From Dehalococcoidia bacterium (GTDB lineage: Bacteria; Chloroflexota; Dehalococcoidia; DSTF01; JACRBR01), in NCBI GenBank assembly GCA_021731085.1, contig JAKFYB010000003.1, forward strand, positions 1 through 64,000: a DNA stretch of 64,000 nucleotides. Direction: 5' to 3'. How positions within the stretch are numbered: position 1 is the first letter of the stretch; each line of letters begins with the position of its first letter. The position numbers and the translations under genes were made by a program. The notes beneath the pieces were generated by a model. That model saw only the letters and a program-made list of their open reading frames with translations. It searched no databases and was not told the origin of the DNA. This document shows positions 1 through 64,000 of the stretch, piece after piece.

Positions 1-298
1 GGACGATTGGTGCGGTCGGAGCCGGTGGCGGCACGGTGGGCTGAGCTGGCGGCGGTGGCGCGGGCGTGCTGGTAGGCACGACGGCGGGTACGGTGCTCGT
101 CGGATCAGGCTGGCTCGCGGTGCCCGTTGCCTGCGGTGTCGCAGTGGTCGCGACGGCGGTCGTTGTCGGTGGCGCCGCGGTCGGCGTATCGTCATCTGTG
201 GAGTCGCCGCCGCAAGCAGCCAGCATCGCAACGCTTGCAATCATCGCTACCGCGAGAGCGGCGGCATGTAGCCGGTTCGACTTTAGTGCGTATGTCAT
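1..298 (-). CDS. Lipoprotein with Pro/Thr-rich linker, C-terminus cut by window edge
   Basis: The reverse strand reads without stops from an ATG at 298 to the window edge, giving about 99 residues. An Ala/Leu hydrophobic segment (about residues 10-28) ends in a lipobox LAAC with the lipidated Cys at position 29, followed by GGDSTDDD. The rest is a Thr/Pro/Ala-rich low-complexity linker. GGAGAG sits just upstream of the start. Surface anchoring by lipidation is the likely fate. The functional domain lies outside the window, so no function can be given. The linker resembles those in the two ScyD/ScyE-like proteins next to it. Confidence 0.85.
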   Translation of the reverse strand, partial: MTYALKSNRLHAAALAVAMIASVAMLAACGGDSTDDDTPTAAPPTTTAVATTATPQATGTASQPDPTSTVPAVVPTSTPAPPPPAQPTVPPPAPTAPIV

Positions 299-420
299 CT
301 CATCTCTCCGTTCGGACTATCTCGCTCGCGGATCATGCTGTCTCCGCTTTAGGATCAGTATCGCCACCGGCAGCCTACAGGCGCATCAGCCTTTGGACGG
401 ACGCGGCATCCGTCGTAAGC

Positions 421-451
421 AAAAGGGGCCGGCGTCGCACGACGCCGGCCC
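421..451 (-). terminator. Intrinsic terminator
   Basis: A perfect 12-bp GC stem (426-437 with 40-51 of the 400 block, loop CA) is followed on the minus strand by TTTT. It lies 30 nt past the stop of the first ScyD/ScyE-like gene. Confidence 0.85.
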
Positions 452-480
452 GCACATTCACACTTAGCTGAGCCTGCGTC

Positions 481-1791
481 CTAGCGGCGCGTCGTGACAG
501 CACCGACACCAAGCGCGAACGCTCCCGCGATCAGCGCCATCACGGCGATGGTCGAGTAGCCGACCGCGCCCGATGCGTCGCCACCGCTGCCGGTGTTCGG
601 CGGTGCGATTGGGCCACTCGGAACTGTGGCGGTGGGTGCCGGAGCCGTCGTCGGCTGCGGCGCCACGGTTGGTTCGGGAGCAGGAGCGAGCGGCGGGAGC
701 GCCGAGACGCCCTCGATCTTTACGATCTCGCCCTCGAACACGCCGGGGATCGAGAGGCTGTTGTTGCTGACGTACGCCGTGTCGCCATCGAAGACGATCG
801 CGCCAGCGAAGGTCAGGCCCGTCACCAGCGGCGTCAACTCGCCGTCAGCGGCGACGCTGAAGATGGTTGCTGAGTACGCCTCGAAAGGGCCGCCGCCGCT
901 GAAGTCGATGTCCTGGTCGGCGAAGTTCATCGCGTAGAGCTGGCCGCCGGGGCCGAACTCTACGTCGATCATCGAACTTTCACCGCTTGTGATCTCTGTG
1001 GTCGTGCCACTCGGAATGCCGACGCTGTAGATGGTTCCGTCCTCAGGCGCGAACGGGAACGTGCCGAGGTTGGTGACATACATTGGGCCGGAGTCTTGCG
1101 ACGCAATGCCGGTGGACACGGGGTGGCCGCTGAACTCGGCGACGCGAGAAATGTCGCCATCCGTCTCGATCTTCATAAGCTGGTTCTGGTTGCCGTCCGT
1201 CACATAGAAGTCGCCACCGCGCACGACCATTGCGTACGGGTTGCCGCCGGGCTCGATGTCCGGCTGTACGCCCGAAGTGATGTCCGTTACCGGGTTGTCG
1301 ATGTTGAATTGGCCGATGTCGGCGACGAGCTCAGTGCTCCCGTCGTCATCGATGCGGTAGACGCCTGTGGGTGTGTCCGGGGCGCCGTACGCCTCGCCAC
1401 CATGCGTCTGCACGTAGTACAGCTGGTCACCGATGAAGGCGATATCGGCGGGACCGACGGAGTCCATCGTTGCGGTGCTGAAGTCAGAGTGCAGGCCGTC
1501 CGCAACCGTCGTGCGGTCGCCGGTCTCCGGATCGATCTTCGAAATGCGGCCGCTGTCGCCGACGAGGTGCTCAGCCCCGTCAACGGTGATGCTCGTTGAG
1601 CCGCCCGTGCCGGCTTCCGCGACGTACAGCATGCCGTCCGGTCCCAGCTTGAGGCCGCGCGGGCTCAGGAGGCCAGTGGTAATAGCTACGCCTGAGGTTG
1701 GGCCGGGGGCCTGCGCGCTCACACCCATCGATGCGAGCCCTGCCGCACCAACAGCCAGGGCGGCCAGCCCAAACATGATCTTGAAACGCAT
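481..1791 (-). CDS. ScyD/ScyE-family secreted beta-propeller, C-terminal PPNTG anchor
   Basis: 436 aa. The start at 1791 is chosen because GGAGGAAAG stands 6 nt upstream and it opens directly into a signal peptide ending near SAQA. The mature part has repeated propeller-blade motifs (LKLGPDGMLYVAE, VEFGPGGQLYAMN) and resembles the ScyD/ScyE family, named from cyanobacterial scytonemin clusters but widespread in Chloroflexota with unknown function. A Pro/Thr linker of about 40 residues leads to PPNTGSGG, a hydrophobic helix and a terminal RR, the layout of a sortase-type sorting signal. It is a paralogue of the adjacent upstream gene and exactly the same length. A terminator follows, and a hairpin separates it from the paralogue, so the two are probably separate transcription units. 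Family call fairly certain; role unknown. Confidence 0.88.
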   Translation of the reverse strand: MRFKIMFGLAALAVGAAGLASMGVSAQAPGPTSGVAITTGLLSPRGLKLGPDGMLYVAEAGTGGSTSITVDGAEHLVGDSGRISKIDPETGDRTTVADGLHSDFSTATMDSVGPADIAFIGDQLYYVQTHGGEAYGAPDTPTGVYRIDDDGSTELVADIGQFNIDNPVTDITSGVQPDIEPGGNPYAMVVRGGDFYVTDGNQNQLMKIETDGDISRVAEFSGHPVSTGIASQDSGPMYVTNLGTFPFAPEDGTIYSVGIPSGTTTEITSGESSMIDVEFGPGGQLYAMNFADQDIDFSGGGPFEAYSATIFSVAADGELTPLVTGLTFAGAIVFDGDTAYVSNNSLSIPGVFEGEIVKIEGVSALPPLAPAPEPTVAPQPTTAPAPTATVPSGPIAPPNTGSGGDASGAVGYSTIAVMALIAGAFALGVGAVTTRR

Positions 1792-1844
1792 GTCTTTCCT
1801 CCGTGTTGTCGCAGCCATGGCGGGCTGACGAGTTGCAATTACGC

Positions 1845-1876
1845 GAAGAGAGGATCCACGAGCGGATCCTCTCTTC
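1845..1876 (-). terminator. Perfect 13-bp hairpin between the two ScyD/ScyE genes
   Basis: A 13-bp perfect inverted repeat (1845-1857 and 1864-1876, 6-nt loop) lies 17 nt beyond the stop of the upstream paralogue. The following tract is not T-rich (GCGTAATT), so it may be a weak terminator or an mRNA-stabilising hairpin. Confidence 0.6.
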
Positions 1877-1892
1877 ACTAGAGTGCGAAATG

Positions 1893-3203
1893 TTAGCGCC
1901 GAGCTGCTACAACACCTGCGCCTACTGCTGCGGTTCCTGCGAGCGCGAGCAACAGCACGAGGGCCGCGTACGACTGCGCGCCTGCGCCATCACCCGTACC
2001 GGTGTTCGGCGGTGAGATGGGACCAACGGGAGCCGTTGCCGTCGGCACTGGCGCCGGCGGAGCGACGGTTGGCTCCGGTGCAGGAGCTTCTTCAATCGGC
2101 GTCAGGGCCGACACGCCTTCGACCTGAAGCACATCACCGGTTAGGGAGGTGATGTACGCGGTGTCGCCTGAGAAGTTCACCGAAGTCGGCAGTGTGATGC
2201 CGTTGACGAGGACGTCGAATGTCGCATCAGCGTTCCACCGAAGGAGGCGGCCTGGCGGTGGCGGGCCTGCCTCATCGACCTGCTGGTCGCCCATCTGGAG
2301 CACGTAGACCGCACCGCCGGGACCAAACTCAACGTCGATGAGTTGCGCGTAGACGTTCGAGCCTTCGAGCGGAGTCGTGACGCCCGTCGGGTAGGCGATC
2401 GATGCGACGTAGCTGTCCTCGGCAAAGTGCGGCGCCGGGCTGAACCATGTGTTCAGGATCGGGCCGGGGCCGCCAGCGGCCAAGCCTGTCGGCACGACGT
2501 TGTCGAACGCGGCGAGTTCGTCGATCACGCCGTCTAGCGTCGAGCGAAGGATTCGGTTGTGATTGCCGTCGCTGATGATGAACGAGCCATCGCGGAAGTC
2601 GATTGCGAAGGGGTTGCCGTCAGGACCTGCGTCGTCGAAGGCGACGGGATTGTCGACCGCAAACTGGCGGATGTCGGCGACGAGGGTCCAGGACTCGTCG
2701 TCCTCGAAGCGGTAGACGCCATTGGGCCACGGTACATCGACTCCGGGAGGAGCACCGCCAGTGAGAAGGATGTAGAGCGTGTCGCCAACGAAGATGACGT
2801 CAGCCGGCGCCGCAAACGGTTCGCCGCCTGCCACGTCGGACACCGAAAGCAACCCTGTCGCGTAGTCGGTTACCTCGCCCGTCTCGGGGTCGACGCGAAC
2901 GACCTTGCTGTGCAGACCGACCAGCACCGATTCGATGCCGAACGCTTCGGCGAGTTCCGGGGGGAACGTGACGACTTCGTCGCCCGCCAGGGCAGAGCCG
3001 CCGACGCCGGCGTACAGCGCGCCGTCGGGACCGATCACGGCGCCAGTGGTCGAAACGCCACTCGCGATTGTCGTGCCGGCGCTTGGTCCTTCATACGAGA
3101 TCAGGGTCGGTTCGCCCGGATCTTGCGCGAAGGCTGGCACGACGGCCAGCGCGACGGCTGCTAGTGCGGCAGCCGCTGCCGCTCCAATTCGTCTTCGATT
3201 CAT
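1893..3203 (-). CDS. ScyD/ScyE-family secreted beta-propeller, C-terminal PPNTG anchor (paralogue)
   Basis: 436 aa. The start at 3203 has GGAGG 8 nt upstream and an immediate signal peptide (MNRRRIG, then an Ala-rich core, cut near AFA-QDPG). Blade motifs recur (AVIGPDGALYAGV, VEFGPGGAVYVLQ, FIISDGNHNRI). The C-terminus is a Pro/Ala/Thr linker, ISPPNTGTG, a hydrophobic helix and RR. It is clearly homologous along its length to the gene at 481-1791, so this is a tandem duplication that has diverged substantially. Likely exported and held at the cell surface. ScyD/ScyE proteins have no established biochemical activity outside scytonemin-linked hypotheses, so the substrate is unknown. Confidence 0.88.
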   Translation of the reverse strand: MNRRRIGAAAAAALAAVALAVVPAFAQDPGEPTLISYEGPSAGTTIASGVSTTGAVIGPDGALYAGVGGSALAGDEVVTFPPELAEAFGIESVLVGLHSKVVRVDPETGEVTDYATGLLSVSDVAGGEPFAAPADVIFVGDTLYILLTGGAPPGVDVPWPNGVYRFEDDESWTLVADIRQFAVDNPVAFDDAGPDGNPFAIDFRDGSFIISDGNHNRILRSTLDGVIDELAAFDNVVPTGLAAGGPGPILNTWFSPAPHFAEDSYVASIAYPTGVTTPLEGSNVYAQLIDVEFGPGGAVYVLQMGDQQVDEAGPPPPGRLLRWNADATFDVLVNGITLPTSVNFSGDTAYITSLTGDVLQVEGVSALTPIEEAPAPEPTVAPPAPVPTATAPVGPISPPNTGTGDGAGAQSYAALVLLLALAGTAAVGAGVVAARR

Positions 3204-3361
3204 CTCATGAGCCTCCAACTGCGGACAGGGCCACATCCGTCGCGTGGCCAACCAACGCGGCAATTATAGGCCCGAAAACGGCCCATGAGAATAGGTCTTT
3301 TGCAGGAATTGGAGCTTCTTTGGCTTTGGTGCGGGAATGAAACAGTCGGGAGGCCGCAGCT

Positions 3362-3823
3362 TTAGCCGCGAGCTTCCCACAGTGTCCGGTACGACGGGCC
3401 TGCGATGGCGTCCCGTGTGGCGGCGTATTCGCGACGGTAGAGGTCGTCGAGAGCCGCGTCGCAGGTCTCTCGCGCACCTTCGAAGCCAGATCCGATGACG
3501 CGGTCGCGAATACGGCTCCAGATGCCGCTCTCCTCGAGATGGCGGACGCTGTGGGGCCAGAAGAAGAACATGAAGTTCTGCGGCATGCCGAGGGATGGGC
3601 GGTGCTGGCCGAGCCAGAAGAAGCGCTCCTGCACGTTGTCCACGGGATCGACAATGGCCATCATCGGCAGCCCACACACGCCTTCGGGGTCTGAGGCGTC
3701 GTGTCGCGTGTCGACGAGCACGCGCTCCGGGAAGAGGCGGAGGGCCACGGTGAACACGTCGGCATCCTTGATGATGTGCTCGATTTCGCGCAGATCCACG
3801 AGCGGGCCATTCTCCGTGTACAT
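3362..3823 (-). CDS. Conserved hypothetical protein, 153 aa
   Basis: A soluble protein of 153 aa with an AAGGA site 6-7 nt before the ATG. I do not recognise a family. Visible features are an N-terminal acidic/helical part, an aromatic-rich centre (residues about 75-105, with FFWLGQH and NFMFFFWPH) and conserved-looking Trp/Tyr residues towards the end (YRTLWEARG). There is no signal peptide or membrane span. It lies alone between the ScyD/ScyE pair and groEL. Codon use and the good ribosome site make it a real gene; no function is proposed. Confidence 0.75.
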   Translation of the reverse strand: MYTENGPLVDLREIEHIIKDADVFTVALRLFPERVLVDTRHDASDPEGVCGLPMMAIVDPVDNVQERFFWLGQHRPSLGMPQNFMFFFWPHSVRHLEESGIWSRIRDRVIGSGFEGARETCDAALDDLYRREYAATRDAIAGPSYRTLWEARG

Positions 3824-3840
3824 GTTCGTCCTTGGATGTA

Positions 3841-3862
3841 GCGTGGGCTTTACAGCCCGCGT
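3841..3862. repeat. Intergenic palindrome of the GGGCTxxAGCCC type
   Basis: A short inverted repeat built on GTGGGCTTTACAGCCCGCG, upstream of the hypothetical gene. A close relative, with AAA in place of TAC, is at 22316-22334. Confidence 0.5.
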
Positions 3863-3902
3863 GGTCCGTCGGTGGTCTGTGGGATTGCATCAGCGGCCGC
3901 CC

Positions 3903-3926
3903 GTCGTCGGTGAGTTCACTGACGAC
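3903..3926 (-). terminator. Possible hairpin downstream of groEL
   Basis: GTCGTCGGTGA and TCACTGACGAC pair at 10 of 11 positions around a 2-nt centre, 27 nt past the groEL stop. No T-tract follows, so the termination role is uncertain. Confidence 0.4.
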
Positions 3927-3952
3927 TGACGACCGCTGATCGAACCTATTCC

Positions 3953-5581
<1,629 letters not shown>

Positions 5582-5632
5582 CTATTTCCTCCGCTAGTGG
5601 TAGGTTGGTTCTGAATCTGAGTCAGTGAGTTT

Positions 5633-5659
5633 CTAGCACTCTCGCTGAGGGAGTGCTAA
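5633..5659 (-). promoter_or_regulatory. CIRCE operator (HrcA site) of groEL
   Basis: TAGCACTC-N9-GAGTGCTAA matches the CIRCE consensus TTAGCACTC-N9-GAGTGCTAA with only the first base differing. It starts just after the -10 box, so bound HrcA would cover the transcription start. Confidence 0.95.
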
Positions 5660-5662
5660 CCG

Positions 5663-5691
5663 ATTCTAGGCCAATCTGCCACGCGGATCAA
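5663..5691 (-). promoter_or_regulatory. groEL promoter (vegetative sigma type)
   Basis: On the minus strand TTGATC (5691-5686) and TAGAAT (5668-5663) are separated by exactly 17 nt, close to the sigma-A consensus. The predicted start near 5656 falls inside the CIRCE element. Confidence 0.8.
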
Positions 5692-5716
5692 GGGCCGAAG
5701 GTAAGCAGGCGGGACT

Positions 5717-6412
5717 CTAGCGGCGCTGCCGGACGAGGCTGACGACGACCAGATGCGTTGCAGCGAGCATGAGGAACGCCCCTCCAGCCGTCAGAAGGTG
5801 GGCCGAGCTCGTTGTTTCGGTGTGGCCCGCGACGTGGCCTCCCGAGGCGAAGTGCAGGTAGTACTCGCCGTAGAGGCCTGACACGAGCATGCCGGCTCCG
5901 ACGACGAGCGATGCGCCGATGCCGGTTCGGAGCCAGTCGATTCGTGGCGCAGCGGGCGTGCGCGTCGCGAACGGGGCAGCGGCGAGGATGACGGCGCCGA
6001 CGATAACGATGAACAAGCCATCGCCACGACCGGGGAGGTAGAACGCGGCGGCGGGGTCGAGGATGAGCGAGTCGAGGTTGCGCAGGTCGCGGTAGGCGAC
6101 GATGGCGATCGCTATGCCGGCGAGCAGGGATGTCCAGCGGAGGCCGCTCCAGACGCCACGCACGTTCGTGAGCAACGACGCGAGCACGGCGGCGGCGGCG
6201 AGGGCAATGAAGTACTTGCCGTGACCGGCGACGCCGTTGCGCGCGATCAGGCCGGCGTAGAACGTAGCCCAGGTTGTGTAGGCGCCGACGAGGACGGTCG
6301 CGGCGCCGGCGAGGATGAGGAGGTGGGGCAGAAGACTGCCCCACCTGCCCATTTGGAGGGAACGCGCGGAAGCTCCCGTAGTGCCGGTGATCTGTGCGGT
6401 CGCCAGTGCCAT
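5717..6412 (-). CDS. Integral membrane protein, about six TM segments, function unknown
   Basis: 231 aa. The start at 6412 is chosen for its GGAGG 7 nt upstream; longer in-frame extensions have no coding character. Hydrophobic segments are visible at about residues 28-50, 68-85, 93-108, 125-145, 160-180 and 205-225, with little soluble mass. There is a His-rich turn (GGHVAGHTETTSSAH) before the last helix. The cognate lipoprotein gene lies upstream on the same strand across an intergenic array of three hairpins, suggesting a two-gene operon. No family recognised. Confidence 0.8.
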   Translation of the reverse strand: MALATAQITGTTGASARSLQMGRWGSLLPHLLILAGAATVLVGAYTTWATFYAGLIARNGVAGHGKYFIALAAAAVLASLLTNVRGVWSGLRWTSLLAGIAIAIVAYRDLRNLDSLILDPAAAFYLPGRGDGLFIVIVGAVILAAAPFATRTPAAPRIDWLRTGIGASLVVGAGMLVSGLYGEYYLHFASGGHVAGHTETTSSAHLLTAGGAFLMLAATHLVVVSLVRQRR

Positions 6413-6440
6413 GAGTGCCTCCGTTTGTCCGCTGGTTGGT

Positions 6441-6504
6441 GCGAGCGTCCTTGCTCGCCGCGTGCGAGCGATCGTGCTCGCGTTGTGCGAGCTTTCGTGC
6501 TCGC
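6441..6504. repeat. Three tandem 23-bp hairpin repeats
   Basis: GCGAGC-N6-GCTCGC occurs three times with starts at 6441, 6464 and 6487, exactly 23 bp apart. Each copy can fold into its own hairpin. The array lies between the lipoprotein gene and the membrane-protein gene, inside the presumed operon. Confidence 0.9.
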
Positions 6505-6546
6505 GGGAAGGGTGGCCACGTAGGGCCGCCCCTACGATCTCTCTGC

Positions 6547-7242
6547 TTACCTGACGCCGAAGAACAGCACGATGTTCGACGGGATGTCTGCGGTGGCCAT
6601 GGTCGTGTCGCCCTGGACTTCGCGGAGCGTCTCGATCGACTTGCCGGCTTCGAGCATGTCCCAGGCAGCGCGCGTGTTCACGCCGACGACGACAACCTTC
6701 CACGGCGTCTCACCGGCGCCGGAGAATCCGGCCTCGTTCGGGTCGACGATGTGGCTGTGCGGCGGCAGCGGGATCACTTCGCCAAGACCGATCGCACTGA
6801 CGTCGATGTCCGACGGGTGGGCGACACACTCACCGGCGTCCGGACAGTGGAAGGCGATGCCTTCGGTCTCCATGAACAGCGGAACGAGCACCCAGACCGA
6901 CGGGACCGGGTCAGCCGTTCCGGGGGCGTTCATGCCCGCCGCGCCGGCCTGGCACTGCTCGGTGTCGCAAAAGAAATCCTTGGTGTAGAAGACTTCGGCG
7001 ACGCCGCCGCCGCCCCAGCCCGGGGTCACGCCGAGCTCGCCTGCTGCGGCTGTGCCTTCGCCTGCGGGCTCTGTGGCTTCGGGCGCGCTGGTCGGTTGTG
7101 CGGCCATCGTCGCGGCGGGTGTGTTCTCGCCGCCGTCCTCCGGCTCGTCGTCGTCGCTGCACGCCGCAAATGCGCCTACGGCCAGCACAGCGGCAGCCGT
7201 CAGCGCGACGAGCCTGCCTTTCCTTCGAATCGTGTCCAACAT
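6547..7242 (-). CDS. Lipoprotein of unknown function
   Basis: 231 aa from a start at 7242 (GGAGG 8 nt upstream). Signal peptide with lipobox AFAAC and lipidated Cys28, then SDDDEPEDGG and a short Thr/Ala/Pro linker to about residue 75. The remaining 155 residues form a soluble domain with four further Cys (FFCDTEQC and HCPDAGEC) that could make two disulfides, and a PLPPHSHIVD segment. Secreted and membrane-anchored. No Pfam family comes to mind. The downstream gene encodes a polytopic membrane protein, so the two may work together (inference from synteny only). Confidence 0.85.
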   Translation of the reverse strand: MLDTIRRKGRLVALTAAAVLAVGAFAACSDDDEPEDGGENTPAATMAAQPTSAPEATEPAGEGTAAAGELGVTPGWGGGGVAEVFYTKDFFCDTEQCQAGAAGMNAPGTADPVPSVWVLVPLFMETEGIAFHCPDAGECVAHPSDIDVSAIGLGEVIPLPPHSHIVDPNEAGFSGAGETPWKVVVVGVNTRAAWDMLEAGKSIETLREVQGDTTMATADIPSNIVLFFGVR

Positions 7243-7518
7243 CGAATGTCCTCCTGAGGCATCCATTCCGGCGGCGTGCCTGCGCACCCGCTCCTCGGCC
7301 TCTCTCTAAGGACTCATTCGCAGCGGATCGCCGATGGGATCACGGTCGAACGTTGCAATCGCGCATACGGGTCGAAGATTCCGGATCTGCTCGGTTTGGA
7401 GCTCGCCCGCCGACGTGTAGGCGGAGGGCATGTGTTTTCGCGACGATAGGCGGCGGCCACGCGATCGCCAAGCGCCGGATGGCACACGGTGGAGAATCCA
7501 CGTGAAGTCCCCGCCGGC

Positions 7519-7545
7519 CGACGGGTGCGGGCGCCCGTCCTCCTG
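7519..7545. repeat. Dispersed 27-bp palindromic repeat, copy 1
   Basis: GACGGGTGCGGGCGCCCGTC followed by CTCCTG. It differs at one to two positions from the copies at 7657-7683 and 14686-14712. Confidence 0.75.
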
Positions 7546-7656
7546 ACGCGTGCGTACGTACAGCCGGGGGGCGGCTGCGATCCTGTTAGCCTTGCCAGCG
7601 CATCGGGGTGGGTCGCGGCGAGTCGGCGACTCGCCCCTACAGAGTTTGTGTCCTCG

Positions 7657-7683
7657 CGACGGGCGGGGGCGCCCGTCCTCCTG
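7657..7683. repeat. Dispersed 27-bp palindromic repeat, copy 2
   Basis: GACGGGCG-GGGG-CGCCCGTC plus the flank CTCCTG, identical over 27 bp to the copy at 14686-14712. It ends 15 bp from the stop of the transglycosylase-like gene and could act as its terminator hairpin. Confidence 0.8.
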
Positions 7684-7698
7684 CCGCTTCGTAGGGAA

Positions 7699-9099
7699 CT
7701 AATTCTTGGTGGTGCCGGGGACGCCGATGGCTACGTTGACCTGAACGAAGAGGGCGATCTCGACGGTACCGCCGCCGTAGCCGAGGCCTTCGATTTTCAC
7801 TACGGCGGCATCGCTGCCGAGCACCTTGCTGGGATCGGCGGAGATGCGGAGTACGGCCGTGCGCTCGCAGGGAGAGCTTTCGAGGCAGGTGAGATCGTTG
7901 CCGACGGCGACGCCCGCCTGCTGCGAGACAGTGACCCACGACTTATTCGCGGTGACCTTCCACGGAATGATGCCGGTCTGGGTGTTCGAGATGCGCACTT
8001 CGGCCGGCGTTGCGGACTGCCCGGGGCGCACGTTCACGAGGACGATCGAGCGATCGACGGACAGGCGAGGCAAGCCGAGGGCGACGAGACGTCCGAGGAT
8101 GGGCGGCTTCGGCGTGTCGTCGGTGTGCGACGGTTGCGGCGACGGGATATCCATTTTGTCGAACGAACCGCGGAAGTTGGCGAGGTCGAGCGGCGTGCGC
8201 CAGTAGGCATTGTTGAGGTCGGGCAGGCTGGCGTCGATCGGCTTCCACAACTGCTGGCCCTGTACGGTCGGCGGGTGGGCGATGCAGCCGTACACCAGTT
8301 CCTGGTACGGGTATTTCGAGCGATCGTGCCCGAGGCCGTCGCTGGACGGACCGCAGCTGTAGGGCGTACGCGGCCACGAGCCATAGATGGGATCGAGCGG
8401 GTGGTTGCTGCGGTTCGCTCCCGGACCGGTGAAACCGTTGTAGCCCCACACGGCGAAGTACCAGTTCTCGATAATGTGCGGATCGCTCTCCGTGTCGATG
8501 CCGGCGATAGGACGATGCTCCGGCGCGCCGTTCCACTTGTCGATCAGGATCGCCGCGCCACGCCCGATGTTGTAGGCGTAGTGCGTCGCGACGAGCGCTT
8601 GCTCGTTGGTCGGCTGTCCGTTCTCACCCTCGGGTGATGTCATGCCGCTGGTGACCTGAGCGACGCCATAGCCGCAGTCGAACGACACGAGCGCAGGCCC
8701 GATGGCGCCGAAGGGCAGGCCCTGCGAACCCTGCTGCGAAAGGCTCTCGAGCCAGCTGATCGACTTGAGTAGCGTCGGCGGCACGTAGACGGGCTGCTCT
8801 GATCGGTTCTGCCGCGTGCCTGCTTCAACGAAGCGTTGCGAGAAGAACGGGTCGTCCGGAAACAGCATGTCGTGCCCGGCGAGATCCATCGCGAGCATGT
8901 AGAGTTTGCGGTCTTCGGTTGCTTCGTAGGTTGTCGGAGGCTCAACGAAGGCACATGCCTCGGCGACGGGCGTCCGGTGCGTCGGTGTCGGGATCGAGAT
9001 CGCTGCGACTGCAGCGAATACGCCGAGCAACAACAGCGGCGCGCGGCGGACGGACCAGCGGGTCGCGCGGGAGGCGCGTGACGTGATGCGTAACATCAT
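7699..9099 (-). CDS. Secreted lytic-transglycosylase-like protein with BACON-type Ig domain
   Basis: 466 aa. Starts at the ATG ATG overlapping the upstream stop (ATGA), so it is translationally coupled to the PD40 protein. An N-terminal signal/anchor helix (about 20-40) is followed by a region with SISWLES (candidate catalytic Glu) and, about 30 residues later, GYGVAQVT, the spacing and wording of SLT-type transglycosylases. NEQALVATHYAYNIGRG is typical of the helical lysozyme-like fold. Residues about 330-466 hold a beta-rich domain (VNVRPGQSATPAEVRISN, PWKVTANKSWVTVS) like BACON/Ig-like surface modules. Likely role: peptidoglycan cleavage or binding outside the cell. The enzyme call rests on motifs only; it could be an inactive binding protein. 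Confidence 0.7.
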   Translation of the reverse strand: MMLRITSRASRATRWSVRRAPLLLLGVFAAVAAISIPTPTHRTPVAEACAFVEPPTTYEATEDRKLYMLAMDLAGHDMLFPDDPFFSQRFVEAGTRQNRSEQPVYVPPTLLKSISWLESLSQQGSQGLPFGAIGPALVSFDCGYGVAQVTSGMTSPEGENGQPTNEQALVATHYAYNIGRGAAILIDKWNGAPEHRPIAGIDTESDPHIIENWYFAVWGYNGFTGPGANRSNHPLDPIYGSWPRTPYSCGPSSDGLGHDRSKYPYQELVYGCIAHPPTVQGQQLWKPIDASLPDLNNAYWRTPLDLANFRGSFDKMDIPSPQPSHTDDTPKPPILGRLVALGLPRLSVDRSIVLVNVRPGQSATPAEVRISNTQTGIIPWKVTANKSWVTVSQQAGVAVGNDLTCLESSPCERTAVLRISADPSKVLGSDAAVVKIEGLGYGGGTVEIALFVQVNVAIGVPGTTKN

Positions 9100-10289
9100 G
9101 GCGTCCACCCCACGATCGTGACGTCGCTGCTTTCGGAGATACGCTCGCGTCCCGCATCCGTGACGATTTCGACGTGGCTGGCGCCTGCTTCGTACGGCGT
9201 GTCGCCTTCGACGGCGCGAATCGCCAACGCGGCGCCATCGGGCGACCATTCGAGTGGCAGGTCCATCTGGTCGGCGCTCTCCGATAGCTCGGCGAGACCG
9301 GTATCGCCCACCGACACGGCCGTCGATCCGCCATCGAGGTTCATGGAGGCGATAGTTAGCGCGCCGTCCGGCGACCATGCGGGGTTGAACTCGCCGCGCG
9401 CGACGCCGGTGCTCGGCGGGCCGATGGCGAGCGCGTCGGAAGGAAGCGCATCGCTGATCGTGCCCGTCGCGAGATCAACGATGCGTGCGACAACGGATGG
9501 CGAAGTGCCGCTTTCGGCCGCGGCGTACGCGATAGCTGCGCCGCCGGGCGAGATGCGCCAGTCACGTGCGACTTGATCGCTGAGGTGTGCGATGAGCGCC
9601 TCGCCGCTGCCATCAGGCGCGACGCGATACAGGTCTGTGCCGGCGGTGCTCAGTGTGGCGAAGTAAAAGGTCGCGCCGTCGGGCGCATAGCCGATGGGGA
9701 AGGCCGACGCGCTGCGCCACGACGTGATCGTCGAGCGCGATCCGTCGAGTCCGAGGCGCACGAGCTCGAATGCGCCCGCGGGATACTCGGCGCAGTCGAG
9801 ACCGGCGTCGTCGCACGCGGTGTTCTTGCGCACGACGATGCTTGCGCTGTTTGGCGACCAGACAGGCGCGATTAGCAGGTCGATGTCATTCGCGAGGACG
9901 GCGACCGTTCCGTCCGCTGCAACGACGCCTGCTATCGATGGTGCATCCGGCGCGGAGCTCGGCGCGTCGACGGGAAGCGCTGTGTAGGCGATCGCCTGGC
10001 CGTCGGGCGAGAGCGTCGCGAAGACGCCGTACTCCGGCGCGTGGTCGATGGTGGCGATCACTTCGCGCGAACCAGCGACGTCGTTGGGGTCGATGGCGAC
10101 GATGGTATCGGAGTTCGTGCCGAATTCGCTCACGAGCAGGCGTGTGCTCTGTGATTGGAGACGCTGGAAGGCTGTGGGGTCATCGCCGGGGAAGTTGCTG
10201 TAGGCGAACCATCCACCTGCGGCGGCGGACGCAACGGCGGCGGTCAGCAGGATCGGCTTCGCAACGCCCGCAAGCAATTGGAGAATCAT
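9096..10289 (-). CDS. PD40/TolB-like beta-propeller protein, membrane-anchored
   Basis: 397 aa. An N-terminal hydrophobic helix (about 10-30) without a clear cleavage site suggests a membrane anchor. The rest consists of WD40-like PD40 blades with the characteristic LSPDGQAIAYT, WSPNSASIVV, YAPDGATFYFA, ISPGGAAIAYA, WSPDGALTIAS and WSPDGAALAIR motifs, at least six blades. Such TolB-type propellers usually mediate protein or glycan contacts in the envelope. The stop overlaps the transglycosylase-like start by 4 nt, so the two products are made together. A GGGAAG lies about 11 nt upstream of the ATG; the exact start is moderately certain. Confidence 0.85.
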   Translation of the reverse strand: MILQLLAGVAKPILLTAAVASAAAGGWFAYSNFPGDDPTAFQRLQSQSTRLLVSEFGTNSDTIVAIDPNDVAGSREVIATIDHAPEYGVFATLSPDGQAIAYTALPVDAPSSAPDAPSIAGVVAADGTVAVLANDIDLLIAPVWSPNSASIVVRKNTACDDAGLDCAEYPAGAFELVRLGLDGSRSTITSWRSASAFPIGYAPDGATFYFATLSTAGTDLYRVAPDGSGEALIAHLSDQVARDWRISPGGAAIAYAAAESGTSPSVVARIVDLATGTISDALPSDALAIGPPSTGVARGEFNPAWSPDGALTIASMNLDGGSTAVSVGDTGLAELSESADQMDLPLEWSPDGAALAIRAVEGDTPYEAGASHVEIVTDAGRERISESSDVTIVGWTP

Positions 10290-10425
10290 TGGCCGTGCAC
10301 TTCCCTGCCCTCAGCCCCGTCCACACCCCGCACAGCGCGGGTTGCGCTGAGTCAGCCATTGGTGCGCCGGCATCCCGCCTACACCGTGCGCCTGCGTTTC
10401 ACGCTCTTGCGCCGCTCTTCTCGCC

Positions 10426-11127
10426 TTACGGTTTTGGTTCGGCGGGCGTCGCGTCTTCTTTACGCTCATCCCACCAGACCTTCTTCACTGAACGATAGAC
10501 GTACCAGCCTATGCCCAGCAATACGATCGCCGCGACCGGATAGTCCGCAGGAGCCATCCATTCGCGCAAATCTTCGTAGTTCTCGCCCAGTTTATAGCCT
10601 CCGTAGGCAAGGCCGGTAGCCCAGACGAACGAACCGAGGAACGTATAGATAATGAATTGCCAGATGGGCATCTCGACGATGCCAGCGGGAACGCTGACGA
10701 GCGATCGCACTAACGGCACCATGCGGCCGAAGAAGATCGTCCAGGGGCCGTACTTATCGAAGAAGCGATCGGCCATGTCGATGTCGTCGCGCGATATGAG
10801 GACGTACTTGCCGTACTTGTACAGCAGCGGCCGCCCGCCCCACTTCGCGGCGTAGTAGATGCCGATCGCGCCGAGCGTGCTGCCCGTCGCGCCGAAGATG
10901 CCGGCGAGGATGAGCCACCACCAGCCGAGATCCTTAGCCTCGATGAGCTTCCAGCCGGCGAGCGGCATGACGATTTCGCTGGGGATCGGAAAGACGACCG
11001 TCTCCAGCGTCATCAGCAAGATGACGCCGGGCCAGCCGATCGTGTCGTAGGTGTCTGAGATGAACTCGAGAAGCGCGTCTTCGATGCCGCCCAGCAGGAG
11101 ACCACCGCCCATCCACACATGCCGCAT
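10426..11127 (-). CDS. DedA-family membrane protein
   Basis: 233 aa, normal for DedA/VTT-domain proteins, which act as undecaprenyl-phosphate or phospholipid flippases and in membrane-potential homeostasis. Seen: the early GWPGVILLMTLETVVFPIPSE re-entrant segment with the conserved E and P-x-P-S-E, GATGSTLGAIGIYY, the FGRMVPLVRSLVSVPAG signature with the functionally important Arg, and four or more TM segments. The start is ambiguous: ATG 11127 or the ATG five codons later, neither with a strong ribosome site. It stands alone. Confidence 0.93.
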   Translation of the reverse strand: MRHVWMGGGLLLGGIEDALLEFISDTYDTIGWPGVILLMTLETVVFPIPSEIVMPLAGWKLIEAKDLGWWWLILAGIFGATGSTLGAIGIYYAAKWGGRPLLYKYGKYVLISRDDIDMADRFFDKYGPWTIFFGRMVPLVRSLVSVPAGIVEMPIWQFIIYTFLGSFVWATGLAYGGYKLGENYEDLREWMAPADYPVAAIVLLGIGWYVYRSVKKVWWDERKEDATPAEPKP

Positions 11128-11568
11128 CGTTTTGTGAGCCGCAATACACAGCTCTCGACGGCCTTGGCGAGTCTAGCCGTCGCGTCGAAGGGGTGTCAAT
11201 TAGTGGATTCCCGCGCTCGTAAGGAACCACAAACGGTGACCTCGTTCGTTTGGCTTCGGAGATTGAGCTGGCGCAGCACCTCACCCCCCGGGCCCCCTCT
11301 CCACGTCGTGGAGCGGGAGCTTATTTCACAGACTTTCACGAAGGGACATGGTGGGACTTCAGCAGCGGGACGGAGGGGCGGAAGCCAACGGCGAAAGTTC
11401 TATGCAAACAGAAAAGCCGAAGGCCCCGCTTCCTTCGGCTTCTCTACCAAGACGTGCTGTCCTGCACAGTGCAGGCCCCCGCCCGCCGTTGGTTGCTGTG
11501 TAATGACCCTCTGGTCAACACGAGCATAGGCGCGGTCCATTAACGGCTCGTTATCGCGGATTAAGGCT
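11128..11568. other. 441-bp intergenic region, no gene found
   Basis: It holds the P450 terminator (11411-11440), an imperfect CCCCTCTCCACGTCGTGGAG palindrome near 11294-11313 related to the one at 25155-25179, and a purine-rich stretch at about 11335-11400 that I could not assign. Open frames across it look non-coding (biased composition, no ribosome sites). Confidence 0.6.
11411..11440 (-). terminator. Intrinsic terminator of the P450 operon
   Basis: AGCCGAAGG and CCTTCGGCT (11415-11423 and 11432-11440) form a perfect 9-bp stem, followed on the minus strand by TTTTCTG. Confidence 0.85.
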
Positions 11569-12783
11569 CTAGGCCCCGGGCGTGAACTTGACGGGCATGT
11601 GCTTGATGCCGTTGATGAAGTTCGACTGAAGCCGCTGCACAGGGCCATCGAGTTGCATGTCGGGCAGGCGGGTCAGGATCTCTTCGAACATGCAGCGAAT
11701 TTCGAGGCGGGCCAGGCTCGCCCCGAGGCAGAAGTGCGGGCCACCGCCGCCGAACGCCATGTGCGGGTTCGGCGAGCGTCCGACATCGAAGGTCTGTCCG
11801 TTCTCGAAGATGGACTCATCGCGGTTGCCGCTGGGGTAGTACATCGCGACCTTCTGGCCGGCCTGCATCTCGACTCCGCCTACAACAGCATCTTGCTGCA
11901 GGGTGCGCCGGAAATAGATGAGTGGCGAGACCCAACGCAGGAACTCCTCGACGGCGGTGTCGATGAGCTTCGGGTCGTCGATGAGGCGCTGGCGTTGCTC
12001 CGGGTGCTCGATGAGCGCGAGCATGCCCCCGGATATGAGGTTGCGTGTGGTCTCGTTGCCGGCGACGGCGAGGAGAATGAAGAAGCCGTCGAAGTCCGCT
12101 TCCGACATGCTCTCGCCGTCGACCTCGGCGCCCATCAGCACGCTGACGAGATCGTCGCGTGGGTTGGCCTTGCGGTCTTGCGCCATCGCGTTGGCATACA
12201 TGAACATCTCCATCGCGGCGACGCGCCCGTCCTCCGGCGTGGTGTGGTATTCGGGGTCATCGAAGCCGATCAGGCGGTTGCTCCAGTCGAAAACCTTCGC
12301 GTGATCCTCGGGTGGCACACCGATCATCTCGGCGATGACGGCGAGCGGCAGTTGCGCGGCGATGTCGGTCACAAAGTCGCATGAACCCTTCGCGATGACG
12401 TTGTCGACGATGCGCTTCGTGATCTCGCGGACATGCGGCTCCATCTGGCGCGTCATCTTCGGTGTGAAGCCGGTGGCGACGAGCTTGCGGTACTTCGTGT
12501 GCTTAGGCGGGTCCATGTTGATGAGGATCGTACGGATCAGCGCCATCGCGTCCTCGTCCATATCCTCGAGATTCGTGCCGCCGCGTTCGGATGAGAAGAG
12601 CGTGTTGTCGGACGACACCTGGACGATGTCCTCGTACTTCATCAGCGCCCAGTAGCCGGGACCGTTGGGCTCCGTCTGCCAGACGACGGGCTTCTCACGC
12701 CGCAGCGCCGTGAAGGTATCGTGCGGCATCGAGTGCGCGTACGTCGCGGCGTCGTAGAGGTCGGCCATGTGCATCGTCGTCAT
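11569..12783 (-). CDS. Cytochrome P450 monooxygenase
   Basis: 404 aa, the length of soluble bacterial class-I P450s. Seen: the I-helix oxygen motif AGNETTR (around residue 240), the K-helix ExxR (EEFLRW), and the heme loop FGGGGPHFCLG with the axial ligand at Cys352. The start has GGAG 7 nt upstream and overlaps the tetR stop (ATGA), so both are co-translated. The sequence around the heme loop looks like the CYP125/CYP142/CYP124 group that oxidises steroids, terpenes or branched lipids in actinobacteria, but the substrate cannot be fixed from sequence. It needs a ferredoxin and reductase, not found nearby. Confidence 0.95.
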   Translation of the reverse strand: MTTMHMADLYDAATYAHSMPHDTFTALRREKPVVWQTEPNGPGYWALMKYEDIVQVSSDNTLFSSERGGTNLEDMDEDAMALIRTILINMDPPKHTKYRKLVATGFTPKMTRQMEPHVREITKRIVDNVIAKGSCDFVTDIAAQLPLAVIAEMIGVPPEDHAKVFDWSNRLIGFDDPEYHTTPEDGRVAAMEMFMYANAMAQDRKANPRDDLVSVLMGAEVDGESMSEADFDGFFILLAVAGNETTRNLISGGMLALIEHPEQRQRLIDDPKLIDTAVEEFLRWVSPLIYFRRTLQQDAVVGGVEMQAGQKVAMYYPSGNRDESIFENGQTFDVGRSPNPHMAFGGGGPHFCLGASLARLEIRCMFEEILTRLPDMQLDGPVQRLQSNFINGIKHMPVKFTPGA

Positions 12784-13433
12784 CGTCGGTCTCCTTGTGT
12801 GTCTTCTATGCCAAGCAGTCGCGGCACGGCGGTTCGGAGGAATTTGCGCTGGCGGTCGATGGCATCATCACTCGCCGGATCGTCGTGCATGACACCGCGC
12901 AGTAACGCCGTGTCGACGAAGTAGCCGAAGATGAGGTGGTAGATCCCCGCGGCGACGTGCGGCACCTGGTCGGCGGGCCATGAGTCGCCGCGCTCGCGCA
13001 ACAGGCGCACGCCGCCATCAAAGAGCGGGCGCACAAGCCGCAGGACGATCTCGCGTGCGGCGGCGTCATCGTCGAGCGACGCGCGCTGTATGAGGCGCGC
13101 CATGTTCGGATGCGCGACGAGGTACGTGACAACACGATCGACGTACGAGCCGACGGTTTCTGCTGCACCGCCGTCGCGCAACGATCCTGCGCGCGCGCTT
13201 TCTTCGACGACGCCGATGAGCAAGTCAACGCCACGTGCGAGCACGGCCTCGTACAGCGCCTGCTTATTGTCGAAGTGGTGGTAGAGGCTCGCCTGGTTCT
13301 TGAGGCCGACGTCGGCCGCGATCTCCCGCACGGAGACGCCATCGAAGCCGCGCTCGGCGAAGCGTCGTTCGGCGGCGTCGAGGATGGCGTCGCTGGTCGT
13401 CGGTTCGAGTGGGGGTGCGGTGGCGGTGGTCAT
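12780..13433 (-). CDS. TetR/AcrR-family transcriptional regulator
   Basis: 217 aa. The N-terminal helix-turn-helix (ILDAAERRFAERGF, SVREIAADVG, NQASLYHHFDNKQALYEAV) is classic for TetR. The C-terminal ligand domain is divergent as usual. It is the first gene of a coupled tetR-P450 operon. A perfect 18-bp palindrome lies in the spacer of a near-consensus promoter directly upstream, so autorepression released by a ligand, possibly the P450 substrate, is the simplest model. The ATG is only 5 nt from the -10 box and has no ribosome site, so the mRNA is predicted to be leaderless. Confidence 0.95.
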   Translation of the reverse strand: MTTATAPPLEPTTSDAILDAAERRFAERGFDGVSVREIAADVGLKNQASLYHHFDNKQALYEAVLARGVDLLIGVVEESARAGSLRDGGAAETVGSYVDRVVTYLVAHPNMARLIQRASLDDDAAAREIVLRLVRPLFDGGVRLLRERGDSWPADQVPHVAAGIYHLIFGYFVDTALLRGVMHDDPASDDAIDRQRKFLRTAVPRLLGIEDTQGDRR

Positions 13434-13438
13434 GCGCG

Positions 13439-13468
13439 ATCGTACTCAAACAAACGTTTGTTTGTCAA
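13439..13468 (-). promoter_or_regulatory. Promoter of the tetR-P450 operon
   Basis: TTGACA (13468-13463) and TACGAT (13444-13439) on the minus strand, spacer 18 nt. The predicted transcription start coincides with the tetR ATG at 13433. Confidence 0.85.
13447..13464. promoter_or_regulatory. TetR operator, perfect 18-bp palindrome
   Basis: CAAACAAACGTTTGTTTG is perfectly symmetric and fills the -35/-10 spacer of the tetR promoter. It lies in the divergent region, so the SDR gene to the right may be controlled as well. Confidence 0.88.
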
Positions 13469-13639
13469 CGACTATCGGTCGAATTGGATAGCGGATTGCT
13501 GTTTCGCATGTTGCCCCAAACGTAGTGCTCCCGTACATTGCCGATCGCTGTCCGAAATCCCTTGCTGGATTGCGAAAAACGAAGCTTCGGCCCGCTTTTG
13601 ACGGGCCTTCAAGCAAGAACGGCCCAAGGAGGCGTACAA

Positions 13640-14575
13640 ATGGGTAACAGGCTGGAAGGTAAGGTCGCGATCGTCACCGGCGGTGGCCGTGGAATCGGGC
13701 GCGGCGAGGCGCTTTCGCTGGCGTCGGAAGGCGCGAAGGTCATCGTCAACGACTTCGGTGGCAGCGCTGCCGGCACTGGTGGCGAGCAGGGTCCCGCGGA
13801 CGAGGTGGTCTCCGAGATCAAGAAGCTCGGCAGCGACGCCGCAGCGAACTACGACAACGTCGCCGACTTCGAGGCCGGCAACCGCATGGTGCAGCAGGCG
13901 CTCGACACGTTCGGGCGGCTGGACATCGTCGTCAACAACGCCGGCATCCTGCGCGACAAGATGATCTTCAATATGACGGAAGAGGAATGGGACATCGTCC
14001 TCGATGTCCACCTGAAGGGTCACTTCAACCTCAGCAAGCACGCGTCGGTCGTCTTCCGGCAGCAGCGGAGCGGCGTGTTCGTGCACACGGCGTCGGAGTC
14101 CGGTCTGGGTAACCGCGGCCAGGGCAACTATGCCGCGGCTAAGGAAGGCATCATCGGCCTCTCGCGCACGCTGGCGCGCGACATGGGCGGCTACGGCGTC
14201 CGCAGCAACGCGCTGCGGCCACGCGCCGGCACACGCCTCGTGATCAGCGACGAGATGCGGGAAGCAGCGCAGAAGGGTGGCGCGGCAGGCATGGCCGGCT
14301 TCCAGGCGCTGGAGGCGTTCGGCAAGGCGAACAACCCGGACGCGATCGGGCCCTTCGTGACGTGGCTCTGCACCGACGCGGCGTCGAACGTCAACGGGCG
14401 CGACTTCATGGTCAGCGGGCCGCTGATCGGGCTGTACTCGCTGCCCGAGATCACATCGAAGGCGACGGCGGAGGCGGGGCACATCTGGACGGTCGACGAG
14501 CTCGACCAGAAGATGCCGGAAGTCGTCGGCGAACTGCGCAACATGTGGCCGGCGAAGGACGCGAAGCCCGCATAA
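13640..14575 (+). CDS. SDR-family dehydrogenase, (3R)-hydroxyacyl-CoA dehydrogenase-like
   Basis: 311 aa. The start is set by AAGGAGG 7 nt upstream of the ATG. Rossmann motif TGGGRGIG (13-20), NNAG near residue 94, and catalytic Ser plus YAAAK. The phrases GILRDKMIFNMTEEEWD and SGLGNRGQGNYAAAKEG resemble the dehydrogenase domain of peroxisomal multifunctional enzyme type 2 and its bacterial relatives, which oxidise (3R)-hydroxyacyl-CoA. The tail beyond residue 250 is longer than in a minimal SDR, as in that group. It diverges from tetR-P450 and shares the operator region, so a joint lipid or sterol-like degradation role is possible (inference). A strong terminator follows. Confidence 0.88.
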   Translation: MGNRLEGKVAIVTGGGRGIGRGEALSLASEGAKVIVNDFGGSAAGTGGEQGPADEVVSEIKKLGSDAAANYDNVADFEAGNRMVQQALDTFGRLDIVVNNAGILRDKMIFNMTEEEWDIVLDVHLKGHFNLSKHASVVFRQQRSGVFVHTASESGLGNRGQGNYAAAKEGIIGLSRTLARDMGGYGVRSNALRPRAGTRLVISDEMREAAQKGGAAGMAGFQALEAFGKANNPDAIGPFVTWLCTDAASNVNGRDFMVSGPLIGLYSLPEITSKATAEAGHIWTVDELDQKMPEVVGELRNMWPAKDAKPA

Positions 14576-14606
14576 GGTTTCGCTCCCGGCCCAACGCAAG
14601 ATCTTG

Positions 14607-14640
14607 AGAACGGCCTCGCGCGCGCGGGGCCGTTCTGTTT
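14607..14640 (+). terminator. Intrinsic terminator of the SDR gene
   Basis: AGAACGGCC (14607-14615) pairs with GGCCGTTCT (14628-14636), followed by GTTTT. Confidence 0.9.
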
Positions 14641-14685
14641 TCGGCGACAGACGACGTGACCGGCGCGGGCGGTCAGCGAGACGAC

Positions 14686-14712
14686 CGACGGGCGGGGGCG
14701 CCCGTCCTCCTG
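14686..14712. repeat. Dispersed 27-bp palindromic repeat, copy 3
   Basis: Identical over 27 bp to the copy at 7657-7683 (GACGGGCG-GGGG-CGCCCGTC plus CTCCTG). It lies in the 329-bp gap between the SDR gene and the secreted propeller gene, which otherwise contains the SDR terminator and an ATTGCGG/CCGCAAT inverted repeat near 14841-14858. Confidence 0.8.
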
Positions 14713-14904
14713 CGCATCGGTGTTCCTCAGGGAGCGAGCACGTGCATCGAGGGCGAGTAAAAAAGCGTGCCGGCGGCGTCGTGGAATTGACGGGCGATTT
14801 TACATTCGCTTGATTTTCACTTTGGCGGGGCATGATAGGATTGCGGAACCCGCAATGTATCCGTAACAACTGTGTTCGCAACACGTACTGTCAGGAGGGA
14901 ACCC

Positions 14905-17517
14905 GTGCTTCGACGGCTGACGATGTCGGGACTCATACTGCTCGCCGCATTTGCGTCGGTGCAGCAAGTCACGACCACATCGGGCACGGTGCCCATCAAC
15001 TTCACACGCGGCACGATCGCGGGCAGCGGCTTCGCGACGAGCCTGCCTTCGACGCTGGAGGTCGGCCCGGACGGCCGGCTCTACGTCGCCGACACGAACG
15101 GCCGCATCCAGGCCTTGACGCTGGACGCGAACAAGAACGTCACAGCCGTCCAGCAGATCACGACCAATACACAACTTCAAGAAGTGTTCGGCATAGCCTT
15201 CGATCCGGATGACGCGTCGGTGCCCGCGCCGATCTACGTCACGAACACCATCTCTGGCTTCGGCGACGCGAGCCCTGCGCCGGGGAGCGGCGAGCCTGGT
15301 TCGTACGCAGGCAAGGTCACGAAGATCTCCGGCGCCGGCTATGGCACGCGGACAGACATCATTACGGGCCTGCCCGTCTCCAACTCCGGACACGAGGCGA
15401 ACGGCCTCGCCTTCGGTCCCGACGGGCGGTTGTACGTCGGCCAGGGCGGAACGACAAACGGCGGCCTAATCAACCCGGCCGGCGGCTTGTTCCAGCGTCA
15501 TGAAGTGCCCACCGGCGGCGCGATTCTCGTCGCCGACGTGAACGAGCCTGGATATGACGGCAACATCACGTACAGCACGCCCAACATCTACAGCGCCACG
15601 GTGGACCAGACGGGCGGCGACGTCTCCGTGTACGCTTCCGGACTTCGTAATCCGTACGACATCGTGTGGCACACAAACGGCCTTCTCTACAACACCGACA
15701 ATGGCCCAAACGGCGGTTATGGCCCGCCGTCGCTGACGTGCATCACCCAGGGAACGGACACGGCAGCACTCGACGAGCTGAACCTAATCGAGGAAGGCAA
15801 CTATTACGGCCACCCCAACCGCAACCGTGGCCGCACGGACGCGCGTCAGTGCACGTACCACGCGGGGACAGAGCCATCGAACGCCGGGTACACCGCGCCG
15901 ATCGCAGCAAACCTCCCGGCATCTTCCGACGGTCTTGTGGAGTACAAGCAGAACCTCTTCGGCGGGCAGCTCCAGGGGGACCTCCTGTACGTCTCCTGGG
16001 TTGAGAACACGCTGCACCGCGTGCAACTCAGCGGCGACGGACGCACCGTCGTGGAGGACTCGACGCTGGCGACGGGCCTGCAGAACGCGCTTGATGTCGC
16101 GGTTGGACCGGACGGCACGATCTACGTCGCCGAATACGGCGCGTCGCGCGTCACATTCTTCCGGCCGAACACAGCTCCCGTCAGTTCGATCAGCGTCACG
16201 GGCGTGTCGCCGGTCGCCGGCCCAGACGCCGGTGGACAGCACGTCACGATCTCCGGCACGAACTTCACGACCACGGCTGAGACGACGGTAACGTTCGACG
16301 GCGTCGCCGCGACGAACATCAAGGTCGAGAACTCGACGACGCTGACAGCGACGACACCGGCGGGCGCCGTTGGCCCCGCGAACGTCTTTGTTTCGAACTC
16401 GGTCGGCTCGGCGACGCTGAACGGCGGATACACCTACGCGACGGGTGGCGGCACGATTCCGCCTATCGCTGACGCGGGCGACGATGTCACGACGCCGATC
16501 GCGCACGTCGACCACGCGCATGTCACGCTCGACGGTCGCGGCTCGATCGACCCGGACGGCTTCATCGCCTCCTACGAATGGCGCGAGGGCACGACGGTGC
16601 TTTCGACGAACTACCTGGACTCCGTGCAGATGTACGAAGGCCAGCACACAGTCACGCTGACCGTTACGGACAACGACGGCTTCGTGCATACCGATGATGT
16701 GCGCATCATCGTCACGGCAACGGCCGAGAATCCAAAGCTCTACTACTGCAACGACATCAACGACGACGGCGTCAATAACCCCGCCGACCTCGGTCTCGTC
16801 GCGCAGGCGTACGGCAAGAAATTCACGATCACTGGCTACCAACCGCTCTACAATCGGCTGAAGGACGCGAACGGCGACCGTACGATCAACGTCGCGGACC
16901 TCGGTATCACGGCGTCGATGTACGGCGCCTGCCCGCTCGTGGATCAGATGATTCGCGACTCGGCGCGCGCGATGGAGACCGTGGTTCCGCCGGGATCGAC
17001 GACAGGCATCCCCAATATCGGGTTCCAGGACATCCGCAACGCACGTGCCTTGGGCTACGTGCAGGTGACGCCGTTTATCCCGCAGCAGGGCGCGCACTAC
17101 ATGCGCAGCGGTGGTCTCACCGGCCAGGATGCGGTGATGGATCTCCTCTACCCGGAGAGCCTGCTGTACGAACCGTCTTCAACGACACCGGGTGGATGGA
17201 AGTTGGGCGCGCCGATGTACGTCGTGCCGTATGACCTGACGCTGGCCGTGCCAACGGACCCTGACAGCGGCATCCCGCCGGACGGGTTCCCCGGCAACGA
17301 CGACGCTTGGCACTATCACCTCGACCTCTGCGTGTGGGGCTGGAACGGCACCGGTTACACGCAGGTCGCGGAGAACGTGCCGCAGTCAACGTGCCTCGGC
17401 CGGCCGGGGAACCCGGTGTGGACAGCGCACGCTGGATGGCTGCTGCACATCTGGAACTTCGAAGTGAACCCGGTGGGCCGCTTCGTGGAGAACAGTCCGA
17501 ACTTCGTCGGCAACTGA
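14905..17517 (+). CDS. Secreted multidomain protein: glucose/sorbosone-dehydrogenase-like propeller, IPT/TIG, PKD, dockerin-like repeats
   Basis: 870 aa from a GTG at 14905, preferred because AGGAGG stands 6 nt upstream; an ATG 33 nt earlier lacks a site. Signal peptide about 1-25. Residues about 30-430 form a six-bladed GSDH-type propeller (LEVGPDGRLYVAD, LAFGPDGRLYVGQ, GLRNPYDIVWH, VAVGPDGTIYVAE). An IPT/TIG Ig-like domain follows (about 440-520, GGQHVTISGTNF), then a PKD domain (about 530-610, YEWREGTTVL and HTVTLTVTDNDG), then two dockerin-like Ca loops (NDINDDGVNNPADLG and KDANGDRTINVADLG). The last 190 residues (aromatic, WHYHLDLCVWGWNG) are unrecognised. Probably a surface carbohydrate-binding or oxidising protein. 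Confidence 0.85.
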   Translation: MLRRLTMSGLILLAAFASVQQVTTTSGTVPINFTRGTIAGSGFATSLPSTLEVGPDGRLYVADTNGRIQALTLDANKNVTAVQQITTNTQLQEVFGIAFDPDDASVPAPIYVTNTISGFGDASPAPGSGEPGSYAGKVTKISGAGYGTRTDIITGLPVSNSGHEANGLAFGPDGRLYVGQGGTTNGGLINPAGGLFQRHEVPTGGAILVADVNEPGYDGNITYSTPNIYSATVDQTGGDVSVYASGLRNPYDIVWHTNGLLYNTDNGPNGGYGPPSLTCITQGTDTAALDELNLIEEGNYYGHPNRNRGRTDARQCTYHAGTEPSNAGYTAPIAANLPASSDGLVEYKQNLFGGQLQGDLLYVSWVENTLHRVQLSGDGRTVVEDSTLATGLQNALDVAVGPDGTIYVAEYGASRVTFFRPNTAPVSSISVTGVSPVAGPDAGGQHVTISGTNFTTTAETTVTFDGVAATNIKVENSTTLTATTPAGAVGPANVFVSNSVGSATLNGGYTYATGGGTIPPIADAGDDVTTPIAHVDHAHVTLDGRGSIDPDGFIASYEWREGTTVLSTNYLDSVQMYEGQHTVTLTVTDNDGFVHTDDVRIIVTATAENPKLYYCNDINDDGVNNPADLGLVAQAYGKKFTITGYQPLYNRLKDANGDRTINVADLGITASMYGACPLVDQMIRDSARAMETVVPPGSTTGIPNIGFQDIRNARALGYVQVTPFIPQQGAHYMRSGGLTGQDAVMDLLYPESLLYEPSSTTPGGWKLGAPMYVVPYDLTLAVPTDPDSGIPPDGFPGNDDAWHYHLDLCVWGWNGTGYTQVAENVPQSTCLGRPGNPVWTAHAGWLLHIWNFEVNPVGRFVENSPNFVGN

Positions 17518-17540
17518 CGAAGGAACACGTAGAAACGAGC

Positions 17541-17571
17541 AGAGAGGCCGGGCCATGTGCCCGGCCTCTCT
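17541..17571 (+). terminator. Strong GC hairpin terminator
   Basis: A perfect 13-bp stem (17541-17553 with 17559-17571, loop CATGT) lies 23 nt after the stop, followed by CGTTGTTCT. Only weakly T-rich. Confidence 0.8.
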
Positions 17572-17669
17572 CGTTGTTCTCGACTGTAGTGCCACTTTTC
17601 GGGGCTAGTCACCCCGCGCCCATGAGACGTATACTACGCGCCACCGCGACTCGTGAAAGGTGTTTCTCG

Positions 17670-20162
17670 ATGCGCCGCGTATCCGTCAGTCTGCTTGCCA
17701 TCATGACGACCGTCGCCAGTCTGGTGCTTCTCAGCGCGCCGGCCGCGGGTATCCCGCTGCAACAGTTCGCGACGTCGGGCGTCGCCGAGATTAGCGTCGA
17801 TCACTGCTACGACACCAATCCCGCCAACGCTCCGGTGGTTTCGGGTGGACGCCTCGTCTGCAATCCGGGCAATCCCGGCCTGCTGGCGTCGGCAACGACG
17901 TACACAGCCTGGACAATCGTCAACCTGCCGATCGGCAACCGACTCGCTGTCCCGACGACGTTTACGCCGATGGACACGAACGAGTGGTTGTCGGCAGCGG
18001 TCTCATGCGCGCCAGTGGACGCCAACAACCGTTGCACCGCTTCTGCCACAACGGGTGCGATCGACGTGCGCACGGACGTGATGTGCGACCAGGTGGTGGA
18101 CATCCTCGGTGCAGGCGGCCCGGGAGGGGCTACTGGCTCGTGGCCTAACCCGGCTCTCTGGACACCGCCGACGTTCACGCGCATCGCCGCCTCTGGAGCG
18201 CTTGGCGGCGCCGGCGAGTTGCTCCCGGCCGACGCGGACCATTACATCCACGGCGCAGCCCCGCAACCAAGCAGCTGGACCTTCCAGTCGTCCGATCTTG
18301 CACAGCTGACGACGCTGTACGTCGACGGTACGACGCCGTTCACCATTGCCGGAAGCGCAAAGCTCAACCACGTCGCCTACGCGTCGAATTATCCGGGACA
18401 GTCAGGGCTCGTCGCGACGGCGACGATCCTGGGCAACTCGCCCGACAACCCGCCGAACGACGACATGTCGCTGTGCTATTCCGCGCCGCGCGACAGCATC
18501 ACCTCCACGACCTTCATGACGACGCCGGCGGTCGACACGATCCTGCCGCGCTGGACGTTGCTTGAATCGGAGCCCGATCTCGGCGACCGTTCGGTCTCAC
18601 GCATCCTCGACTGGCAGTGCGATGTGATTGGCATCGGCATTCCGTTCGACGCGGACGGCGACTGCTACCCGGACATCGTCGACCCGAATGACGCGAACAA
18701 GGATATTGACGGCGACCTTGTGCCGGACGGTGTGGAATACGCAAACAACTCCGACCCGCTGATCGTCGATACGGACGGTGACGGCGCTGATGACTACACC
18801 GAGATCTTCCAGTTCACCGACCCGCAGGACGCGGACAGCGACAACGACGGTCAGGCCGACAAGCAGGACACCATTGCCACCTGCAACAAGGCGCTCCCCC
18901 AGTGTGGTGGAGGCGTTCCTAGTGGCAACAACCTGACTATTGCGCAGCTAAACCCGGACTTGTTTCTCGACGCCAATGAAGCGACCGACGACAACTGCCC
19001 AAACGAAGCGAACGCGTCGCAGCTCAACACTGACTCGCTTTGGCAGTACCACGGCATGGGCGGCAGCGCAGATCCGGATGGCGCTGGGCCACTCCTCGGG
19101 CAGAACACGAGCACCGGCGACCGCACGAATCCCGACGAGGATCCGTGGGGTGACGCCTGCGACACGGACGACGACAACGACGAGTTGCCTGACGCTTCGG
19201 AACCGCAGCTCCGCATCCGCGAGTGGTCGGGGCCGACGGACCCGGGTGGCGAGTGCGCTCCCGCGCCGTTATGCGGGACGTCCGGTGACATCGCCGACAC
19301 ATCCGTCTGTGTAGGCGTCGCGATGTATCCCGATGGGACGCCGGGCGTCTCGATGCCGATCCGCACGATGAGCCCCGTGCTTGGCGACGTGGACTTCGAC
19401 ATGATGCTCGATGGCCGTGAGTGCCAGTTCCGCAGCCGCCCTGACGCCTCCTGCCGCACCGCTTCGGCGGATGCAGGTTGTGTCTCCACACCGGAAGCGA
19501 AGAGCTGCACCGCGGGGGCAGTCGTTACTCCCTTCGCGCTCGGGTGCGCGCAGCCGGCTGCGAATGCTTCAATCCCAACTGGTGGCGACACGGACGCGGA
19601 CGGTCTGTACATGCCGGGCGCTGCCGCCCTGCACGCCACGACCGAGACCTTCTTCCGCACGATGAGGATCAGCGTCAGCCCTAGTGGCTTCATCGACGAT
19701 ATCGACGGCGACGGCGCAAACGGCAACACCGACCGCGATTCCGACAGGGACACGGTTGGTGCGACTGGCACATTCGGAGGGCTCCGCGATGGCGTTGAAG
19801 TGCGCTTTTACGGTACGGAGCCATCCATGGCCGATACGGACGGCGACGGCTGCCGAGACGGCGACGAAGTGACGGACTTGAACGGCGACGGCGCCCAGAA
19901 CGCCGTCGACCAAGGGCTGCGATCCCAGGCCACCGGCTCTAACGATGCGAGCCCCTCAAATGGACGCATGGACACTAATATTTCGAATCAGCAGGGTGTG
20001 AGCCGTTATTCGTTGGCCACTAACCGTGACATCAGCAAGGACGGCCAGGGTGCCAGCGACGACAGTGGCATTATCGCCGCGGCGATTTCCGCACCGGGTT
20101 CGTGCTCGCCGTACAACGAGGGCGGAATCACGCCGGCCAAAGCGACGAAGGGGCTGCCGTAG
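17670..20162 (+). CDS. Secreted calcium-binding protein with thrombospondin type 3-like repeats
   Basis: 830 aa. The start at 17670 opens a signal peptide (MRRVSVSLLAIM, then Leu/Val-rich, cut near AAG); GAAAGG is about 10 nt upstream. Residues 30-320 are a beta-rich region of unknown fold with several Cys. From about 325 the protein is filled with Asp-rich Ca loops of the TSP3 type (DADGDCYPDI, DIDGDLVPDG, DTDGDGADDY, DSDNDGQADK, DTDDDNDELPD, DIDGDGANG, DTDGDGCRDG). A degenerate dockerin-like element (DLNGDGAQNAVDQGL) comes near residue 740. It follows the propeller protein on the same strand but after a terminator. A structural or adhesive surface role is likely; no enzyme motif seen. Confidence 0.85.
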   Translation: MRRVSVSLLAIMTTVASLVLLSAPAAGIPLQQFATSGVAEISVDHCYDTNPANAPVVSGGRLVCNPGNPGLLASATTYTAWTIVNLPIGNRLAVPTTFTPMDTNEWLSAAVSCAPVDANNRCTASATTGAIDVRTDVMCDQVVDILGAGGPGGATGSWPNPALWTPPTFTRIAASGALGGAGELLPADADHYIHGAAPQPSSWTFQSSDLAQLTTLYVDGTTPFTIAGSAKLNHVAYASNYPGQSGLVATATILGNSPDNPPNDDMSLCYSAPRDSITSTTFMTTPAVDTILPRWTLLESEPDLGDRSVSRILDWQCDVIGIGIPFDADGDCYPDIVDPNDANKDIDGDLVPDGVEYANNSDPLIVDTDGDGADDYTEIFQFTDPQDADSDNDGQADKQDTIATCNKALPQCGGGVPSGNNLTIAQLNPDLFLDANEATDDNCPNEANASQLNTDSLWQYHGMGGSADPDGAGPLLGQNTSTGDRTNPDEDPWGDACDTDDDNDELPDASEPQLRIREWSGPTDPGGECAPAPLCGTSGDIADTSVCVGVAMYPDGTPGVSMPIRTMSPVLGDVDFDMMLDGRECQFRSRPDASCRTASADAGCVSTPEAKSCTAGAVVTPFALGCAQPAANASIPTGGDTDADGLYMPGAAALHATTETFFRTMRISVSPSGFIDDIDGDGANGNTDRDSDRDTVGATGTFGGLRDGVEVRFYGTEPSMADTDGDGCRDGDEVTDLNGDGAQNAVDQGLRSQATGSNDASPSNGRMDTNISNQQGVSRYSLATNRDISKDGQGASDDSGIIAAAISAPGSCSPYNEGGITPAKATKGLP

Positions 20163-20174
20163 CGCGCCGGTGCT

Positions 20175-20936
20175 TTAGATCGTGCCGAGCAGCGAGTAGC
20201 CGCCGTCGACGAGGAGCACCTGGCCGACGATCATCTTCGCCTGATCGGACGCGAGAAAGGCGACGGCATCAGCGACGTCGGTTGGCAGCACATGGCGGCC
20301 GGCGGGCACTTTGGTCTCGTAGTCGCCCACCATGTCCTGATCGAGCATGCGCACACCGTCGGTCTCGGCGACCAGTCCGGCGGACACGCAGTTGACGCGG
20401 ATGCCGCGCGGCGCGAGTTCGACGGCGAGGTACATGCTCAGCGATTCCAACGCACCCTTCGAGACGCCGACGGGCGCGTACTTCGGCAGGTAGCGGTCGC
20501 TTCCGGGGCTGAGCAGGCTGATGATTGCGCTTCCTTCCGCCATGTACTTCACGGCGGCCTGCGCTGCGAACCACGGCCCGAACACGTTCACGTCCATCGT
20601 GTGATGCAGATGCTTCGGCAGTGAGTCGATGGCCGCGCGCGGACGCTCGAGGCCGCGGGCGGCGCTGTTCACGAGAATGTCGATGCGGCCGAAGCGCTCG
20701 CCGACCTGCTTCACCATCTCGAAGACGGCCTCGCGGTCACCGACATTGCACTGGAGCGCGAATGCTTCGACACCGAGCGCCTGCAAGTCAGCGACGGCAG
20801 CGTCGGCGGACTCTTTGCTGCGTGAGTAGTTGATCGCGACGTTCGCGCCATCTCGGGCGAGGCGCATGGCGATGGCTTTACCGATGCCGCGGGTGCCGCC
20901 GGTTACGAGCGCTGCCTTGCCGTCGAACTGTCCCAT
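20175..20936 (-). CDS. fabL: Enoyl-ACP reductase III, FabL-type SDR
   Basis: 253 aa. Reduces trans-2-enoyl-ACP with NADPH in fatty-acid elongation. Beyond the generic SDR motif TGGTRGIG (12-19), the specific wording matches Bacillus FabL: NVGDREAVFEM, SPGSDRYLPKYAPVGVSKGA with the enoyl-reductase spacing Y-x6-K rather than Y-x3-K, YLAVELAPRGI, PAGRHV, and a terminal AKMIVGQVLLVDGGYSLL. It diverges from another SDR with only 49 bp between starts. The FabL assignment is from remembered family sequence; a FabG-like function is the alternative but the Y-x6-K argues against it. Confidence 0.82.
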   Translation of the reverse strand: MGQFDGKAALVTGGTRGIGKAIAMRLARDGANVAINYSRSKESADAAVADLQALGVEAFALQCNVGDREAVFEMVKQVGERFGRIDILVNSAARGLERPRAAIDSLPKHLHHTMDVNVFGPWFAAQAAVKYMAEGSAIISLLSPGSDRYLPKYAPVGVSKGALESLSMYLAVELAPRGIRVNCVSAGLVAETDGVRMLDQDMVGDYETKVPAGRHVLPTDVADAVAFLASDQAKMIVGQVLLVDGGYSLLGTI

Positions 20937-20973
20937 ACGAAGGCCAATGTAGCGGCTGCACCCGCTAACCGCC

Positions 20974-20979
20974 TATCCT
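20974..20979 (+). promoter_or_regulatory. -10 hexamer of a predicted leaderless promoter
   Basis: TATCCT ends 6 nt before the ATG at 20986. No ribosome site lies between, so transcription would begin at the start codon. Confidence 0.55.
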
Positions 20980-20985
20980 CAGCGC

Positions 20986-21735
20986 ATGGGACTAGAAGGA
21001 CGCGTCGCGCTGGTAACGGGCGCCGGTGGGCAGGGGATGGGGCGGAGTATCGCCCTCACGCTGGCTCGCGACGGCGCTGATGTCGTCGTGAATTACCGCA
21101 GGAACCGCGATTCCGCAGATGGCGTCGTCGCGGTGATCGAAGGCATGGGGCGGAGGGCGATCGCGGTCGCTGCGGACATCGCCGACGCGGGCGCTATCGA
21201 TGCAATGTTCGCCGAAGCGGCCGAGCGGCTGGGCACGGTTGGGATCGTCGTCAACAGCGCGGGCGCGGTCTGGAAGCCGCAGGACATCACCGAGATCGAA
21301 CCCGCGCACCTGCGCGACGTGCTCGGACGCGAGATTGAGTCTTCGTACTACCTGCTGCGCGCGGCGCTGCCCGACATGCGCGTTCGGCAGTGGGGGCGGT
21401 TCGTGAGCATCGGCGGGCACATGGCAGACGACTGGCGCTTCGGGCCACCAGACGCGCCGCTGGACTATCCGTTGGGCAAAGCCGCGCGGCACTGGCTCAC
21501 GCGCACGCTCGCGCCGCGCGAGGCTCCCCACGGCATCACGATCAACGCCGTCGCGCCGGGGCCGACGGTGCGGTTCACGGCCGAAGAAGCGATGGCTGCC
21601 GTGCGCGGCGAATTGCCGCGACGAAACGAGAACACGCCGCAGGACATCGCCGAGATCATCGCGTTTCTGTGCTCGGACGCGGCCGCGCGCGTGACCGGTG
21701 CCGTAATCCCCGTACCGGGTGCGCGGCCGGTGTGA
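20986..21735 (+). CDS. SDR-family oxidoreductase
   Basis: 249 aa. Nucleotide-binding TGAGGQGMG near residue 12, NSAG near residue 91, catalytic Ser in VSIGG, and YPLGK as YxxxK. The C-terminal GAVIPVPGARPV replaces the usual DGG ending. Its stop overlaps the GTG of the next gene (GTGA), so it forms a coupled pair with a GNAT acetyltransferase. Substrate unknown. The promoter appears to be leaderless. Confidence 0.88.
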   Translation: MGLEGRVALVTGAGGQGMGRSIALTLARDGADVVVNYRRNRDSADGVVAVIEGMGRRAIAVAADIADAGAIDAMFAEAAERLGTVGIVVNSAGAVWKPQDITEIEPAHLRDVLGREIESSYYLLRAALPDMRVRQWGRFVSIGGHMADDWRFGPPDAPLDYPLGKAARHWLTRTLAPREAPHGITINAVAPGPTVRFTAEEAMAAVRGELPRRNENTPQDIAEIIAFLCSDAAARVTGAVIPVPGARPV

Positions 21736-22199
21736 GCGGGGGAGACGTCGCGATACGCGACTTCGAGCCACGCGATCAGATCGCGGCGCGATCGCTTATC
21801 ATCACCGGGCTCGGCGAGCACTTCGGGCATGTGGACGAATCGCTGAACCCGGATCTGGACGACATCGCAGCGAACTACGCGGGCAGCCAGCTCATCGTCG
21901 CGGAGAAGGACGGCCGGCTCGTTGCAACGGGATTCCTCAAGCACATCGATGCGCACACGGTTGAGGTCGTGCGGATGTCGGTCGCGCCTGATGCGCGCAG
22001 GATGGGCGTCGGGCGCATGGTCCTCGACGAGCTGGTGCGTCGGGCGCGCGGGCGAGGATATGCGGCGGTGACGCTTTCTACGCTGGCGAGTTGGGATGCC
22101 GCACCGTTCTATCGTTCGTGTGGGTTCATCGAGCGGCGACGCGTCACGGTGCCCCTTGGTGAAGCGATCGTGTTTGAGATGCGCCTGAACGTAGGGTAG
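21732..22199 (+). CDS. GNAT-family N-acetyltransferase
   Basis: 155 aa from the GTG overlapping the upstream stop by 3 nt. The acetyl-CoA pyrophosphate loop V-A-P-D-A-R-R-M-G-V-G (about residue 87) is the RxxGxG/A signature; the preceding VEVVRMSV strand and the C-terminal WDAAPFYRSCGFIERRR are typical of GNAT motifs A and B. The start was picked by overlap since no free ribosome site exists. Translational coupling implies stoichiometric expression with the SDR. The acyl acceptor cannot be inferred. Confidence 0.9.
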   Translation: MSGGDVAIRDFEPRDQIAARSLIITGLGEHFGHVDESLNPDLDDIAANYAGSQLIVAEKDGRLVATGFLKHIDAHTVEVVRMSVAPDARRMGVGRMVLDELVRRARGRGYAAVTLSTLASWDAAPFYRSCGFIERRRVTVPLGEAIVFEMRLNVG

Positions 22200-22315
22200 T
22201 GGCGCTCGCGCAGCGTGTTCACTGCTCGGTGATTGTCGAGTGGCCGAGGGCGCGGCAAGCGGCGCCCCTACACAAACATTTCAGACAACTCACGACATCC
22301 GGTGCTGCTCGACGA

Positions 22316-22334
22316 CGCGGGCTGAAAGCCCGCG
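22316..22334. repeat. Intergenic palindrome CGCGGGCT-GAA-AGCCCGCG
   Basis: A perfect 8-bp stem in the convergent gap between the GNAT gene and the ABC ATPase gene. It may serve as a shared terminator hairpin. Related to 3841-3862. Confidence 0.65.
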
Positions 22335-22357
22335 CTCCGGGCGCTATTCGACGACCG

Positions 22358-23134
22358 CTAGAGAATCTTCGACAGGAAGGACTTCGTGCGTTCGTGTTGT
22401 GGCGCGTCGAAGAACGCGGCTGGGGCGTTGGCTTCGATAATGCGGCCTTCGTCCATGAGCATCACGCGGTCGGCGACTTCGCGGGCGAAGCCCATTTCGT
22501 GCGTGACGACCATCATCGTCATGCCGCCATGGGCGAGCTGCTTCATCACTTCGAGCACTTCGCCGACGAGCTCCGGGTCGAGGGCGGATGTCGCTTCGTC
22601 GAACAGCATGACCTTTGGGTTCATCGCGAGCGCGCGGGCGATGGCGACGCGCTGTTGTTGGCCGCCGGAGAGCTGCGATGGATACGCGTCGAATTTCTCG
22701 CCAATGCCGACCATGGTCAGCAGCTCTTTCGCTCGCTCGACTGCCTTCGAGCGCGGGATGCCGCGGACGTGGACGGGCGCCGTGACGACGTTGCCGACGG
22801 CGGTCAGGTGCGGAAAGAGATTGAAGCGCTGGAACACCATGCCGACATCCGCGCGCGCACGAGACGCGGCAGCGTCAGAAAGCTCGCGCAGCTTGCCACC
22901 GCGCTCCTCGTAGCCGACGAGCTTGCCGTCGACGAGGATGCGGCCGGCGTCCATGCGGTCGAGATGCGCGACGAGCCGCAGCAGCGTGCTCTTGCCGGAG
23001 CCGCTGGGGCCGAGGATAACGACGACCTCGCCTTCCGCGACGTCGAAGGTCACGCCCCGCAGCACTTCGACCTTGCCGAAGCGCTTGTAGATGTCCTCGA
23101 TGCGGACCATCGGCGGCTTGATGTCGTCGGTCAT
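22358..23134 (-). CDS. Polar amino-acid ABC transporter, ATP-binding protein
   Basis: 258 aa. Walker [10 protein letters not shown] (42-50), Q-loop QRFNLFPH, signature LSGGQQQR, Walker B VMLFDEAT with D/E, and the H-loop VTHEMGFA; the [11 protein letters not shown] phrase is characteristic of the GlnQ/HisP subfamily. The start overlaps the permease stop (ATGA). It energises uptake of a polar amino acid bound by the lipoprotein encoded upstream. Substrate unknown among Gln, Glu, Asp, Arg, His and similar. Confidence 0.95.
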
Positions 23135-23955
23135 GGCCGCGCCCCAGTATCGCCGCCGAGCCATCGTGATGGCGGGCGCACGCCGTTCTTGAGGCGTGTC
23201 AGGAGGCCCTGCGATTCGTTGTCGGGGAACATGCGCGCCTCGATCTCGTCCTGGATGACGCCCCAGATGGTCGTGAACACGAGGTACCATAAGCTCGCGA
23301 CGACGAGCAGTTCCAGCACCTGGTAGTTGCGCGAGTACACACCGCGCGCGGTGTACAGCAGTTCGCTGTAGGCGATCACCGAGGCGAGCGATGAGTTCTT
23401 CAGCATCGCGTTGAACTCATTCCCCGTCGGCGGGACGATCACGCGCAGAGCCTGCGGCAGGATGATGAGCCGCATCGCCTGCAGATTGCGCATGCCGAGC
23501 GCCTTCGCGGCGTCCATCTGCCCCTTCTCGATCGACTGGATGCCGGCGCGAACGATCTCGGCCATGTAAGCGCCCTCGTTGAACGCGAGCGCGATGAGCG
23601 CAGCCTGGAACGGGCTCAACAGCAACAGGTCGTGGTGATACTGGAAGATCCACCATCCGAAGTCGTCGGGCGCGTACAGCGGCAGCGCGGCGTACCAGAA
23701 CAGGATCTGCAACAGCAGCGGTGTGCCACGAAAGAACCAGACGTACAGGCTGGCTATCTGGCTGAGGACGGGCACGCGCAAATGCCGCGGGATCGCGACG
23801 AGCACGCCGATGAGGATGCCGAAGATCTGCGCCAGCACCGAGATCCACAGCGTGTGCCACGCCGCTTCGAGAAAGATGCTGTCGAAGAGGTAGTGGCGAA
23901 CGGTGTCGAAATCGAAATCGGCAATGAGCGTGGGGACGGTTGGGAACACGTGCAT
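23131..23955 (-). CDS. Polar amino-acid ABC transporter, permease
   Basis: 274 aa of the HisM/GlnP family. Seen: TM1 after a short N-terminus ([18 protein letters not shown]), [11 protein letters not shown], and the EAA loop with [23 protein letters not shown]-type wording followed by [12 protein letters not shown], all diagnostic. About five TM segments. A long charged C-terminal tail (about 25 residues after the last helix) is unusual. A single permease gene implies a homodimer. A three-hairpin array precedes its start and the ribosome site is weak (AGG abutting the ATG), so expression is probably well below that of the binding protein. Confidence 0.95.
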
Positions 23956-23967
23956 CCTGTGTAAAGG

Positions 23968-24038
23968 ATAGGTGCTTTTGCGAAAAGCATAGGTGCTTCT
24001 AGCGAAAGCATAGGGCCCCCATTTGGAGGCCCTATGCT
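23968..24038. repeat. Tandem 21-bp repeats plus 11-bp hairpin inside the ABC operon
   Basis: Two 21-bp units (23968-23988, 23989-24009), each beginning ATAGGTGCTT and ending AAAGC, each able to fold (GCTTTT-GCG-AAAAGC in the first). They are followed by a perfect 11-bp stem AGCATAGGGCC / GGCCCTATGCT (24007-24017, 24028-24038). Located between the binding-protein stop and the permease start. Confidence 0.88.
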
Positions 24039-24068
24039 CGTTGTCAAGCTAATGGTGCGCTGTTGTCG

Positions 24069-25016
24069 CTACTGGAGCGCGCCTGCTTCCAGTTCCCACT
24101 CCGCGAGAATGGCGGCGTATGTGCCATCCTCGATGATCTGGTCGACTGCGGCTTGCAGCACGGCCTTCAACTCAGTGCTCGTCTTGCGTGTGGCGATGCC
24201 GTAGTTACCGGCGTCGAACTGGTAGCCCGTGATGATCTCGATCTCGCCTTCGTTCTGCGTCACTGAGTACGTCGCTACGGGGTAGTCAGCCATTTCGGCG
24301 TCCGCCTGGCCTGCGAGGAGGGCCTGGACGGCCTCCGGGTCAGACGGGAACTTCAGTACCGTGATCTCTTCCCCGCCGGCGTCGACGCATGCCTGGCTCT
24401 GGCCGCCACCCGCCTCGGCCGTGCCCTCGAGGTACTCGACCTGAATTGTGCCGTCCTGCACAGCAACCGTCTTACCGCAGAGGTCCTCGATGGTCGCGAT
24501 GCCGTCCGGGTTGCCGGTTGGCACGATGATGCCGGAGCCAGCGGTGAAGTACTCGACGAAGTCGACCTCAAGCTTGCGTTCGTCGCTCGCCGTCATCGCC
24601 GACCAGATCACATCGTAGCGCTCTGCGGCGAGCGACGGCAGAAGGCTGGAGAACGCTTCGTTTGTGAACTCGACCTCAACGCCGAGCGCTGCGGCAATTG
24701 CCTCAGCAAGATCAAGATCGAGGCCAACAGGTGTGTTGGATTCGTCGAAGAACTCGAGCGGTGCGTAGGCGATGTCGGAGCCTGCGCTGAGCAAGCCGTC
24801 CTCCAACTCCGGCACGCCAGAGATGTCGATCTCGCCGCCTGTCGTTGCGGTGCCGTCCGGCTCTGTTGTTGCGGCGCTTGTCGCGGCCGACGTCGCCGCT
24901 GGTGTCGTGTCGCCGTCTTCCGGGTCGTCGTCGTCACTGCACGCCGTCGCGACCAGCGACATCGTGACTACGCCCGCTAACGCGAGCGCCATGAACCTGC
25001 TTCTCGTCTTGAACAT
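24069..25016 (-). CDS. Polar amino-acid ABC transporter, substrate-binding lipoprotein
   Basis: 315 aa from 25016 (GGGAGG 4 nt upstream). Lipobox VATAC with lipidated Cys26, an acidic/Thr-Ala linker to about residue 65, then a family-3 solute-binding domain: GLLSAGSDIAYAPLEF, GLDLDLAEAIAAALGVEVEF, YDVIWSAMTASDERK, GKTVAVQDGT, and DGTYAAILAEWE near the end. It binds a polar amino acid outside the membrane and delivers it to the permease. First gene of the three-gene operon. Confidence 0.95.
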   Translation of the reverse strand: MFKTRSRFMALALAGVVTMSLVATACSDDDDPEDGDTTPAATSAATSAATTEPDGTATTGGEIDISGVPELEDGLLSAGSDIAYAPLEFFDESNTPVGLDLDLAEAIAAALGVEVEFTNEAFSSLLPSLAAERYDVIWSAMTASDERKLEVDFVEYFTAGSGIIVPTGNPDGIATIEDLCGKTVAVQDGTIQVEYLEGTAEAGGGQSQACVDAGGEEITVLKFPSDPEAVQALLAGQADAEMADYPVATYSVTQNEGEIEIITGYQFDAGNYGIATRKTSTELKAVLQAAVDQIIEDGTYAAILAEWELEAGALQ

Positions 25017-25154
25017 CTTCCTCCCTGTTCCCTCCAACTGTGGTTCGAACACCTCGACGAGATCGTCGAGGCGTTCGCGTTGCCCAGCGATCAATCATGG
25101 GCGGGAACGCGAAATTGGTCAAATTACGAGTGTGTTTCGTGCGCGCCCTCCCCC

Positions 25155-25179
25155 AACCCCTCTCCCAGAACGGGAGAGG
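25155..25179. repeat. Intergenic palindrome CCCCTCTCCC-N5-GGGAGAGGGG
   Basis: A perfect 10-bp stem with loop AGAAC in the divergent gap upstream of the Gfo/Idh/MocA gene. The gap at 25017-25235 holds nothing else identifiable. Confidence 0.7.
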
Positions 25180-25235
25180 GGAGACAGGTATCACGTACGC
25201 GCCGCAGCTTGTAGCCTGCGAGTTCCGGAGGGTTA

Positions 25236-26336
25236 ATGCGACCACAGGTTGGCATTATTGGCGGCGGTGTCATGGGCACGACCCACGGCAAGGCCACGCA
25301 CTTCTGCTTCAAGAGCGGCCTCATCGACGGCGAGCTCGTCGGCATCGCGGAGGAGGATGACGCGCGGCGCGAGAGCTTCGCCGCGGCCTCACACGCGCGC
25401 CTCGTGACGGCGAACGCTGACGAACTGATCAATTCACCCGAGATCAACACGATCTACATCTGCACGCCGACGTTCAACCACCTCGAACTCGCGCGCAAAG
25501 TCGCGGCCGCGGGCAAGGCGCTGTTCTGCGAGAAGCCGCTCGCATTCAACGCGACGGACGCGGCACTGATGCGCGACGCCGCGAAGGCCGCCGGTATCAC
25601 GCACCAGGTGGGGCTGGTGATGCGCTTCTCGCCCGTCGTGTTCGTGACGCGACAACTGATGCAGGAAGAAGCGTCGGGCAGGCCGATGACGTGCGTGATG
25701 ATCGACGACCAGTTCTTCCCGATCCAGGGCCACTACCAGAGCACCTGGCGCGGCGACGTCACGAAGGTCGGCGCCGGGACGCTGCTCGAACACGCGATCC
25801 ACGACATCGACATCCTGCTGTCGTACTTCGGTGACGTGAAGCGCGTGTACGGCACGACGAGCCACTTCTTCGGCAAAGAGGGTGTCGAGGACATGAGCAG
25901 CGCGATGCTCGAGTTCGAGATCGGCGCCGTCGTCAACCATGTCTCGATCTGGCACAACATCCTGCACCGCGGCTCCAGCCGCCGCATGCACGTCGTCTGT
26001 GAGAACGCGCAGTACAGCTGGGAGGACGACGACTACGCCGGCAACATCCGCTGCGAGACCAACGCGGCGGGCCGCCGTACGGACATCGCGTCAAAGGAAG
26101 TGATCGAGCGTTTCGCCAACGGTCTGCCGATCGACGACGCGCGACTCCGCGAGCACGTCATCGAGCACGATCTGGGCCAGTCGTACCTGCTAGAGGACTA
26201 CACGTTCCTGAAGGCGGTGAGCGAAGACCGCCAGTCGTGGCTTGACTTTGATGTCGCCGTTAAGGCGCACGCCGTGGTCGACGCGATCTACGAGTCAGCA
26301 CGCACCGGCCAACCGGTCGATATGAGCGCGAAATAG
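25236..26336 (+). CDS. Gfo/Idh/MocA-family oxidoreductase
   Basis: 366 aa. N-terminal Rossmann fold (VGIIGGGVMGTTHGKA, residues 4-20), IYICTPTFNHLELA, and the EKPLAFN motif with its catalytic Lys near residue 97, all hallmarks of the family. HAIHDIDILLSYFG fits the C-terminal substrate domain with the conserved His/Asp. GGAGGG sits 3 nt before the ATG. It is the first gene of a tight operon with a D-aminoacylase-like hydrolase (2-nt gap) and a cupin, hinting at catabolism of an N-acylated sugar or amino compound (inference). Confidence 0.92.
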   Translation: MRPQVGIIGGGVMGTTHGKATHFCFKSGLIDGELVGIAEEDDARRESFAAASHARLVTANADELINSPEINTIYICTPTFNHLELARKVAAAGKALFCEKPLAFNATDAALMRDAAKAAGITHQVGLVMRFSPVVFVTRQLMQEEASGRPMTCVMIDDQFFPIQGHYQSTWRGDVTKVGAGTLLEHAIHDIDILLSYFGDVKRVYGTTSHFFGKEGVEDMSSAMLEFEIGAVVNHVSIWHNILHRGSSRRMHVVCENAQYSWEDDDYAGNIRCETNAAGRRTDIASKEVIERFANGLPIDDARLREHVIEHDLGQSYLLEDYTFLKAVSEDRQSWLDFDVAVKAHAVVDAIYESARTGQPVDMSAK

Positions 26337-26338
26337 CT

Positions 26339-27832
26339 ATGCCCGAGTACGACCTGATCCTCCGCAACGGCAGCATCATCGACGGCACGGGTGCGCCAGC
26401 CGTCGCAGGCAGCATCGGCATCAGCGGCGGCTCGATCGCCGCGGTCGGCGACGTAAGCGGCGATGCGACGGCTGAGATCGATGTCGCTGGCATGGTGATC
26501 ACTCCGGGCTTTGTCGATGTGCACGCGCACGATGATGCGGCCGTCGTGCGCGACCCGCGCGTCGACTTCAAGATCATGCAGGGCGTCACGACCGACGTCG
26601 TCGGCAACTGTGGCGCGGGCAACGCGCCCGCGAACGACCAGTTCCGCCCGATGTACGCCGCTGGTTTCGGCGCGATCCTCGGTGGCGACGGTGAAATACC
26701 GTGGCGAACGACGGCTGAGTACTTCGACGCCGTCGATGCGGCGCGTCCCGCCTGCAACGTCGCCGCATACGTGCCGCAGGGCGTCATCCGCATGAACGTC
26801 ATGGGCAGCGAACGTGGCCGCCCGACCGATGAGCAGATGGCCGAAATGAAGCGCCTGGTCGACGACGCGATGCAGGCCGGCGCAATCGGCATGTCGACAG
26901 GCCTCATCTACGTGCCGGGCGCGTACACGGAGACGGGCGAACTGATCGAGCTGGCGAAGGTTGTCGCAGAATACGGCGGCATCTACACCAGCCACATCCG
27001 CAACGAAGGGGCCGACGTCATGAAGGCCGTCGCGGAGGCGATCGAGATCGGCGAGAAGGCAGGCTGCGGAGTCCAGATCTCGCACCACAAGAGCGCCGGT
27101 CCCGGCGCGTACGGCCTGACGAAGGAGACGCTGCCCTTTCTCGCTGCGGCGCGCGCGCGTGGCGTTGACGTGACCATCGACGTGTACCCCTACATCGCGT
27201 CGTCTTCGTCGCTCGCGGCGATGTATCGCGTCGGGCGCGGGGCGGCGTTCGAGGGCGTCGAGGCGATCGTCGCGAGCGTGAAGTACAACAAGGAGAAGTA
27301 CGAGGGCCGCTACATCCGCGACATCGCCGCCGACCTCGATCTCCCGATCAAGGAAGCCGTCGCGAAGGTGCTACAGGACGAAGAGAACACGCCGAGCGTG
27401 ATCATGTTCGTGATGGACGAGGCCGACGTGCGGCGCGTGATCTCGGACGACCACTGCATGATCGGCTCCGATGGCCTGCCGACAGACGGTAAGCCTCACC
27501 CGCGACTCTACGGCACGATGGCACGCGTCCTCCAGACGTATGTCCGCGACGAAGGCCTGATGACGCTCGAAGAAGGTGTGCGCAAGATGACATCGCTGCC
27601 GGCGCGCAAGCATCGGCTCGGCGATCGCGGCGAACTCCGGAAGGGCTGGGCGGCGGACATCGTCGTCTTCGATCCGGCGACCGTCGCCGACATCGCGACG
27701 TACGACGACCCGCGCCAATATCCGGCAGGCATCCAGTACGTCATCGTGAACGGCGAGGTCGTCGTGCGCGATGGCACGCAGACGGAGGCCCGCCCCGGCA
27801 AGATGCTCCGCCGCAAAGCAACGGGCGCCTGA
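26339..27832 (+). CDS. N-acyl-D-amino-acid deacylase family amidohydrolase
   Basis: 497 aa, typical for D-aminoacylases (EC 3.5.1.81 group). Metal-binding and active-site motifs are in order: VDVHAHDD (HxH, about 60), VVGNCG, IYTSHIRNEG, VQISHHKS, and MIGSDGLPTDG with the catalytic Asp, then the C-terminal beta domain (GWAADIVVFDP, VIVNGEVVVRDG). Hydrolyses an N-acyl bond using one or two Zn. Annotation to D-amino acid substrates is by family; dihydropyrimidinase-like activities are less likely. Middle gene of the 25236-28212 operon, with a 1-nt overlap to the cupin. Confidence 0.9.
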   Translation: MPEYDLILRNGSIIDGTGAPAVAGSIGISGGSIAAVGDVSGDATAEIDVAGMVITPGFVDVHAHDDAAVVRDPRVDFKIMQGVTTDVVGNCGAGNAPANDQFRPMYAAGFGAILGGDGEIPWRTTAEYFDAVDAARPACNVAAYVPQGVIRMNVMGSERGRPTDEQMAEMKRLVDDAMQAGAIGMSTGLIYVPGAYTETGELIELAKVVAEYGGIYTSHIRNEGADVMKAVAEAIEIGEKAGCGVQISHHKSAGPGAYGLTKETLPFLAAARARGVDVTIDVYPYIASSSSLAAMYRVGRGAAFEGVEAIVASVKYNKEKYEGRYIRDIAADLDLPIKEAVAKVLQDEENTPSVIMFVMDEADVRRVISDDHCMIGSDGLPTDGKPHPRLYGTMARVLQTYVRDEGLMTLEEGVRKMTSLPARKHRLGDRGELRKGWAADIVVFDPATVADIATYDDPRQYPAGIQYVIVNGEVVVRDGTQTEARPGKMLRRKATGA

Positions 27833-28212
27833 TGGAAAACCTGCCCGACATCGAATCCCTCGCCCGCCGCGGCTTCGGCTCGCAGTCCGAGACGCGGGAC
27901 TTCGGCCGCATCGAGTGGGTTGCGCGCGATGGCTCGCTCGCGGGCTCGGAGCTCGCGGCCGCGCATGCGACGTTCGATGCGGGCGGCAGCAACGTCGAGC
28001 ACACGCACCCGAACTGCGAAGAGCTGGTGTACGTGCTGGAGGGCGAGGTCGAGCACACGCTGGGCGACCAGAAGACCATCCTGCGTCCCGGCGATATCTT
28101 CCTGATCCCGCGCGACATGCCGCACCGGCTCATCAACACCAGCGCTGTGCCCTGCAAGATGCTCATCATCTTCAGCGACCCGGCCCGCGAGTTCGTACCC
28201 ACGGGCGCCTAG
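27832..28212 (+). CDS. Single-domain cupin protein
   Basis: 126 aa. Cupin motif 1 with H57, H59, E63/E64 (EHTHPNCEELVYVLEG) and motif 2 with H98 (PGDIFLIPRDMPHRLIN) supply a complete metal site. The ATG overlaps the deacylase stop (TGATG). The partner enzymes suggest a small-molecule isomerase or a metal-binding accessory for the same pathway; nothing specific can be claimed. Confidence 0.92.
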   Translation: MENLPDIESLARRGFGSQSETRDFGRIEWVARDGSLAGSELAAAHATFDAGGSNVEHTHPNCEELVYVLEGEVEHTLGDQKTILRPGDIFLIPRDMPHRLINTSAVPCKMLIIFSDPAREFVPTGA

Positions 28213-28237
28213 GACACGGATTCTTCGCCTTTGGTGA

Positions 28238-28243
28238 TACGAT
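28238..28243 (+). promoter_or_regulatory. Extended -10 of a predicted leaderless promoter
   Basis: TGATACGAT is an extended -10 (TGN plus TACGAT) ending 6 nt before the ATG at 28250. There is no ribosome site and no clear -35. Confidence 0.6.
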
Positions 28244-28249
28244 TTACGC

Positions 28250-28960
28250 ATGACTAGGGCGCTCATCGACCTCCGATTTGATGGTCCCATCGGCGAGATA
28301 CGCGTCGTCGAAAACGGTACGGGCACGCTCGGAGCGATCGCCGGAGCTGCCACACAACTGGCCGCCGAAACGTCGATCCATGTCGTTACTCTAGTCACCC
28401 CTACCGACGGATTCGCGAACATCGATGCAACCGGCGTCGATGCGGTGGCGTTCATCGAACAGCTGCCCCAACCCGTTATCGCCTGCATCGATGGACTCGT
28501 GACTGGGGCCGGCCTCGCGCTGGCTCTCGCCTGCGATATTCGCATCGCATCACAGTCGGCCACATTCGCGCTCACCGACCTCGCGGACGGTCGCCTGCCG
28601 CCACTCGGTGCGACACAACGCTTGCAACGGCTCATCGGCCACAGCCGGACTGCCGCGATGGTACTTCTCGGCGAGGGCATCGACGCCGACGCAGCGTACG
28701 AATGCGGTCTCGTGAACGAGGTCGTCCTGGCTGGTGCAACGACCGATCGTGCTCGCGAGATCGCGAAACGCATCGCCGCGCAGGGGCCGGTCGCCGTGCG
28801 CTACGCGAAGGAGGCGATCCGGCAGGGCCTCGACATGCCGCTGGAGCAGGCGCTGCGATACGAGACGGACCTCACGATCATTCTGCAGTCCACCAACGAT
28901 CGCGCTGAAGGCGTACGCGCGTTTCTCGAGAAGCGCCCGCCGCAATTCAAGGGCTCGTAG
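28250..28960 (+). CDS. Crotonase-fold protein lacking both catalytic glutamates
   Basis: 236 aa of the enoyl-CoA hydratase/isomerase superfamily: DGLVTGAGLALALACDIRIAS and ATFALTDLADGRLPPLGATQRL align with the oxyanion-hole and CoA-binding regions. Aligned by eye with rat enoyl-CoA hydratase, Glu144 (in GGGCEL) is Ala here and Glu164 (in QPE) is Asp, so classical hydratase chemistry is unlikely; isomerase, thioesterase or non-catalytic roles are open. The N-terminal half is short and divergent. The stop overlaps the GTG of a 64-aa Cys protein (TAGTG). Leaderless-type promoter. Confidence 0.85.
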   Translation: MTRALIDLRFDGPIGEIRVVENGTGTLGAIAGAATQLAAETSIHVVTLVTPTDGFANIDATGVDAVAFIEQLPQPVIACIDGLVTGAGLALALACDIRIASQSATFALTDLADGRLPPLGATQRLQRLIGHSRTAAMVLLGEGIDADAAYECGLVNEVVLAGATTDRAREIAKRIAAQGPVAVRYAKEAIRQGLDMPLEQALRYETDLTIILQSTNDRAEGVRAFLEKRPPQFKGS

Positions 28961-29154
28961 TGGCGGGCGACGCCTCGTCGGCGCTCGGACTATGCGCGAC
29001 GTGCGTTCACGCTCAGCGCGTTGAGTCTTCGCGCGGTTCGGCGTTTCTGATGTGCGGCCTTTCGCGCACGGATCCAAGGTTTCCGAAGTACCCGCGCTTG
29101 CCTGTCATCCGCTGCGCAGGTTTCGAGCCGCGCGAGGACGCGCCGGAGCCGTGA
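28960..29154 (+). CDS. Small cysteine protein, 64 aa, probable metal binder
   Basis: Starts at a GTG sharing one base with the crotonase stop, so it is read by coupling. Cys residues stand at 12, 15, 32 and 52 (CATC, FLMCGLS, VIRCAGFE), a possible four-Cys Zn site. The core DPRFPKYPRLPVIRCAGFE is Pro-rich. I recall similar small proteins in Chloroflexota and Actinobacteria but no named family. Confidence 0.75.
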   Translation: MAGDASSALGLCATCVHAQRVESSRGSAFLMCGLSRTDPRFPKYPRLPVIRCAGFEPREDAPEP

Positions 29155-29164
29155 CCCTCGGTCG

Positions 29165-31909
29165 CTAGCAAGCGCCGAACTGGCTCGCGACGATGCCGAG
29201 GTCGGCAGGGTTGATCGTGCCGTCCTTATTTGCATCGACCTGCACGAGGTAGAGCGGCGAGGTGCCCGGGCCCGTCCGGCTCGCCGTAATACCGAGGTCA
29301 GCGGGGTTCACGGTGTTGTCTCCGTTCAGCGACGCGACCTCCTTCCCGTCGGAGCAGACATCGCCGTCAGTGTTCCGCGATGAGAGATCGGTGTTGTAGA
29401 AGCGGAACTCTACACGATCCTGGATCTTGTCGCCGTCCGAGTCCACCGCCGCATCGTTCGGGTCGTAGGCGTCGGGCACGCCATCGTTGTCGGCATCGGG
29501 TCCGACGATGTGCGGCGGGACGCTGGACAGGAGGCCCGGATTCGAGCCAAGGAGGCACTCGGCGTTGTCGAGCGTGCGATCGCCGTCCGTGTCGGCGAGC
29601 AGCGGGTTCAGCGCACCGCTGCCGTTGCAGCCTGCGGCCTCGCTTGCGTCGGGCAGCCCATCATTGTCGTCGTCGTTGTCGCATGCATCGCCAGCGAGAT
29701 CCGACCTCGCTCGCGTCGCGTCGTCGGCGGGGAGCGGCCCCATGTCGATGAAGTTGCGGTCGCTGTTTGTCTGCGCGGCGTTGGCGACGGATGGGCAGTT
29801 GTCGACGACGTTCGCTATGCCGTCGCTATCAGCATCACCACCTGCCGCGATGCGCCGAACGCGGCGATTCGCGCCGTCCGACACGAACACGTCGCCCGCG
29901 CTGGTCACGGCGATGCCGGCGGGGCGATTGAGCAGCGCACTGGCCGCTGAACCGCCATCGCCGCCCATGTCGCAAAAGCCGGTGCCTGCGACGGAGATCA
30001 TCGTTTCGCCCACGACGAGACGGAGGCGACAGTTGTCGGTGTCGGCGACGTACGCGGATCCGCCGGACAAGGCGACGGCCATCGGCTGATCGAGGCTCGC
30101 GGTGATTGCCGGCCCGTTGTCTCCACCGTACGTGCATGCTCCGGTTCCGGCTGTGGTGGCCATCACGCCGCCCGCGACCTTACGCACACGGCAGTTGTAC
30201 GTGTCGGCGATGTACACGCCGGTCGCGTCGGCGGCGACGGCGTGCGGGAACGTGAGTGATGCAGTGCCGGGCGCGCCACCGTCTCCGTCGTAGAGGCACG
30301 CACCATCGCCTGCGAAGCTCGTGATGACGCCGCCCGACACGCGGCGGATGCGGCAGTTGAATGAGTCGGCGATGTACACATTCGAGCCGAACACGGCCAC
30401 GCCCTGCGGGTAGGACAGCGATGCGCTCGCCGCCGAAGACCCGTCGCCGCTGTAGCCGCAGGCGCCGTTTCCGGCGAACGTGGTGATGATGCCCCCGGTT
30501 ATGCGCCGAATGCGGCAGTTGCTGCTGTCCGCGACGTACACGACGCCCGCGCCATCGACGGCGACGCCGCGCGGTCCGTTCAGGGAGGCCGCCGTCGCCG
30601 CCCCACCGTCGCCGGCGTACGCGCAGGCGCCATTGCCGGCGAATGTCGTGATGATGCCGCCGGTGTCCACTTTGCGGATGCGGCAGTTGTTGATGTCAGC
30701 GATGTACAGATTGCCGGCGACATCGACGGCGACTTCACCCGTTGTGGAGAGCGCGGCGTTGGTCGCCGGCCCGCCATCGCCGCCGTACTGGCACCAGCCC
30801 GTGCCCGCCGTCGTCGTGATGACGCCGGCCATGATGCGGCGCACCCGGCAGTTGTTGGTGTCGCCGATATGCAGCGTGGCGCCGGACACCGCGATGCCGC
30901 GCGGGCGGTTGACCTTCGCCGAGGACGCGGGGCCGCCATCGCCGCCGATGTTGCAGTCCCCGTCTCCGGCGACCGTACTGATTGCGAGCGTGGGGTACAT
31001 CACCTTGCGGACGCGGCAATTGTCGGTGTCGGCGATGAGGACATCGCCGGCGGCGTCCAGCGCGATCGCGCGGGGCTTGTTGACGCCGGAGGCGTATGCG
31101 GGCATGCCATCGCCGGTGTACGCGCAAGTGCCATTGCCGGCCAGCGTGCCGATGACTGCGGCCGGTGAGACAATGCGGATGCGGCAACTGCTCGTGTCGG
31201 CGATGTAGACGTTGCCGACGGCATCCGCCAGGACACCGCTCACATGGCCGACGCCCGCAGAGATCGCCGGACCTCCGTCGCCACCAGATCCACAGGCACC
31301 GGTGCCCGCGAACGTTGTGATGATGCCGCCGGCCACTTTGCGCACGCGACAGTTGTCTGTGTCCGCGATGTATACGTCGCCCGAGGGGCTAACGGCGACG
31401 CCATCCGGATCGGCGAGATACGCCGACGTCGCTGAACCGCCGTCGCCGCCATAGATGCACAGATTGCCGCCAGCAAACGTCGTGATCGTACCGCCGCTGT
31501 CGATCCTGCGGATGCGGCAGTTCGCGCTGTCGGCGATCAGGATGTCGCCCGTGGGCGTGACTGCGACCGACTGCGGGAAGTTGAGGCGCGCTGCGGTTGC
31601 CGCGCCGCCGTCGCCGCTGTAGCCGCAGACGCCCGTTCCGGCGATCGTCGAGATCACGCCACCCGTTGTCAGCTTGCGGACGCGGCAGTTGGTGTTATCG
31701 GCGATGTATAGGTTGCCGGCGCCGTCCGTCGCTACGCCGGCCGCATTCGTCGCGGCGTTCAGCGGCGATGAGCCGTCACCAACGCCGCCGCCCGCGTACG
31801 TGGTGATTTCGCCGGGTGCGGCAAGGACGGAGGTCGAGTCGCGCGTGTGAGCCAGCGTCGTCGCGAGGACGAGCGCGAGAAGGAGGGCAAGCAGCGGTCG
31901 TCGCAGCAC
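29165..31909 (-). CDS. Secreted NHL-repeat protein with TSP3 and dockerin-like C-terminus, Cys-rich blades
   Basis: 914 aa from a GTG at 31909 (AGGAGA about 7 nt upstream), signal peptide about 1-30. Residues about 35-690 contain roughly twelve NHL blades of about 56 residues, each with NLYIADxxNCRVRKV and a TIAGxGxCxYxGDGG turn. Eleven carry a Cys in that turn and nearly all a Cys in NCR. Then TSP3-type Ca loops (DADSDGIANVVDNCP, DNDDDNDGLPDASEA, DTDGDRTLDNAE, DSDGDKIQDR). Two dockerin-like repeats (NGDNTVNPADLGITA, DANKDGTINPADLGIVA) close the protein, ending FGAC. Likely two six-bladed propellers on the cell surface, with Ca-stabilised stalk. Ligand unknown. Confidence 0.88.
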   Translation of the reverse strand: MLRRPLLALLLALVLATTLAHTRDSTSVLAAPGEITTYAGGGVGDGSSPLNAATNAAGVATDGAGNLYIADNTNCRVRKLTTGGVISTIAGTGVCGYSGDGGAATAARLNFPQSVAVTPTGDILIADSANCRIRRIDSGGTITTFAGGNLCIYGGDGGSATSAYLADPDGVAVSPSGDVYIADTDNCRVRKVAGGIITTFAGTGACGSGGDGGPAISAGVGHVSGVLADAVGNVYIADTSSCRIRIVSPAAVIGTLAGNGTCAYTGDGMPAYASGVNKPRAIALDAAGDVLIADTDNCRVRKVMYPTLAISTVAGDGDCNIGGDGGPASSAKVNRPRGIAVSGATLHIGDTNNCRVRRIMAGVITTTAGTGWCQYGGDGGPATNAALSTTGEVAVDVAGNLYIADINNCRIRKVDTGGIITTFAGNGACAYAGDGGAATAASLNGPRGVAVDGAGVVYVADSSNCRIRRITGGIITTFAGNGACGYSGDGSSAASASLSYPQGVAVFGSNVYIADSFNCRIRRVSGGVITSFAGDGACLYDGDGGAPGTASLTFPHAVAADATGVYIADTYNCRVRKVAGGVMATTAGTGACTYGGDNGPAITASLDQPMAVALSGGSAYVADTDNCRLRLVVGETMISVAGTGFCDMGGDGGSAASALLNRPAGIAVTSAGDVFVSDGANRRVRRIAAGGDADSDGIANVVDNCPSVANAAQTNSDRNFIDMGPLPADDATRARSDLAGDACDNDDDNDGLPDASEAAGCNGSGALNPLLADTDGDRTLDNAECLLGSNPGLLSSVPPHIVGPDADNDGVPDAYDPNDAAVDSDGDKIQDRVEFRFYNTDLSSRNTDGDVCSDGKEVASLNGDNTVNPADLGITASRTGPGTSPLYLVQVDANKDGTINPADLGIVASQFGAC

Positions 31910-32023
31910 GAGCTGTCTCCTGGCGTGACGCTGTGCTCCCCTTCCGGGGTTAGCATCGGCGGGCAGGAGGGCGGCGTCAAGGCGGGACGCGAGCTTACTT
32001 GACGGCGGTCTGGGGATGGTGGG

Positions 32024-32779
32024 TTAGCGGAACATATCCCGCTCGGCGGGGCGGATCAACAGGGACGTGCTCGCGTCCTCTGAGGCGGCGTATTCCACGC
32101 CACGGACGACGGCGACGGGCACCCGCGCGAGCTTGCCGTGCACGAGTTCTGCCGCGGCCGCCAGCTCATCGACGACGGCCATCTGCGTGACCCGCAACTC
32201 GTAGCCGGCGGGGTCGACCTGACCGGAATAGTCGATGACGGGCGCGATGCCGGCGAGCCCTATTGCGAAGTTCACGTGCCCTTCGCGCCAGGGGCGGCCG
32301 AACGTGTCGGACATGATCACGGCGGTGGTGACGCCGAGTTGCGCTTTGACGGCGTCGCGGATAGCGCGCACGGAAGCGTCAGGGTCGACCGGCAACAGGC
32401 AGACGGTGCCCGTCTTCTCGACGTTAGAGGCATCCACGCCGGCGTTGGCGCAGATGAAGCCGTGGTATGTCTCGCAGATCATCACGCCGTGCTGCTGGCG
32501 AACGATGCGCTTCGACTCGCGCAGCACGACCTCTATCTGCCGCGCGTCCTTCTCGAACTCGCGCGCGTATGACTCCGCGAACGGCGACGGCGTGATGTCG
32601 TCGAGATCGACGATGCGGCCTTCCGCCTTCGAGACGACCTTCTGCGTGACGACGAGCACGTCGCCTTCTTCGATCGCGATGTTGTTCTCGCGTGCAGCGG
32701 TGACGATCATCGACGGAAGGTCGTCGCCTTCGTGAATCTCCGGTATGCCCGGTATGCCGATGATGCGGACTTCTGTCAT
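32024..32779 (-). CDS. cofE: Coenzyme F420-0:L-glutamate ligase
   Basis: 251 aa, the length of archaeal CofE (the N-terminal half of actinobacterial FbiB). Adds gamma-linked glutamates to F420-0 using GTP. Family wording seen: VVTQKVVSKAEGRIVDL near residue 44, ICANAGVDASNV, MSDTFGRPWREGHVNFAIG, and DELAAAAELVHGK. The start overlaps the npdG stop (ATGA). With the reductase upstream this shows the organism makes and uses F420. Other fbi/cof genes are not in the window. Confidence 0.95.
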   Translation of the reverse strand: MTEVRIIGIPGIPEIHEGDDLPSMIVTAARENNIAIEEGDVLVVTQKVVSKAEGRIVDLDDITPSPFAESYAREFEKDARQIEVVLRESKRIVRQQHGVMICETYHGFICANAGVDASNVEKTGTVCLLPVDPDASVRAIRDAVKAQLGVTTAVIMSDTFGRPWREGHVNFAIGLAGIAPVIDYSGQVDPAGYELRVTQMAVVDELAAAAELVHGKLARVPVAVVRGVEYAASEDASTSLLIRPAERDMFR

Positions 32780-33423
32780 GCGATGCCTGCGATCCTGATG
32801 CCGGCCTGCGTTTTGTAGGCGCGGTTGATGCTGACGAGCAGCACCGTGATGCCTTCGACCATCTGGGAGTTGGCGAGCGCGCCGCCGTTGACCCCTCGCA
32901 CGCCCTCGATGTCTTCAGCGAGCGCCATCACCTTCGTGCGGGCGTCTTTGTCATCCGCACAGACGACGACGTCGGCTTCGAGCGGGCCGCCCTTGAGCAG
33001 CTTGCGCGCGCTGAGGTTCTGGAACGCCGCGACGACGATCGACTCCGGCAGGAGCGCCTGCTCCTGCTGCGCTGCTGAGCCTTCTGGCACTGAGGTCAAC
33101 GACGCGCGCCCACCCTCGAACGCCATCGGCACGACGGTGCTGATGACGATCTTGCCCGTGACTGCAGCAGCGAGTGGCGGCAACGTCGCCGCTTGTGCGG
33201 TGTACGGCGTCGTCACAATGACGATGTCGGCTTGCGCGACAGCGTCGTCGTTCGTCGCGCCAGTGATCGGCAGCCCTGCGTCCTTCTCTTTCAGTTCGGC
33301 GACGGCCGCGTCCGCCTTTTCGATCGCCCGCGACCCGATGACGCAGTCGTGCCCGGCCTGTGCGAACCGGTACGCCAACCCCATGCCTTCTTCGCCCGTA
33401 CCGCCAATGAAGCCAATTCGCAC
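32776..33423 (-). CDS. npdG: NADPH-dependent F420 reductase
   Basis: 215 aa. Transfers hydride between NADPH and coenzyme F420. The N-terminal Rossmann motif GFIGGTGEEGMGLAYRFAQAGH, GSR for the NADP phosphate, DIVIVTTPY and VVAAFQNLSARKL match the Fno/NpdG family; length is standard. A GTG start shares one base with the methyltransferase stop (TAGTG); a longer upstream reading in this frame is not coding. Middle gene of a methyltransferase-npdG-cofE unit whose three genes are all translationally linked. Confidence 0.93.
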   Translation of the reverse strand: MRIGFIGGTGEEGMGLAYRFAQAGHDCVIGSRAIEKADAAVAELKEKDAGLPITGATNDDAVAQADIVIVTTPYTAQAATLPPLAAAVTGKIVISTVVPMAFEGGRASLTSVPEGSAAQQEQALLPESIVVAAFQNLSARKLLKGGPLEADVVVCADDKDARTKVMALAEDIEGVRGVNGGALANSQMVEGITVLLVSINRAYKTQAGIRIAGIA

Positions 33424-34265
33424 TATTTCACCGCCCAGACAACGTAGATCTTCGCGCCGTAGTTCAACCTGTCTCCGTCCTTGTGCTTGTTCATGCCGGC
33501 CTTGATCTGTTCGATCACTTCGGGCGGTGCCGCATCGAGCGCGTTTCGTGTGGTCGTGAGCGTCGCGCGGTTGAAGGCGATCTGCTCCTCCGCCGTGCCA
33601 GGCCACGCCCATTCGATATCGCGCACTTCCTCGTGCACATCGTTGAACCCCGCCTGGCGAAGTTGCGCCGTGAGCGAGCCCGGCTCGCCGAAGCGGAACG
33701 GTGTCGGTGCGTCAGGCGGTGGAGGCTTCAGGAGGCCGGCGGCCATAAGCGGCCCATTGATGACGGTGAAACTCGGGTTCTCGGCGATCGGCGCCCAGAC
33801 GGTGAACGCGACGCGCCCGCCCGGCTTCAGCACGCGCTTGATCTCGCTGAGGGCGAGCTGTGTGTCCGGCGGGAACATGATGCCGAAGCGTGCCGTGATG
33901 CGGTCGAAGCGCCCGTCCTCGAACGGGATGTCCTCCATGTCGACCTGCTGGAAGGTGATGTTCGTGAGGCCTTCGTCCTTCGCGTTGCGTTGCGCCGCAT
34001 CGAGCATCGGCTGGACGAGGTCGGTGCAAATGACGGTGCCTTCCGGCAGGATCTGCCGCGCGACGGTCAGCGATGGTTCGCCCGTGCCGCCCGCAAGGTC
34101 GAGGACGTGGTGGCCTTCCTTGAGATCCGCCGCAACGACGATGGCCGCCGTCACATGCTTCGACATCTCCGCGAACTTCGGGTGGTTCGCGCCCCATGCC
34201 TCGGCCGCTGTCGACCACTGGTCGCGCATTGCCTGCTTGTAGTGCGCTTGCTGTTCGGTAGGCAT
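33423..34265 (-). CDS. Class I SAM-dependent methyltransferase (UbiE-like)
   Basis: 280 aa. Motif I VLDLAGGTGEPSL (about 54-66), acidic CTDLVQPML for the SAM ribose, DMEDIPFEDGRFD as post-I, and ALSEIKRVLKPGGRVAFTVWAP, all standard for the UbiE/Coq5-like group. A strong GGAGGGAGG precedes the ATG. First gene of the F420 unit. A link between the methyltransferase and F420 metabolism is suggested only by coupling; the acceptor is not known. Confidence 0.9.
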   Translation of the reverse strand: MPTEQQAHYKQAMRDQWSTAAEAWGANHPKFAEMSKHVTAAIVVAADLKEGHHVLDLAGGTGEPSLTVARQILPEGTVICTDLVQPMLDAAQRNAKDEGLTNITFQQVDMEDIPFEDGRFDRITARFGIMFPPDTQLALSEIKRVLKPGGRVAFTVWAPIAENPSFTVINGPLMAAGLLKPPPPDAPTPFRFGEPGSLTAQLRQAGFNDVHEEVRDIEWAWPGTAEEQIAFNRATLTTTRNALDAAPPEVIEQIKAGMNKHKDGDRLNYGAKIYVVWAVK

Positions 34266-34307
34266 CTGGACCTCCCTCCGCGTGCGGGCATCACCCGACG
34301 ACCGACG

Positions 34308-35090
34308 CTAGTGCATCTCGCTCCCACCGGTGACGTTGATCGACTCGCCGGTGATGTTGTTCGCCTTGCACAGGAAGACGACTGCTTCGCCGATGTCCTC
34401 GACCGTCTGCGGGCGCTTGAGCGGCACGTTCTTCACGGCGGCCTGCTCCCACGCCTCTTCCTTCGTGACGCCTGTGCCGAGCGCGATCGCCGGCAGCAGC
34501 ACTTCGCGCCACATGAACGTGTCGACCTCGCCCGGGCAGACGGCGTTCACGGTCACGTCAAACTGGCCCATCTCTTCCGCCAGCGCCTGCGTGAAGCCAA
34601 TGACGGCGAACTTCGAAGCGCAGTAACTCGAAGCGCCCGCCTTCCCGCTTTTCCCCGCCATAGACGCGAGGTTGACGATGCGCCCCCCCTTGCGCTGCAT
34701 CATGTGCGGCGCGACGGCCTTCGAGCAGAGGAAGGTGCCTTTGACGTTGACGTCCTGGATGAGGTCCCAGTCCTCCTCGCCGAACATGAACACGGGCCCG
34801 ACTTTGATCACGCCGGCGTTGTTCACGAGGATGTCGACCTGACCCCACTTGTCGAGCGTCGACTGCACCATCGCCTGGCACTGCGCGAAATCGCGCACGT
34901 CTACATCGACCGCGATCGCCTCGCTGCCGAGGACCTTCACACCGGCGATGGTCTCGTCGCGGTCGGCGGCTGTCGCCGGCAGGTCGGCGATAGCGATGCG
35001 CGCGCCCTCTTTCGCCAGTTCGTACGCAATGCCGCGACCGATGCCACGGGCGCCACCCGTCACAATCGCGACGGTGTTCTTCAGTTCCAT
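34308..35090 (-). CDS. SDR-family oxidoreductase
   Basis: 260 aa. Rossmann motif TGGARGIG (11-18), VDILVNNAG, catalytic Ser in VNLASMAG and YCASK. DEVDTFMW-like substrate loop and a C-terminal GESINVTGGSEMH. AGGAGG precedes the ATG. It lies 42 nt upstream of the methyltransferase gene on the same strand and may be part of the same transcript. It resembles FabG/sorbitol dehydrogenase-type SDRs; substrate unassigned. Confidence 0.9.
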   Translation of the reverse strand: MELKNTVAIVTGGARGIGRGIAYELAKEGARIAIADLPATAADRDETIAGVKVLGSEAIAVDVDVRDFAQCQAMVQSTLDKWGQVDILVNNAGVIKVGPVFMFGEEDWDLIQDVNVKGTFLCSKAVAPHMMQRKGGRIVNLASMAGKSGKAGASSYCASKFAVIGFTQALAEEMGQFDVTVNAVCPGEVDTFMWREVLLPAIALGTGVTKEEAWEQAAVKNVPLKRPQTVEDIGEAVVFLCKANNITGESINVTGGSEMH

Positions 35091-35151
35091 GTGTATGCCT
35101 CCTGAGCGTCGTATTGTCGCTCACGGGGGCGGGTGGTGGAAGCGAAGCTAG

Positions 35152-35541
35152 CTACGATGGCCATTCGTGATACGGCAGCAGATCGCGGAGGGGAACGACG
35201 CCCGGCTTCAGGATGACGCGCGCGTCGAGGTTCGCCTCATCGACCTGGCGGATGAACTCGCGGCAACGGCCGCACGGCGGCAGGATCGTGACCGCGTCGC
35301 GCTCGTCCTTCCAGACCGCGACGATCGTCACGATTCGCGATTCGCCGGCTGTGATCATCGCGGCGATGGCGGCGTGCTCTGCACAGAAACCCATGCCTGA
35401 CGACGTATCGATGCAGACGCCCACGTGGACGGCGCCAGAGCCTGTGATGAGCGCTGCGCCCACCTGGCCGTACTCCGAGTTGCCGGCGCGGCGGTGGTTT
35501 ACGACGTCCGCGGCGCGAGCGATGAGCTCTTCGTCCGTCAT
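35152..35541 (-). CDS. cdd: Cytidine deaminase
   Basis: 129 aa from the ATG at 35541, whose ATGA overlaps the DUF2975 stop; a TTG eleven codons upstream is possible but less likely. Deaminates cytidine/deoxycytidine for pyrimidine salvage. Zn ligands Cys53 (FCAEH, with catalytic Glu55), Cys90 and Cys93 (PCGRC) mark the tetrameric three-Cys class. The N-terminal YGQVGAALI also fits. Confidence 0.95.
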   Translation of the reverse strand: MTDEELIARAADVVNHRRAGNSEYGQVGAALITGSGAVHVGVCIDTSSGMGFCAEHAAIAAMITAGESRIVTIVAVWKDERDAVTILPPCGRCREFIRQVDEANLDARVILKPGVVPLRDLLPYHEWPS

Positions 35542-36026
35542 GAGGTGGCAGCGTTTATCAGCGGCTTCTTGCAAACGCGTTCAAGTGCCGCTGCCGTAGT
35601 CGCGACGACAATAGCGGCGAGCGTGGCGATGAAACCCAATGCAACGGCACCCGCCGGATCGTCCCCAGCATCGCGTGCATTTATCACAAGGACGATGCCT
35701 CCCGTTACGATCACACTCAGGGTGATGAGCGCGCAGAACTTCATGGTCCGTAGTGCAGTCACAGCGGCGTGCGAGAACATCCGGTCTTGTCTGGCATACC
35801 CCAACAGCTTGAATGCCTGAAAGAGTCCTACGAAAAACGGAACAGAGCCCAGGTATACGAACGCGAGGAATGGATCCTTGAAGTAAATCTCAAACAGGGT
35901 GGAGTCTACGTTCCTACCCTCGAGGTGCGGCTCCCAGAGCATGCCGACCAACACGCCGGCACCAAGAACCACAATGCCTACTTGGGCAAGCACTGTTAAA
36001 CCTCTTCTCATAGACACGAACTCCAT
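35538..36026 (-). CDS. DUF2975 membrane protein
   Basis: 162 aa with four TM segments. SVPFFVGLFQAFKLLGYARQ and MFSHAAVTALRTMKFCALI match the DUF2975 family, small membrane proteins often paired with a YozG-like HTH regulator in Firmicutes, which is absent here. Start taken at 36026 (AGGAAAG 9 nt upstream); an ATG at 36011 is an alternative. Anything longer would run into the tRNA-Ser gene. Coupled to cdd by ATGA. Confidence 0.85.
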   Translation of the reverse strand: MEFVSMRRGLTVLAQVGIVVLGAGVLVGMLWEPHLEGRNVDSTLFEIYFKDPFLAFVYLGSVPFFVGLFQAFKLLGYARQDRMFSHAAVTALRTMKFCALITLSVIVTGGIVLVINARDAGDDPAGAVALGFIATLAAIVVATTAAALERVCKKPLINAATS

Positions 36027-36045
36027 ACGACGAGTCTTTCCTACG

Positions 36046-36135
<90 letters not shown>

Positions 36136-36177
36136 CCGTGTACCAGGCACCCTTTGCCCGGCTCGTCCAACACAGCG

Positions 36178-36201
36178 AGGACAGGTCTGAAGACCTGTCC
36201 T
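36178..36201. repeat. 11-bp perfect hairpin between the tRNA-Ser genes
   Basis: AGGACAGGTCT and AGACCTGTCCT pair perfectly around GA. It could be a processing or termination hairpin, or another dispersed palindrome. Confidence 0.7.
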
Positions 36202-36215
36202 TACGTATTTCGTAG

Positions 36216-36301
36216 TGGCGGAGAGGGTGGGATTCGAACCCACGAGGCTCACGCCTACCGCTTTTCGAGAGCGGCACCTTCAACCACTCGGACACCTCTC
36301 C
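36216..36301 (-). tRNA. tRNA-Ser(CGA)
   Basis: An 86-nt class II tRNA with the same GGAGAGG acceptor, anticodon stem CCGCT/AGCGG with loop CTCGAAA (anticodon CGA), extra arm, T-loop GGTTCGAATCC and encoded CCA. It is about 80 bp upstream of the other tRNA-Ser on the same strand. Confidence 0.97.
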
Positions 36302-36340
36302 GTGATGGTGGGATTATAGCAACGCGATGCTGGCGGCGAC

Positions 36341-36988
36341 TTAGCCCTGCTTCGAGAGCTCTTCGTAGCGTTGCTGCTGCTCGTTCTGGGCGTCGCGCGA
36401 CGCTTGCTTGCCCTCGCGCACGGCCCGCTTGATGCGGCCGAAAATGCCTGACGACGGTTGCTCGGCCTCACCCGCGAGCGCGTTCGCGTTGCGCAGCTCC
36501 GGCGGCACGGCGTCCAACTCGTCTTCTTCGCCGGGCCGCGCGAACAGCCAGATCGCGATGCCAACGGCGGCAACGACGATTGTAAAGATGACGAGCGCCG
36601 GCACAAGATTGCTGCGCTTGACGATCACGACCGGCCCGTGGATGCCGCGCTTCTCCGCCTCTTTCGCCGCAAGCTTCGCGATGCGCTCGGCCTTCTTCGC
36701 GGCAGCGCGCTCCGCTTTCTCGGTGCGGCGGCGCTCCTTCTCTTCGTGCAGATCCTTGGGGTCGAGATCGAACTCGACCTTCCCGAACGGCGTCGCGAAC
36801 TGCCACTCGTAATCGATGTTTGTGTTGTCGTTCTTCTTTTTGCCGTCCGCGGTGGACATCGGCGCGATCGCTTCGACGACGCTCTCGATGCCGCGACCGA
36901 CATCGGGCGCATCAGCTGCGTCGGCAATCGCCGCGACAGCCTGTGCCGCTTCGACGGCGGTGTCGATGTCTTTCGCCTTGAAGAACAT
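36341..36988 (-). CDS. Single-TM protein with charged coiled-coil region, function unknown
   Basis: 215 aa, GGAGG 6 nt before the ATG. Residues 1-45 are Ala-rich; about 78-115 are strongly Lys/Glu/Arg/Ala-rich and probably coiled-coil (KERRRTEKAERAAAKKAER). One TM helix spans about 130-150 (ALVIFTIVVAAVGIAIWLF). The C-terminal 60 residues are polar with a short amphipathic KRAVREGKQASRDA stretch. No signal peptide. No family recognised. Same strand and close to the 119-aa membrane protein. Confidence 0.75.
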   Translation of the reverse strand: MFFKAKDIDTAVEAAQAVAAIADAADAPDVGRGIESVVEAIAPMSTADGKKKNDNTNIDYEWQFATPFGKVEFDLDPKDLHEEKERRRTEKAERAAAKKAERIAKLAAKEAEKRGIHGPVVIVKRSNLVPALVIFTIVVAAVGIAIWLFARPGEEDELDAVPPELRNANALAGEAEQPSSGIFGRIKRAVREGKQASRDAQNEQQQRYEELSKQG

Positions 36989-37030
36989 GGGGCCTCCAAC
37001 GAATGACTCTGGTCAACGAGTGGGCGCGAA

Positions 37031-37390
37031 CTACTTGCCGTTGTTTGTGTCGGCGCCCGTCAGGCCACTGACGACGCTCGCAAACTTACGCACACCAGCG
37101 AGCACGCCGTACGTCCGGACGATGGGCTTGACGGCGGATTGCGACACGTACTGCGTCGTGCCCTGGACGCTGTCCGCGCTTGCCTTCACCGACGTGAGCG
37201 TGGGCTTCACGTTCTCGTCGATGACGCCGATGGACTTCTTCAAGAGGATGCGCGAGAGCAGCCCCAGCACGACGATGAAGACGATGGCCAGCGCGAAGAA
37301 CGTCGCAGTGACGATGGCCATGAAGATGATCGACCAGTCGCGGGCCAACTCGACGTTGGATTCCAGCAGGATGCGCGGAAGTAAGTGCAC
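37031..37390 (-). CDS. Small single-TM protein with DUF948-like soluble tail
   Basis: 119 aa from a GTG (AAGGA 7 nt upstream). A TM helix at about residues 19-47 precedes a helical part with regularly spaced ENVKPTLTSVKASADSVQG, a pattern like DUF948 proteins, then VKPIVRTYGVLAGVRKF. It lies 42 nt upstream of the coiled-coil protein on the same strand. Conserved in appearance but of unknown function. Confidence 0.75.
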   Translation of the reverse strand: MHLLPRILLESNVELARDWSIIFMAIVTATFFALAIVFIVVLGLLSRILLKKSIGVIDENVKPTLTSVKASADSVQGTTQYVSQSAVKPIVRTYGVLAGVRKFASVVSGLTGADTNNGK

Positions 37391-37462
37391 GGGCGGTTCC
37401 TTGGATTCGCTAGCTTCCGCCGATCATACCAAACGTCTCACTGGCTAAGGCGTCTTCCTTGA

Positions 37463-38062
37463 CTAGACAGCAAGGCGGAATCGCAACAGCCGCCATGCCA
37501 CTGTTGCATAGCTCAACGCGCCGACGATGACGAGCGCCCACCAGCACTGCCCGACGATGGCGCCAATCGCGAGCAGCAGCAACCGGACATCGCGCGATGC
37601 GACGCCCATGAGTTCGGACGCGGTGTCCATCCCGCCCATCGTCTCCAGGCGGGCGCGGGAGTACGAGACGAGGATGAAGCCGACCATCGCGGCGAATCCT
37701 ACGACGAGCGGCGCCGGCCAGTCCTCGTACGAGAACGCGTACCAGGCCATGCCACCGGCAATCGCCGCATCGGCCAGCCGATCCAGCGCCGCGTCGAACA
37801 GGCCACCGAATTTGCTGGCCTTGTTCTTTGCCCGCGCGAGATCGCCATCAACACCATCTACGATCGACGACGCCTGGATCAGCACGCCCGCCTCAATGTT
37901 GCGCCCGACGGCGAGCAGCCAGAGCGCCGCCATCGCCATCGCGTACGCGATCACCGACACCTGGTTCGGCGTCAGGGGCGTGTGTGCCAGCGCGCCAGCG
38001 ATCGGCACGGAGACCTTCCGGTTGAAGTATCGGGATACGGGACCTTCGAGCGTGCCAGCCAA
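37463..38062 (-). CDS. CDP-alcohol phosphatidyltransferase family protein
   Basis: 199 aa with about six TM helices. The CAPT motif is complete: D72-G73-x2-A76-R77-x8-G86-x3-D90-x3-D94, giving the two-metal site that transfers a phospho-alcohol from a CDP-activated donor. A TTG start lies 3 nt after the nucleotidyltransferase stop, so the pair is co-expressed. This arrangement is like the separate CTP:inositol-1-phosphate cytidylyltransferase and di-myo-inositol-phosphate-phosphate synthase genes of thermophiles, but phosphatidylinositol-type lipid synthesis is equally possible. Confidence 0.9.
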   Translation of the reverse strand: MAGTLEGPVSRYFNRKVSVPIAGALAHTPLTPNQVSVIAYAMAMAALWLLAVGRNIEAGVLIQASSIVDGVDGDLARAKNKASKFGGLFDAALDRLADAAIAGGMAWYAFSYEDWPAPLVVGFAAMVGFILVSYSRARLETMGGMDTASELMGVASRDVRLLLLAIGAIVGQCWWALVIVGALSYATVAWRLLRFRLAV

Positions 38063-38065
38063 GCG

Positions 38066-38767
38066 TCAGTACGCCGGAGCGCCGAGCCACGCATCGGCGG
38101 CACGGAAATCGTCCGGTGTGTCGACGTCCATCCAGCGCATGCCCGTGACGTCGATGGCGTCGAGCCTGCCGCGGCGCGCGAGCGATGCGAACACGGCTCC
38201 GGCCTCACCATCGCGCATCGCCGGCGTGATCGCGTCGAAGACGTCGGGCGTGCACCAGAACACGCCAGTGTCTAGCGCGTTCCAGACGTCGATGTTCTTG
38301 CCGAGATCGCGGATGCTGCCGTGCATGACGTGCGCGCGTGTCGCTTCGTCGGCGCGAACGTCGTCGGGAGCCGCGCGATCGACGGCGAGCGCGCACTTTC
38401 CGTTGTGGCCCGAAACGATGGACGAGACGAGCGCGGGCTCAACCAGGTGGTCGGACATCGCGAGCAGGAACGGCCCGCCGATGCCGCGCACTTCCCACAA
38501 CGATCGTGCGTTGCCTTCGTCCCACATCGGATTCTCGATGTAGTCGATGGCCATGCCGCAGGGCCGCAAGTTGGCCAACGCCTCCCGGATCTGATCGCCC
38601 TTGTATCCGACCACGACCGTCGTCTCGCGCACGCCAGCCTCGAACAGCGCGTCGAGCACGTGATTGATCAGCGGACGCCCACCTACCTTCAGTAACGGCT
38701 TGGGGGTGTCATTCGTGAGGGGTTGCAAACGACCGCCGTCGCCGGCGGCAAGAATCACTGCTCGCAT
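38066..38767 (-). CDS. Sugar/polyol-phosphate nucleotidyltransferase
   Basis: 233 aa from 38767 (GAGGT 9 nt upstream). The N-terminal AVILAAGDGGRLQPL and KPLLKVGGRPLI are the NTP-binding signatures, VVVGYKGDQI and NPMWDEGNARSLW fit the polyol-phosphate cytidylyltransferase side of the family, and MDVDTPDDF is the C-terminal metal motif. It would make a CDP- or NDP-activated alcohol for the adjacent CDP-alcohol transferase. The substrate (inositol, glycerol or another) is not determinable. Confidence 0.9.
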   Translation of the reverse strand: MRAVILAAGDGGRLQPLTNDTPKPLLKVGGRPLINHVLDALFEAGVRETTVVVGYKGDQIREALANLRPCGMAIDYIENPMWDEGNARSLWEVRGIGGPFLLAMSDHLVEPALVSSIVSGHNGKCALAVDRAAPDDVRADEATRAHVMHGSIRDLGKNIDVWNALDTGVFWCTPDVFDAITPAMRDGEAGAVFASLARRGRLDAIDVTGMRWMDVDTPDDFRAADAWLGAPAY

Positions 38768-38965
38768 TGGGTAAGTACCTCGAGTTATGGGTACGCGTTG
38801 CGCACCGGGGCGGTTCAGAAAAGCCCTCGCCCACTGCGAACATACGCCCATAACATGCGATCTGTCAACCATAAAGATGGTAAGTCGGTCACGCGGAGAA
38901 TCCCGCAGATACAAACAGGAGCGCGAAATCGCGCTCCTGTTGCAATTGCATCGCAGTTCCGAAGC

Positions 38966-39460
38966 CTAGAAGGGCAGGCCCTTGAGCCCCTGCATGCCCT
39001 TCACGGCGGCCATGTCTCCCGCGTGACCCACGGCGTGCATGCCGGCAAGCTGCACCAACCAGGCGACGCTCTTCTTGCCGAAGAACTGCGTCTCTACCTC
39101 GCGGTCGAAGTCGGCATCGCTCAGCGAGCCAACGTACTCGAGGACGGCGTCCTGCACGCTCTTCGAATACTCCTTCATGGGCTCAACGGGAATCGTGCCC
39201 TCATATGCCCACACAGCGAGCGGACTCTCCGGCAGTCCATGCTTTAACGCGAAGGGTGACCAGAGCATCTCTTTGCCCTGCACCGTGCCGTTGATGAAGA
39301 AGTCCATCGATGAGATCGCATGCACGTGCGACTTCGCGGCACTGTTGGCTGTACCGCCAGGCTTCCAGTTGTACTGCGCATCGTCCACGCCGCCAGCGCA
39401 TTGGCCGACCAGCCCGAACATGCCCTCAAGAGATGTCTTCGCGTATTCACCCGTGTTCAA
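38966..39460 (-). CDS. DinB-superfamily protein
   Basis: 164 aa. A TTG at 39460 is chosen because GGAGG lies 7 nt upstream; a GTG 72 nt earlier lacks a site. The four-helix DinB/YfiT pattern appears as YAKTSLEGMFGLV near the start, the metal-type His in KSHVHAISSMDFF, and HAVGHAGDMAAVKGMQGLKG at the end with two His. Members are metal-dependent thiol transferases or of unknown activity. Standalone gene. Confidence 0.8.
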   Translation of the reverse strand: MNTGEYAKTSLEGMFGLVGQCAGGVDDAQYNWKPGGTANSAAKSHVHAISSMDFFINGTVQGKEMLWSPFALKHGLPESPLAVWAYEGTIPVEPMKEYSKSVQDAVLEYVGSLSDADFDREVETQFFGKKSVAWLVQLAGMHAVGHAGDMAAVKGMQGLKGLPF

Positions 39461-39603
39461 GGTCAATCCTCCGATAGTCAGCGCGGCCGATCCGTTCGTC
39501 CACGGGTCACTAGCTTTGCATTGTGAAGTCACTGGATCAAGCGCCCGTGGGAGAGCAAGAACAAAGGGGCAGAGGGAAACAACAAAAGACTGAGGGATGC
39601 GGC

Positions 39604-40692
39604 TTATTCGGCGCGGAGGATTGCCCCGCCGCCGAGCACTTCGTCTCCGTCGTAGAGGACGGCGGCCTGACCGGGGGTGATTGCGCGCTGCGGCTCGTCG
39701 AACACGACGCGCGCATGACGGTCGTCGAGCGGCGTGACCGTCGCGGGCGCGGCCCGCGTGCGATAACGGATCTTGGCTGCGGCGCGGATCGGTCCGGTCG
39801 AAACGCCGCCGACCCAGTTTACGTTCTCGGCGATCAGGGCGTCCGCGAAGAGATGCTCTTCTGGGCCGATCGTGATGATGTTCAACTCCGGATCGATGTC
39901 TGTCACGAAGCGCTTCTCGCCTACCGCCACGCCGAGGCCCTTGCGCTGTCCTACCGTAAAGCCGCCGATGCCCGCGTGTGCGCCGACGACTTCGCCCGAC
40001 ACGTCGCGCACGACGCCCGCCTCCTGCTGCGATCGCTTTGCGACGAACGACTTGTAGTCGCCATCCGGCACGAAGCAGATGTCGACGCTGTCCGCCTTTT
40101 CGGCGAGCGGCAGTCGCATCTCGCGCGCGAAATCGCGGATCTCGGTCTTCGCATAGCCGCCGACGGGGAACATCGTCTTCGCAAGTTCTGCCTGTCCCAT
40201 CGTGTAGAGAACGTACGACTGGTCCTTCGTCTCGTCGACCGCGCGCCGTAGCCGATGACGCCCGCTCGAGTGCTCGATCTGCGCGTAGTGGCCCGTCGCG
40301 AGAAAGTCGGCGTCGAGGGCGACTGCGCGATCGAGCAGGGCGCGGAACTTCACGTGCTCGTTGCAGGCGAGGCACGGATTTGGCGTCCGTCCGCGGCCGT
40401 ACTCGGCGACGAAGTAATCGATCACTCGGTCCTGGAACTCGCGCTCCATGTTGAGGACGTAGTGCGGGATGCCGAGCACGTCCGCCGCCGCGCGCGCATC
40501 GTCCGTGTCGGATACAGAGCAGCAGCGCTTGTTGCCGATGGGGGCGTCCGGATCCTCGACCGTCCAGAGCCGCATCGTGATGCCGATGACATCGTAGCCT
40601 TCGCGCGCGAGCAGTCCCGCCGCCACGGCGGAATCGACGCCGCCGCTCATCGCGACGACCACACGCTGCTTCTTGTTGGTTGCTGTACCCAC
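39604..40692 (-). CDS. mnmA: tRNA-specific 2-thiouridylase
   Basis: 362 aa. Thiolates U34 of tRNA-Lys, -Glu and -Gln with ATP activation. PP-loop SGGVDS (16-21), the catalytic Cys pair Cys107 (NPCLACN) and Cys206 (VDICF), GHYAQI and QSYVLY are all present. Start is a GTG with a distant GAGG. It diverges from rsfS with about 120 bp between. Length is normal. Confidence 0.97.
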   Translation of the reverse strand: MGTATNKKQRVVVAMSGGVDSAVAAGLLAREGYDVIGITMRLWTVEDPDAPIGNKRCCSVSDTDDARAAADVLGIPHYVLNMEREFQDRVIDYFVAEYGRGRTPNPCLACNEHVKFRALLDRAVALDADFLATGHYAQIEHSSGRHRLRRAVDETKDQSYVLYTMGQAELAKTMFPVGGYAKTEIRDFAREMRLPLAEKADSVDICFVPDGDYKSFVAKRSQQEAGVVRDVSGEVVGAHAGIGGFTVGQRKGLGVAVGEKRFVTDIDPELNIITIGPEEHLFADALIAENVNWVGGVSTGPIRAAAKIRYRTRAAPATVTPLDDRHARVVFDEPQRAITPGQAAVLYDGDEVLGGGAILRAE

Positions 40693-40784
40693 CGGACCGA
40701 TGCCTCACGACTAGTCGACGACTGGGCGCAGCTAAAGCTACGCCGCTACTGACCTACTTGTACAGACAGGGTAGCAATCACCGC

Positions 40785-40790
40785 TATACT
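40785..40790 (+). promoter_or_regulatory. -10 hexamer upstream of rsfS
   Basis: TATACT, a near-consensus -10, ends 25 nt before the rsfS ATG. A TTGTAC lies 21 nt upstream, a longer spacer than usual. Confidence 0.55.
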
Positions 40791-40815
40791 CGATGACCAC
40801 CAGAACCCGAACAGG

Positions 40816-41172
40816 ATGGAGTCCGCTACGGAGTCGCTAGAGCTCGCAGAGAAGATCGCCGACCTGCTGTCCGACCGGCAGGCCGGCGACATCGTCCTCA
40901 TGGACATCGGTAAGGTCTCGACCTTCACCGACTACTTCGTCATTGCCACGGCCAACAACCCGCGCCAGATGACGGCCCTCATCGACACACTGGAGAACGA
41001 CCTCCGCGACGAGGGCGTGAAGCCGCGCCGCATCGAAGGCAAGCCGGACTCCGGCTGGGTGCTCGTCGACTTTAACGACGCCATCGTCCACCTCTTCGCT
41101 CCAGACGAGCGCACGTACTACAACCTCGAAGAGCTGTGGGCGAAGGGCGTCAGCGTCATCCACATGCAATAG
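40816..41172 (+). CDS. rsfS: Ribosomal silencing factor RsfS
   Basis: 118 aa, typical. Binds uL14 of the 50S subunit and blocks subunit joining under starvation. Seen: ELAEKIADLLSDRQAGDIVLMDI, TDYFVIATANNPRQMTAL, GWVLVDFNDAIVHLF and ERTYYNLEELW, the family core. Only a CAGG abuts the ATG. Convergent with tsaE across 7 bp. Confidence 0.96.
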   Translation: MESATESLELAEKIADLLSDRQAGDIVLMDIGKVSTFTDYFVIATANNPRQMTALIDTLENDLRDEGVKPRRIEGKPDSGWVLVDFNDAIVHLFAPDERTYYNLEELWAKGVSVIHMQ

Positions 41173-41179
41173 CTGGTCG

Positions 41180-41662
41180 TTAGTCGTTGCTCGACGGTCG
41201 TCGGGGGCGCAACCGCTCAGCCACCGCCTCGAAGCGCTCGCCATGTCCCTCGATCTCGATCGCCCGCCCTTTCGCGCCGTCGTACGCGAGACGCAGCATG
41301 AGGTGTTCTTCGGGCATCTCGCCGCCGGCCTGCTCCGGCCACTCCACGACGAGTATGCCGCGCGATGCCAGCTCGTTGAGGGCGAGTTCAGCCACCTGCT
41401 CCGGTTCTTCGAGACGATAGAGGTCGGCGTGGAATAGGCGGAGGGCAGCGCCGTCGTACTCGTTCATGATCACGAACGACGACGACTTCACCGGGTCCGG
41501 CACGCCCATTCCCTTCGCGATGCCCTGTGCGATCACCGTCTTTCCAGTGCCGAGATCGCCCGACAACAGCACGACATCGCCCGCGCGCAGCATCTTGCCG
41601 ATGCGCTCGCCGATCCGCCGCGTCGCCGACGGTGTTGATGTGTGAATCCGGACGACGCTCAT
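41180..41662 (-). CDS. tsaE: tRNA threonylcarbamoyladenosine biosynthesis ATPase TsaE
   Basis: 160 aa. Powers the TsaB-TsaD complex in t6A37 synthesis. Walker A GDLGTGKT (35-42), SSSFVIMNEY as the switch region, FHADLYRL and the WPEQAGG motif. The ATG overlaps the thiL stop (ATGA). Confidence 0.96.
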   Translation of the reverse strand: MSVVRIHTSTPSATRRIGERIGKMLRAGDVVLLSGDLGTGKTVIAQGIAKGMGVPDPVKSSSFVIMNEYDGAALRLFHADLYRLEEPEQVAELALNELASRGILVVEWPEQAGGEMPEEHLMLRLAYDGAKGRAIEIEGHGERFEAVAERLRPRRPSSND

Positions 41663-42687
41663 CGTCCGGCGTCCCCGCGCATGTGATCCCATCCGCCGGT
41701 GCCGACATCGACGGGATTGCCATCCGGGTCGAGCACGCGCACGACGCCCTCGCCCTTTCCCTTCATCTGTCCGACGAGGTGCAACTGGCGTGCGTCCATC
41801 TCCAGGTAGTCGCGGAGGACGCGGTCCGCGACTTCGATCGTGTCCGGCTGGCCGACGAGCAGCAGTTCGTAGTCTTCGCCGCCCGTCATCGCCATCATCC
41901 GCGCATCGTCTGGATACGCTTCGATCAAGTCCTTGTACATCGGGATTAGGTCCGTCCGCAGTTCTGCATCGACGCCGCTCGCGCGGCAGATGTGCCCGAG
42001 ATCCTGCACCAAACCGTCGCTGATATCCATGCCGCAGACCACGCCCGCTCGCACCGCGATGACGCCAGCATCGACGCGCGGTAGCGGCCGCATGTGCGCT
42101 TCAACCAGCCGCGGCTGCGCGTCAGCATCTCCGGCGAGCAGCGCACGGAGGCCACCAGCGGAACTCCCAAGCGGCGCCGTGACGGCGATCACGTCGTCGT
42201 GGGCCGCGCGGTCGCGCCGCAGCAGCATCGGCTCGCCGTCGTCCGAAACGAGCGGCTCGCCCATCAGCGCCACGGTGATCGAGAGCTCGCCCGCCGACAC
42301 GACGTCGCCACCAGCGATGGTCACGTGATACACATCCGCGCATTCACGCAGCCCGGCGTATAGTGCATCGACGTCCGTGACGGCTGTTTCGGGTGGCAGC
42401 GCAAGCGTGACCAGCGCGAACGTCGGCGTGCCGCCCATCGCGGCGATGTCGCTCACGTTGACGGCCATCGCCTTCCACCCGACATCCGCCCACGCGACCT
42501 GCCCCGGAAGAAAATGCACGCCCGCGACCATCGTGTCCGTGGTCGCGATGATGTACGACCGCTCGCCGCTCCGCCAAACGGCGGCGTCATCGCCAATGCC
42601 GACGACCGACCGCTCAGCCGCAGAGGCGCCAACCGCCATCCGCAACCGCTCAATAAGCCCAAACTCCCCAAGATCGCGCACGTTCAC
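41659..42687 (-). CDS. thiL: Thiamine-monophosphate kinase
   Basis: 342 aa. Phosphorylates TMP to thiamine pyrophosphate. GIGDDAAVW near residue 30, ATTDTMVAGVHF with metal-binding Asp, NVSDIAAMGG, ITIAGGD-like VTIAGGDVV, DISDGLVQDL and MTGGEDYELL are diagnostic. GTG start without a ribosome site, only 6 nt from a TATTCT box, so probably leaderless. The thiL-tsaE pairing is common in Gram-positive-type genomes. Confidence 0.96.
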   Translation of the reverse strand: MNVRDLGEFGLIERLRMAVGASAAERSVVGIGDDAAVWRSGERSYIIATTDTMVAGVHFLPGQVAWADVGWKAMAVNVSDIAAMGGTPTFALVTLALPPETAVTDVDALYAGLRECADVYHVTIAGGDVVSAGELSITVALMGEPLVSDDGEPMLLRRDRAAHDDVIAVTAPLGSSAGGLRALLAGDADAQPRLVEAHMRPLPRVDAGVIAVRAGVVCGMDISDGLVQDLGHICRASGVDAELRTDLIPMYKDLIEAYPDDARMMAMTGGEDYELLLVGQPDTIEVADRVLRDYLEMDARQLHLVGQMKGKGEGVVRVLDPDGNPVDVGTGGWDHMRGDAGR

Positions 42688-42693
42688 AGACGC

Positions 42694-42699
42694 AGAATA
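42694..42699 (-). promoter_or_regulatory. -10 hexamer of a predicted leaderless thiL promoter
   Basis: TATTCT on the minus strand ends 6 nt before the thiL GTG at 42687; no ribosome site intervenes. Confidence 0.55.
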
Positions 42700-42810
42700 C
42701 CGGCCTCTACGTGCATTCGCGGTGGATCTGGCGTTCCGACCTCTGGCCTCCGACCTCCGACTCCAGAAGGGCTGCTGCTACCATTCCGGCACTATGTGGG
42801 CACCCCGAAC

Positions 42811-43905
42811 ATGAGCTGGACCGTCGTTGGACAGGATGCCGCCGTCCACGTCCTCACCGCCGCCGTCAAGAACGACCGCGTTGCCCACGCGTACCTCTTC
42901 GCGGGCCCGGGCCACGTCGGCAAGTCGCTCGCCGCGATGCAGTTCGCCCAGTTGCTGAACTGCGCCGCCGAAGGCCCCGACGCACCATGCGGCGAATGCC
43001 GGTCTTGCGAGAAGATCGCCTCCGGAAAACACCCGGACATCGAGATGGTTGGCATCGGCGGCCAATGCGAGGACACGGATCACCCGGATCACTCGAAGGA
43101 CAACTCTCGCGACATCCGTATCTGCCAGGTGCGACGACTTGAGCGCGTCATCAGCCGCGCGCCGTACGAAGGCAAGCGCCGCGTCGTGATCATCGAACCC
43201 GCACACGCGCTCAACGGCGCGATGATGAACCCCGACGTCACGGCTGCGCCTGTCGCCGCGCTCCTTAAGACGCTCGAAGAACCACCGGACGGCGTCGTGT
43301 TCCTGCTCGTAACCGATCAGGAAGAGATGATGCCGGCGACCATCCGCTCCCGCGCCCGGCGTGTCGGCTTCGCGGGCCAGCCGCGCGACCTGATCGAGGT
43401 GACGCTGCGCACGCGATGGGGCGCGGAACCGGACGATGCTGCGGAACTGGCGCGCCTCGCCGGCGGCCGGCTGGGTTGGGCTGTTGCGGCCCTCCGCGAC
43501 GAGAAGCTGCTTACCTCGCGAGCGACAGTGCTCGACAAGTGCGAGACGCTCGCTCAATCGACGATCACCGACCGCTTCGCCGCCGCTTCTACACTGGGCA
43601 GCGCGTACTCGCGCAACCGCGCCGATACGCAGGCAACGTTCGAGCTGTGGCAGGAGTGGTGGCGGGACATCCTGCTGATCGCCGCCGGACGCGAGCAGCA
43701 GGTGGTGAACGTGGACAGATTGGACACGCTGCGACCGCTCGCGGCACAATGCGCCGTACCGGCGGCCGTCCGCGCCCTCAAGGCGATCGCGGACGCCAGG
43801 CAGCAGCTCATCGAGAACGCCAGCCCGACGCTCACGCTGGAGTCGATGATGCTGGCGCTGCCGGTGCTCCGCGCGAACGCCGTGACATCGCGGCTCCGGC
43901 GCTAA
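42811..43905 (+). CDS. holB: DNA polymerase III subunit delta'
   Basis: 364 aa. A clamp-loader subunit. Seen: VAHAYLFAGPGHVGKSLAA (Walker-A-like, about 24-42), the four-Cys Zn module (LLNCAAEGPDAPCGECRSC), RRVVIIEPAHALN, LLKTLEEPP and a TIRSRAR sensor/SRC segment. The C-terminal collar domain is present. An ATG 17 nt upstream is out of frame. It precedes ricT by 43 nt, the same order as holB-yaaT in Bacillus. Confidence 0.93.
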   Translation: MSWTVVGQDAAVHVLTAAVKNDRVAHAYLFAGPGHVGKSLAAMQFAQLLNCAAEGPDAPCGECRSCEKIASGKHPDIEMVGIGGQCEDTDHPDHSKDNSRDIRICQVRRLERVISRAPYEGKRRVVIIEPAHALNGAMMNPDVTAAPVAALLKTLEEPPDGVVFLLVTDQEEMMPATIRSRARRVGFAGQPRDLIEVTLRTRWGAEPDDAAELARLAGGRLGWAVAALRDEKLLTSRATVLDKCETLAQSTITDRFAAASTLGSAYSRNRADTQATFELWQEWWRDILLIAAGREQQVVNVDRLDTLRPLAAQCAVPAAVRALKAIADARQQLIENASPTLTLESMMLALPVLRANAVTSRLRR

Positions 43906-43948
43906 CAGACGAAAGGACGTCCGCCACACGCGGACTTATGCAAGCCAC

Positions 43949-45058
43949 ATGACAGACAGCCAACGCGTGCCCGTCGGCGTCCGCTTCAAGGAAGCCGGCA
44001 AGGTCTATTACTTCGACGCAGGCGAGCATACGCTCGATGTCGGCAGCTACGTCGTCGTCGAAACATCGCACGGGCTCGAGATCGGGCGCGTCGTCGTCTC
44101 GCCCGACCAGGTGCTGGCGAACGAGAACAAGAGCGACCTCAAGCCGATCCTTCGCGTCGCCTCGCCCGACGATCTGGAGGGCCACAAAAGACTGAAGGAT
44201 CGCGCCGCGGGTGAACTGCGCATCGCGAAGCACGCCGTCGCCCGCGACAACATCGCGATGCAGATCATTTCCGGCGAGTACGACCTCGAAGGCAAGCAGA
44301 TCACCTTCTACTTCACGTCCGCCGATCGCGTTGACTTCCGCGGGCTCACGCGGGAGCTTTCGTCTGAGTTCGACACGAAGGTGCAGTTCCTGCAGGTCGG
44401 TGACCGCGACCGCGCGAAGGTGCTCGACGGCTACGACGTCTGCGGTCAGCGCCTGTGCTGTTCGTCGTGGCAGGTGCAGTTCCCGTCGGTCTCGATCAAG
44501 ATGGCGAAGGAGCAGGACCTGCCGCTGAACCCGCAGAAAATCTCCGGTGTCTGCGGACGCCTGTACTGCTGCCTGACGTTCGAGTACGACGCCTATCGCG
44601 AACTGCGCGGCCAGATGCCGAAGCAGGGCGCGATGGTATCGACGCCCGTAGGTGAGGCGAAGGTGAACAAGGTCAACGTCATCAAGAAGACGGTCACGCT
44701 TTGGCTCACCGAGCAGAAGCAGGTCGTCGAGATGCCAGTCGCCGAACTGCAAATGCAATACGGCCTCACCGTCCGTCCGGTCGAACTCGTCCGCGACATC
44801 GAAGAACCGCTGCGCGCCGACGCACCCTCGGATGAAGCGCCTGCGCTGGGCACGCACGAACCAGCGTTGGCCGCGATCGCTGAAGAAGGCCGTGCGCCGG
44901 AACCGACCGGCGCTGGCATGGCGACATCGGCCGAAGGCGCCGAGCGCCCGAAGCGGCGGGGACGCCGCGGCGGCCGCGGTCGCCGCAAGCCCGGCGGCGG
45001 TGAAGGCGGAGGTGGCGCAACGGGCGGTTCACCACCAGGGCCGCCAGCGTCAGCGTGA
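43949..45058 (+). CDS. ricT: PSP1-domain protein, RicT/YaaT-like
   Basis: 369 aa. RicT (YaaT) is part of the Y-complex that binds Fe-S clusters and helps RNase Y mature mRNA in Bacillus. The PSP1 core is complete, with the conserved Cys set CGQRLCC and CGRLYCC, FTSADRVDFRGLTREL and LNPQKISGVCG. The C-terminal 80 residues are a family-atypical low-complexity tail rich in Arg/Gly (RRGRRGGRGRRKPGGG) that could bind RNA. The gene end overlaps the convergent glycosyltransferase gene by 9 bp. Confidence 0.93.
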   Translation: MTDSQRVPVGVRFKEAGKVYYFDAGEHTLDVGSYVVVETSHGLEIGRVVVSPDQVLANENKSDLKPILRVASPDDLEGHKRLKDRAAGELRIAKHAVARDNIAMQIISGEYDLEGKQITFYFTSADRVDFRGLTRELSSEFDTKVQFLQVGDRDRAKVLDGYDVCGQRLCCSSWQVQFPSVSIKMAKEQDLPLNPQKISGVCGRLYCCLTFEYDAYRELRGQMPKQGAMVSTPVGEAKVNKVNVIKKTVTLWLTEQKQVVEMPVAELQMQYGLTVRPVELVRDIEEPLRADAPSDEAPALGTHEPALAAIAEEGRAPEPTGAGMATSAEGAERPKRRGRRGGRGRRKPGGGEGGGGATGGSPPGPPASA

Positions 45059-46711
45059 TTGCTGCACGAGCGCAGGCGTAGTCACGTCACTCCTAACCAG
45101 CAGGTTGAGCCAACCCTCGTTGACCCGAATCGCAACCGGGCGATAGAACGCCCAGAGATACGCATTGTGGCTCACGCTCGTTACGACCGGCGCGAGGCGT
45201 TTGTCGATGGGCGGGCGATAGTCGTCGGGGGTGAGACGCGGCGCCGCCTCTAACCCAATGGACAGCCAGATCACTTCTGGCTTCGACATCAGCACGTAGG
45301 CCCCGTCCTCTTTGTCATGACCAGCAGGACCCTGGCCGACGGGCACGTCGAGTCGCGCGATGTGCGAATCGTTAACGCCGAGCATGTCGAGCGTTGGAAG
45401 TTCTGAGTAGTACGGAACGATGCCCGTCGCGATCTGCGCAACAGTATATTCCGCCGGGATGTTCTGCCTCATCCAGAGCCCGATGTCGCCCTGTGAATCC
45501 ACATCGACCGCGCCCGGCAGCGGATCGATCTGGAAACCAAATGGATCCTTCGCTCGCGCGCTTCCAGCGCCGGCCAGCGACGTCAGGACGATCAGTCCGG
45601 CGAGCGCAACCGACACGCCCGTGGAAATCGCCGGGCTGATCCGCCTTCCAAGTAGCTCCGTTACAGTGATAGCCCCATTCATGGCGACGAGGTACGCGAT
45701 GGGAAGAATCGGGACAAGGAACCGGAAGAACGGCATCCAGTCGCCGCCACCGGCCACAACGTACACGCACCAGACGGCCAGCAGCGTCAGAGCGCAACTC
45801 ACCGGCCTGTAGCGGGTACGCACTTCCTGAAGAACGCTGGCGAAACCCAAAAGCGCCAACCAAACCCAGTACACCAACACGAAGTCGCGCACGTAGCGCG
45901 CCCCGCGTTCGTAGAACTCGAGTCCGGCGCCGGACTTCAGGTAGTAGGTGTTCGGGAAGAAGTCACCATAGTACGACCAACGCCAACACCAGTACACAAG
46001 GAACGGCGCGCCAAAGTACGCCAGCCAGAGAACGAACCCGGTGTGCAGTTCCCTTCGCTGGACGGCGCTGATGAACTTCCACAGAGCAACGACGCCGAAC
46101 ACGACGACGCCATCAGGTCGCGTAAGCGCAGCTAGCAGAAGAGCCACCGCCGACAGCCATGGCCACTGTGCCTCCGTCCGCTCCTCGTGCCAGTGGGCTG
46201 TGATCGCAGCGAGCACGAGGCACGCGAACAACGGCGTCTCAAGGCCGGCGAATGTCCACAGGCTGAAGGCAGTGTTCACGAGCAGCGCGATGGCGGTTCC
46301 AGCGGCGACGATCCACCAGTCGCGCGACCACAGCGGGCGAAGCTGTGCCGCTGCAACTGGCACAAGCGCCATCGTGCCCAGACTCGCCAAAAGTCCCAGC
46401 GCTCTCGACGCATCTATTGGGTCGGCACCGAACTTCGTCGTGAGGCCGATGAGCAGCACCCAGCCGAAGTTCGTGTAGCCCTCGACGCGGCTGCCTGACT
46501 GCCAGACGGGCCCGATCCCATCGGCAAGGTTTCGCGAGTATCGGAATGAGATGAAGGCGTCGTCCGTCACGTATCCGTCGACTGCGAGCCGATTAGACAC
46601 GATCAACGCGATCGCCGAAACCACCAACAACGGAACAAGAAACAGCGCGAACAGCAGCGCGGATGAGGTTTTCTTCGTGGGCGATGGCAGCGCTGTCACG
46701 CTCGGCTCCAC
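45050..46711 (-). CDS. GT-C-type membrane glycosyltransferase, AftB-like
   Basis: 553 aa with about ten TM segments and a C-terminal soluble part of about 150 residues. The first extracytoplasmic loop has DGYVTDDAFISFRYSRNLADG with the catalytic-type DD, then VWQSGSRVEGYTNFGW; this wording resembles mycobacterial AftB and related polyprenyl-phosphate-sugar-dependent enzymes. It would add a sugar to a surface glycan or glycoprotein from a lipid-linked donor. Donor and acceptor unknown. It sits beside uppP, which recycles the same lipid carrier. Confidence 0.83.
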   Translation of the reverse strand: MEPSVTALPSPTKKTSSALLFALFLVPLLVVSAIALIVSNRLAVDGYVTDDAFISFRYSRNLADGIGPVWQSGSRVEGYTNFGWVLLIGLTTKFGADPIDASRALGLLASLGTMALVPVAAAQLRPLWSRDWWIVAAGTAIALLVNTAFSLWTFAGLETPLFACLVLAAITAHWHEERTEAQWPWLSAVALLLAALTRPDGVVVFGVVALWKFISAVQRRELHTGFVLWLAYFGAPFLVYWCWRWSYYGDFFPNTYYLKSGAGLEFYERGARYVRDFVLVYWVWLALLGFASVLQEVRTRYRPVSCALTLLAVWCVYVVAGGGDWMPFFRFLVPILPIAYLVAMNGAITVTELLGRRISPAISTGVSVALAGLIVLTSLAGAGSARAKDPFGFQIDPLPGAVDVDSQGDIGLWMRQNIPAEYTVAQIATGIVPYYSELPTLDMLGVNDSHIARLDVPVGQGPAGHDKEDGAYVLMSKPEVIWLSIGLEAAPRLTPDDYRPPIDKRLAPVVTSVSHNAYLWAFYRPVAIRVNEGWLNLLVRSDVTTPALVQQSR

Positions 46712-46770
46712 GCGGGATCACCGTATTTCATGCGGCGATTGTAAACGATGCGGTCACGCCGAGAGTCGAC

Positions 46771-47613
46771 TTATGAGACCGCCTGAACGCCCAACACGGC
46801 GAAGATCAGCAGGCCCAGCGAGACGCGGTAGATCACGAACGGCATCAGTGTGTTCGTCGTCAGGTATCGCAGCAGGAACGCGATCGCCAGATAGCCGACA
46901 ATGCCCGCCGTCACCATGCCCACGAGAAAGAACGCAGCGTCCTCGCGCCCCAGCGTCCCGTCTGCAAAGTCGCCGACGACGCTCACCATCTGCTTGCCGG
47001 CGGCTCCTGCGATGATCGGCGCCGAGAGCAAGAACGCAAAGCGCGCTGCGTCCGCGCGCTCAATATTTCGAAAGAGGCCGGCGCTGATTGTCGCGCCCGA
47101 CCGCGAGGTGCCGGGCACCAGCGCGATCGCCTGCGCGACGCCGATGAAGATCGCGTCGAACCACCGCACGTCGTCGATCGCGCGGTTCCGCTTGCCGACG
47201 CGCTCCGCCAGCACGAAGACGCCGCTGAAGGCGATGAGCATCGTCGCAATAAGCGCGGGCGAGCGAAACGCATCCTCGATCACGTCCTCAAACAGCAGCC
47301 CGATGACGGCCGCCGGGATCGTGCCGAGCACGATCAGCCACGCCAGCCGTCCGTGCGGATCCGCGAGCGATCGGTCGCGCAGGGTGCCCAGACCGCCGGC
47401 CACCAACTCCACCCACGTCGTCCGGAAGTACCACAGCAGTGCGACCAAGGTCCCGATATGCAGCGAAGCGTCGAAGGCGAGACCGTACTTCTCGTCGTCC
47501 ACGCCCAGCATCTCGGAAGCGAGAATGAGGTGGCCGGTCGAGGACACGGGGAGGAATTCGGTGAGCCCCTGGACAGCGCCCAGTATGGCCGCCTTGATGA
47601 GATCTTCGAGCAT
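46771..47613 (-). CDS. uppP: Undecaprenyl-diphosphate phosphatase
   Basis: 280 aa, polytopic. Dephosphorylates C55-PP to recycle the carrier lipid for peptidoglycan and surface glycans. The signatures QGLTEFLPVSSTGHL (about 16-30) and PGTSRSGATI with the catalytic Arg are perfect. Faces the same direction as the GT-C gene, 59 nt upstream of it. Confidence 0.97.
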   Translation of the reverse strand: MLEDLIKAAILGAVQGLTEFLPVSSTGHLILASEMLGVDDEKYGLAFDASLHIGTLVALLWYFRTTWVELVAGGLGTLRDRSLADPHGRLAWLIVLGTIPAAVIGLLFEDVIEDAFRSPALIATMLIAFSGVFVLAERVGKRNRAIDDVRWFDAIFIGVAQAIALVPGTSRSGATISAGLFRNIERADAARFAFLLSAPIIAGAAGKQMVSVVGDFADGTLGREDAAFFLVGMVTAGIVGYLAIAFLLRYLTTNTLMPFVIYRVSLGLLIFAVLGVQAVS

Positions 47614-47922
47614 GGACAGCCTTTGCTGCTTTAGAAAACGGCGTCAGGGGCGCGCTATCGCAGCCGCGCGGCCAAATCTGTCGGGCCGCCGGCAGTCTAG
47701 CCCTTGTCAAGTTCGCGTCTAACCTTATGTAGTGCTTGAGAACGAGCACGTCAAGCTAGACGCCCCAACGACACGCCCGGAACCATCCTGCGTTGTATCT
47801 GAAGAGTCCTTGGATCGACGGGAGGCTGGCTCAGGGTAGGGGAATCTGCCCTGCGCCTTTAGCGCCTTCCCTCAAATGCCGATCCTCCTGCAACGGGCCC
47901 GCGGGTCCAGAAAGGCTGTGCG
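47614..47922. other. 309-bp divergent intergenic region, nothing assigned
   Basis: No coding frame and no tRNA. It has a GC inverted repeat CAGGGTAGGGGAATCTGCCCTG around 47832-47853 and must contain the uppP promoter and that of the following gene. I found no known RNA motif. Confidence 0.5.
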
Positions 47923-48375
47923 GTGGGCGACACGTCGAACTGGGAGTTCGCCGCGGTCGTGGCGGCTGTCTCCATCGGGTTGTGCGGGCTGCTGGTCTTC
48001 ACCGTCGGCAGCATCGTTATGAACTGGATCGTGCTGGGCCGCGCGGCCAAATCAGCAAAGGATTCGTCCGAAGCGAGCCTGCTCGTGCAGGACGCCGCTC
48101 GGGGGATCGCCGCGCGCGATTCCGCAGCGTTGGCGGCCGCAGGGCTAGCGGAAGAAACGAAGCGAATCGCCGAACTGCGTGAGCAGTCCACGGCTCTGGT
48201 CGAACAGCAGGCGCGGCTCCAGGAGGCCGTGCGAAATCTCATCGAAGCGAACGTGCTTGGCGCGCAGATCGTGCCACCCGACAACAGCAGCCTCGAAGCG
48301 TCGATCAAACGCCTCGATGACCACATGGGACAACTCGCCGCGGCCATCGCGGCGATGGGAAAACGAGAAACGTGA
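47923..48375 (+). CDS. Membrane-anchored coiled-coil protein, 150 aa
   Basis: GTG start with AAAGG about 10 nt upstream. One TM helix at about residues 9-37 (FAAVVAAVSIGLCGLLVFT), then an almost continuous Ala/Glu/Arg-rich amphipathic helix to about 125 (heptad-like, LAEETKRIAELREQSTALVEQQARL) and a short tail. No family named. It is 10 nt upstream of the GAF/GGDEF-like protein and is likely part of the same complex or operon. Confidence 0.75.
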   Translation: MGDTSNWEFAAVVAAVSIGLCGLLVFTVGSIVMNWIVLGRAAKSAKDSSEASLLVQDAARGIAARDSAALAAAGLAEETKRIAELREQSTALVEQQARLQEAVRNLIEANVLGAQIVPPDNSSLEASIKRLDDHMGQLAAAIAAMGKRET

Positions 48376-48385
48376 GGAACTGACC

Positions 48386-49450
48386 ATGCCCCGACGACCC
48401 CGCACCGTCGAGACAACCCAACCAGCCGCGCTTGAGGACCCCGTCGCCACGATGATGGCGATGCTTCTGCCGATCCACGCTGCGGTCACGCCTGACTGGC
48501 TTGCCGACGCAACAGCGACGGCAGCGGAGCGCACCGTCAACGCCGCCTTCACGTTCATCTATCTCGAATCGCCGGACGGCACGCTCACGCAGAGCGCCCC
48601 GGTCTCCGACCTGCGCCGCCGCGCTGCACAACGCGCCATCGACGCCTTCGGTCCCAGGGGCACGGCGCCGCTGCCACAAACGATCGACCCGGCCTCCGCG
48701 CCGGCGATCGCCGAAGCCCTCGATAGCGACCAACCAACCATCGCCAGCGCGACCGACCTTCTGGCCGGCTTAGTTTCGCCTGACGCCGCCGCCACCGCCC
48801 AGCAAGCGCTCGGCATCGACGAGTGCGCATTCGTACCGCTGCAGTTCGCGGGCGAACGCCTCGGAGCGCTGCTGCTGTTCCTTGTAGGCCATGGTGAGGC
48901 GGAACACATCCGCCTGCTCGCCGAGCACGTCGCCTGCTCGCTCGTCAACCTGCGCCAGATCGGCGCTCAGTCCGAGTTGCCGATGGCCGAACTCGTCCGC
49001 ACAGTCTTCGACGTCCGTAAGACCGAGGTCGAACTCCAGCGCGAACTGCTGCGGGCCGAGCGCTACCGCCGCGAAGCGTCGATCTGCGTCATCGAAGCGA
49101 CGAACCTTCGCCTGCTTCGCGAACAGTTCGGAACGTCGCTGACAGAACGCCTCCTGGAGCGGGTCGGCCAAACGCTCGCCCAGCACTCCCGCGATATCGA
49201 CGCGATCGGCCAGTACAAAGAGACTGGATACACGATGATTCTGTCCGAAGCGACGGCGGAGGGCGCGCGGCTCGCCACGTCGCGACTGCTTGCGATCGCG
49301 CAGGCGGCCGCACACGACGACACGGTGCCTGGTCTCGAACTGCACTTCGCGGCGGGATGCGCGACGTACCCGACGGATGGCAAGACGACGGACGCCGTGT
49401 TCGACGCCGCCCAGCGCCGCATGTACGATCCAAAGACTCAGGTCGCATAG
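48386..49450 (+). CDS. GAF-like plus degenerate GGDEF-domain protein
   Basis: 354 aa. GAGGAA 7 nt before the ATG. Residues about 20-190 look like a GAF sensor fold (FVPLQFAGERLGALLLFL, LLAEHVACSLVNLRQ). Residues about 215-354 align with a diguanylate cyclase domain (LTERLLERVGQTLAQ, HFAAGCATYPTDGKT, FDAAQRRMY), but the GG(D/E)EF position reads KETGY and the inhibitory RxxD is missing. It should therefore be enzymatically dead and may serve as a receptor or scaffold. Second gene after the coiled-coil membrane protein; a terminator follows. Confidence 0.8.
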   Translation: MPRRPRTVETTQPAALEDPVATMMAMLLPIHAAVTPDWLADATATAAERTVNAAFTFIYLESPDGTLTQSAPVSDLRRRAAQRAIDAFGPRGTAPLPQTIDPASAPAIAEALDSDQPTIASATDLLAGLVSPDAAATAQQALGIDECAFVPLQFAGERLGALLLFLVGHGEAEHIRLLAEHVACSLVNLRQIGAQSELPMAELVRTVFDVRKTEVELQRELLRAERYRREASICVIEATNLRLLREQFGTSLTERLLERVGQTLAQHSRDIDAIGQYKETGYTMILSEATAEGARLATSRLLAIAQAAAHDDTVPGLELHFAAGCATYPTDGKTTDAVFDAAQRRMYDPKTQVA

Positions 49451-49477
49451 CAACGCTTGAACAGCAAGCGAACAAAA

Positions 49478-49506
49478 GACCCCGCCGAATGGCGGGGCCT
49501 TTTCTT
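49478..49506. terminator. Bidirectional intrinsic terminator
   Basis: CCCCGCC-GAAT-GGCGGGG (49480-49497) is flanked by CCTTTTC on the plus strand and TCTTTTG on the minus, serving both convergent genes. Confidence 0.93.
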
Positions 49507-49539
49507 GTTCTTTGCTGTTTGTCCTTTGCGCTTCAAGCC

Positions 49540-50166
49540 CTACGCAGCGGCGTCCTCGATCGCGACGACGGTCACCTCGTTGTCAGGACCGAACAACGAC
49601 GTTGCCTGCGCGCTCAGCGCGGCGTGTACGTCTGTCGGCGTCGCGTCATCTGCGATCCAGACCTTCAGGGTCGCCTTGCGACCATCGTAGTCCAGCAGCG
49701 CGACATCGCGCACGGCCGGGTGCTCGCTCACGGCGTCATCGACGGCGCGCAGGTCCAGCGGGCCGGGCTTGCTCTCGAACTCCAGGCGAAAGCTCACGAG
49801 TGATGCGGTGGAGACCGGCGTCGGCGTCTCCGTGGATGGCACCGGCGTGCGTGCACTACCGTCTGTCGTCCCCCATGTGTCACTGAGCTGCGTCCACGGG
49901 TCGCTCTGCTGCTGCACCGGCGAGGGCGTGGTGGTCGGCACCAGCGTCGGCCGCGTAAACGCGCCGCCCTGGATGCCCAACTGCTGCCGTCCGGCGTTGA
50001 TCACGGAGGCCAGTTCATCGAACAGCGAGCCGATCTGGGCCACCCGCGGGACGAGCCGCTGGATCGATGCTGTCGCGTCGCTCGCGCGCTGCAGTGATGT
50101 GCGCAGGTCTTCGAGCGAGTCAGTTAGTTCTTCGTTCAAGCCCTGTGTTTGGCTTTCGTTGGACAT
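49540..50166 (-). CDS. Coiled-coil protein with small C-terminal alpha/beta domain
   Basis: 208 aa from 50166 (GAAGGAG about 7 nt upstream). Residues 5-70 are helical and probably coiled-coil (ELTDSLEDLRTSLQRASDA). A Thr/Pro/Ser-rich linker covers about 70-125. The last 80 residues form a compact domain (FRLEFESKPGPLDLRAVDDAVSEHP, RDVALLDYDGRKATLKVWI) resembling an HMA/ACT-like ferredoxin fold. No Cys metal site. No signal peptide. Faces the GAF/GGDEF pair across the shared terminator. Confidence 0.75.
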   Translation of the reverse strand: MSNESQTQGLNEELTDSLEDLRTSLQRASDATASIQRLVPRVAQIGSLFDELASVINAGRQQLGIQGGAFTRPTLVPTTTPSPVQQQSDPWTQLSDTWGTTDGSARTPVPSTETPTPVSTASLVSFRLEFESKPGPLDLRAVDDAVSEHPAVRDVALLDYDGRKATLKVWIADDATPTDVHAALSAQATSLFGPDNEVTVVAIEDAAA

Positions 50167-50320
50167 GGACTGTCTCCTTCCAGGCGGCCAGGCGGTTAGA
50201 TACTCGTGTGAAATATCGGTCGCGTTCATCCTGACCGTGCGGGCCAGAGTTGAGAATCAGGGTTTCACCTAGACACAGTCGGGAAGACACGCACGGTGCA
50301 GGGGGTTTCGTTCGGGTCGA

Positions 50321-50326
50321 TACACT
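50321..50326 (+). promoter_or_regulatory. -10 hexamer of a predicted leaderless promoter
   Basis: TACACT (in GATACACT) ends 6 nt before the ATG at 50333; no ribosome site. Confidence 0.5.
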
Positions 50327-50332
50327 CCCACC

Positions 50333-51163
50333 ATGCAGCCCGTCGGCCCGATCAACGTCCTTCACCTGTTCCCGCCCGAACGTGCAGCCCTCATCGAGCT
50401 GCTGGAATCGCTACACGCCGACGATTGGGGCATGCCGACGGTCTGCGACGACTGGTCCGTGAAGGACATCACCGCACATCTGCTCGCCGACGACCTCGGC
50501 CGCCTGTCACGGGACCGCGACGGTCACACCACCTCATGGATTGACGCGCCCACGTGGGATGATCTCGTCGCGGCCATCAACGTCCAGAACGAGGCCTGGG
50601 TCGCCGCCCTGCGCCGGCTCAGTCCACGCGTGCTCATCGACCTGCTGCGCGACAGCGGCGAACGCACGCAGGCCCACTTCCAATCCCTCGACCCGGATGC
50701 GATCGGCCCGATCGTGAGCTGGGCCAGCCCTGAACCTGCGCCCGTCTGGCTCGACCTCGCGCGCGAGTACACGGAGCGTTGGGCGCACCAGCAGCAGATT
50801 CGCGACGCCGCAAGCAAGCCGGCCCTGTTCGAGGCTGAGTTATTCTCGCCCGTCATCGACGCCTACATGCGCGCCCTCCCGTACACCTTCCGCGAAGTGC
50901 TGGCGCCGGACGAGACGCACGTCCGCGTGCGCATCAGCGGCACCGCCGGGGGCGTCTGGTCGCTCGTTCGTCACGAGGGCCAGTGGGGATTGTTCACGCT
51001 CGTGGGCTCGGAACCCGCCGCCTCGATCGCCCTCGATCAGGAAGAGGCATGGCGGCTCTTCACGCGCGGTACCACGCCCGATGCCGCGAAGGCATGGGCC
51101 TTCATCGAGGGCGATGCGACGCTCGCGACGAAAGTTCTCGAAACGGTCAGCGTGATCGCCTAG
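50333..51163 (+). CDS. Maleylpyruvate isomerase-type (TIGR03083/MDMPI) DinB-fold protein
   Basis: 276 aa. The N-terminal MDMPI helical bundle is visible from LELLESLHADDWGMPTVCDDWSVKDITAHLLADDLGR, the family signature with the metal-type His, and AREYTERWAHQQQIRDA with the second His. The C-terminal domain (about 190-276) matches the SCP2-like half of these proteins. Such enzymes use mycothiol or another low-molecular-weight thiol; whether this organism makes mycothiol cannot be told here. Leaderless-type promoter. Confidence 0.87.
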   Translation: MQPVGPINVLHLFPPERAALIELLESLHADDWGMPTVCDDWSVKDITAHLLADDLGRLSRDRDGHTTSWIDAPTWDDLVAAINVQNEAWVAALRRLSPRVLIDLLRDSGERTQAHFQSLDPDAIGPIVSWASPEPAPVWLDLAREYTERWAHQQQIRDAASKPALFEAELFSPVIDAYMRALPYTFREVLAPDETHVRVRISGTAGGVWSLVRHEGQWGLFTLVGSEPAASIALDQEEAWRLFTRGTTPDAAKAWAFIEGDATLATKVLETVSVIA

Positions 51164-51248
51164 CATCGCCCTGGCGCAGAAACGCGCGATGGCATGGTCC
51201 GAATCCCCTATTGGCATCGGGTAGCACGTTCCGTCAGGATGCTGGCAT

Positions 51249-52550
51249 ATGGATGCCGTCTGGAAGCGCCGCACACGCGTGATCATGGTGCTCGCACCCG
51301 TGATCATCGGGCTCTACGTTCTGTGGACCGTGCGCACCGCCATCTTTCCGTTCGTCCTTGGTACGGCAATCGCGTATGTGATGGCTCCCGCTGTCTCCTT
51401 CATCGCCGTGCGCCTCCCGCTATATAAGACCAAGCCGTACGCCGCGCGCGGCATCGCCATCCTGATCCTGTATGCCAGCGTTCTGGGCATCGGCACGGGC
51501 ATCGGCTTTCTTGTCGTCCCCGACGCGATCGATGAGATCCAGGAGTTCAACGACACCCTCCCGGACACGATCGACCGCGCTCGCGAGCGGTTCGAGGAGT
51601 GGTATGACCGCCACATCCCCGCCGACCGTCATGAGCAGGTCGATCAGTGGTTCGAGGACGCGGGCAATGCGCTCGGCGATTGGGCGGTGGGACTGGCGCC
51701 AAACGCCGTGGGCTTCGTCGGCAGCACGTTCGCCATCCTCATCGGCTATTTGACGATTCCCGTCTGGCTCTTCTACACGCTGAAGGATCACCCGCGCGGC
51801 GTGCGCTCGTTCATTGGCATGTTCCCGCCGGACTGGCGGCACGACGTGCGCAATGCGCTCGGCATCGTCGACGCCGTGTTCAAGAACTACATCAGGGCAA
51901 TGCTGCTGCAGGGCTTGATCGTGGGGCTGATGGCGTACTTCGCCCTCGAATTGCTCGACGTGAAGTATCCGATCGGCCTCGCCCTCATCGCTGGCATCAC
52001 GGAGATGGTGCCCATTATCGGTCCCATTCTCGGCGCCATACCGGCGATCCTCGTCGCGCTCGCGCAGGATCCGATCAAGGCGCTGTGGGTGGCGCTGGCG
52101 TTCCTCGCGATCCAACAGATCGAGAACAACCTCATCGTCCCCAAGATCCAGGGCGACTTCCTGCGCCTGCATCCGGGCGTGATAATCGTGCTGTTGGTGC
52201 TGGCCGGCGCGCTGGGTGGCTTTATCTTCGTGATCCTCGTTGTGCCATTCGCGGCGATGATTCGCGACCTCTATCAGTACGCATACCTGAGGTTAGGCGA
52301 CGAACCCGCTGACGATGCGCTTGAGCACGCGCTGGGCGAGTACGGCGCGAAGGGGATCCGCGAGCGACTCGCGCTCGAGGCAGTGGTGCCCGCCGCCGAC
52401 CTCGGGAATCCCGGCTTTGGGACGGGCGGCTCCGACGAACCACCTGCAGATCCTGTCCGGCCAGATGCGCAGCCAAGGGGCGGATCACCAAAGTCAAAAC
52501 GTCGCCTGCGCATCCCCGGACGCAAGCAGGCCGAGGACCCCACGGACTAA
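51249..52550 (+). CDS. AI-2E family transporter (PerM/TqsA-like)
   Basis: 433 aa, eight TM pattern of the family: paired N-terminal helices, a long periplasmic-type helical loop (DEIQEFNDTLPDTIDRARERFEEWY), then ALIAGITEMVPIIGPILGAIPA and NNLIVPKIQGDFLRLHPGVIIV, the two diagnostic segments. The C-terminal 80 residues are an extra polar, Pro/Arg-rich tail. Members export AI-2, ions or metabolites; substrate unknown. The end overlaps the convergent S41 gene by 4 bp. Confidence 0.93.
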   Translation: MDAVWKRRTRVIMVLAPVIIGLYVLWTVRTAIFPFVLGTAIAYVMAPAVSFIAVRLPLYKTKPYAARGIAILILYASVLGIGTGIGFLVVPDAIDEIQEFNDTLPDTIDRARERFEEWYDRHIPADRHEQVDQWFEDAGNALGDWAVGLAPNAVGFVGSTFAILIGYLTIPVWLFYTLKDHPRGVRSFIGMFPPDWRHDVRNALGIVDAVFKNYIRAMLLQGLIVGLMAYFALELLDVKYPIGLALIAGITEMVPIIGPILGAIPAILVALAQDPIKALWVALAFLAIQQIENNLIVPKIQGDFLRLHPGVIIVLLVLAGALGGFIFVILVVPFAAMIRDLYQYAYLRLGDEPADDALEHALGEYGAKGIRERLALEAVVPAADLGNPGFGTGGSDEPPADPVRPDAQPRGGSPKSKRRLRIPGRKQAEDPTD

Positions 52551-53941
52551 GGCGCGACTGCGGCCTGTTGCAGATGGGCGATGGCCGCATCAAGCTGCGG
52601 GTCGCGAATCGCCGCTATGTCTTCGGCCGTGCGTGGAACGATCTCGTCGGGCGCGACTCCGATGCCCGCGAGGACCGTGCCAGAAACCGGCCCTAGGTTG
52701 ACGTGCGACGTCACCGCCAGCGACGACCCGTCGCCAAGCTCCTGTACGTCCGTGTACCCGACGCAGCCGTTCGTGTTCGCCCCGACGACGTACGCAACGC
52801 CGTACTCCTGCAACGCAGCGGCGAATACCTCAGCAACCGAGCCTGTGCGATTGTTCGTTAGCAGCGCCATCGGCCGCAGTGTCGGTATGACGTTGCCGTT
52901 CGACAGATCCTCGGTAACCGTTCCCTCCCTGTCGCGCGCCTTCACGACGATCGAACCCGGCGGAACGAAGAGACTGATCGCGCCCGTATCCAGCCGACCT
53001 CCGGGATTGCCGCGAATGTCCAGAATCCAGGATGTCACGCCTTGCGCCTCGAACTCATCAAGCTTGCGCCGCAGGTCGGCCGAAATGCCGCCATCTACGA
53101 AGTTACGCGCCCGCACGTAGCCGATGCCGCCATCGATCACGCGAGCCTCGACATTCGGCGGATTCACGCGCTCTCGCGTCAGCGCTACGTAGGTGAGGTC
53201 CGCGAATCCCGCGCGCTGAATCCCGATCGTGACCGTCGTGCCTTCTTCGCCGTTGATCCGCTCCTGCGCGCTCGCGGGTCCGAAGCCAGTCGCGTCTTCG
53301 CCATCGATCTCGATCACGACATCGCCCGGCAGGATGCCGCCGCGATCCGCCGGCCCGGACGTAATCACCTCGATCACCATTACCGGCACGCCCGCCAACT
53401 CCACGCCGATGCCGACGATGCCGATGCCCTCGCGCGCGTCGTTGAGCGTATTGCTGGCAACGGGCGTAAGGAAGAATGTATGGCAATCCTGGAGCGCTTC
53501 CGTCATGCCACGGATCGAGGCGTACCGAAGCTGCGTTGCATCCGGTGAAGCCGCCGCCATCTCGACATATGCTTGCTGGAACAACAGGAAATCCCCGACA
53601 CGGTCGTCCGCGAACGTCGGCTTCAGCGGCACTTCGACGCCCTGCTCGCCCGCCTTAACGGTGAGCAGCGTCCAGGCGCCATCGAGGATGCGCGATGGCT
53701 CGAGCGGGTCTATGTACGCATCAAGCAGGCGCTCGTACGCGCGCTGCACAATCGCGACACCGCCCTGCTCGAGCAACGCCGCATTCGGCGTCGGCGTCGC
53801 GACCACGACGGGCGTGTCCGTCGGCGCCGTCGTCGGCGTAACATCTTCGACAGCGACGCCACATGCCGCGAGCAGCGGGAGCAGCCAGACAAGCAGAACC
53901 GGCGCCAGGCGCCGGTGCATCTGTGAGCCGGGATTCTTCAT
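52547..53941 (-). CDS. S41-family (CtpA-like) lipoprotein with PDZ domain, catalytic Lys replaced
   Basis: 464 aa. Lipobox LAAC with Cys27, Thr/Pro linker, an N-terminal helical part, a PDZ domain (about 190-280, PADRGGILPGDVVIEIDG), and the S41 core (GGIGYVRARNF, WILDIRGNPGGRLDTG, LTNNRTGSVAEVFAAAL). Ser of TGSVAE aligns with Tsp Ser430; the general-base Lys, 25 residues later in Tsp (GEPTFGK), is Cys here (GANTNGC). Either the activity uses another residue (HTFF His in the N-part) or the protein is a non-classical or inactive peptidase. Start at 53941 is favoured over an in-frame ATG at 53920. Confidence 0.88.
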   Translation of the reverse strand: MKNPGSQMHRRLAPVLLVWLLPLLAACGVAVEDVTPTTAPTDTPVVVATPTPNAALLEQGGVAIVQRAYERLLDAYIDPLEPSRILDGAWTLLTVKAGEQGVEVPLKPTFADDRVGDFLLFQQAYVEMAAASPDATQLRYASIRGMTEALQDCHTFFLTPVASNTLNDAREGIGIVGIGVELAGVPVMVIEVITSGPADRGGILPGDVVIEIDGEDATGFGPASAQERINGEEGTTVTIGIQRAGFADLTYVALTRERVNPPNVEARVIDGGIGYVRARNFVDGGISADLRRKLDEFEAQGVTSWILDIRGNPGGRLDTGAISLFVPPGSIVVKARDREGTVTEDLSNGNVIPTLRPMALLTNNRTGSVAEVFAAALQEYGVAYVVGANTNGCVGYTDVQELGDGSSLAVTSHVNLGPVSGTVLAGIGVAPDEIVPRTAEDIAAIRDPQLDAAIAHLQQAAVAP

Positions 53942-53972
53942 GTGCGGGGACACACCTCTCACAACCATCGTA

Positions 53973-54656
53973 TCAAGTGCGCTGAATTTCTTTCTCCGCC
54001 TCAACCCGCGACAGCCCACGTTTCACCCACGCATCACGATCGCGAATGTCGCGGTCGTACACGAGGCGGTACAGCCAGACATCCGGTCGCCGCGCAAGCA
54101 CGTCGGGCCGGCCGTTGCCAAGCACGCGCTTGATCATCGCGATGATGGCAAGCGCGAGGCCGCCCCACGCCACTGCCGCAGACTCGCCGAAGAATGCCTC
54201 ACCGAACGGCGCGGCGAACAGCGCCAGCGCGACAAACTGTGGGATCATCCCAACGAGCACGCCAACCAACGATACGACCGCGAAGACGCCCGCGGATTCC
54301 CACGACAGCACCAGCAGCACACCGATCGTCTGGCCGATGCCGCGACCGCCCGAGAATTTCAGCCACGGATTCCAGTCATGCGCCACGACCGCGGCGATGC
54401 CGCTCAACACCTGCACGCCGTCGCCCTGATCGAGCAGACGCGCGAACAGCACGGCAAGGGCGCCCTGTGCGATCTGCGCAAGGCCCACCGGTATTACGAG
54501 CCAGCGCTCGACCGATTGCCAGACGTTGGATGCGCCGACGTTGCCGCTCCCGACATCCCGCAGATCGAGGTTCTTCGTGTATCGCGCGACGAGGTGGGCT
54601 ACCGGAATCGACCCGATCGCATAGCCCACGATGATCGCTAACAGCGCCAGCGGCAT
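53973..54656 (-). CDS. plsY: Glycerol-3-phosphate acyltransferase
   Basis: 227 aa, five TM. Transfers acyl groups from acyl-phosphate to G3P, the first step of phospholipid synthesis. Motif 1 GSIPVAHLV, motif 2 GSGNVGASNV, and motif 3 region HDWNPWLKFSGGRGIGQ are recognisable, although motif 3 has SGGRG instead of KGGKG. GGGAGG precedes the ATG. The tail (about 180-227) is a charged extension beyond the usual length. Confidence 0.9.
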   Translation of the reverse strand: MPLALLAIIVGYAIGSIPVAHLVARYTKNLDLRDVGSGNVGASNVWQSVERWLVIPVGLAQIAQGALAVLFARLLDQGDGVQVLSGIAAVVAHDWNPWLKFSGGRGIGQTIGVLLVLSWESAGVFAVVSLVGVLVGMIPQFVALALFAAPFGEAFFGESAAVAWGGLALAIIAMIKRVLGNGRPDVLARRPDVWLYRLVYDRDIRDRDAWVKRGLSRVEAEKEIQRT

Positions 54657-54690
54657 CCTGCCTCCCCCCTGAAACCCTCGACGCGCCAGC

Positions 54691-55401
54691 CTATCCCGGC
54701 CGCGGCCCCATCTCGCCTGCCGCAATCGCGATCATCTTCGCCGCTGTGTCGGTACTGATGCGCGCGGCGTTAAAGCCCATGTCGTACAGGTGCGTGCTAT
54801 TCGCTTCGACTTTGAAGTAGTGATGATGGAACGCGTCGCGATCCTTGTCGCTCTTCGTGATGCGTTTCTCAGCATCCCCCGCCGAGATGCCATCCCGATG
54901 CACGAGGGCCTCGACGCGCCACTCACGCGGCGCCGCGACCCATACATGTAGCACTCCCTCTTCATGCTGGAGGATTGCCTGCGACCCACGCCCGAGGATG
55001 ACGACGTTGCCGCGCGCCGCGATGCCCTTGATGACCGATGTCAGCGTCCGGATGTAGCTGTCATCGTCCAGCGAACCCGCCTGCGACGAGGCCGCAAGTT
55101 CCGCTGCCTCGCCGTACGATCGCGAAAGTACCGTTTCGAGACCGCCGCCGCTGAGCGGATCGGCCGTGCCCGCCGCGGCACTGCGCTCCATCAGCGTCCG
55201 CATCACCGACGCCATGCGTTCGCCGATGGTGCTCCGCCGTTCGTCATGCTTCTCGACGGCCGTGACGCTGACGCCAAGTTCGCGCGCGGCCTCGACGATG
55301 ATCTCGTTGTCGACGTAGTCCAGCTCCATGGCCGCCGCGACCGCCAGAGCGACTTCACGCGCGCCTGAAGCAAGCGAACCAGAGACGGTGATCACGGGCA
55401 T
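54691..55401 (-). CDS. Cytidylate kinase-like family protein
   Basis: 236 aa of the cytidylate_kin2 type. VITVSGSLASGAREVALAVA takes the place of the P-loop with SGAREV rather than GKT, the usual form of this family; LDYVDNEIIVEAARELGVS and NVVILGRGSQAIL follow the family pattern. Mid-domain DRDAFHHHYF is also typical. Nucleotide-kinase activity is unproven. GGAGG 7 nt before the ATG; 34 nt upstream of plsY on the same strand. Confidence 0.85.
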   Translation of the reverse strand: MPVITVSGSLASGAREVALAVAAAMELDYVDNEIIVEAARELGVSVTAVEKHDERRSTIGERMASVMRTLMERSAAAGTADPLSGGGLETVLSRSYGEAAELAASSQAGSLDDDSYIRTLTSVIKGIAARGNVVILGRGSQAILQHEEGVLHVWVAAPREWRVEALVHRDGISAGDAEKRITKSDKDRDAFHHHYFKVEANSTHLYDMGFNAARISTDTAAKMIAIAAGEMGPRPG

Positions 55402-55512
55402 AGTGCTGCCTCCGCTGTCTGACGCACGTCGCTTTCCTGCTGCGTTCGCTGTCCGAACGCGTTCGCGGCAATTGTAAGCCGCGACGATCGCATCCGTATA
55501 CCCCGGACAACG

Positions 55513-55537
55513 GGAAAGGCCGCCCTCGGGCGGCCTC
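55513..55537 (-). terminator. Intrinsic terminator of speD
   Basis: AGGCCGCCC and GGGCGGCCT pair perfectly (55517-55525, 55528-55536), followed on the minus strand by TTTCC. Confidence 0.85.
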
Positions 55538-55561
55538 TCGTCAATCTCGCCAACAAATACG

Positions 55562-55978
55562 CTAGCCGACGGGCGTCACTTCGCGGCGCTCCTGGCGGTT
55601 CAGCGGGACGCTGCGGCTCACGCTGTGCGGGTACTCGAGTCCGCGCTCCAGCTTGTTGATACGTGTGTCGGTGAGGGAGAACGCCTCGACGATCTTGTCG
55701 ATCGCGGGAATTTCGTTGAAGCCCTTGCAGGAGAAGATGTCTACCCACACCTGGCCGTGCTCGGGGAACGTGTGAACGGCGATGTGGCTTTCTGCGATGA
55801 TCACGAAGCCAGAGACGCCCCAGTCCTCAGGCTTCACGCCCTCGTACTGGAAGACGTGCGGCGTCGAGATCTTCGTCATGCCGATTTCGTCCGGATAGCG
55901 GTCGAGAAGGTTGCGGACCAGTTGGAGATTTCCAAGCTGTGAGGGGTTTCCGCCGAACCCGTCGATCGTAACGTGCAT
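55562..55978 (-). CDS. speD: S-adenosylmethionine decarboxylase proenzyme
   Basis: 138 aa, the bacterial class 1B size. Provides decarboxylated SAM for spermidine synthesis. Self-cleavage site AESHIAVHTFPE: Ser64 becomes the pyruvoyl group; the downstream Cys in DIFSCKGFNE is the conserved catalytic Cys. AGGAAGGA upstream of the ATG. No speE next to it. A long leader region precedes it. Confidence 0.96.
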   Translation of the reverse strand: MHVTIDGFGGNPSQLGNLQLVRNLLDRYPDEIGMTKISTPHVFQYEGVKPEDWGVSGFVIIAESHIAVHTFPEHGQVWVDIFSCKGFNEIPAIDKIVEAFSLTDTRINKLERGLEYPHSVSRSVPLNRQERREVTPVG

Positions 55979-56443
55979 TCAGAATGTCCTTCCTACCCCG
56001 AACGCGTCGGGGCCCGAATGCCCGGGACGAAACCCGGTACCTAGGTGAAACCTGTCTGCGCCTGCACTGAGGTCGCGGCTTCCATAAATCATTGACAACG
56101 CAAAAGGCCCCCGGCAGAATCCGCGCATTTCGCGAACCCCGCCAGCCAGGCCCCGGGTCGTCTCTCCTGTATCGAGCGCTGTAGCCTTACTCGTCTGTGT
56201 TACCGCCCTCACCGGGCAGGGCTGCTATGGTAGCAGCAAGACAAGCCCGGTGCAATGTTCGCTCTCAATACCGCGCCCGCGCTACGACAGGAGGCCCACA
56301 GCCGTTGAGCTGCGGATCTGGACAGCACCTCTCCCCCAACTCCCAACCGGCACCAGCGAATCGGAGCGGAACTCGTCGTTAACACAGTGTTCATCCGCGT
56401 TCACATCGGACCGATACTCCTCGTGTTACCATTTAGGAGTTCT
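55979..56443. other. 465-bp divergent intergenic region between speD and citrate synthase
   Basis: No coding frame beyond the small ORF listed next. Several potential hairpins are seen: CCCCGACGCGTTCGGGG (minus strand, about 55996-56012), CCGGGTTTCGTCCCGGG (about 56016-56034), GCTGCTATGGTAGCAGC (56221-56237), and a GC-rich block at 56105-56160. Some may form a structured speD leader. I found no match to known riboswitch cores. Confidence 0.5.
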
Positions 56444-56545
56444 ATGAACGCGATTCGCCGCCCGAATAGCTGGGGCGCTGGGAATCCGGCCGGCGGACGA
56501 TTCGCCAGCGACCAGTCCCTGATGAGGAGGAGCCCCGACCCATGA
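56444..56545 (+). CDS. Predicted 33-aa leader peptide overlapping citrate synthase start
   Basis: An ATG with AGGAG 4 nt upstream opens 33 codons (MNAIRRPNSWGAGNP at the start, LMRRSPDP at the end). Its TGA overlaps the citrate synthase ATG as ATGA. No homology known. The downstream gene also has its own strong site (GAGGAGGAG), so this could be a leader peptide or a small protein. It is too short for normal gene callers. Confidence 0.45.
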   Translation: MNAIRRPNSWGAGNPAGGRFASDQSLMRRSPDP

Positions 56546-57693
56546 GCAACGCTGGAACCGGACTGAAGGGCGTCGTACTCGACGAGACCCGCATCGCGTT
56601 TATCGACGGCGACGAAGGCAAGCTCGTTTACCGTGGCTACAACATCCACGATCTCGCCCACGTCGCCACCTTCGAGGAGGTGTCCTACCTCCTCCTTTAC
56701 GGCGACCTCCCGACCCGCGCCGAGCTCGCCGCCTTCGACCGTCGCCTCAAGGCCGGACGCCCGATTCCAGAGCAGGTCATCGACATCATCAAGAGCCTGT
56801 CGGCCGCCAACTCGATGGACGTCCTCCGCACCGCCGTCTCCGCCCTCGTAGCCCTCGACGAGAACAGCCACGCCGCCAACGCCGAACTGGCCCTGCCCGT
56901 CGGCATCCGCCTCATCTCCCAAACCGCCACGATCGTCGCGGCCATGCATCGCATCCGCAACGGACTCGAGCCTGTCGCGCCGCGCCCCGATCTCTCCCAC
57001 GCGGCCAACTTCCTCTACATGATGTTTGGCCATGAGCCGTCCGCAGAAGACGCGAAGATCATCGATCTCGACCTCGTGCTCCACGCCGAGCACAGCAGCA
57101 ACGCCTCGACGTTCGCCGCGCGCGTCGCCGCAGGCACGGCCGCCGACATCGGCTCGGCGATCGTCGCCGCCATCGCCACGCTCAAGGGACCGCTGCACGG
57201 CGGCGCTGCCGAGGCCGTCCAGAAGACGGTCGAAGAGATCGGCGACCCGCAGAAGGCCATCGACTTCGTCGAGGAGAAGATCAAGGCCGGCGAGAAGGTG
57301 ATGGGCTTCGGCCACCGCGTCTACAAGAACGACGACCCGCGCGGCATCGAGCTCAAGGACATCGCCCGCGACCTCGGCGAGAAGCGTGGTCAGGGTCAGT
57401 GGTTCCAGATCCTTCAGCAGGTCGAGAAGGCCATGCAGCCCTATCGCGCAAAGGGCATCTACCCCAACGTCGATTTCTACGCCGGGGCCGTGTACTCGCT
57501 CATCGGCATCCCGGACGAGCTGTTCGTGCCGATGTTCGCGGTTGGTCGCATGCCCGGATGGGTCGCCCACGTCCTGGAGCAGTACGAGGACAACGTGCTC
57601 ATCAGGCCACTGCTCGACTACACCGGCCCCCGCCACCTGCGCTACGTCCCCATCGACGAGCGCGAAGCTGAGGCCGTCGCCTACGCGTCGTAG
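56542..57693 (+). CDS. gltA: Citrate synthase
   Basis: 383 aa, the short type-I/archaeal-like form. Condenses oxaloacetate and acetyl-CoA. Active-site His in LLH-like LVLHAEHSSN, GPLHGGAAE, MGFGHRVYKNDDPR (His plus the oxaloacetate Arg) and NVDFYAGAVY with the catalytic Asp. 2-methylcitrate synthase activity cannot be excluded on sequence. GAGGAGGAG upstream. Confidence 0.96.
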   Translation: MSNAGTGLKGVVLDETRIAFIDGDEGKLVYRGYNIHDLAHVATFEEVSYLLLYGDLPTRAELAAFDRRLKAGRPIPEQVIDIIKSLSAANSMDVLRTAVSALVALDENSHAANAELALPVGIRLISQTATIVAAMHRIRNGLEPVAPRPDLSHAANFLYMMFGHEPSAEDAKIIDLDLVLHAEHSSNASTFAARVAAGTAADIGSAIVAAIATLKGPLHGGAAEAVQKTVEEIGDPQKAIDFVEEKIKAGEKVMGFGHRVYKNDDPRGIELKDIARDLGEKRGQGQWFQILQQVEKAMQPYRAKGIYPNVDFYAGAVYSLIGIPDELFVPMFAVGRMPGWVAHVLEQYEDNVLIRPLLDYTGPRHLRYVPIDEREAEAVAYAS

Positions 57694-57746
57694 AGTCGCG
57701 AGCAAGACTCTTACCAACCCGTGTGGCGCAGGTTCGCGGCGCGTGG

Positions 57747-57752
57747 TAATGT
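57747..57752 (+). promoter_or_regulatory. Extended -10 of a predicted leaderless promoter
   Basis: TGGTAATGT is an extended -10 (TGG plus TAATGT) ending 6 nt before the ATG at 57759; no ribosome site. Confidence 0.6.
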
Positions 57753-57758
57753 CGCCGC

Positions 57759-59456
57759 ATGCTAAAGCTCGCTATCGCTCTACTGGTATTGAGTGCCGCC
57801 GCTATCGGATCTGGCGCGATCGCGACGACAACGCCCGTCGAAGCCGGAAGCAACATCCTCTGGAGGGACTGCTATGAGGGCTACGAGTGCGGCGAACTGC
57901 GCGTGCCACTCGACTACAAGCGCCCGCGCGAGGAACAGATTGACATCGCACTGATCAAGGTGCCCGCTCTCGTCCCCGAAGAGCGCATCGGCTCATTGCT
58001 CGTGAACTTCGGCGGCCCCGGCGGTCCGGGCGTCGAGATCGTGCTCAACTCGGCATCATTCTTCCCGCAGGAATATCAGGACCGCTTCGACATCATCGGT
58101 TTCGACCCGCGCGGTGTAGGCATCAGCGACGATGTGGACTGCGTCGACAACTTCAACGACTTCCCAGAACTCGACAGCACGCCGGGTACGCGCTCGTACG
58201 ACCAGCAGGTCACGTTCTGGCGTGACTTCGCACGTGACTGCCAGCGGCGCAGCGGCAAGCTGTTGCAGTTCGTGGACACGAACAGCGCCGCTCGTGACAT
58301 GGACCGCATCCGCGAAGAACTCGGCGACGAGAAGATGACGTACCTCGGCTTCTCGTACGGCTCGTTACTCGGGCAGGCCTACGCCGATCTCTTCCCGGAA
58401 CGCGTCCGAGCGCTGGTCATCGACGGCATCCTCGATCCAGCAAACACGACGCACGAGATGCTCGTCGAGACAGGGGTCGGCGCCGATATCGCACTCCAGG
58501 GCTTCCTCGACGAATGCGCCGCGAGCGAAACGTGCGCGTTCAAGGCACCGGACCTCGCCGCCGCATTCGACGAAGTGATCGCCGCCGCCGAAGAGGAGCC
58601 GCTGCTGGGTTGGGACTTTCCCATCACTGCCGACATCATCCTTCAAGCAACGTTCGGCGCGATGTACGACCACACAACGTGGATCGGGCTCGCGGAAGCG
58701 CTGCGCCAGGCGTATGAAGAACGCTCTGGCGTGGGCTTCGGCGTCTTCGTTTCCGGAATCGGGGAACCACCGGACGACGACATCGACTACACCAACGGCT
58801 TCGAGGCGTTCTCATCCATCTCCTGCGTTGACTTTCTGTCGATCGATGGCGAACCCGAGTTCAAGCGCATCCTCGCGGACGCATCCGCCGCCTCACCGCG
58901 CTTCGGCGCCTACGTGACCTACGCTTATGGCCTCCCATGCGCGTTCTGGCCCGGCGCTCCACGACGGCCTGCGGCGCCCGTCGTCGCCGAAGGCTCCGCG
59001 CCCATCCTCGTCGTTAGCTCGAAGTACGACCCGATCACCCGCTACGACTTCGGTGTTGCCGTCGCGAACCAGCTCGAATCCTCAGCGCTCCTCTCTAGCG
59101 AGAGCTACGGCCACACGTCGCACGGTGTCTGCGCCAACGCCTACACCGTTGCCTATCTCGTCGACCTGGCGCTGCCGCCGACCGGCGCGACGTGCGCGAA
59201 CGAGGACGAGCCCTTCCCCGTCGTTGAGGACGTTGCCCCGAAACCGGAACTTCCCGCCTCGGAAGCTCCGATCCCACCACCCATCGCGCCGACTCCGGCG
59301 ACCCCCACCGGCGGCATCACGGCACCAGACACCGGAAGCGATGGCGCACAGGCTGCTGGCCGACCCGGGTTCGGCGTGCTGGCGATGCTCGTCGTGGGAG
59401 CCACTGCGCTGGCTGTGCCCGGCCGCTTCGTCGGGATCCAGCGATCGCGCCTGTAG
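57759..59456 (+). CDS. Secreted TAP-like alpha/beta hydrolase (S33-type) with C-terminal APDTG anchor
   Basis: 565 aa. Signal peptide about 1-29. The alpha/beta hydrolase core has NFGGPGGPG (oxyanion hole, about 83-91), FDPRGVGIS, nucleophile Ser199 in GFSYGS, a late Asp in SSKYDPITR, and His in GHTSHGVC: a complete triad of the tripeptidyl-aminopeptidase/SLPD family. After residue about 500, a Pro/Thr linker leads to ITAPDTGSDG, a TM helix (FGVLAMLVVGATALAV) and a basic tail, as in the two PPNTG proteins at the start of the window. Likely a surface peptidase or esterase. Confidence 0.92.
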   Translation: MLKLAIALLVLSAAAIGSGAIATTTPVEAGSNILWRDCYEGYECGELRVPLDYKRPREEQIDIALIKVPALVPEERIGSLLVNFGGPGGPGVEIVLNSASFFPQEYQDRFDIIGFDPRGVGISDDVDCVDNFNDFPELDSTPGTRSYDQQVTFWRDFARDCQRRSGKLLQFVDTNSAARDMDRIREELGDEKMTYLGFSYGSLLGQAYADLFPERVRALVIDGILDPANTTHEMLVETGVGADIALQGFLDECAASETCAFKAPDLAAAFDEVIAAAEEEPLLGWDFPITADIILQATFGAMYDHTTWIGLAEALRQAYEERSGVGFGVFVSGIGEPPDDDIDYTNGFEAFSSISCVDFLSIDGEPEFKRILADASAASPRFGAYVTYAYGLPCAFWPGAPRRPAAPVVAEGSAPILVVSSKYDPITRYDFGVAVANQLESSALLSSESYGHTSHGVCANAYTVAYLVDLALPPTGATCANEDEPFPVVEDVAPKPELPASEAPIPPPIAPTPATPTGGITAPDTGSDGAQAAGRPGFGVLAMLVVGATALAVPGRFVGIQRSRL

Positions 59457-59519
59457 GCACGCTTAGCCCTAAACGCCGTCCATCGGTAGAGTCAGCCCAC
59501 ACGAAGAACGGAGCTGGCC

Positions 59520-60689
59520 ATGACCCTCACCGAAACCCAACAACGGGCGAACGAGGCCGTCGACGCGATCGCGCGCGACCTCATCCGCATTTCGAAAGAG
59601 ATCCACTCGCACCCTGAGCTGGCGTGGGAAGAACACTACGCCTACGCCCAGCTCGTGCCGTTCGTGAAAGAACACGGCTTCACCGTCACCGAGCATGCAT
59701 ACGGCATGCAGACGGCCTTTCGCGGCGACTGGGGTCACGGCCCGACGACCATCGCGATCTGCGCCGAGTACGACGCGCTCCCGGAAGTCGGCCACGCCTG
59801 CGGACACAATCTCATCGCAACGACCGGCGTCGGCTCTGCCGTCGCGCTGACGAAGGCGCTCGACCCATCCCAGGCGCGCATCGTGATCCTCGGTACGCCA
59901 GCGGAGGAAGGAAGCGGCGGCAAGATCCGCATGATCGACGGCGGCTGCTTCGACGACATCGACGTCGCGATGATGGCTCACCCCGGCCCCGTTGACATCG
60001 ACGCATCCCCGATGTTCGGCGTCGCCCACGTCGATGTCGAGTATCACGGGAAGGCCGTCCACGCCTCCGTCTTCCCGGAGCAGGGCCTCAACGCGCTCGA
60101 CGCGCTCGTCACCGCGTACCAGGCGATCGCGCAACTGCGTCAGCACATCCGCCGCGACGCGCGCATCCACGGCATCATCAAGCACGGTGGCGATGCCGCG
60201 AACGTCGTGCCGGAGTACACGAAGGGCGCCTTCTACGTCCGCGCCCTCAAGCCGTGGTACCTCGAAGACCTCAAAAAGCGCGTGCAGGCCTGCTTCGACG
60301 CCGGCGCGCTCGCGACCGGCTGTACGGTCGAGGTCGACTGGCACGCCGATGCTGAGTACGCGCCAATGAAGAACAACGGCCCGATGGTCGAGATCTATCG
60401 CCGCAACGCCGAGTCGCTCGGCCGCAACTTCTTCGAGATGAAGGACCTCACGTCGGGCAGCAGCGACATGGGCAACGTCAGCCAGGTCGTGCCGTCGATT
60501 CATCCGAACTTCGGCGTCGGCGCGGCAAAGTTCACGCACTCGCAGGAGTTCACCGCCGTCGCCGCCACCGAAGCCGCGCATGAAAACATGATCTCCGTCG
60601 CGAAAGCGCTCGCCATGACCGGCGTGGAACTCGCGCTCGACCCTGATCTCGTCGCTCGCGCGAAAGCGGACTTCAAGGGCACTCGATAG
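59520..60689 (+). CDS. M20-family amidohydrolase (AbgB-like)
   Basis: 389 aa. Metal and catalytic motifs: HPELAWEE (about 31-38), EYDALPEVGHACGHN (di-metal), GTPAEEGSGG with the catalytic Glu, the dimerisation domain (EYHGKAVHAS), and SGSSDMGNVSQ and late HSQEF. The spacing follows p-aminobenzoyl-glutamate hydrolase subunit B and IAA-amino-acid hydrolases. Cleaves an N-acyl amino-acid bond; substrate unknown. GGAG 6 nt before the ATG. Confidence 0.93.
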   Translation: MTLTETQQRANEAVDAIARDLIRISKEIHSHPELAWEEHYAYAQLVPFVKEHGFTVTEHAYGMQTAFRGDWGHGPTTIAICAEYDALPEVGHACGHNLIATTGVGSAVALTKALDPSQARIVILGTPAEEGSGGKIRMIDGGCFDDIDVAMMAHPGPVDIDASPMFGVAHVDVEYHGKAVHASVFPEQGLNALDALVTAYQAIAQLRQHIRRDARIHGIIKHGGDAANVVPEYTKGAFYVRALKPWYLEDLKKRVQACFDAGALATGCTVEVDWHADAEYAPMKNNGPMVEIYRRNAESLGRNFFEMKDLTSGSSDMGNVSQVVPSIHPNFGVGAAKFTHSQEFTAVAATEAAHENMISVAKALAMTGVELALDPDLVARAKADFKGTR

Positions 60690-60708
60690 AAAGCGGCGAG
60701 AGCGGACG

Positions 60709-61623
60709 ATGGAGCCAGCAGAAATCTCACGTGCCGTGTCCGCTGCTGTCGCCACAGCCGCAGCGCTCGGCCTCAAGGTCGAAGACGCGACCGTCCTGCA
60801 TAATTCGAACCGCATCGCCGTACGCCTATCGCCATGCGAAGTCCTTGCTCGCGTCGCCCCCGAAGGTTGCGAGTCCTCCCCGTTCGAAATCGAGGTCGCG
60901 CAGCGGCTTGCCGAGACCGACGGCCCTGTCGCCGAACTCGATCCGCGAGTGGAGCCGCGCGTGTACGTGCGCGATGGGTTCGCGATCACACTGTGGACGT
61001 ACTTCGAGCCGATCCCACGCGAGGTCACGCCGCGCGAGTACGCGAACGCGCTCGAACGGCTGCACGACGGCATGCGTCCCGTCACTGACATCGCGACTCC
61101 GCACTTCACCGATCGAGTCAACGAAGCCCTGCGTCTCGTCGACAATGCAGAACTATCGCCGGAGCTAGCCGACGCAGACCGACAACTTCTCAGCGGCGCG
61201 TTGCGGACAGTGACCCGGACAATCCTCAACAGTGGCAGGCCCGAGCAGCTTGTGCATGGCGAGCCCCATGCAGGCAACGTGCTCATGACGAAGCGCGGCC
61301 TGCTGTTTATCGACCAGCAGACGACGTGTCGCGGTCCGATCGAGTTCGACATCGCCCACTGTTCACCACACACCCCACCCGCAGGCGACACTGCCAGCAC
61401 ATCCTGGTACATGAGCCCAGCGTTGCCGGAAGCAGTCGCTGCGGAATATCCCGCTGCGAATCAGGATCTTGTCCGGGTGTGCTGGATGCTGGTGCTGGCG
61501 ATGGTTGCGGCGTGGCGCTGGGATAAAGAAGACCAGTTTCCCAACGGCCGCCAGATGGGCATCGACTTCACGAATGAGTTGCGAGCCGCGCTCGACCGCT
61601 ACGGGCTCAAGATCGAGCCCTGA
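60709..61623 (+). CDS. Phosphotransferase (APH/choline-kinase-like) family protein
   Basis: 304 aa. Catalytic loop LVHGEPHAGNVL (HGDxHxxN with D replaced by E) near residue 181 and LLFIDQQTT as the DFG-like metal motif; an N-terminal ATP-site with RLSPCEVLARVAPEG. Predicted to phosphorylate a small hydroxylated compound. The Asp-to-Glu change at the catalytic base is unusual and activity is uncertain. It starts 19 nt after the M20 gene, so it is probably in the same transcript. Confidence 0.87.
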   Translation: MEPAEISRAVSAAVATAAALGLKVEDATVLHNSNRIAVRLSPCEVLARVAPEGCESSPFEIEVAQRLAETDGPVAELDPRVEPRVYVRDGFAITLWTYFEPIPREVTPREYANALERLHDGMRPVTDIATPHFTDRVNEALRLVDNAELSPELADADRQLLSGALRTVTRTILNSGRPEQLVHGEPHAGNVLMTKRGLLFIDQQTTCRGPIEFDIAHCSPHTPPAGDTASTSWYMSPALPEAVAAEYPAANQDLVRVCWMLVLAMVAAWRWDKEDQFPNGRQMGIDFTNELRAALDRYGLKIEP

Positions 61624-61732
61624 TCCGCGCCTGCGCTGGTTGGCCGCCCTCGACCGACGACACACCACGACCACCGACAACCGATCACACCTTTGTCACG
61701 TTCGCGACGCCAATGCCCCCGCGAGAATCGCC

Positions 61733-61738
61733 TATAAT
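61733..61738 (+). promoter_or_regulatory. Consensus -10 (TATAAT) upstream of the MoxR operon
   Basis: A perfect TATAAT; the expected -35 position is not recognisable. A leader of about 68 nt would include the GGAGGA ribosome site. Confidence 0.6.
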
Positions 61739-61812
61739 CGAGGAACCTTCCTTCGCCTGCGAACGTATAACCAGATACCGCCCCTGCCTCAGTCTCCCCA
61801 CCGGAGGACCGC

Positions 61813-62826
61813 ATGGAAGACCCCAAGATCATCGCCGAGCGCATCATTGCCAACGTCGAGAAGGTCATCATCGGCAAGGAGGCAGAAGTCCGCCTGACGC
61901 TGATATCCCTCCTCTGCGGCGGCCACGTCCTCATCGAAGACGTCCCCGGCGTCGGCAAGACCATTCTCGCCCGAAGCATCGCCGTTAGCACCGGCTGCAA
62001 CTTCCGCCGCATCCAGTTCACGCCCGACCTCCTTCCCAGCGATGTGTCGGGCGTCTCCATCTACAACCAGAAAACGGGGGACTTCGAGTTCCGCGCCGGC
62101 CCAATCTCGGCCCAGGTCGTCCTCGCCGACGAGATCAACCGCGCGACGCCCAAGACCCAGTCCGCCCTCCTCGAATCGATGGAGGAGCAGCAGATCACCG
62201 TCGACGGCATCACGCACAAGCTGCCCGAGCCCTTCATGGTGCTCGCGACGCAAAACCCCATCGAGTACGAGGGCACGTTCCCGCTGCCGGAGGCGCAGCT
62301 CGACCGCTTCCTCCTACGCATCCACCTCGGCTACCCGTCGATGACGGACGAAGTGCTCATCATGGAGGGCCAGCAGCGCCAGCACCCGATCGACGCGCTG
62401 GACAAGGTTACGAACCCTGCGGAGATCCTGTCGATGCAGCACGCGGTCAAGGACATCTACGTCGACCCGCTGATCAAGCAGTACATCGTCACCATCGTCG
62501 ACGCGACGCGAAAGAACACATCCGTCTACCTCGGCGCATCACCGCGCGGCTCGCTCGCCCTCTACCGCACGGCACAGGCGCGCGCCCTCCTCGACGGCCG
62601 CGACTTCGTTGTGCCGGACGACGTGAAGGAGTTGGCATACGCGACGCTCGGCCACCGCATCATCATCGCGCCGGCCGCCCGCGTGAAGAATGTCACCGCG
62701 AAGGAGATCGTCGAGCAGACGCTCGAACGCATCCCCGTGCCCGGCGCCCGTGCCCGAGACGGCGCGCCACCACAAGCGGCCTACTCTGACGCATCACGCA
62801 CGACATCACAGCAGACCACCCGATAG
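61813..62826 (+). CDS. MoxR-family AAA+ ATPase
   Basis: 337 aa. Walker A DVPGVGKT (43-50), Walker [15 protein letters not shown]-type sensor ([10 protein letters not shown]) and [15 protein letters not shown], all typical. MoxR ATPases act with DUF58 and VWA proteins as chaperone-like metal-insertion or maturation systems; the next gene is DUF58, 11 nt on, so the usual operon continues out of the window. A Ser/Thr/Gln-rich tail closes it. Confidence 0.95.
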
Positions 62827-62837
62827 GGACACGCGAC

Positions 62838-64000
62838 ATGCGCCGCATAAAGCGCCTCGCCCGCACACTGTTCGTCGAGAACCGCACCCTGACGGGCGTC
62901 GTGCTGCTGTTCTTCCTCTGCGCCATCTGCGCGATCTCGACCGGCTTCTGGCTCGCCTGGCGGCTGTCGTACATCGCGGCCGTCGGCATCCCCATCGCCT
63001 ACATCTGGTCGCGCATCAACCTGCGCGGCATCGAAGTCATCGCCGACCGCAGCGGTGACCGCCTGCAGGAAGGCGCGGACTACGAAGAACGCATCACCGT
63101 CAACAACAAGACCTGGTTCACGAAGATCTGGCTCGAAATCGATGACCCGAGCGACATGCCCGGCCACCACGCCCGCCGCGTCGTCACTGTGCCCGCGAAG
63201 GGATCGCGTACCTTCCGCGTGAAGTCGACGATCACGCGCCGCGGCCTCTACGCCGTCGGCCCCGTGCTCGTCCGTACGGGCGACCCCTTCGGACTCTTCC
63301 GCCACGAGCGCGCATACGGCAACGCCGAGAACATCCTCGTCTACCCGCGCGCCACCGAACTGCCGAACTTCCAGGTGCCGCCCGCCAACCTCCCCGGCGA
63401 GGGCCGCTTCCGCCGACGGACACACTACGTCACACCCAACGCGTCCGGCGTCCGGCCGTACGAGTTCGGCGACAGCTACAACCGCATCCATTGGGCGTCA
63501 TCCGCGCGCACCGGCGAGCTGATGGTGAAGATCTTCGAACTCGATCCAGCGTCGGACATCTGGGTGATTCTCGATCTCGAACGCAGCATGCAGGCCGGCG
63601 ACGGCGACGACTCCACCGAGGAGTACGGCGTCCGCATCGCGGCCTCCGTCGCGCGCTACTTTCTCACCGCGAACCGGAGCGTGGGCTTCATGTCGTACGG
63701 CCGCAGCTTCGACGTCATCGAGGCCGAGCGTGGCATCGATCAGTACACACGCGTCCTCGAGTCGCTCGCGATGGCCCGCACGTGGGGCGACGTGCCCTTG
63801 CACGACCTCATCGGCAACGAAGCGCGCCGCTTCGGTCGGCACACGACCGTGGTCGTCATCACGCCGTCCACCGACGAGCGCTGGGTCGCCGCCCTCAACA
63901 TGCTGACGACGCGCGGCGTCAAGGTCGCCGCCATCGTCCTCGAACCAAGCACGTTCGGTGCCAGCGAAAGCTCGCTCGGCGTCTTCGCATCGCTGGCTGC
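62838..64000 (+). CDS. DUF58 protein, C-terminus cut by window edge
   Basis: The ATG at 62838 is open to the end of the window, giving at least 387 residues. Two TM helices at about 17-58, then a beta domain, then the DUF58 core: VRPYEFGDSYNRIHWASSAR (positions about 195-215) and a VWA-like part with the MIDAS-type WVILDLERSMQAG. It pairs with MoxR. The predicted function is envelope or metalloprotein maturation, as for the family. Confidence 0.93.
   Translation, partial: MRRIKRLARTLFVENRTLTGVVLLFFLCAICAISTGFWLAWRLSYIAAVGIPIAYIWSRINLRGIEVIADRSGDRLQEGADYEERITVNNKTWFTKIWLEIDDPSDMPGHHARRVVTVPAKGSRTFRVKSTITRRGLYAVGPVLVRTGDPFGLFRHERAYGNAENILVYPRATELPNFQVPPANLPGEGRFRRRTHYVTPNASGVRPYEFGDSYNRIHWASSARTGELMVKIFELDPASDIWVILDLERSMQAGDGDDSTEEYGVRIAASVARYFLTANRSVGFMSYGRSFDVIEAERGIDQYTRVLESLAMARTWGDVPLHDLIGNEARRFGRHTTVVVITPSTDERWVAALNMLTTRGVKVAAIVLEPSTFGASESSLGVFASLA

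Follow-up and report, generated by a model that had tools for sequence, protein, structure and literature searches.

The specificity of a sortase is as a rule given as a pentapeptide, and the hydrophobic contact made by that peptide normally comes from its leucine. Numbered from the scissile T-G bond, with the threonine as P1, this first motif residue is P4 and the residue two before the motif is P6. Class B sortases are known to recognise PPxTG: SrtB of Clostridioides difficile cleaves SPKTG, PPKTG, SPSTG and SPQTG between T and G (PMC4155245). The sorting signals of the classes have been summarised as (N/S/P)PXTG for class B and LPXTG for class F (Cutibacterium acnes), with LAXTG for the class E enzymes of Streptomyces (PMC13257024). 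Bacillus anthracis SrtB needs residues beyond the pentapeptide, namely Asp at P5 and Asp at P2' (PMC11987632). In Actinoplanes, joint deletion of four class F sortases gave no phenotype (PMC13251363).

The window analysed here is a stretch of 64,000 nucleotides (C5:1-64000) from a metagenome-assembled genome of the Chloroflexota class Dehalococcoidia (3.58 Mb, 52 contigs; the host). It encodes three proteins with tails of the sorting-signal type (Table 1), and in all three a signal peptide can be recognised by eye at the N-terminus. The tails read PPNTGSGGDASGAVGYSTIAVMALIAGAFALGVGAVTTRR in ScyD/ScyE-family protein 1, PPNTGTGDGAGAQSYAALVLLLALAGTAAVGAGVVAARR in ScyD/ScyE-family protein 2 and APDTGSDGAQAAGRPGFGVLAMLVVGATALAVPGRFVGIQRSRL in the TAP-like hydrolase. 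Their order is the same throughout: a Pro/Thr linker, [PA]P[ND]TG, a Gly/Ser spacer, a hydrophobic segment and a basic end. The two ScyD/ScyE-family tails have PPNTG, a Gly-rich spacer, the hydrophobic segment and RR, and the APDTG tail of the hydrolase, the third in the window, lacks the Gly at +2. The first ATG of the second ScyD/ScyE-family ORF is at 3203, and a form starting at TTG extends to 3263. In all three proteins xPxTG lies in the last 50 or so residues, ahead of a hydrophobic segment and a basic C-terminus, as in a sorting signal, but the Leu of a canonical LPXTG signal is replaced by P, P and A. The first-pass annotation had described the tails as PPNTG-TM-RR and APDTG-TM-basic behind a Pro/Thr linker, a description that the ORFs and domain matches confirm; its comparison with the layout of a sortase signal is borne out as well.

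Table 1. Tail-bearing proteins of the window and their sorting-signal features (NF033206, NCBIfam ScyD/ScyE model, cut-off 80 bits)
Feature	Position	Strand	Domain match
ScyD/ScyE-family secreted protein 1, Pro/Thr linker and C-terminal sorting signal	481..1878	-	NF033206, 191 bits
Likely ATG start, protein 1	1791	-	
PPNTG motif, protein 1	589..603	-	
Ile codon at -2 (P6) of extended signal I-A-PPNTG, protein 1	607..609	-	
ScyD/ScyE-family secreted protein 2, C-terminal sorting signal	1893..3203	-	NF033206, 101 bits
PPNTG motif, protein 2	1998..2012	-	
Ile codon at -2 (P6) of I-S-PPNTG, protein 2	2016..2018	-	
TAP-like alpha/beta hydrolase, C-terminal sorting signal	57759..59456	+	PF00561, E=5e-20; PF08386 (Pfam TAP-like C-terminal domain), E=1e-17
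APDTG motif, hydrolase	59322..59336	+	
Ile codon at -2 (P6) of I-T-APDTG, hydrolase (GGIT-APDTG)	59316..59318	+	

A 14-base DNA pattern for [PA]P[ND]TG has 33 matches in the whole host assembly, against 15 for a reversed control. Most of these raw matches are not tails, and seven belong to secreted proteins that have a complete C-terminal tail. The pattern extended by the +2 Gly ([PA]P[ND]TGxG) has 47 matches in the host family and 5 in the control. Since the counts exceed those of the reversed control, the tails of the window are not due to chance, and the motif is not scattered randomly among cytosolic proteins. The Pfam anchor model Gram_pos_anchor (PF00746) has no host match above its cut-off and is therefore unusable for listing these tails. 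A tail profile combined with reading of the sequences gave about 20 host proteins with signal peptides and tails of the [LPA]PxTG type. Tails were classified throughout by a simple hydrophobicity rule, and those of the host include 8 LPxTG, 7 PPxTG and 2 APxTG tails. The P/A tails are PPNTG (four times), PPDTG, PPSTG (twice), APDTG and APNTG; the LPxTG tails are LPHTG, LPETG, LPDTG, LPSTG (twice), LPNTG, LPVTG and LPATG, and there are looser forms (LPNAG, LPNSG, LPDAG and LPEAG). By eye, a signal peptide is present in nearly all host tail proteins and in every one with an intact N-terminus. The first-pass annotation had listed P/A tails on secreted proteins, which were indeed found, but overlooked the canonical class. 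Its suggestion of a sortase of atypical specificity holds as a good inference for an enzyme of broadened or altered specificity; because LPxTG tails are equally common in the host genome, P/A is no genome-wide substitute for L, and a complete replacement of LPxTG by the P/A motif was dropped as an explanation.

Several host loci deserve separate mention. On contig C16 (L072:3696-5695), three consecutive small Pro/Thr-rich secreted proteins of 161, 168 and 174 aa all have sorting tails (PPSTG, PPSTG and PPNTG), and the first two resemble recent duplicates. Contig C17 (L023:625-1530) encodes a secreted protein with an I-x-PPDTG signal that stops after PPDTGSGGYR, five residues past PPDTG, and has no TM; it is either a truncated anchor or a frameshift. 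On the minus strand of contig C22 (L027), a secreted protein has AIVPPDTG about 79 residues from its end and a TM only later, and this distance is too great for a normal sorting signal.

The P/A tails share a residue outside the pentapeptide. Among the tails collected with the profile, I, V or L stands exactly two residues upstream of the motif in 55 of 59 P/A/G tails, and at other upstream positions in about 10%. As the profile had been seeded with tails having I/V at -2, the statistic was redone with DNA searches for the motif only. In 18 related genomes, all 44 tails matching [PA]P[ND]TGxG have I or V at -2, against a background of about 11% at the neighbouring positions; three further such tails from G038, a genome outside the 18, were left out of this count. 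The LP[ND]TGxG tails found in the same way have I, V or L at -2 in 6 of 20 cases, no different from the positions beside it. The difference between the two classes is significant (Fisher p=8e-10), a value that overstates independence because the genomes are related by descent; many of the assemblies are also fragmented. When the P4 codon is left free, [IV]xxP[ND]TGxG has 61 matches in the family and a single one in the reversed control, with A (30), P (15), G (9), L (4), S (1), E (1) and T (1) at P4. Both Ile and Val occur at P6, each specified by several codons, so the pattern is kept at the protein level. A few exceptions have neither Leu at P4 nor I/V at P6 (in G005, G008, G013 and G049). 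The P/A class is distinguished by a near-obligatory I/V two residues upstream, in addition to P, A or G at its first position.

The host family thus appears to use two anchor tags, LPxTG and a variant with Ile or Val two residues before the non-Leu position. We consider it probable that the three tails of the window are sortase signals of this second class, [IV]-x-[PAG]-P-[ND]-T-G-[ST]-G, which would operate alongside canonical LPxTG in the same genomes. The variant tag points to anchoring enzymes whose recognition sequence exceeds the usual length, and its most economical reading is that [IV]-x-[PAG]-P-[ND]-T-G would be the signal for at least one of the class F-like sortases. The closest known systems each differ from it. 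Among the substrates of C. difficile SrtB, too, are signals that start with P where L would be canonical, PPKTG included, but that enzyme belongs to class B, appears not to cleave LPXTG and does not use APxTG or GPxTG; a hydrophobic residue at -2 is inconsistent among its substrates, being present in 3 of the 7 (S/P)PXTG sequences listed. B. anthracis SrtB offers a precedent for a non-Leu P4 together with a need for outside residues, although it too is of class B and makes polar contacts at P5 and P2', whereas the host lineage has a hydrophobic residue at P6. Outside the Firmicutes, class E is known to depart from the LPXTG consensus; in that class the second residue is altered, whereas Pro at that position is invariant in the host lineage. 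Class F (C. acnes SrtF, Actinoplanes SrtF1-4) is the nearest NCBIfam class of all host-lineage paralogs, but these score under the family cut-off, and LPXTG is the reported signal of the C. acnes enzyme (PMC13257024). What differs from the known systems is the sortase class, the occurrence of A and G besides P at the first position, the coexistence with LPxTG and the near-invariant hydrophobic P6. In the open-access literature searched, we found no paper naming PPNTG, PPDTG, APNTG or APDTG with a sortase, no description of sortase substrates in Dehalococcoidia and no substrate work for this sortase class and phylum.

The host genome does encode sortases. A search with PF04203 revealed two adjacent genes (C21:83-514 and 915-1337) scoring 83.7 and 67.4 bits (cut-off 26.6). 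The pair sits at a contig edge, with C21 starting inside the first gene. Six of the 7 other family members have three sortases in tandem, and in the exception, G005, two lie at one place and the third elsewhere; from these triplets it follows that a third host sortase is probably hidden in an assembly gap. In relatives, gyrA adjoins the triplet wherever the layout was read. The His, the Cys of TLITC/TLVTC and the Arg are conserved across the sortases: H128, C195 (TLITC) and R209 are invariant in 12 gamma sequences and also kept in the alpha and beta paralogs. Compared with the sortase classes of NCBIfam, the alpha, beta and gamma paralogs all score highest with class F (NF033748), at 115 bits (gamma) and 52 bits (beta, truncated) in the host and 50-122 bits in relatives; as these scores lie under the curated cut-off of 166 bits, class F membership is loose. 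No class B model is among the NCBIfam matches of any paralog. An AlphaFold2 model of a gamma sortase from the same genus (pLDDT 79) has a sortase fold and matches PDB sortases of classes A, C, D and E (E ~1e-9 to 1e-8). In trees, the gamma group is separate from an alpha+beta clade (support 100/98). Gamma sortases are present in nearly all tail-bearing genomes.

The paralogs may differ in what they read. Gamma could be the housekeeping sortase for LPxTG and the alpha/beta clade the reader of the [IV]x[PAG]P[ND]TG class, a division of labour that we regard as a serious possibility, if not the expected one. The well-supported alpha/beta clade occurs here only in families f1, f2, f3 and f5, the ratio of P/A/G to L tails is 53:26 in f1-f3 versus 7:17 elsewhere (p=0.0017, kinship ignored), and the substrate genes adjoining the sortase triplet are mostly of the P/G class. 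Such a division is hard to reconcile with the P/A/G tails of G015 and G038, where no alpha/beta sortase was found, with the f5 genomes that have alpha/beta-clade sortases and no tail match, and with LPDTG substrates that also adjoin the triplet (G001, G002). Because of the tails in G015 and G038, no paralog is pinned to the P/A/G class, and the idea that alpha/beta sortases are required for it is weakened. It is rather unlikely that one relaxed sortase reads xPxTG only, through a tolerant P4 pocket, with the upstream I/V stemming from secondary structure or from linker descent. The contrast at -2 between P/A and LP[ND]TG tails of the same genomes speaks against it, as do the several codons for Ile and Val, hence not simple copying, and the near absence at P4 of Ser and Thr, which are common in linkers; these points weigh more with us than the co-occurrence of L, P, A and G tails in single genomes and the presence of the gamma clade in nearly all tail genomes, G015 and G038 included. 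A reading of the tails as mere C-terminal membrane anchors, with a motif due to chance or linker composition, is highly improbable. The Pro/Thr/Ala/Gly-rich linkers do raise the odds of xPxTG-like strings and the majority of raw host matches are non-tails, but the motif sits at a constant distance of about 35-45 residues from the C-terminus, exceeds the reversed control by 61:1, obeys the -2 rule and is linked to sortase genes, and sortase-negative relatives have no tail match at all.

Under the preferred reading, a second sorting signal beside LPxTG, the three proteins would be exported by the Sec system and held in the membrane by the C-terminal TM. A class F-like sortase of the tandem cluster would cut between T and G and join the cut protein to a precursor of peptidoglycan. 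Ile/Val at P6 may, in the second class, replace or supplement the hydrophobic contact of Leu at P4, where a small P, A or G is found. A stronger form, in which the lineage evolved [IV]-x-[PAG]-P-[ND]-T-G as a longer code with its own duplicated class F-like sortases, equipped with a pocket for P6, and runs this code in parallel with LPxTG and independently of it (orthogonally) within one cell, is put forward only tentatively and seems to us somewhat doubtful.

The tails follow the sortases. With the profile (E<=1e-3), 20 of the 41 relatives that have a sortase showed tail matches, and none of the 19 that lack one did (p=8e-5, kinship ignored). Some Dehalococcoidia lack peptidoglycan, and the gene mraY is a marker of lipid II synthesis. 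It was found (>150 bits) in 34/41 sortase-positive versus 1/19 sortase-negative genomes, and in the host at C3:202895. An absence of peptidoglycan in the host family is therefore not supported, and the presence of mraY makes peptidoglycan a plausible acceptor. Four genomes of the same class (G023, G045, G051 and G054) have a PF04203 sortase and no mraY match; they could be incomplete assemblies, or their sortases could use an acceptor other than peptidoglycan.

In the natural sequences of 18 genomes, a residue outside the pentapeptide, P6, is fixed where P4 is not Leu. If the second signal is confirmed, annotation by LPXTG only would miss about half of the wall-anchored proteins in these bacteria, the enzymes could supply sortases orthogonal to LPXTG ligation, and paired natural peptides would make the choice of substrate by sortases testable.

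Directly next to the sortase cluster, relatives encode tail proteins that have Ig-like/invasin-type domains. At L162:7348-12160 and L159:152-6715, two to four tail-bearing proteins, some of them with such domains, are followed by the sortase triplet and then gyrA, an arrangement that is a conserved surface-protein locus of the relatives. Some alpha sortases (L159:6968-7798, L164) begin with a hydrophobic stretch ending in Cys (GAAAC-GGG, LSGAC-GGG), which looks like a lipoprotein signal rather than a TM anchor.
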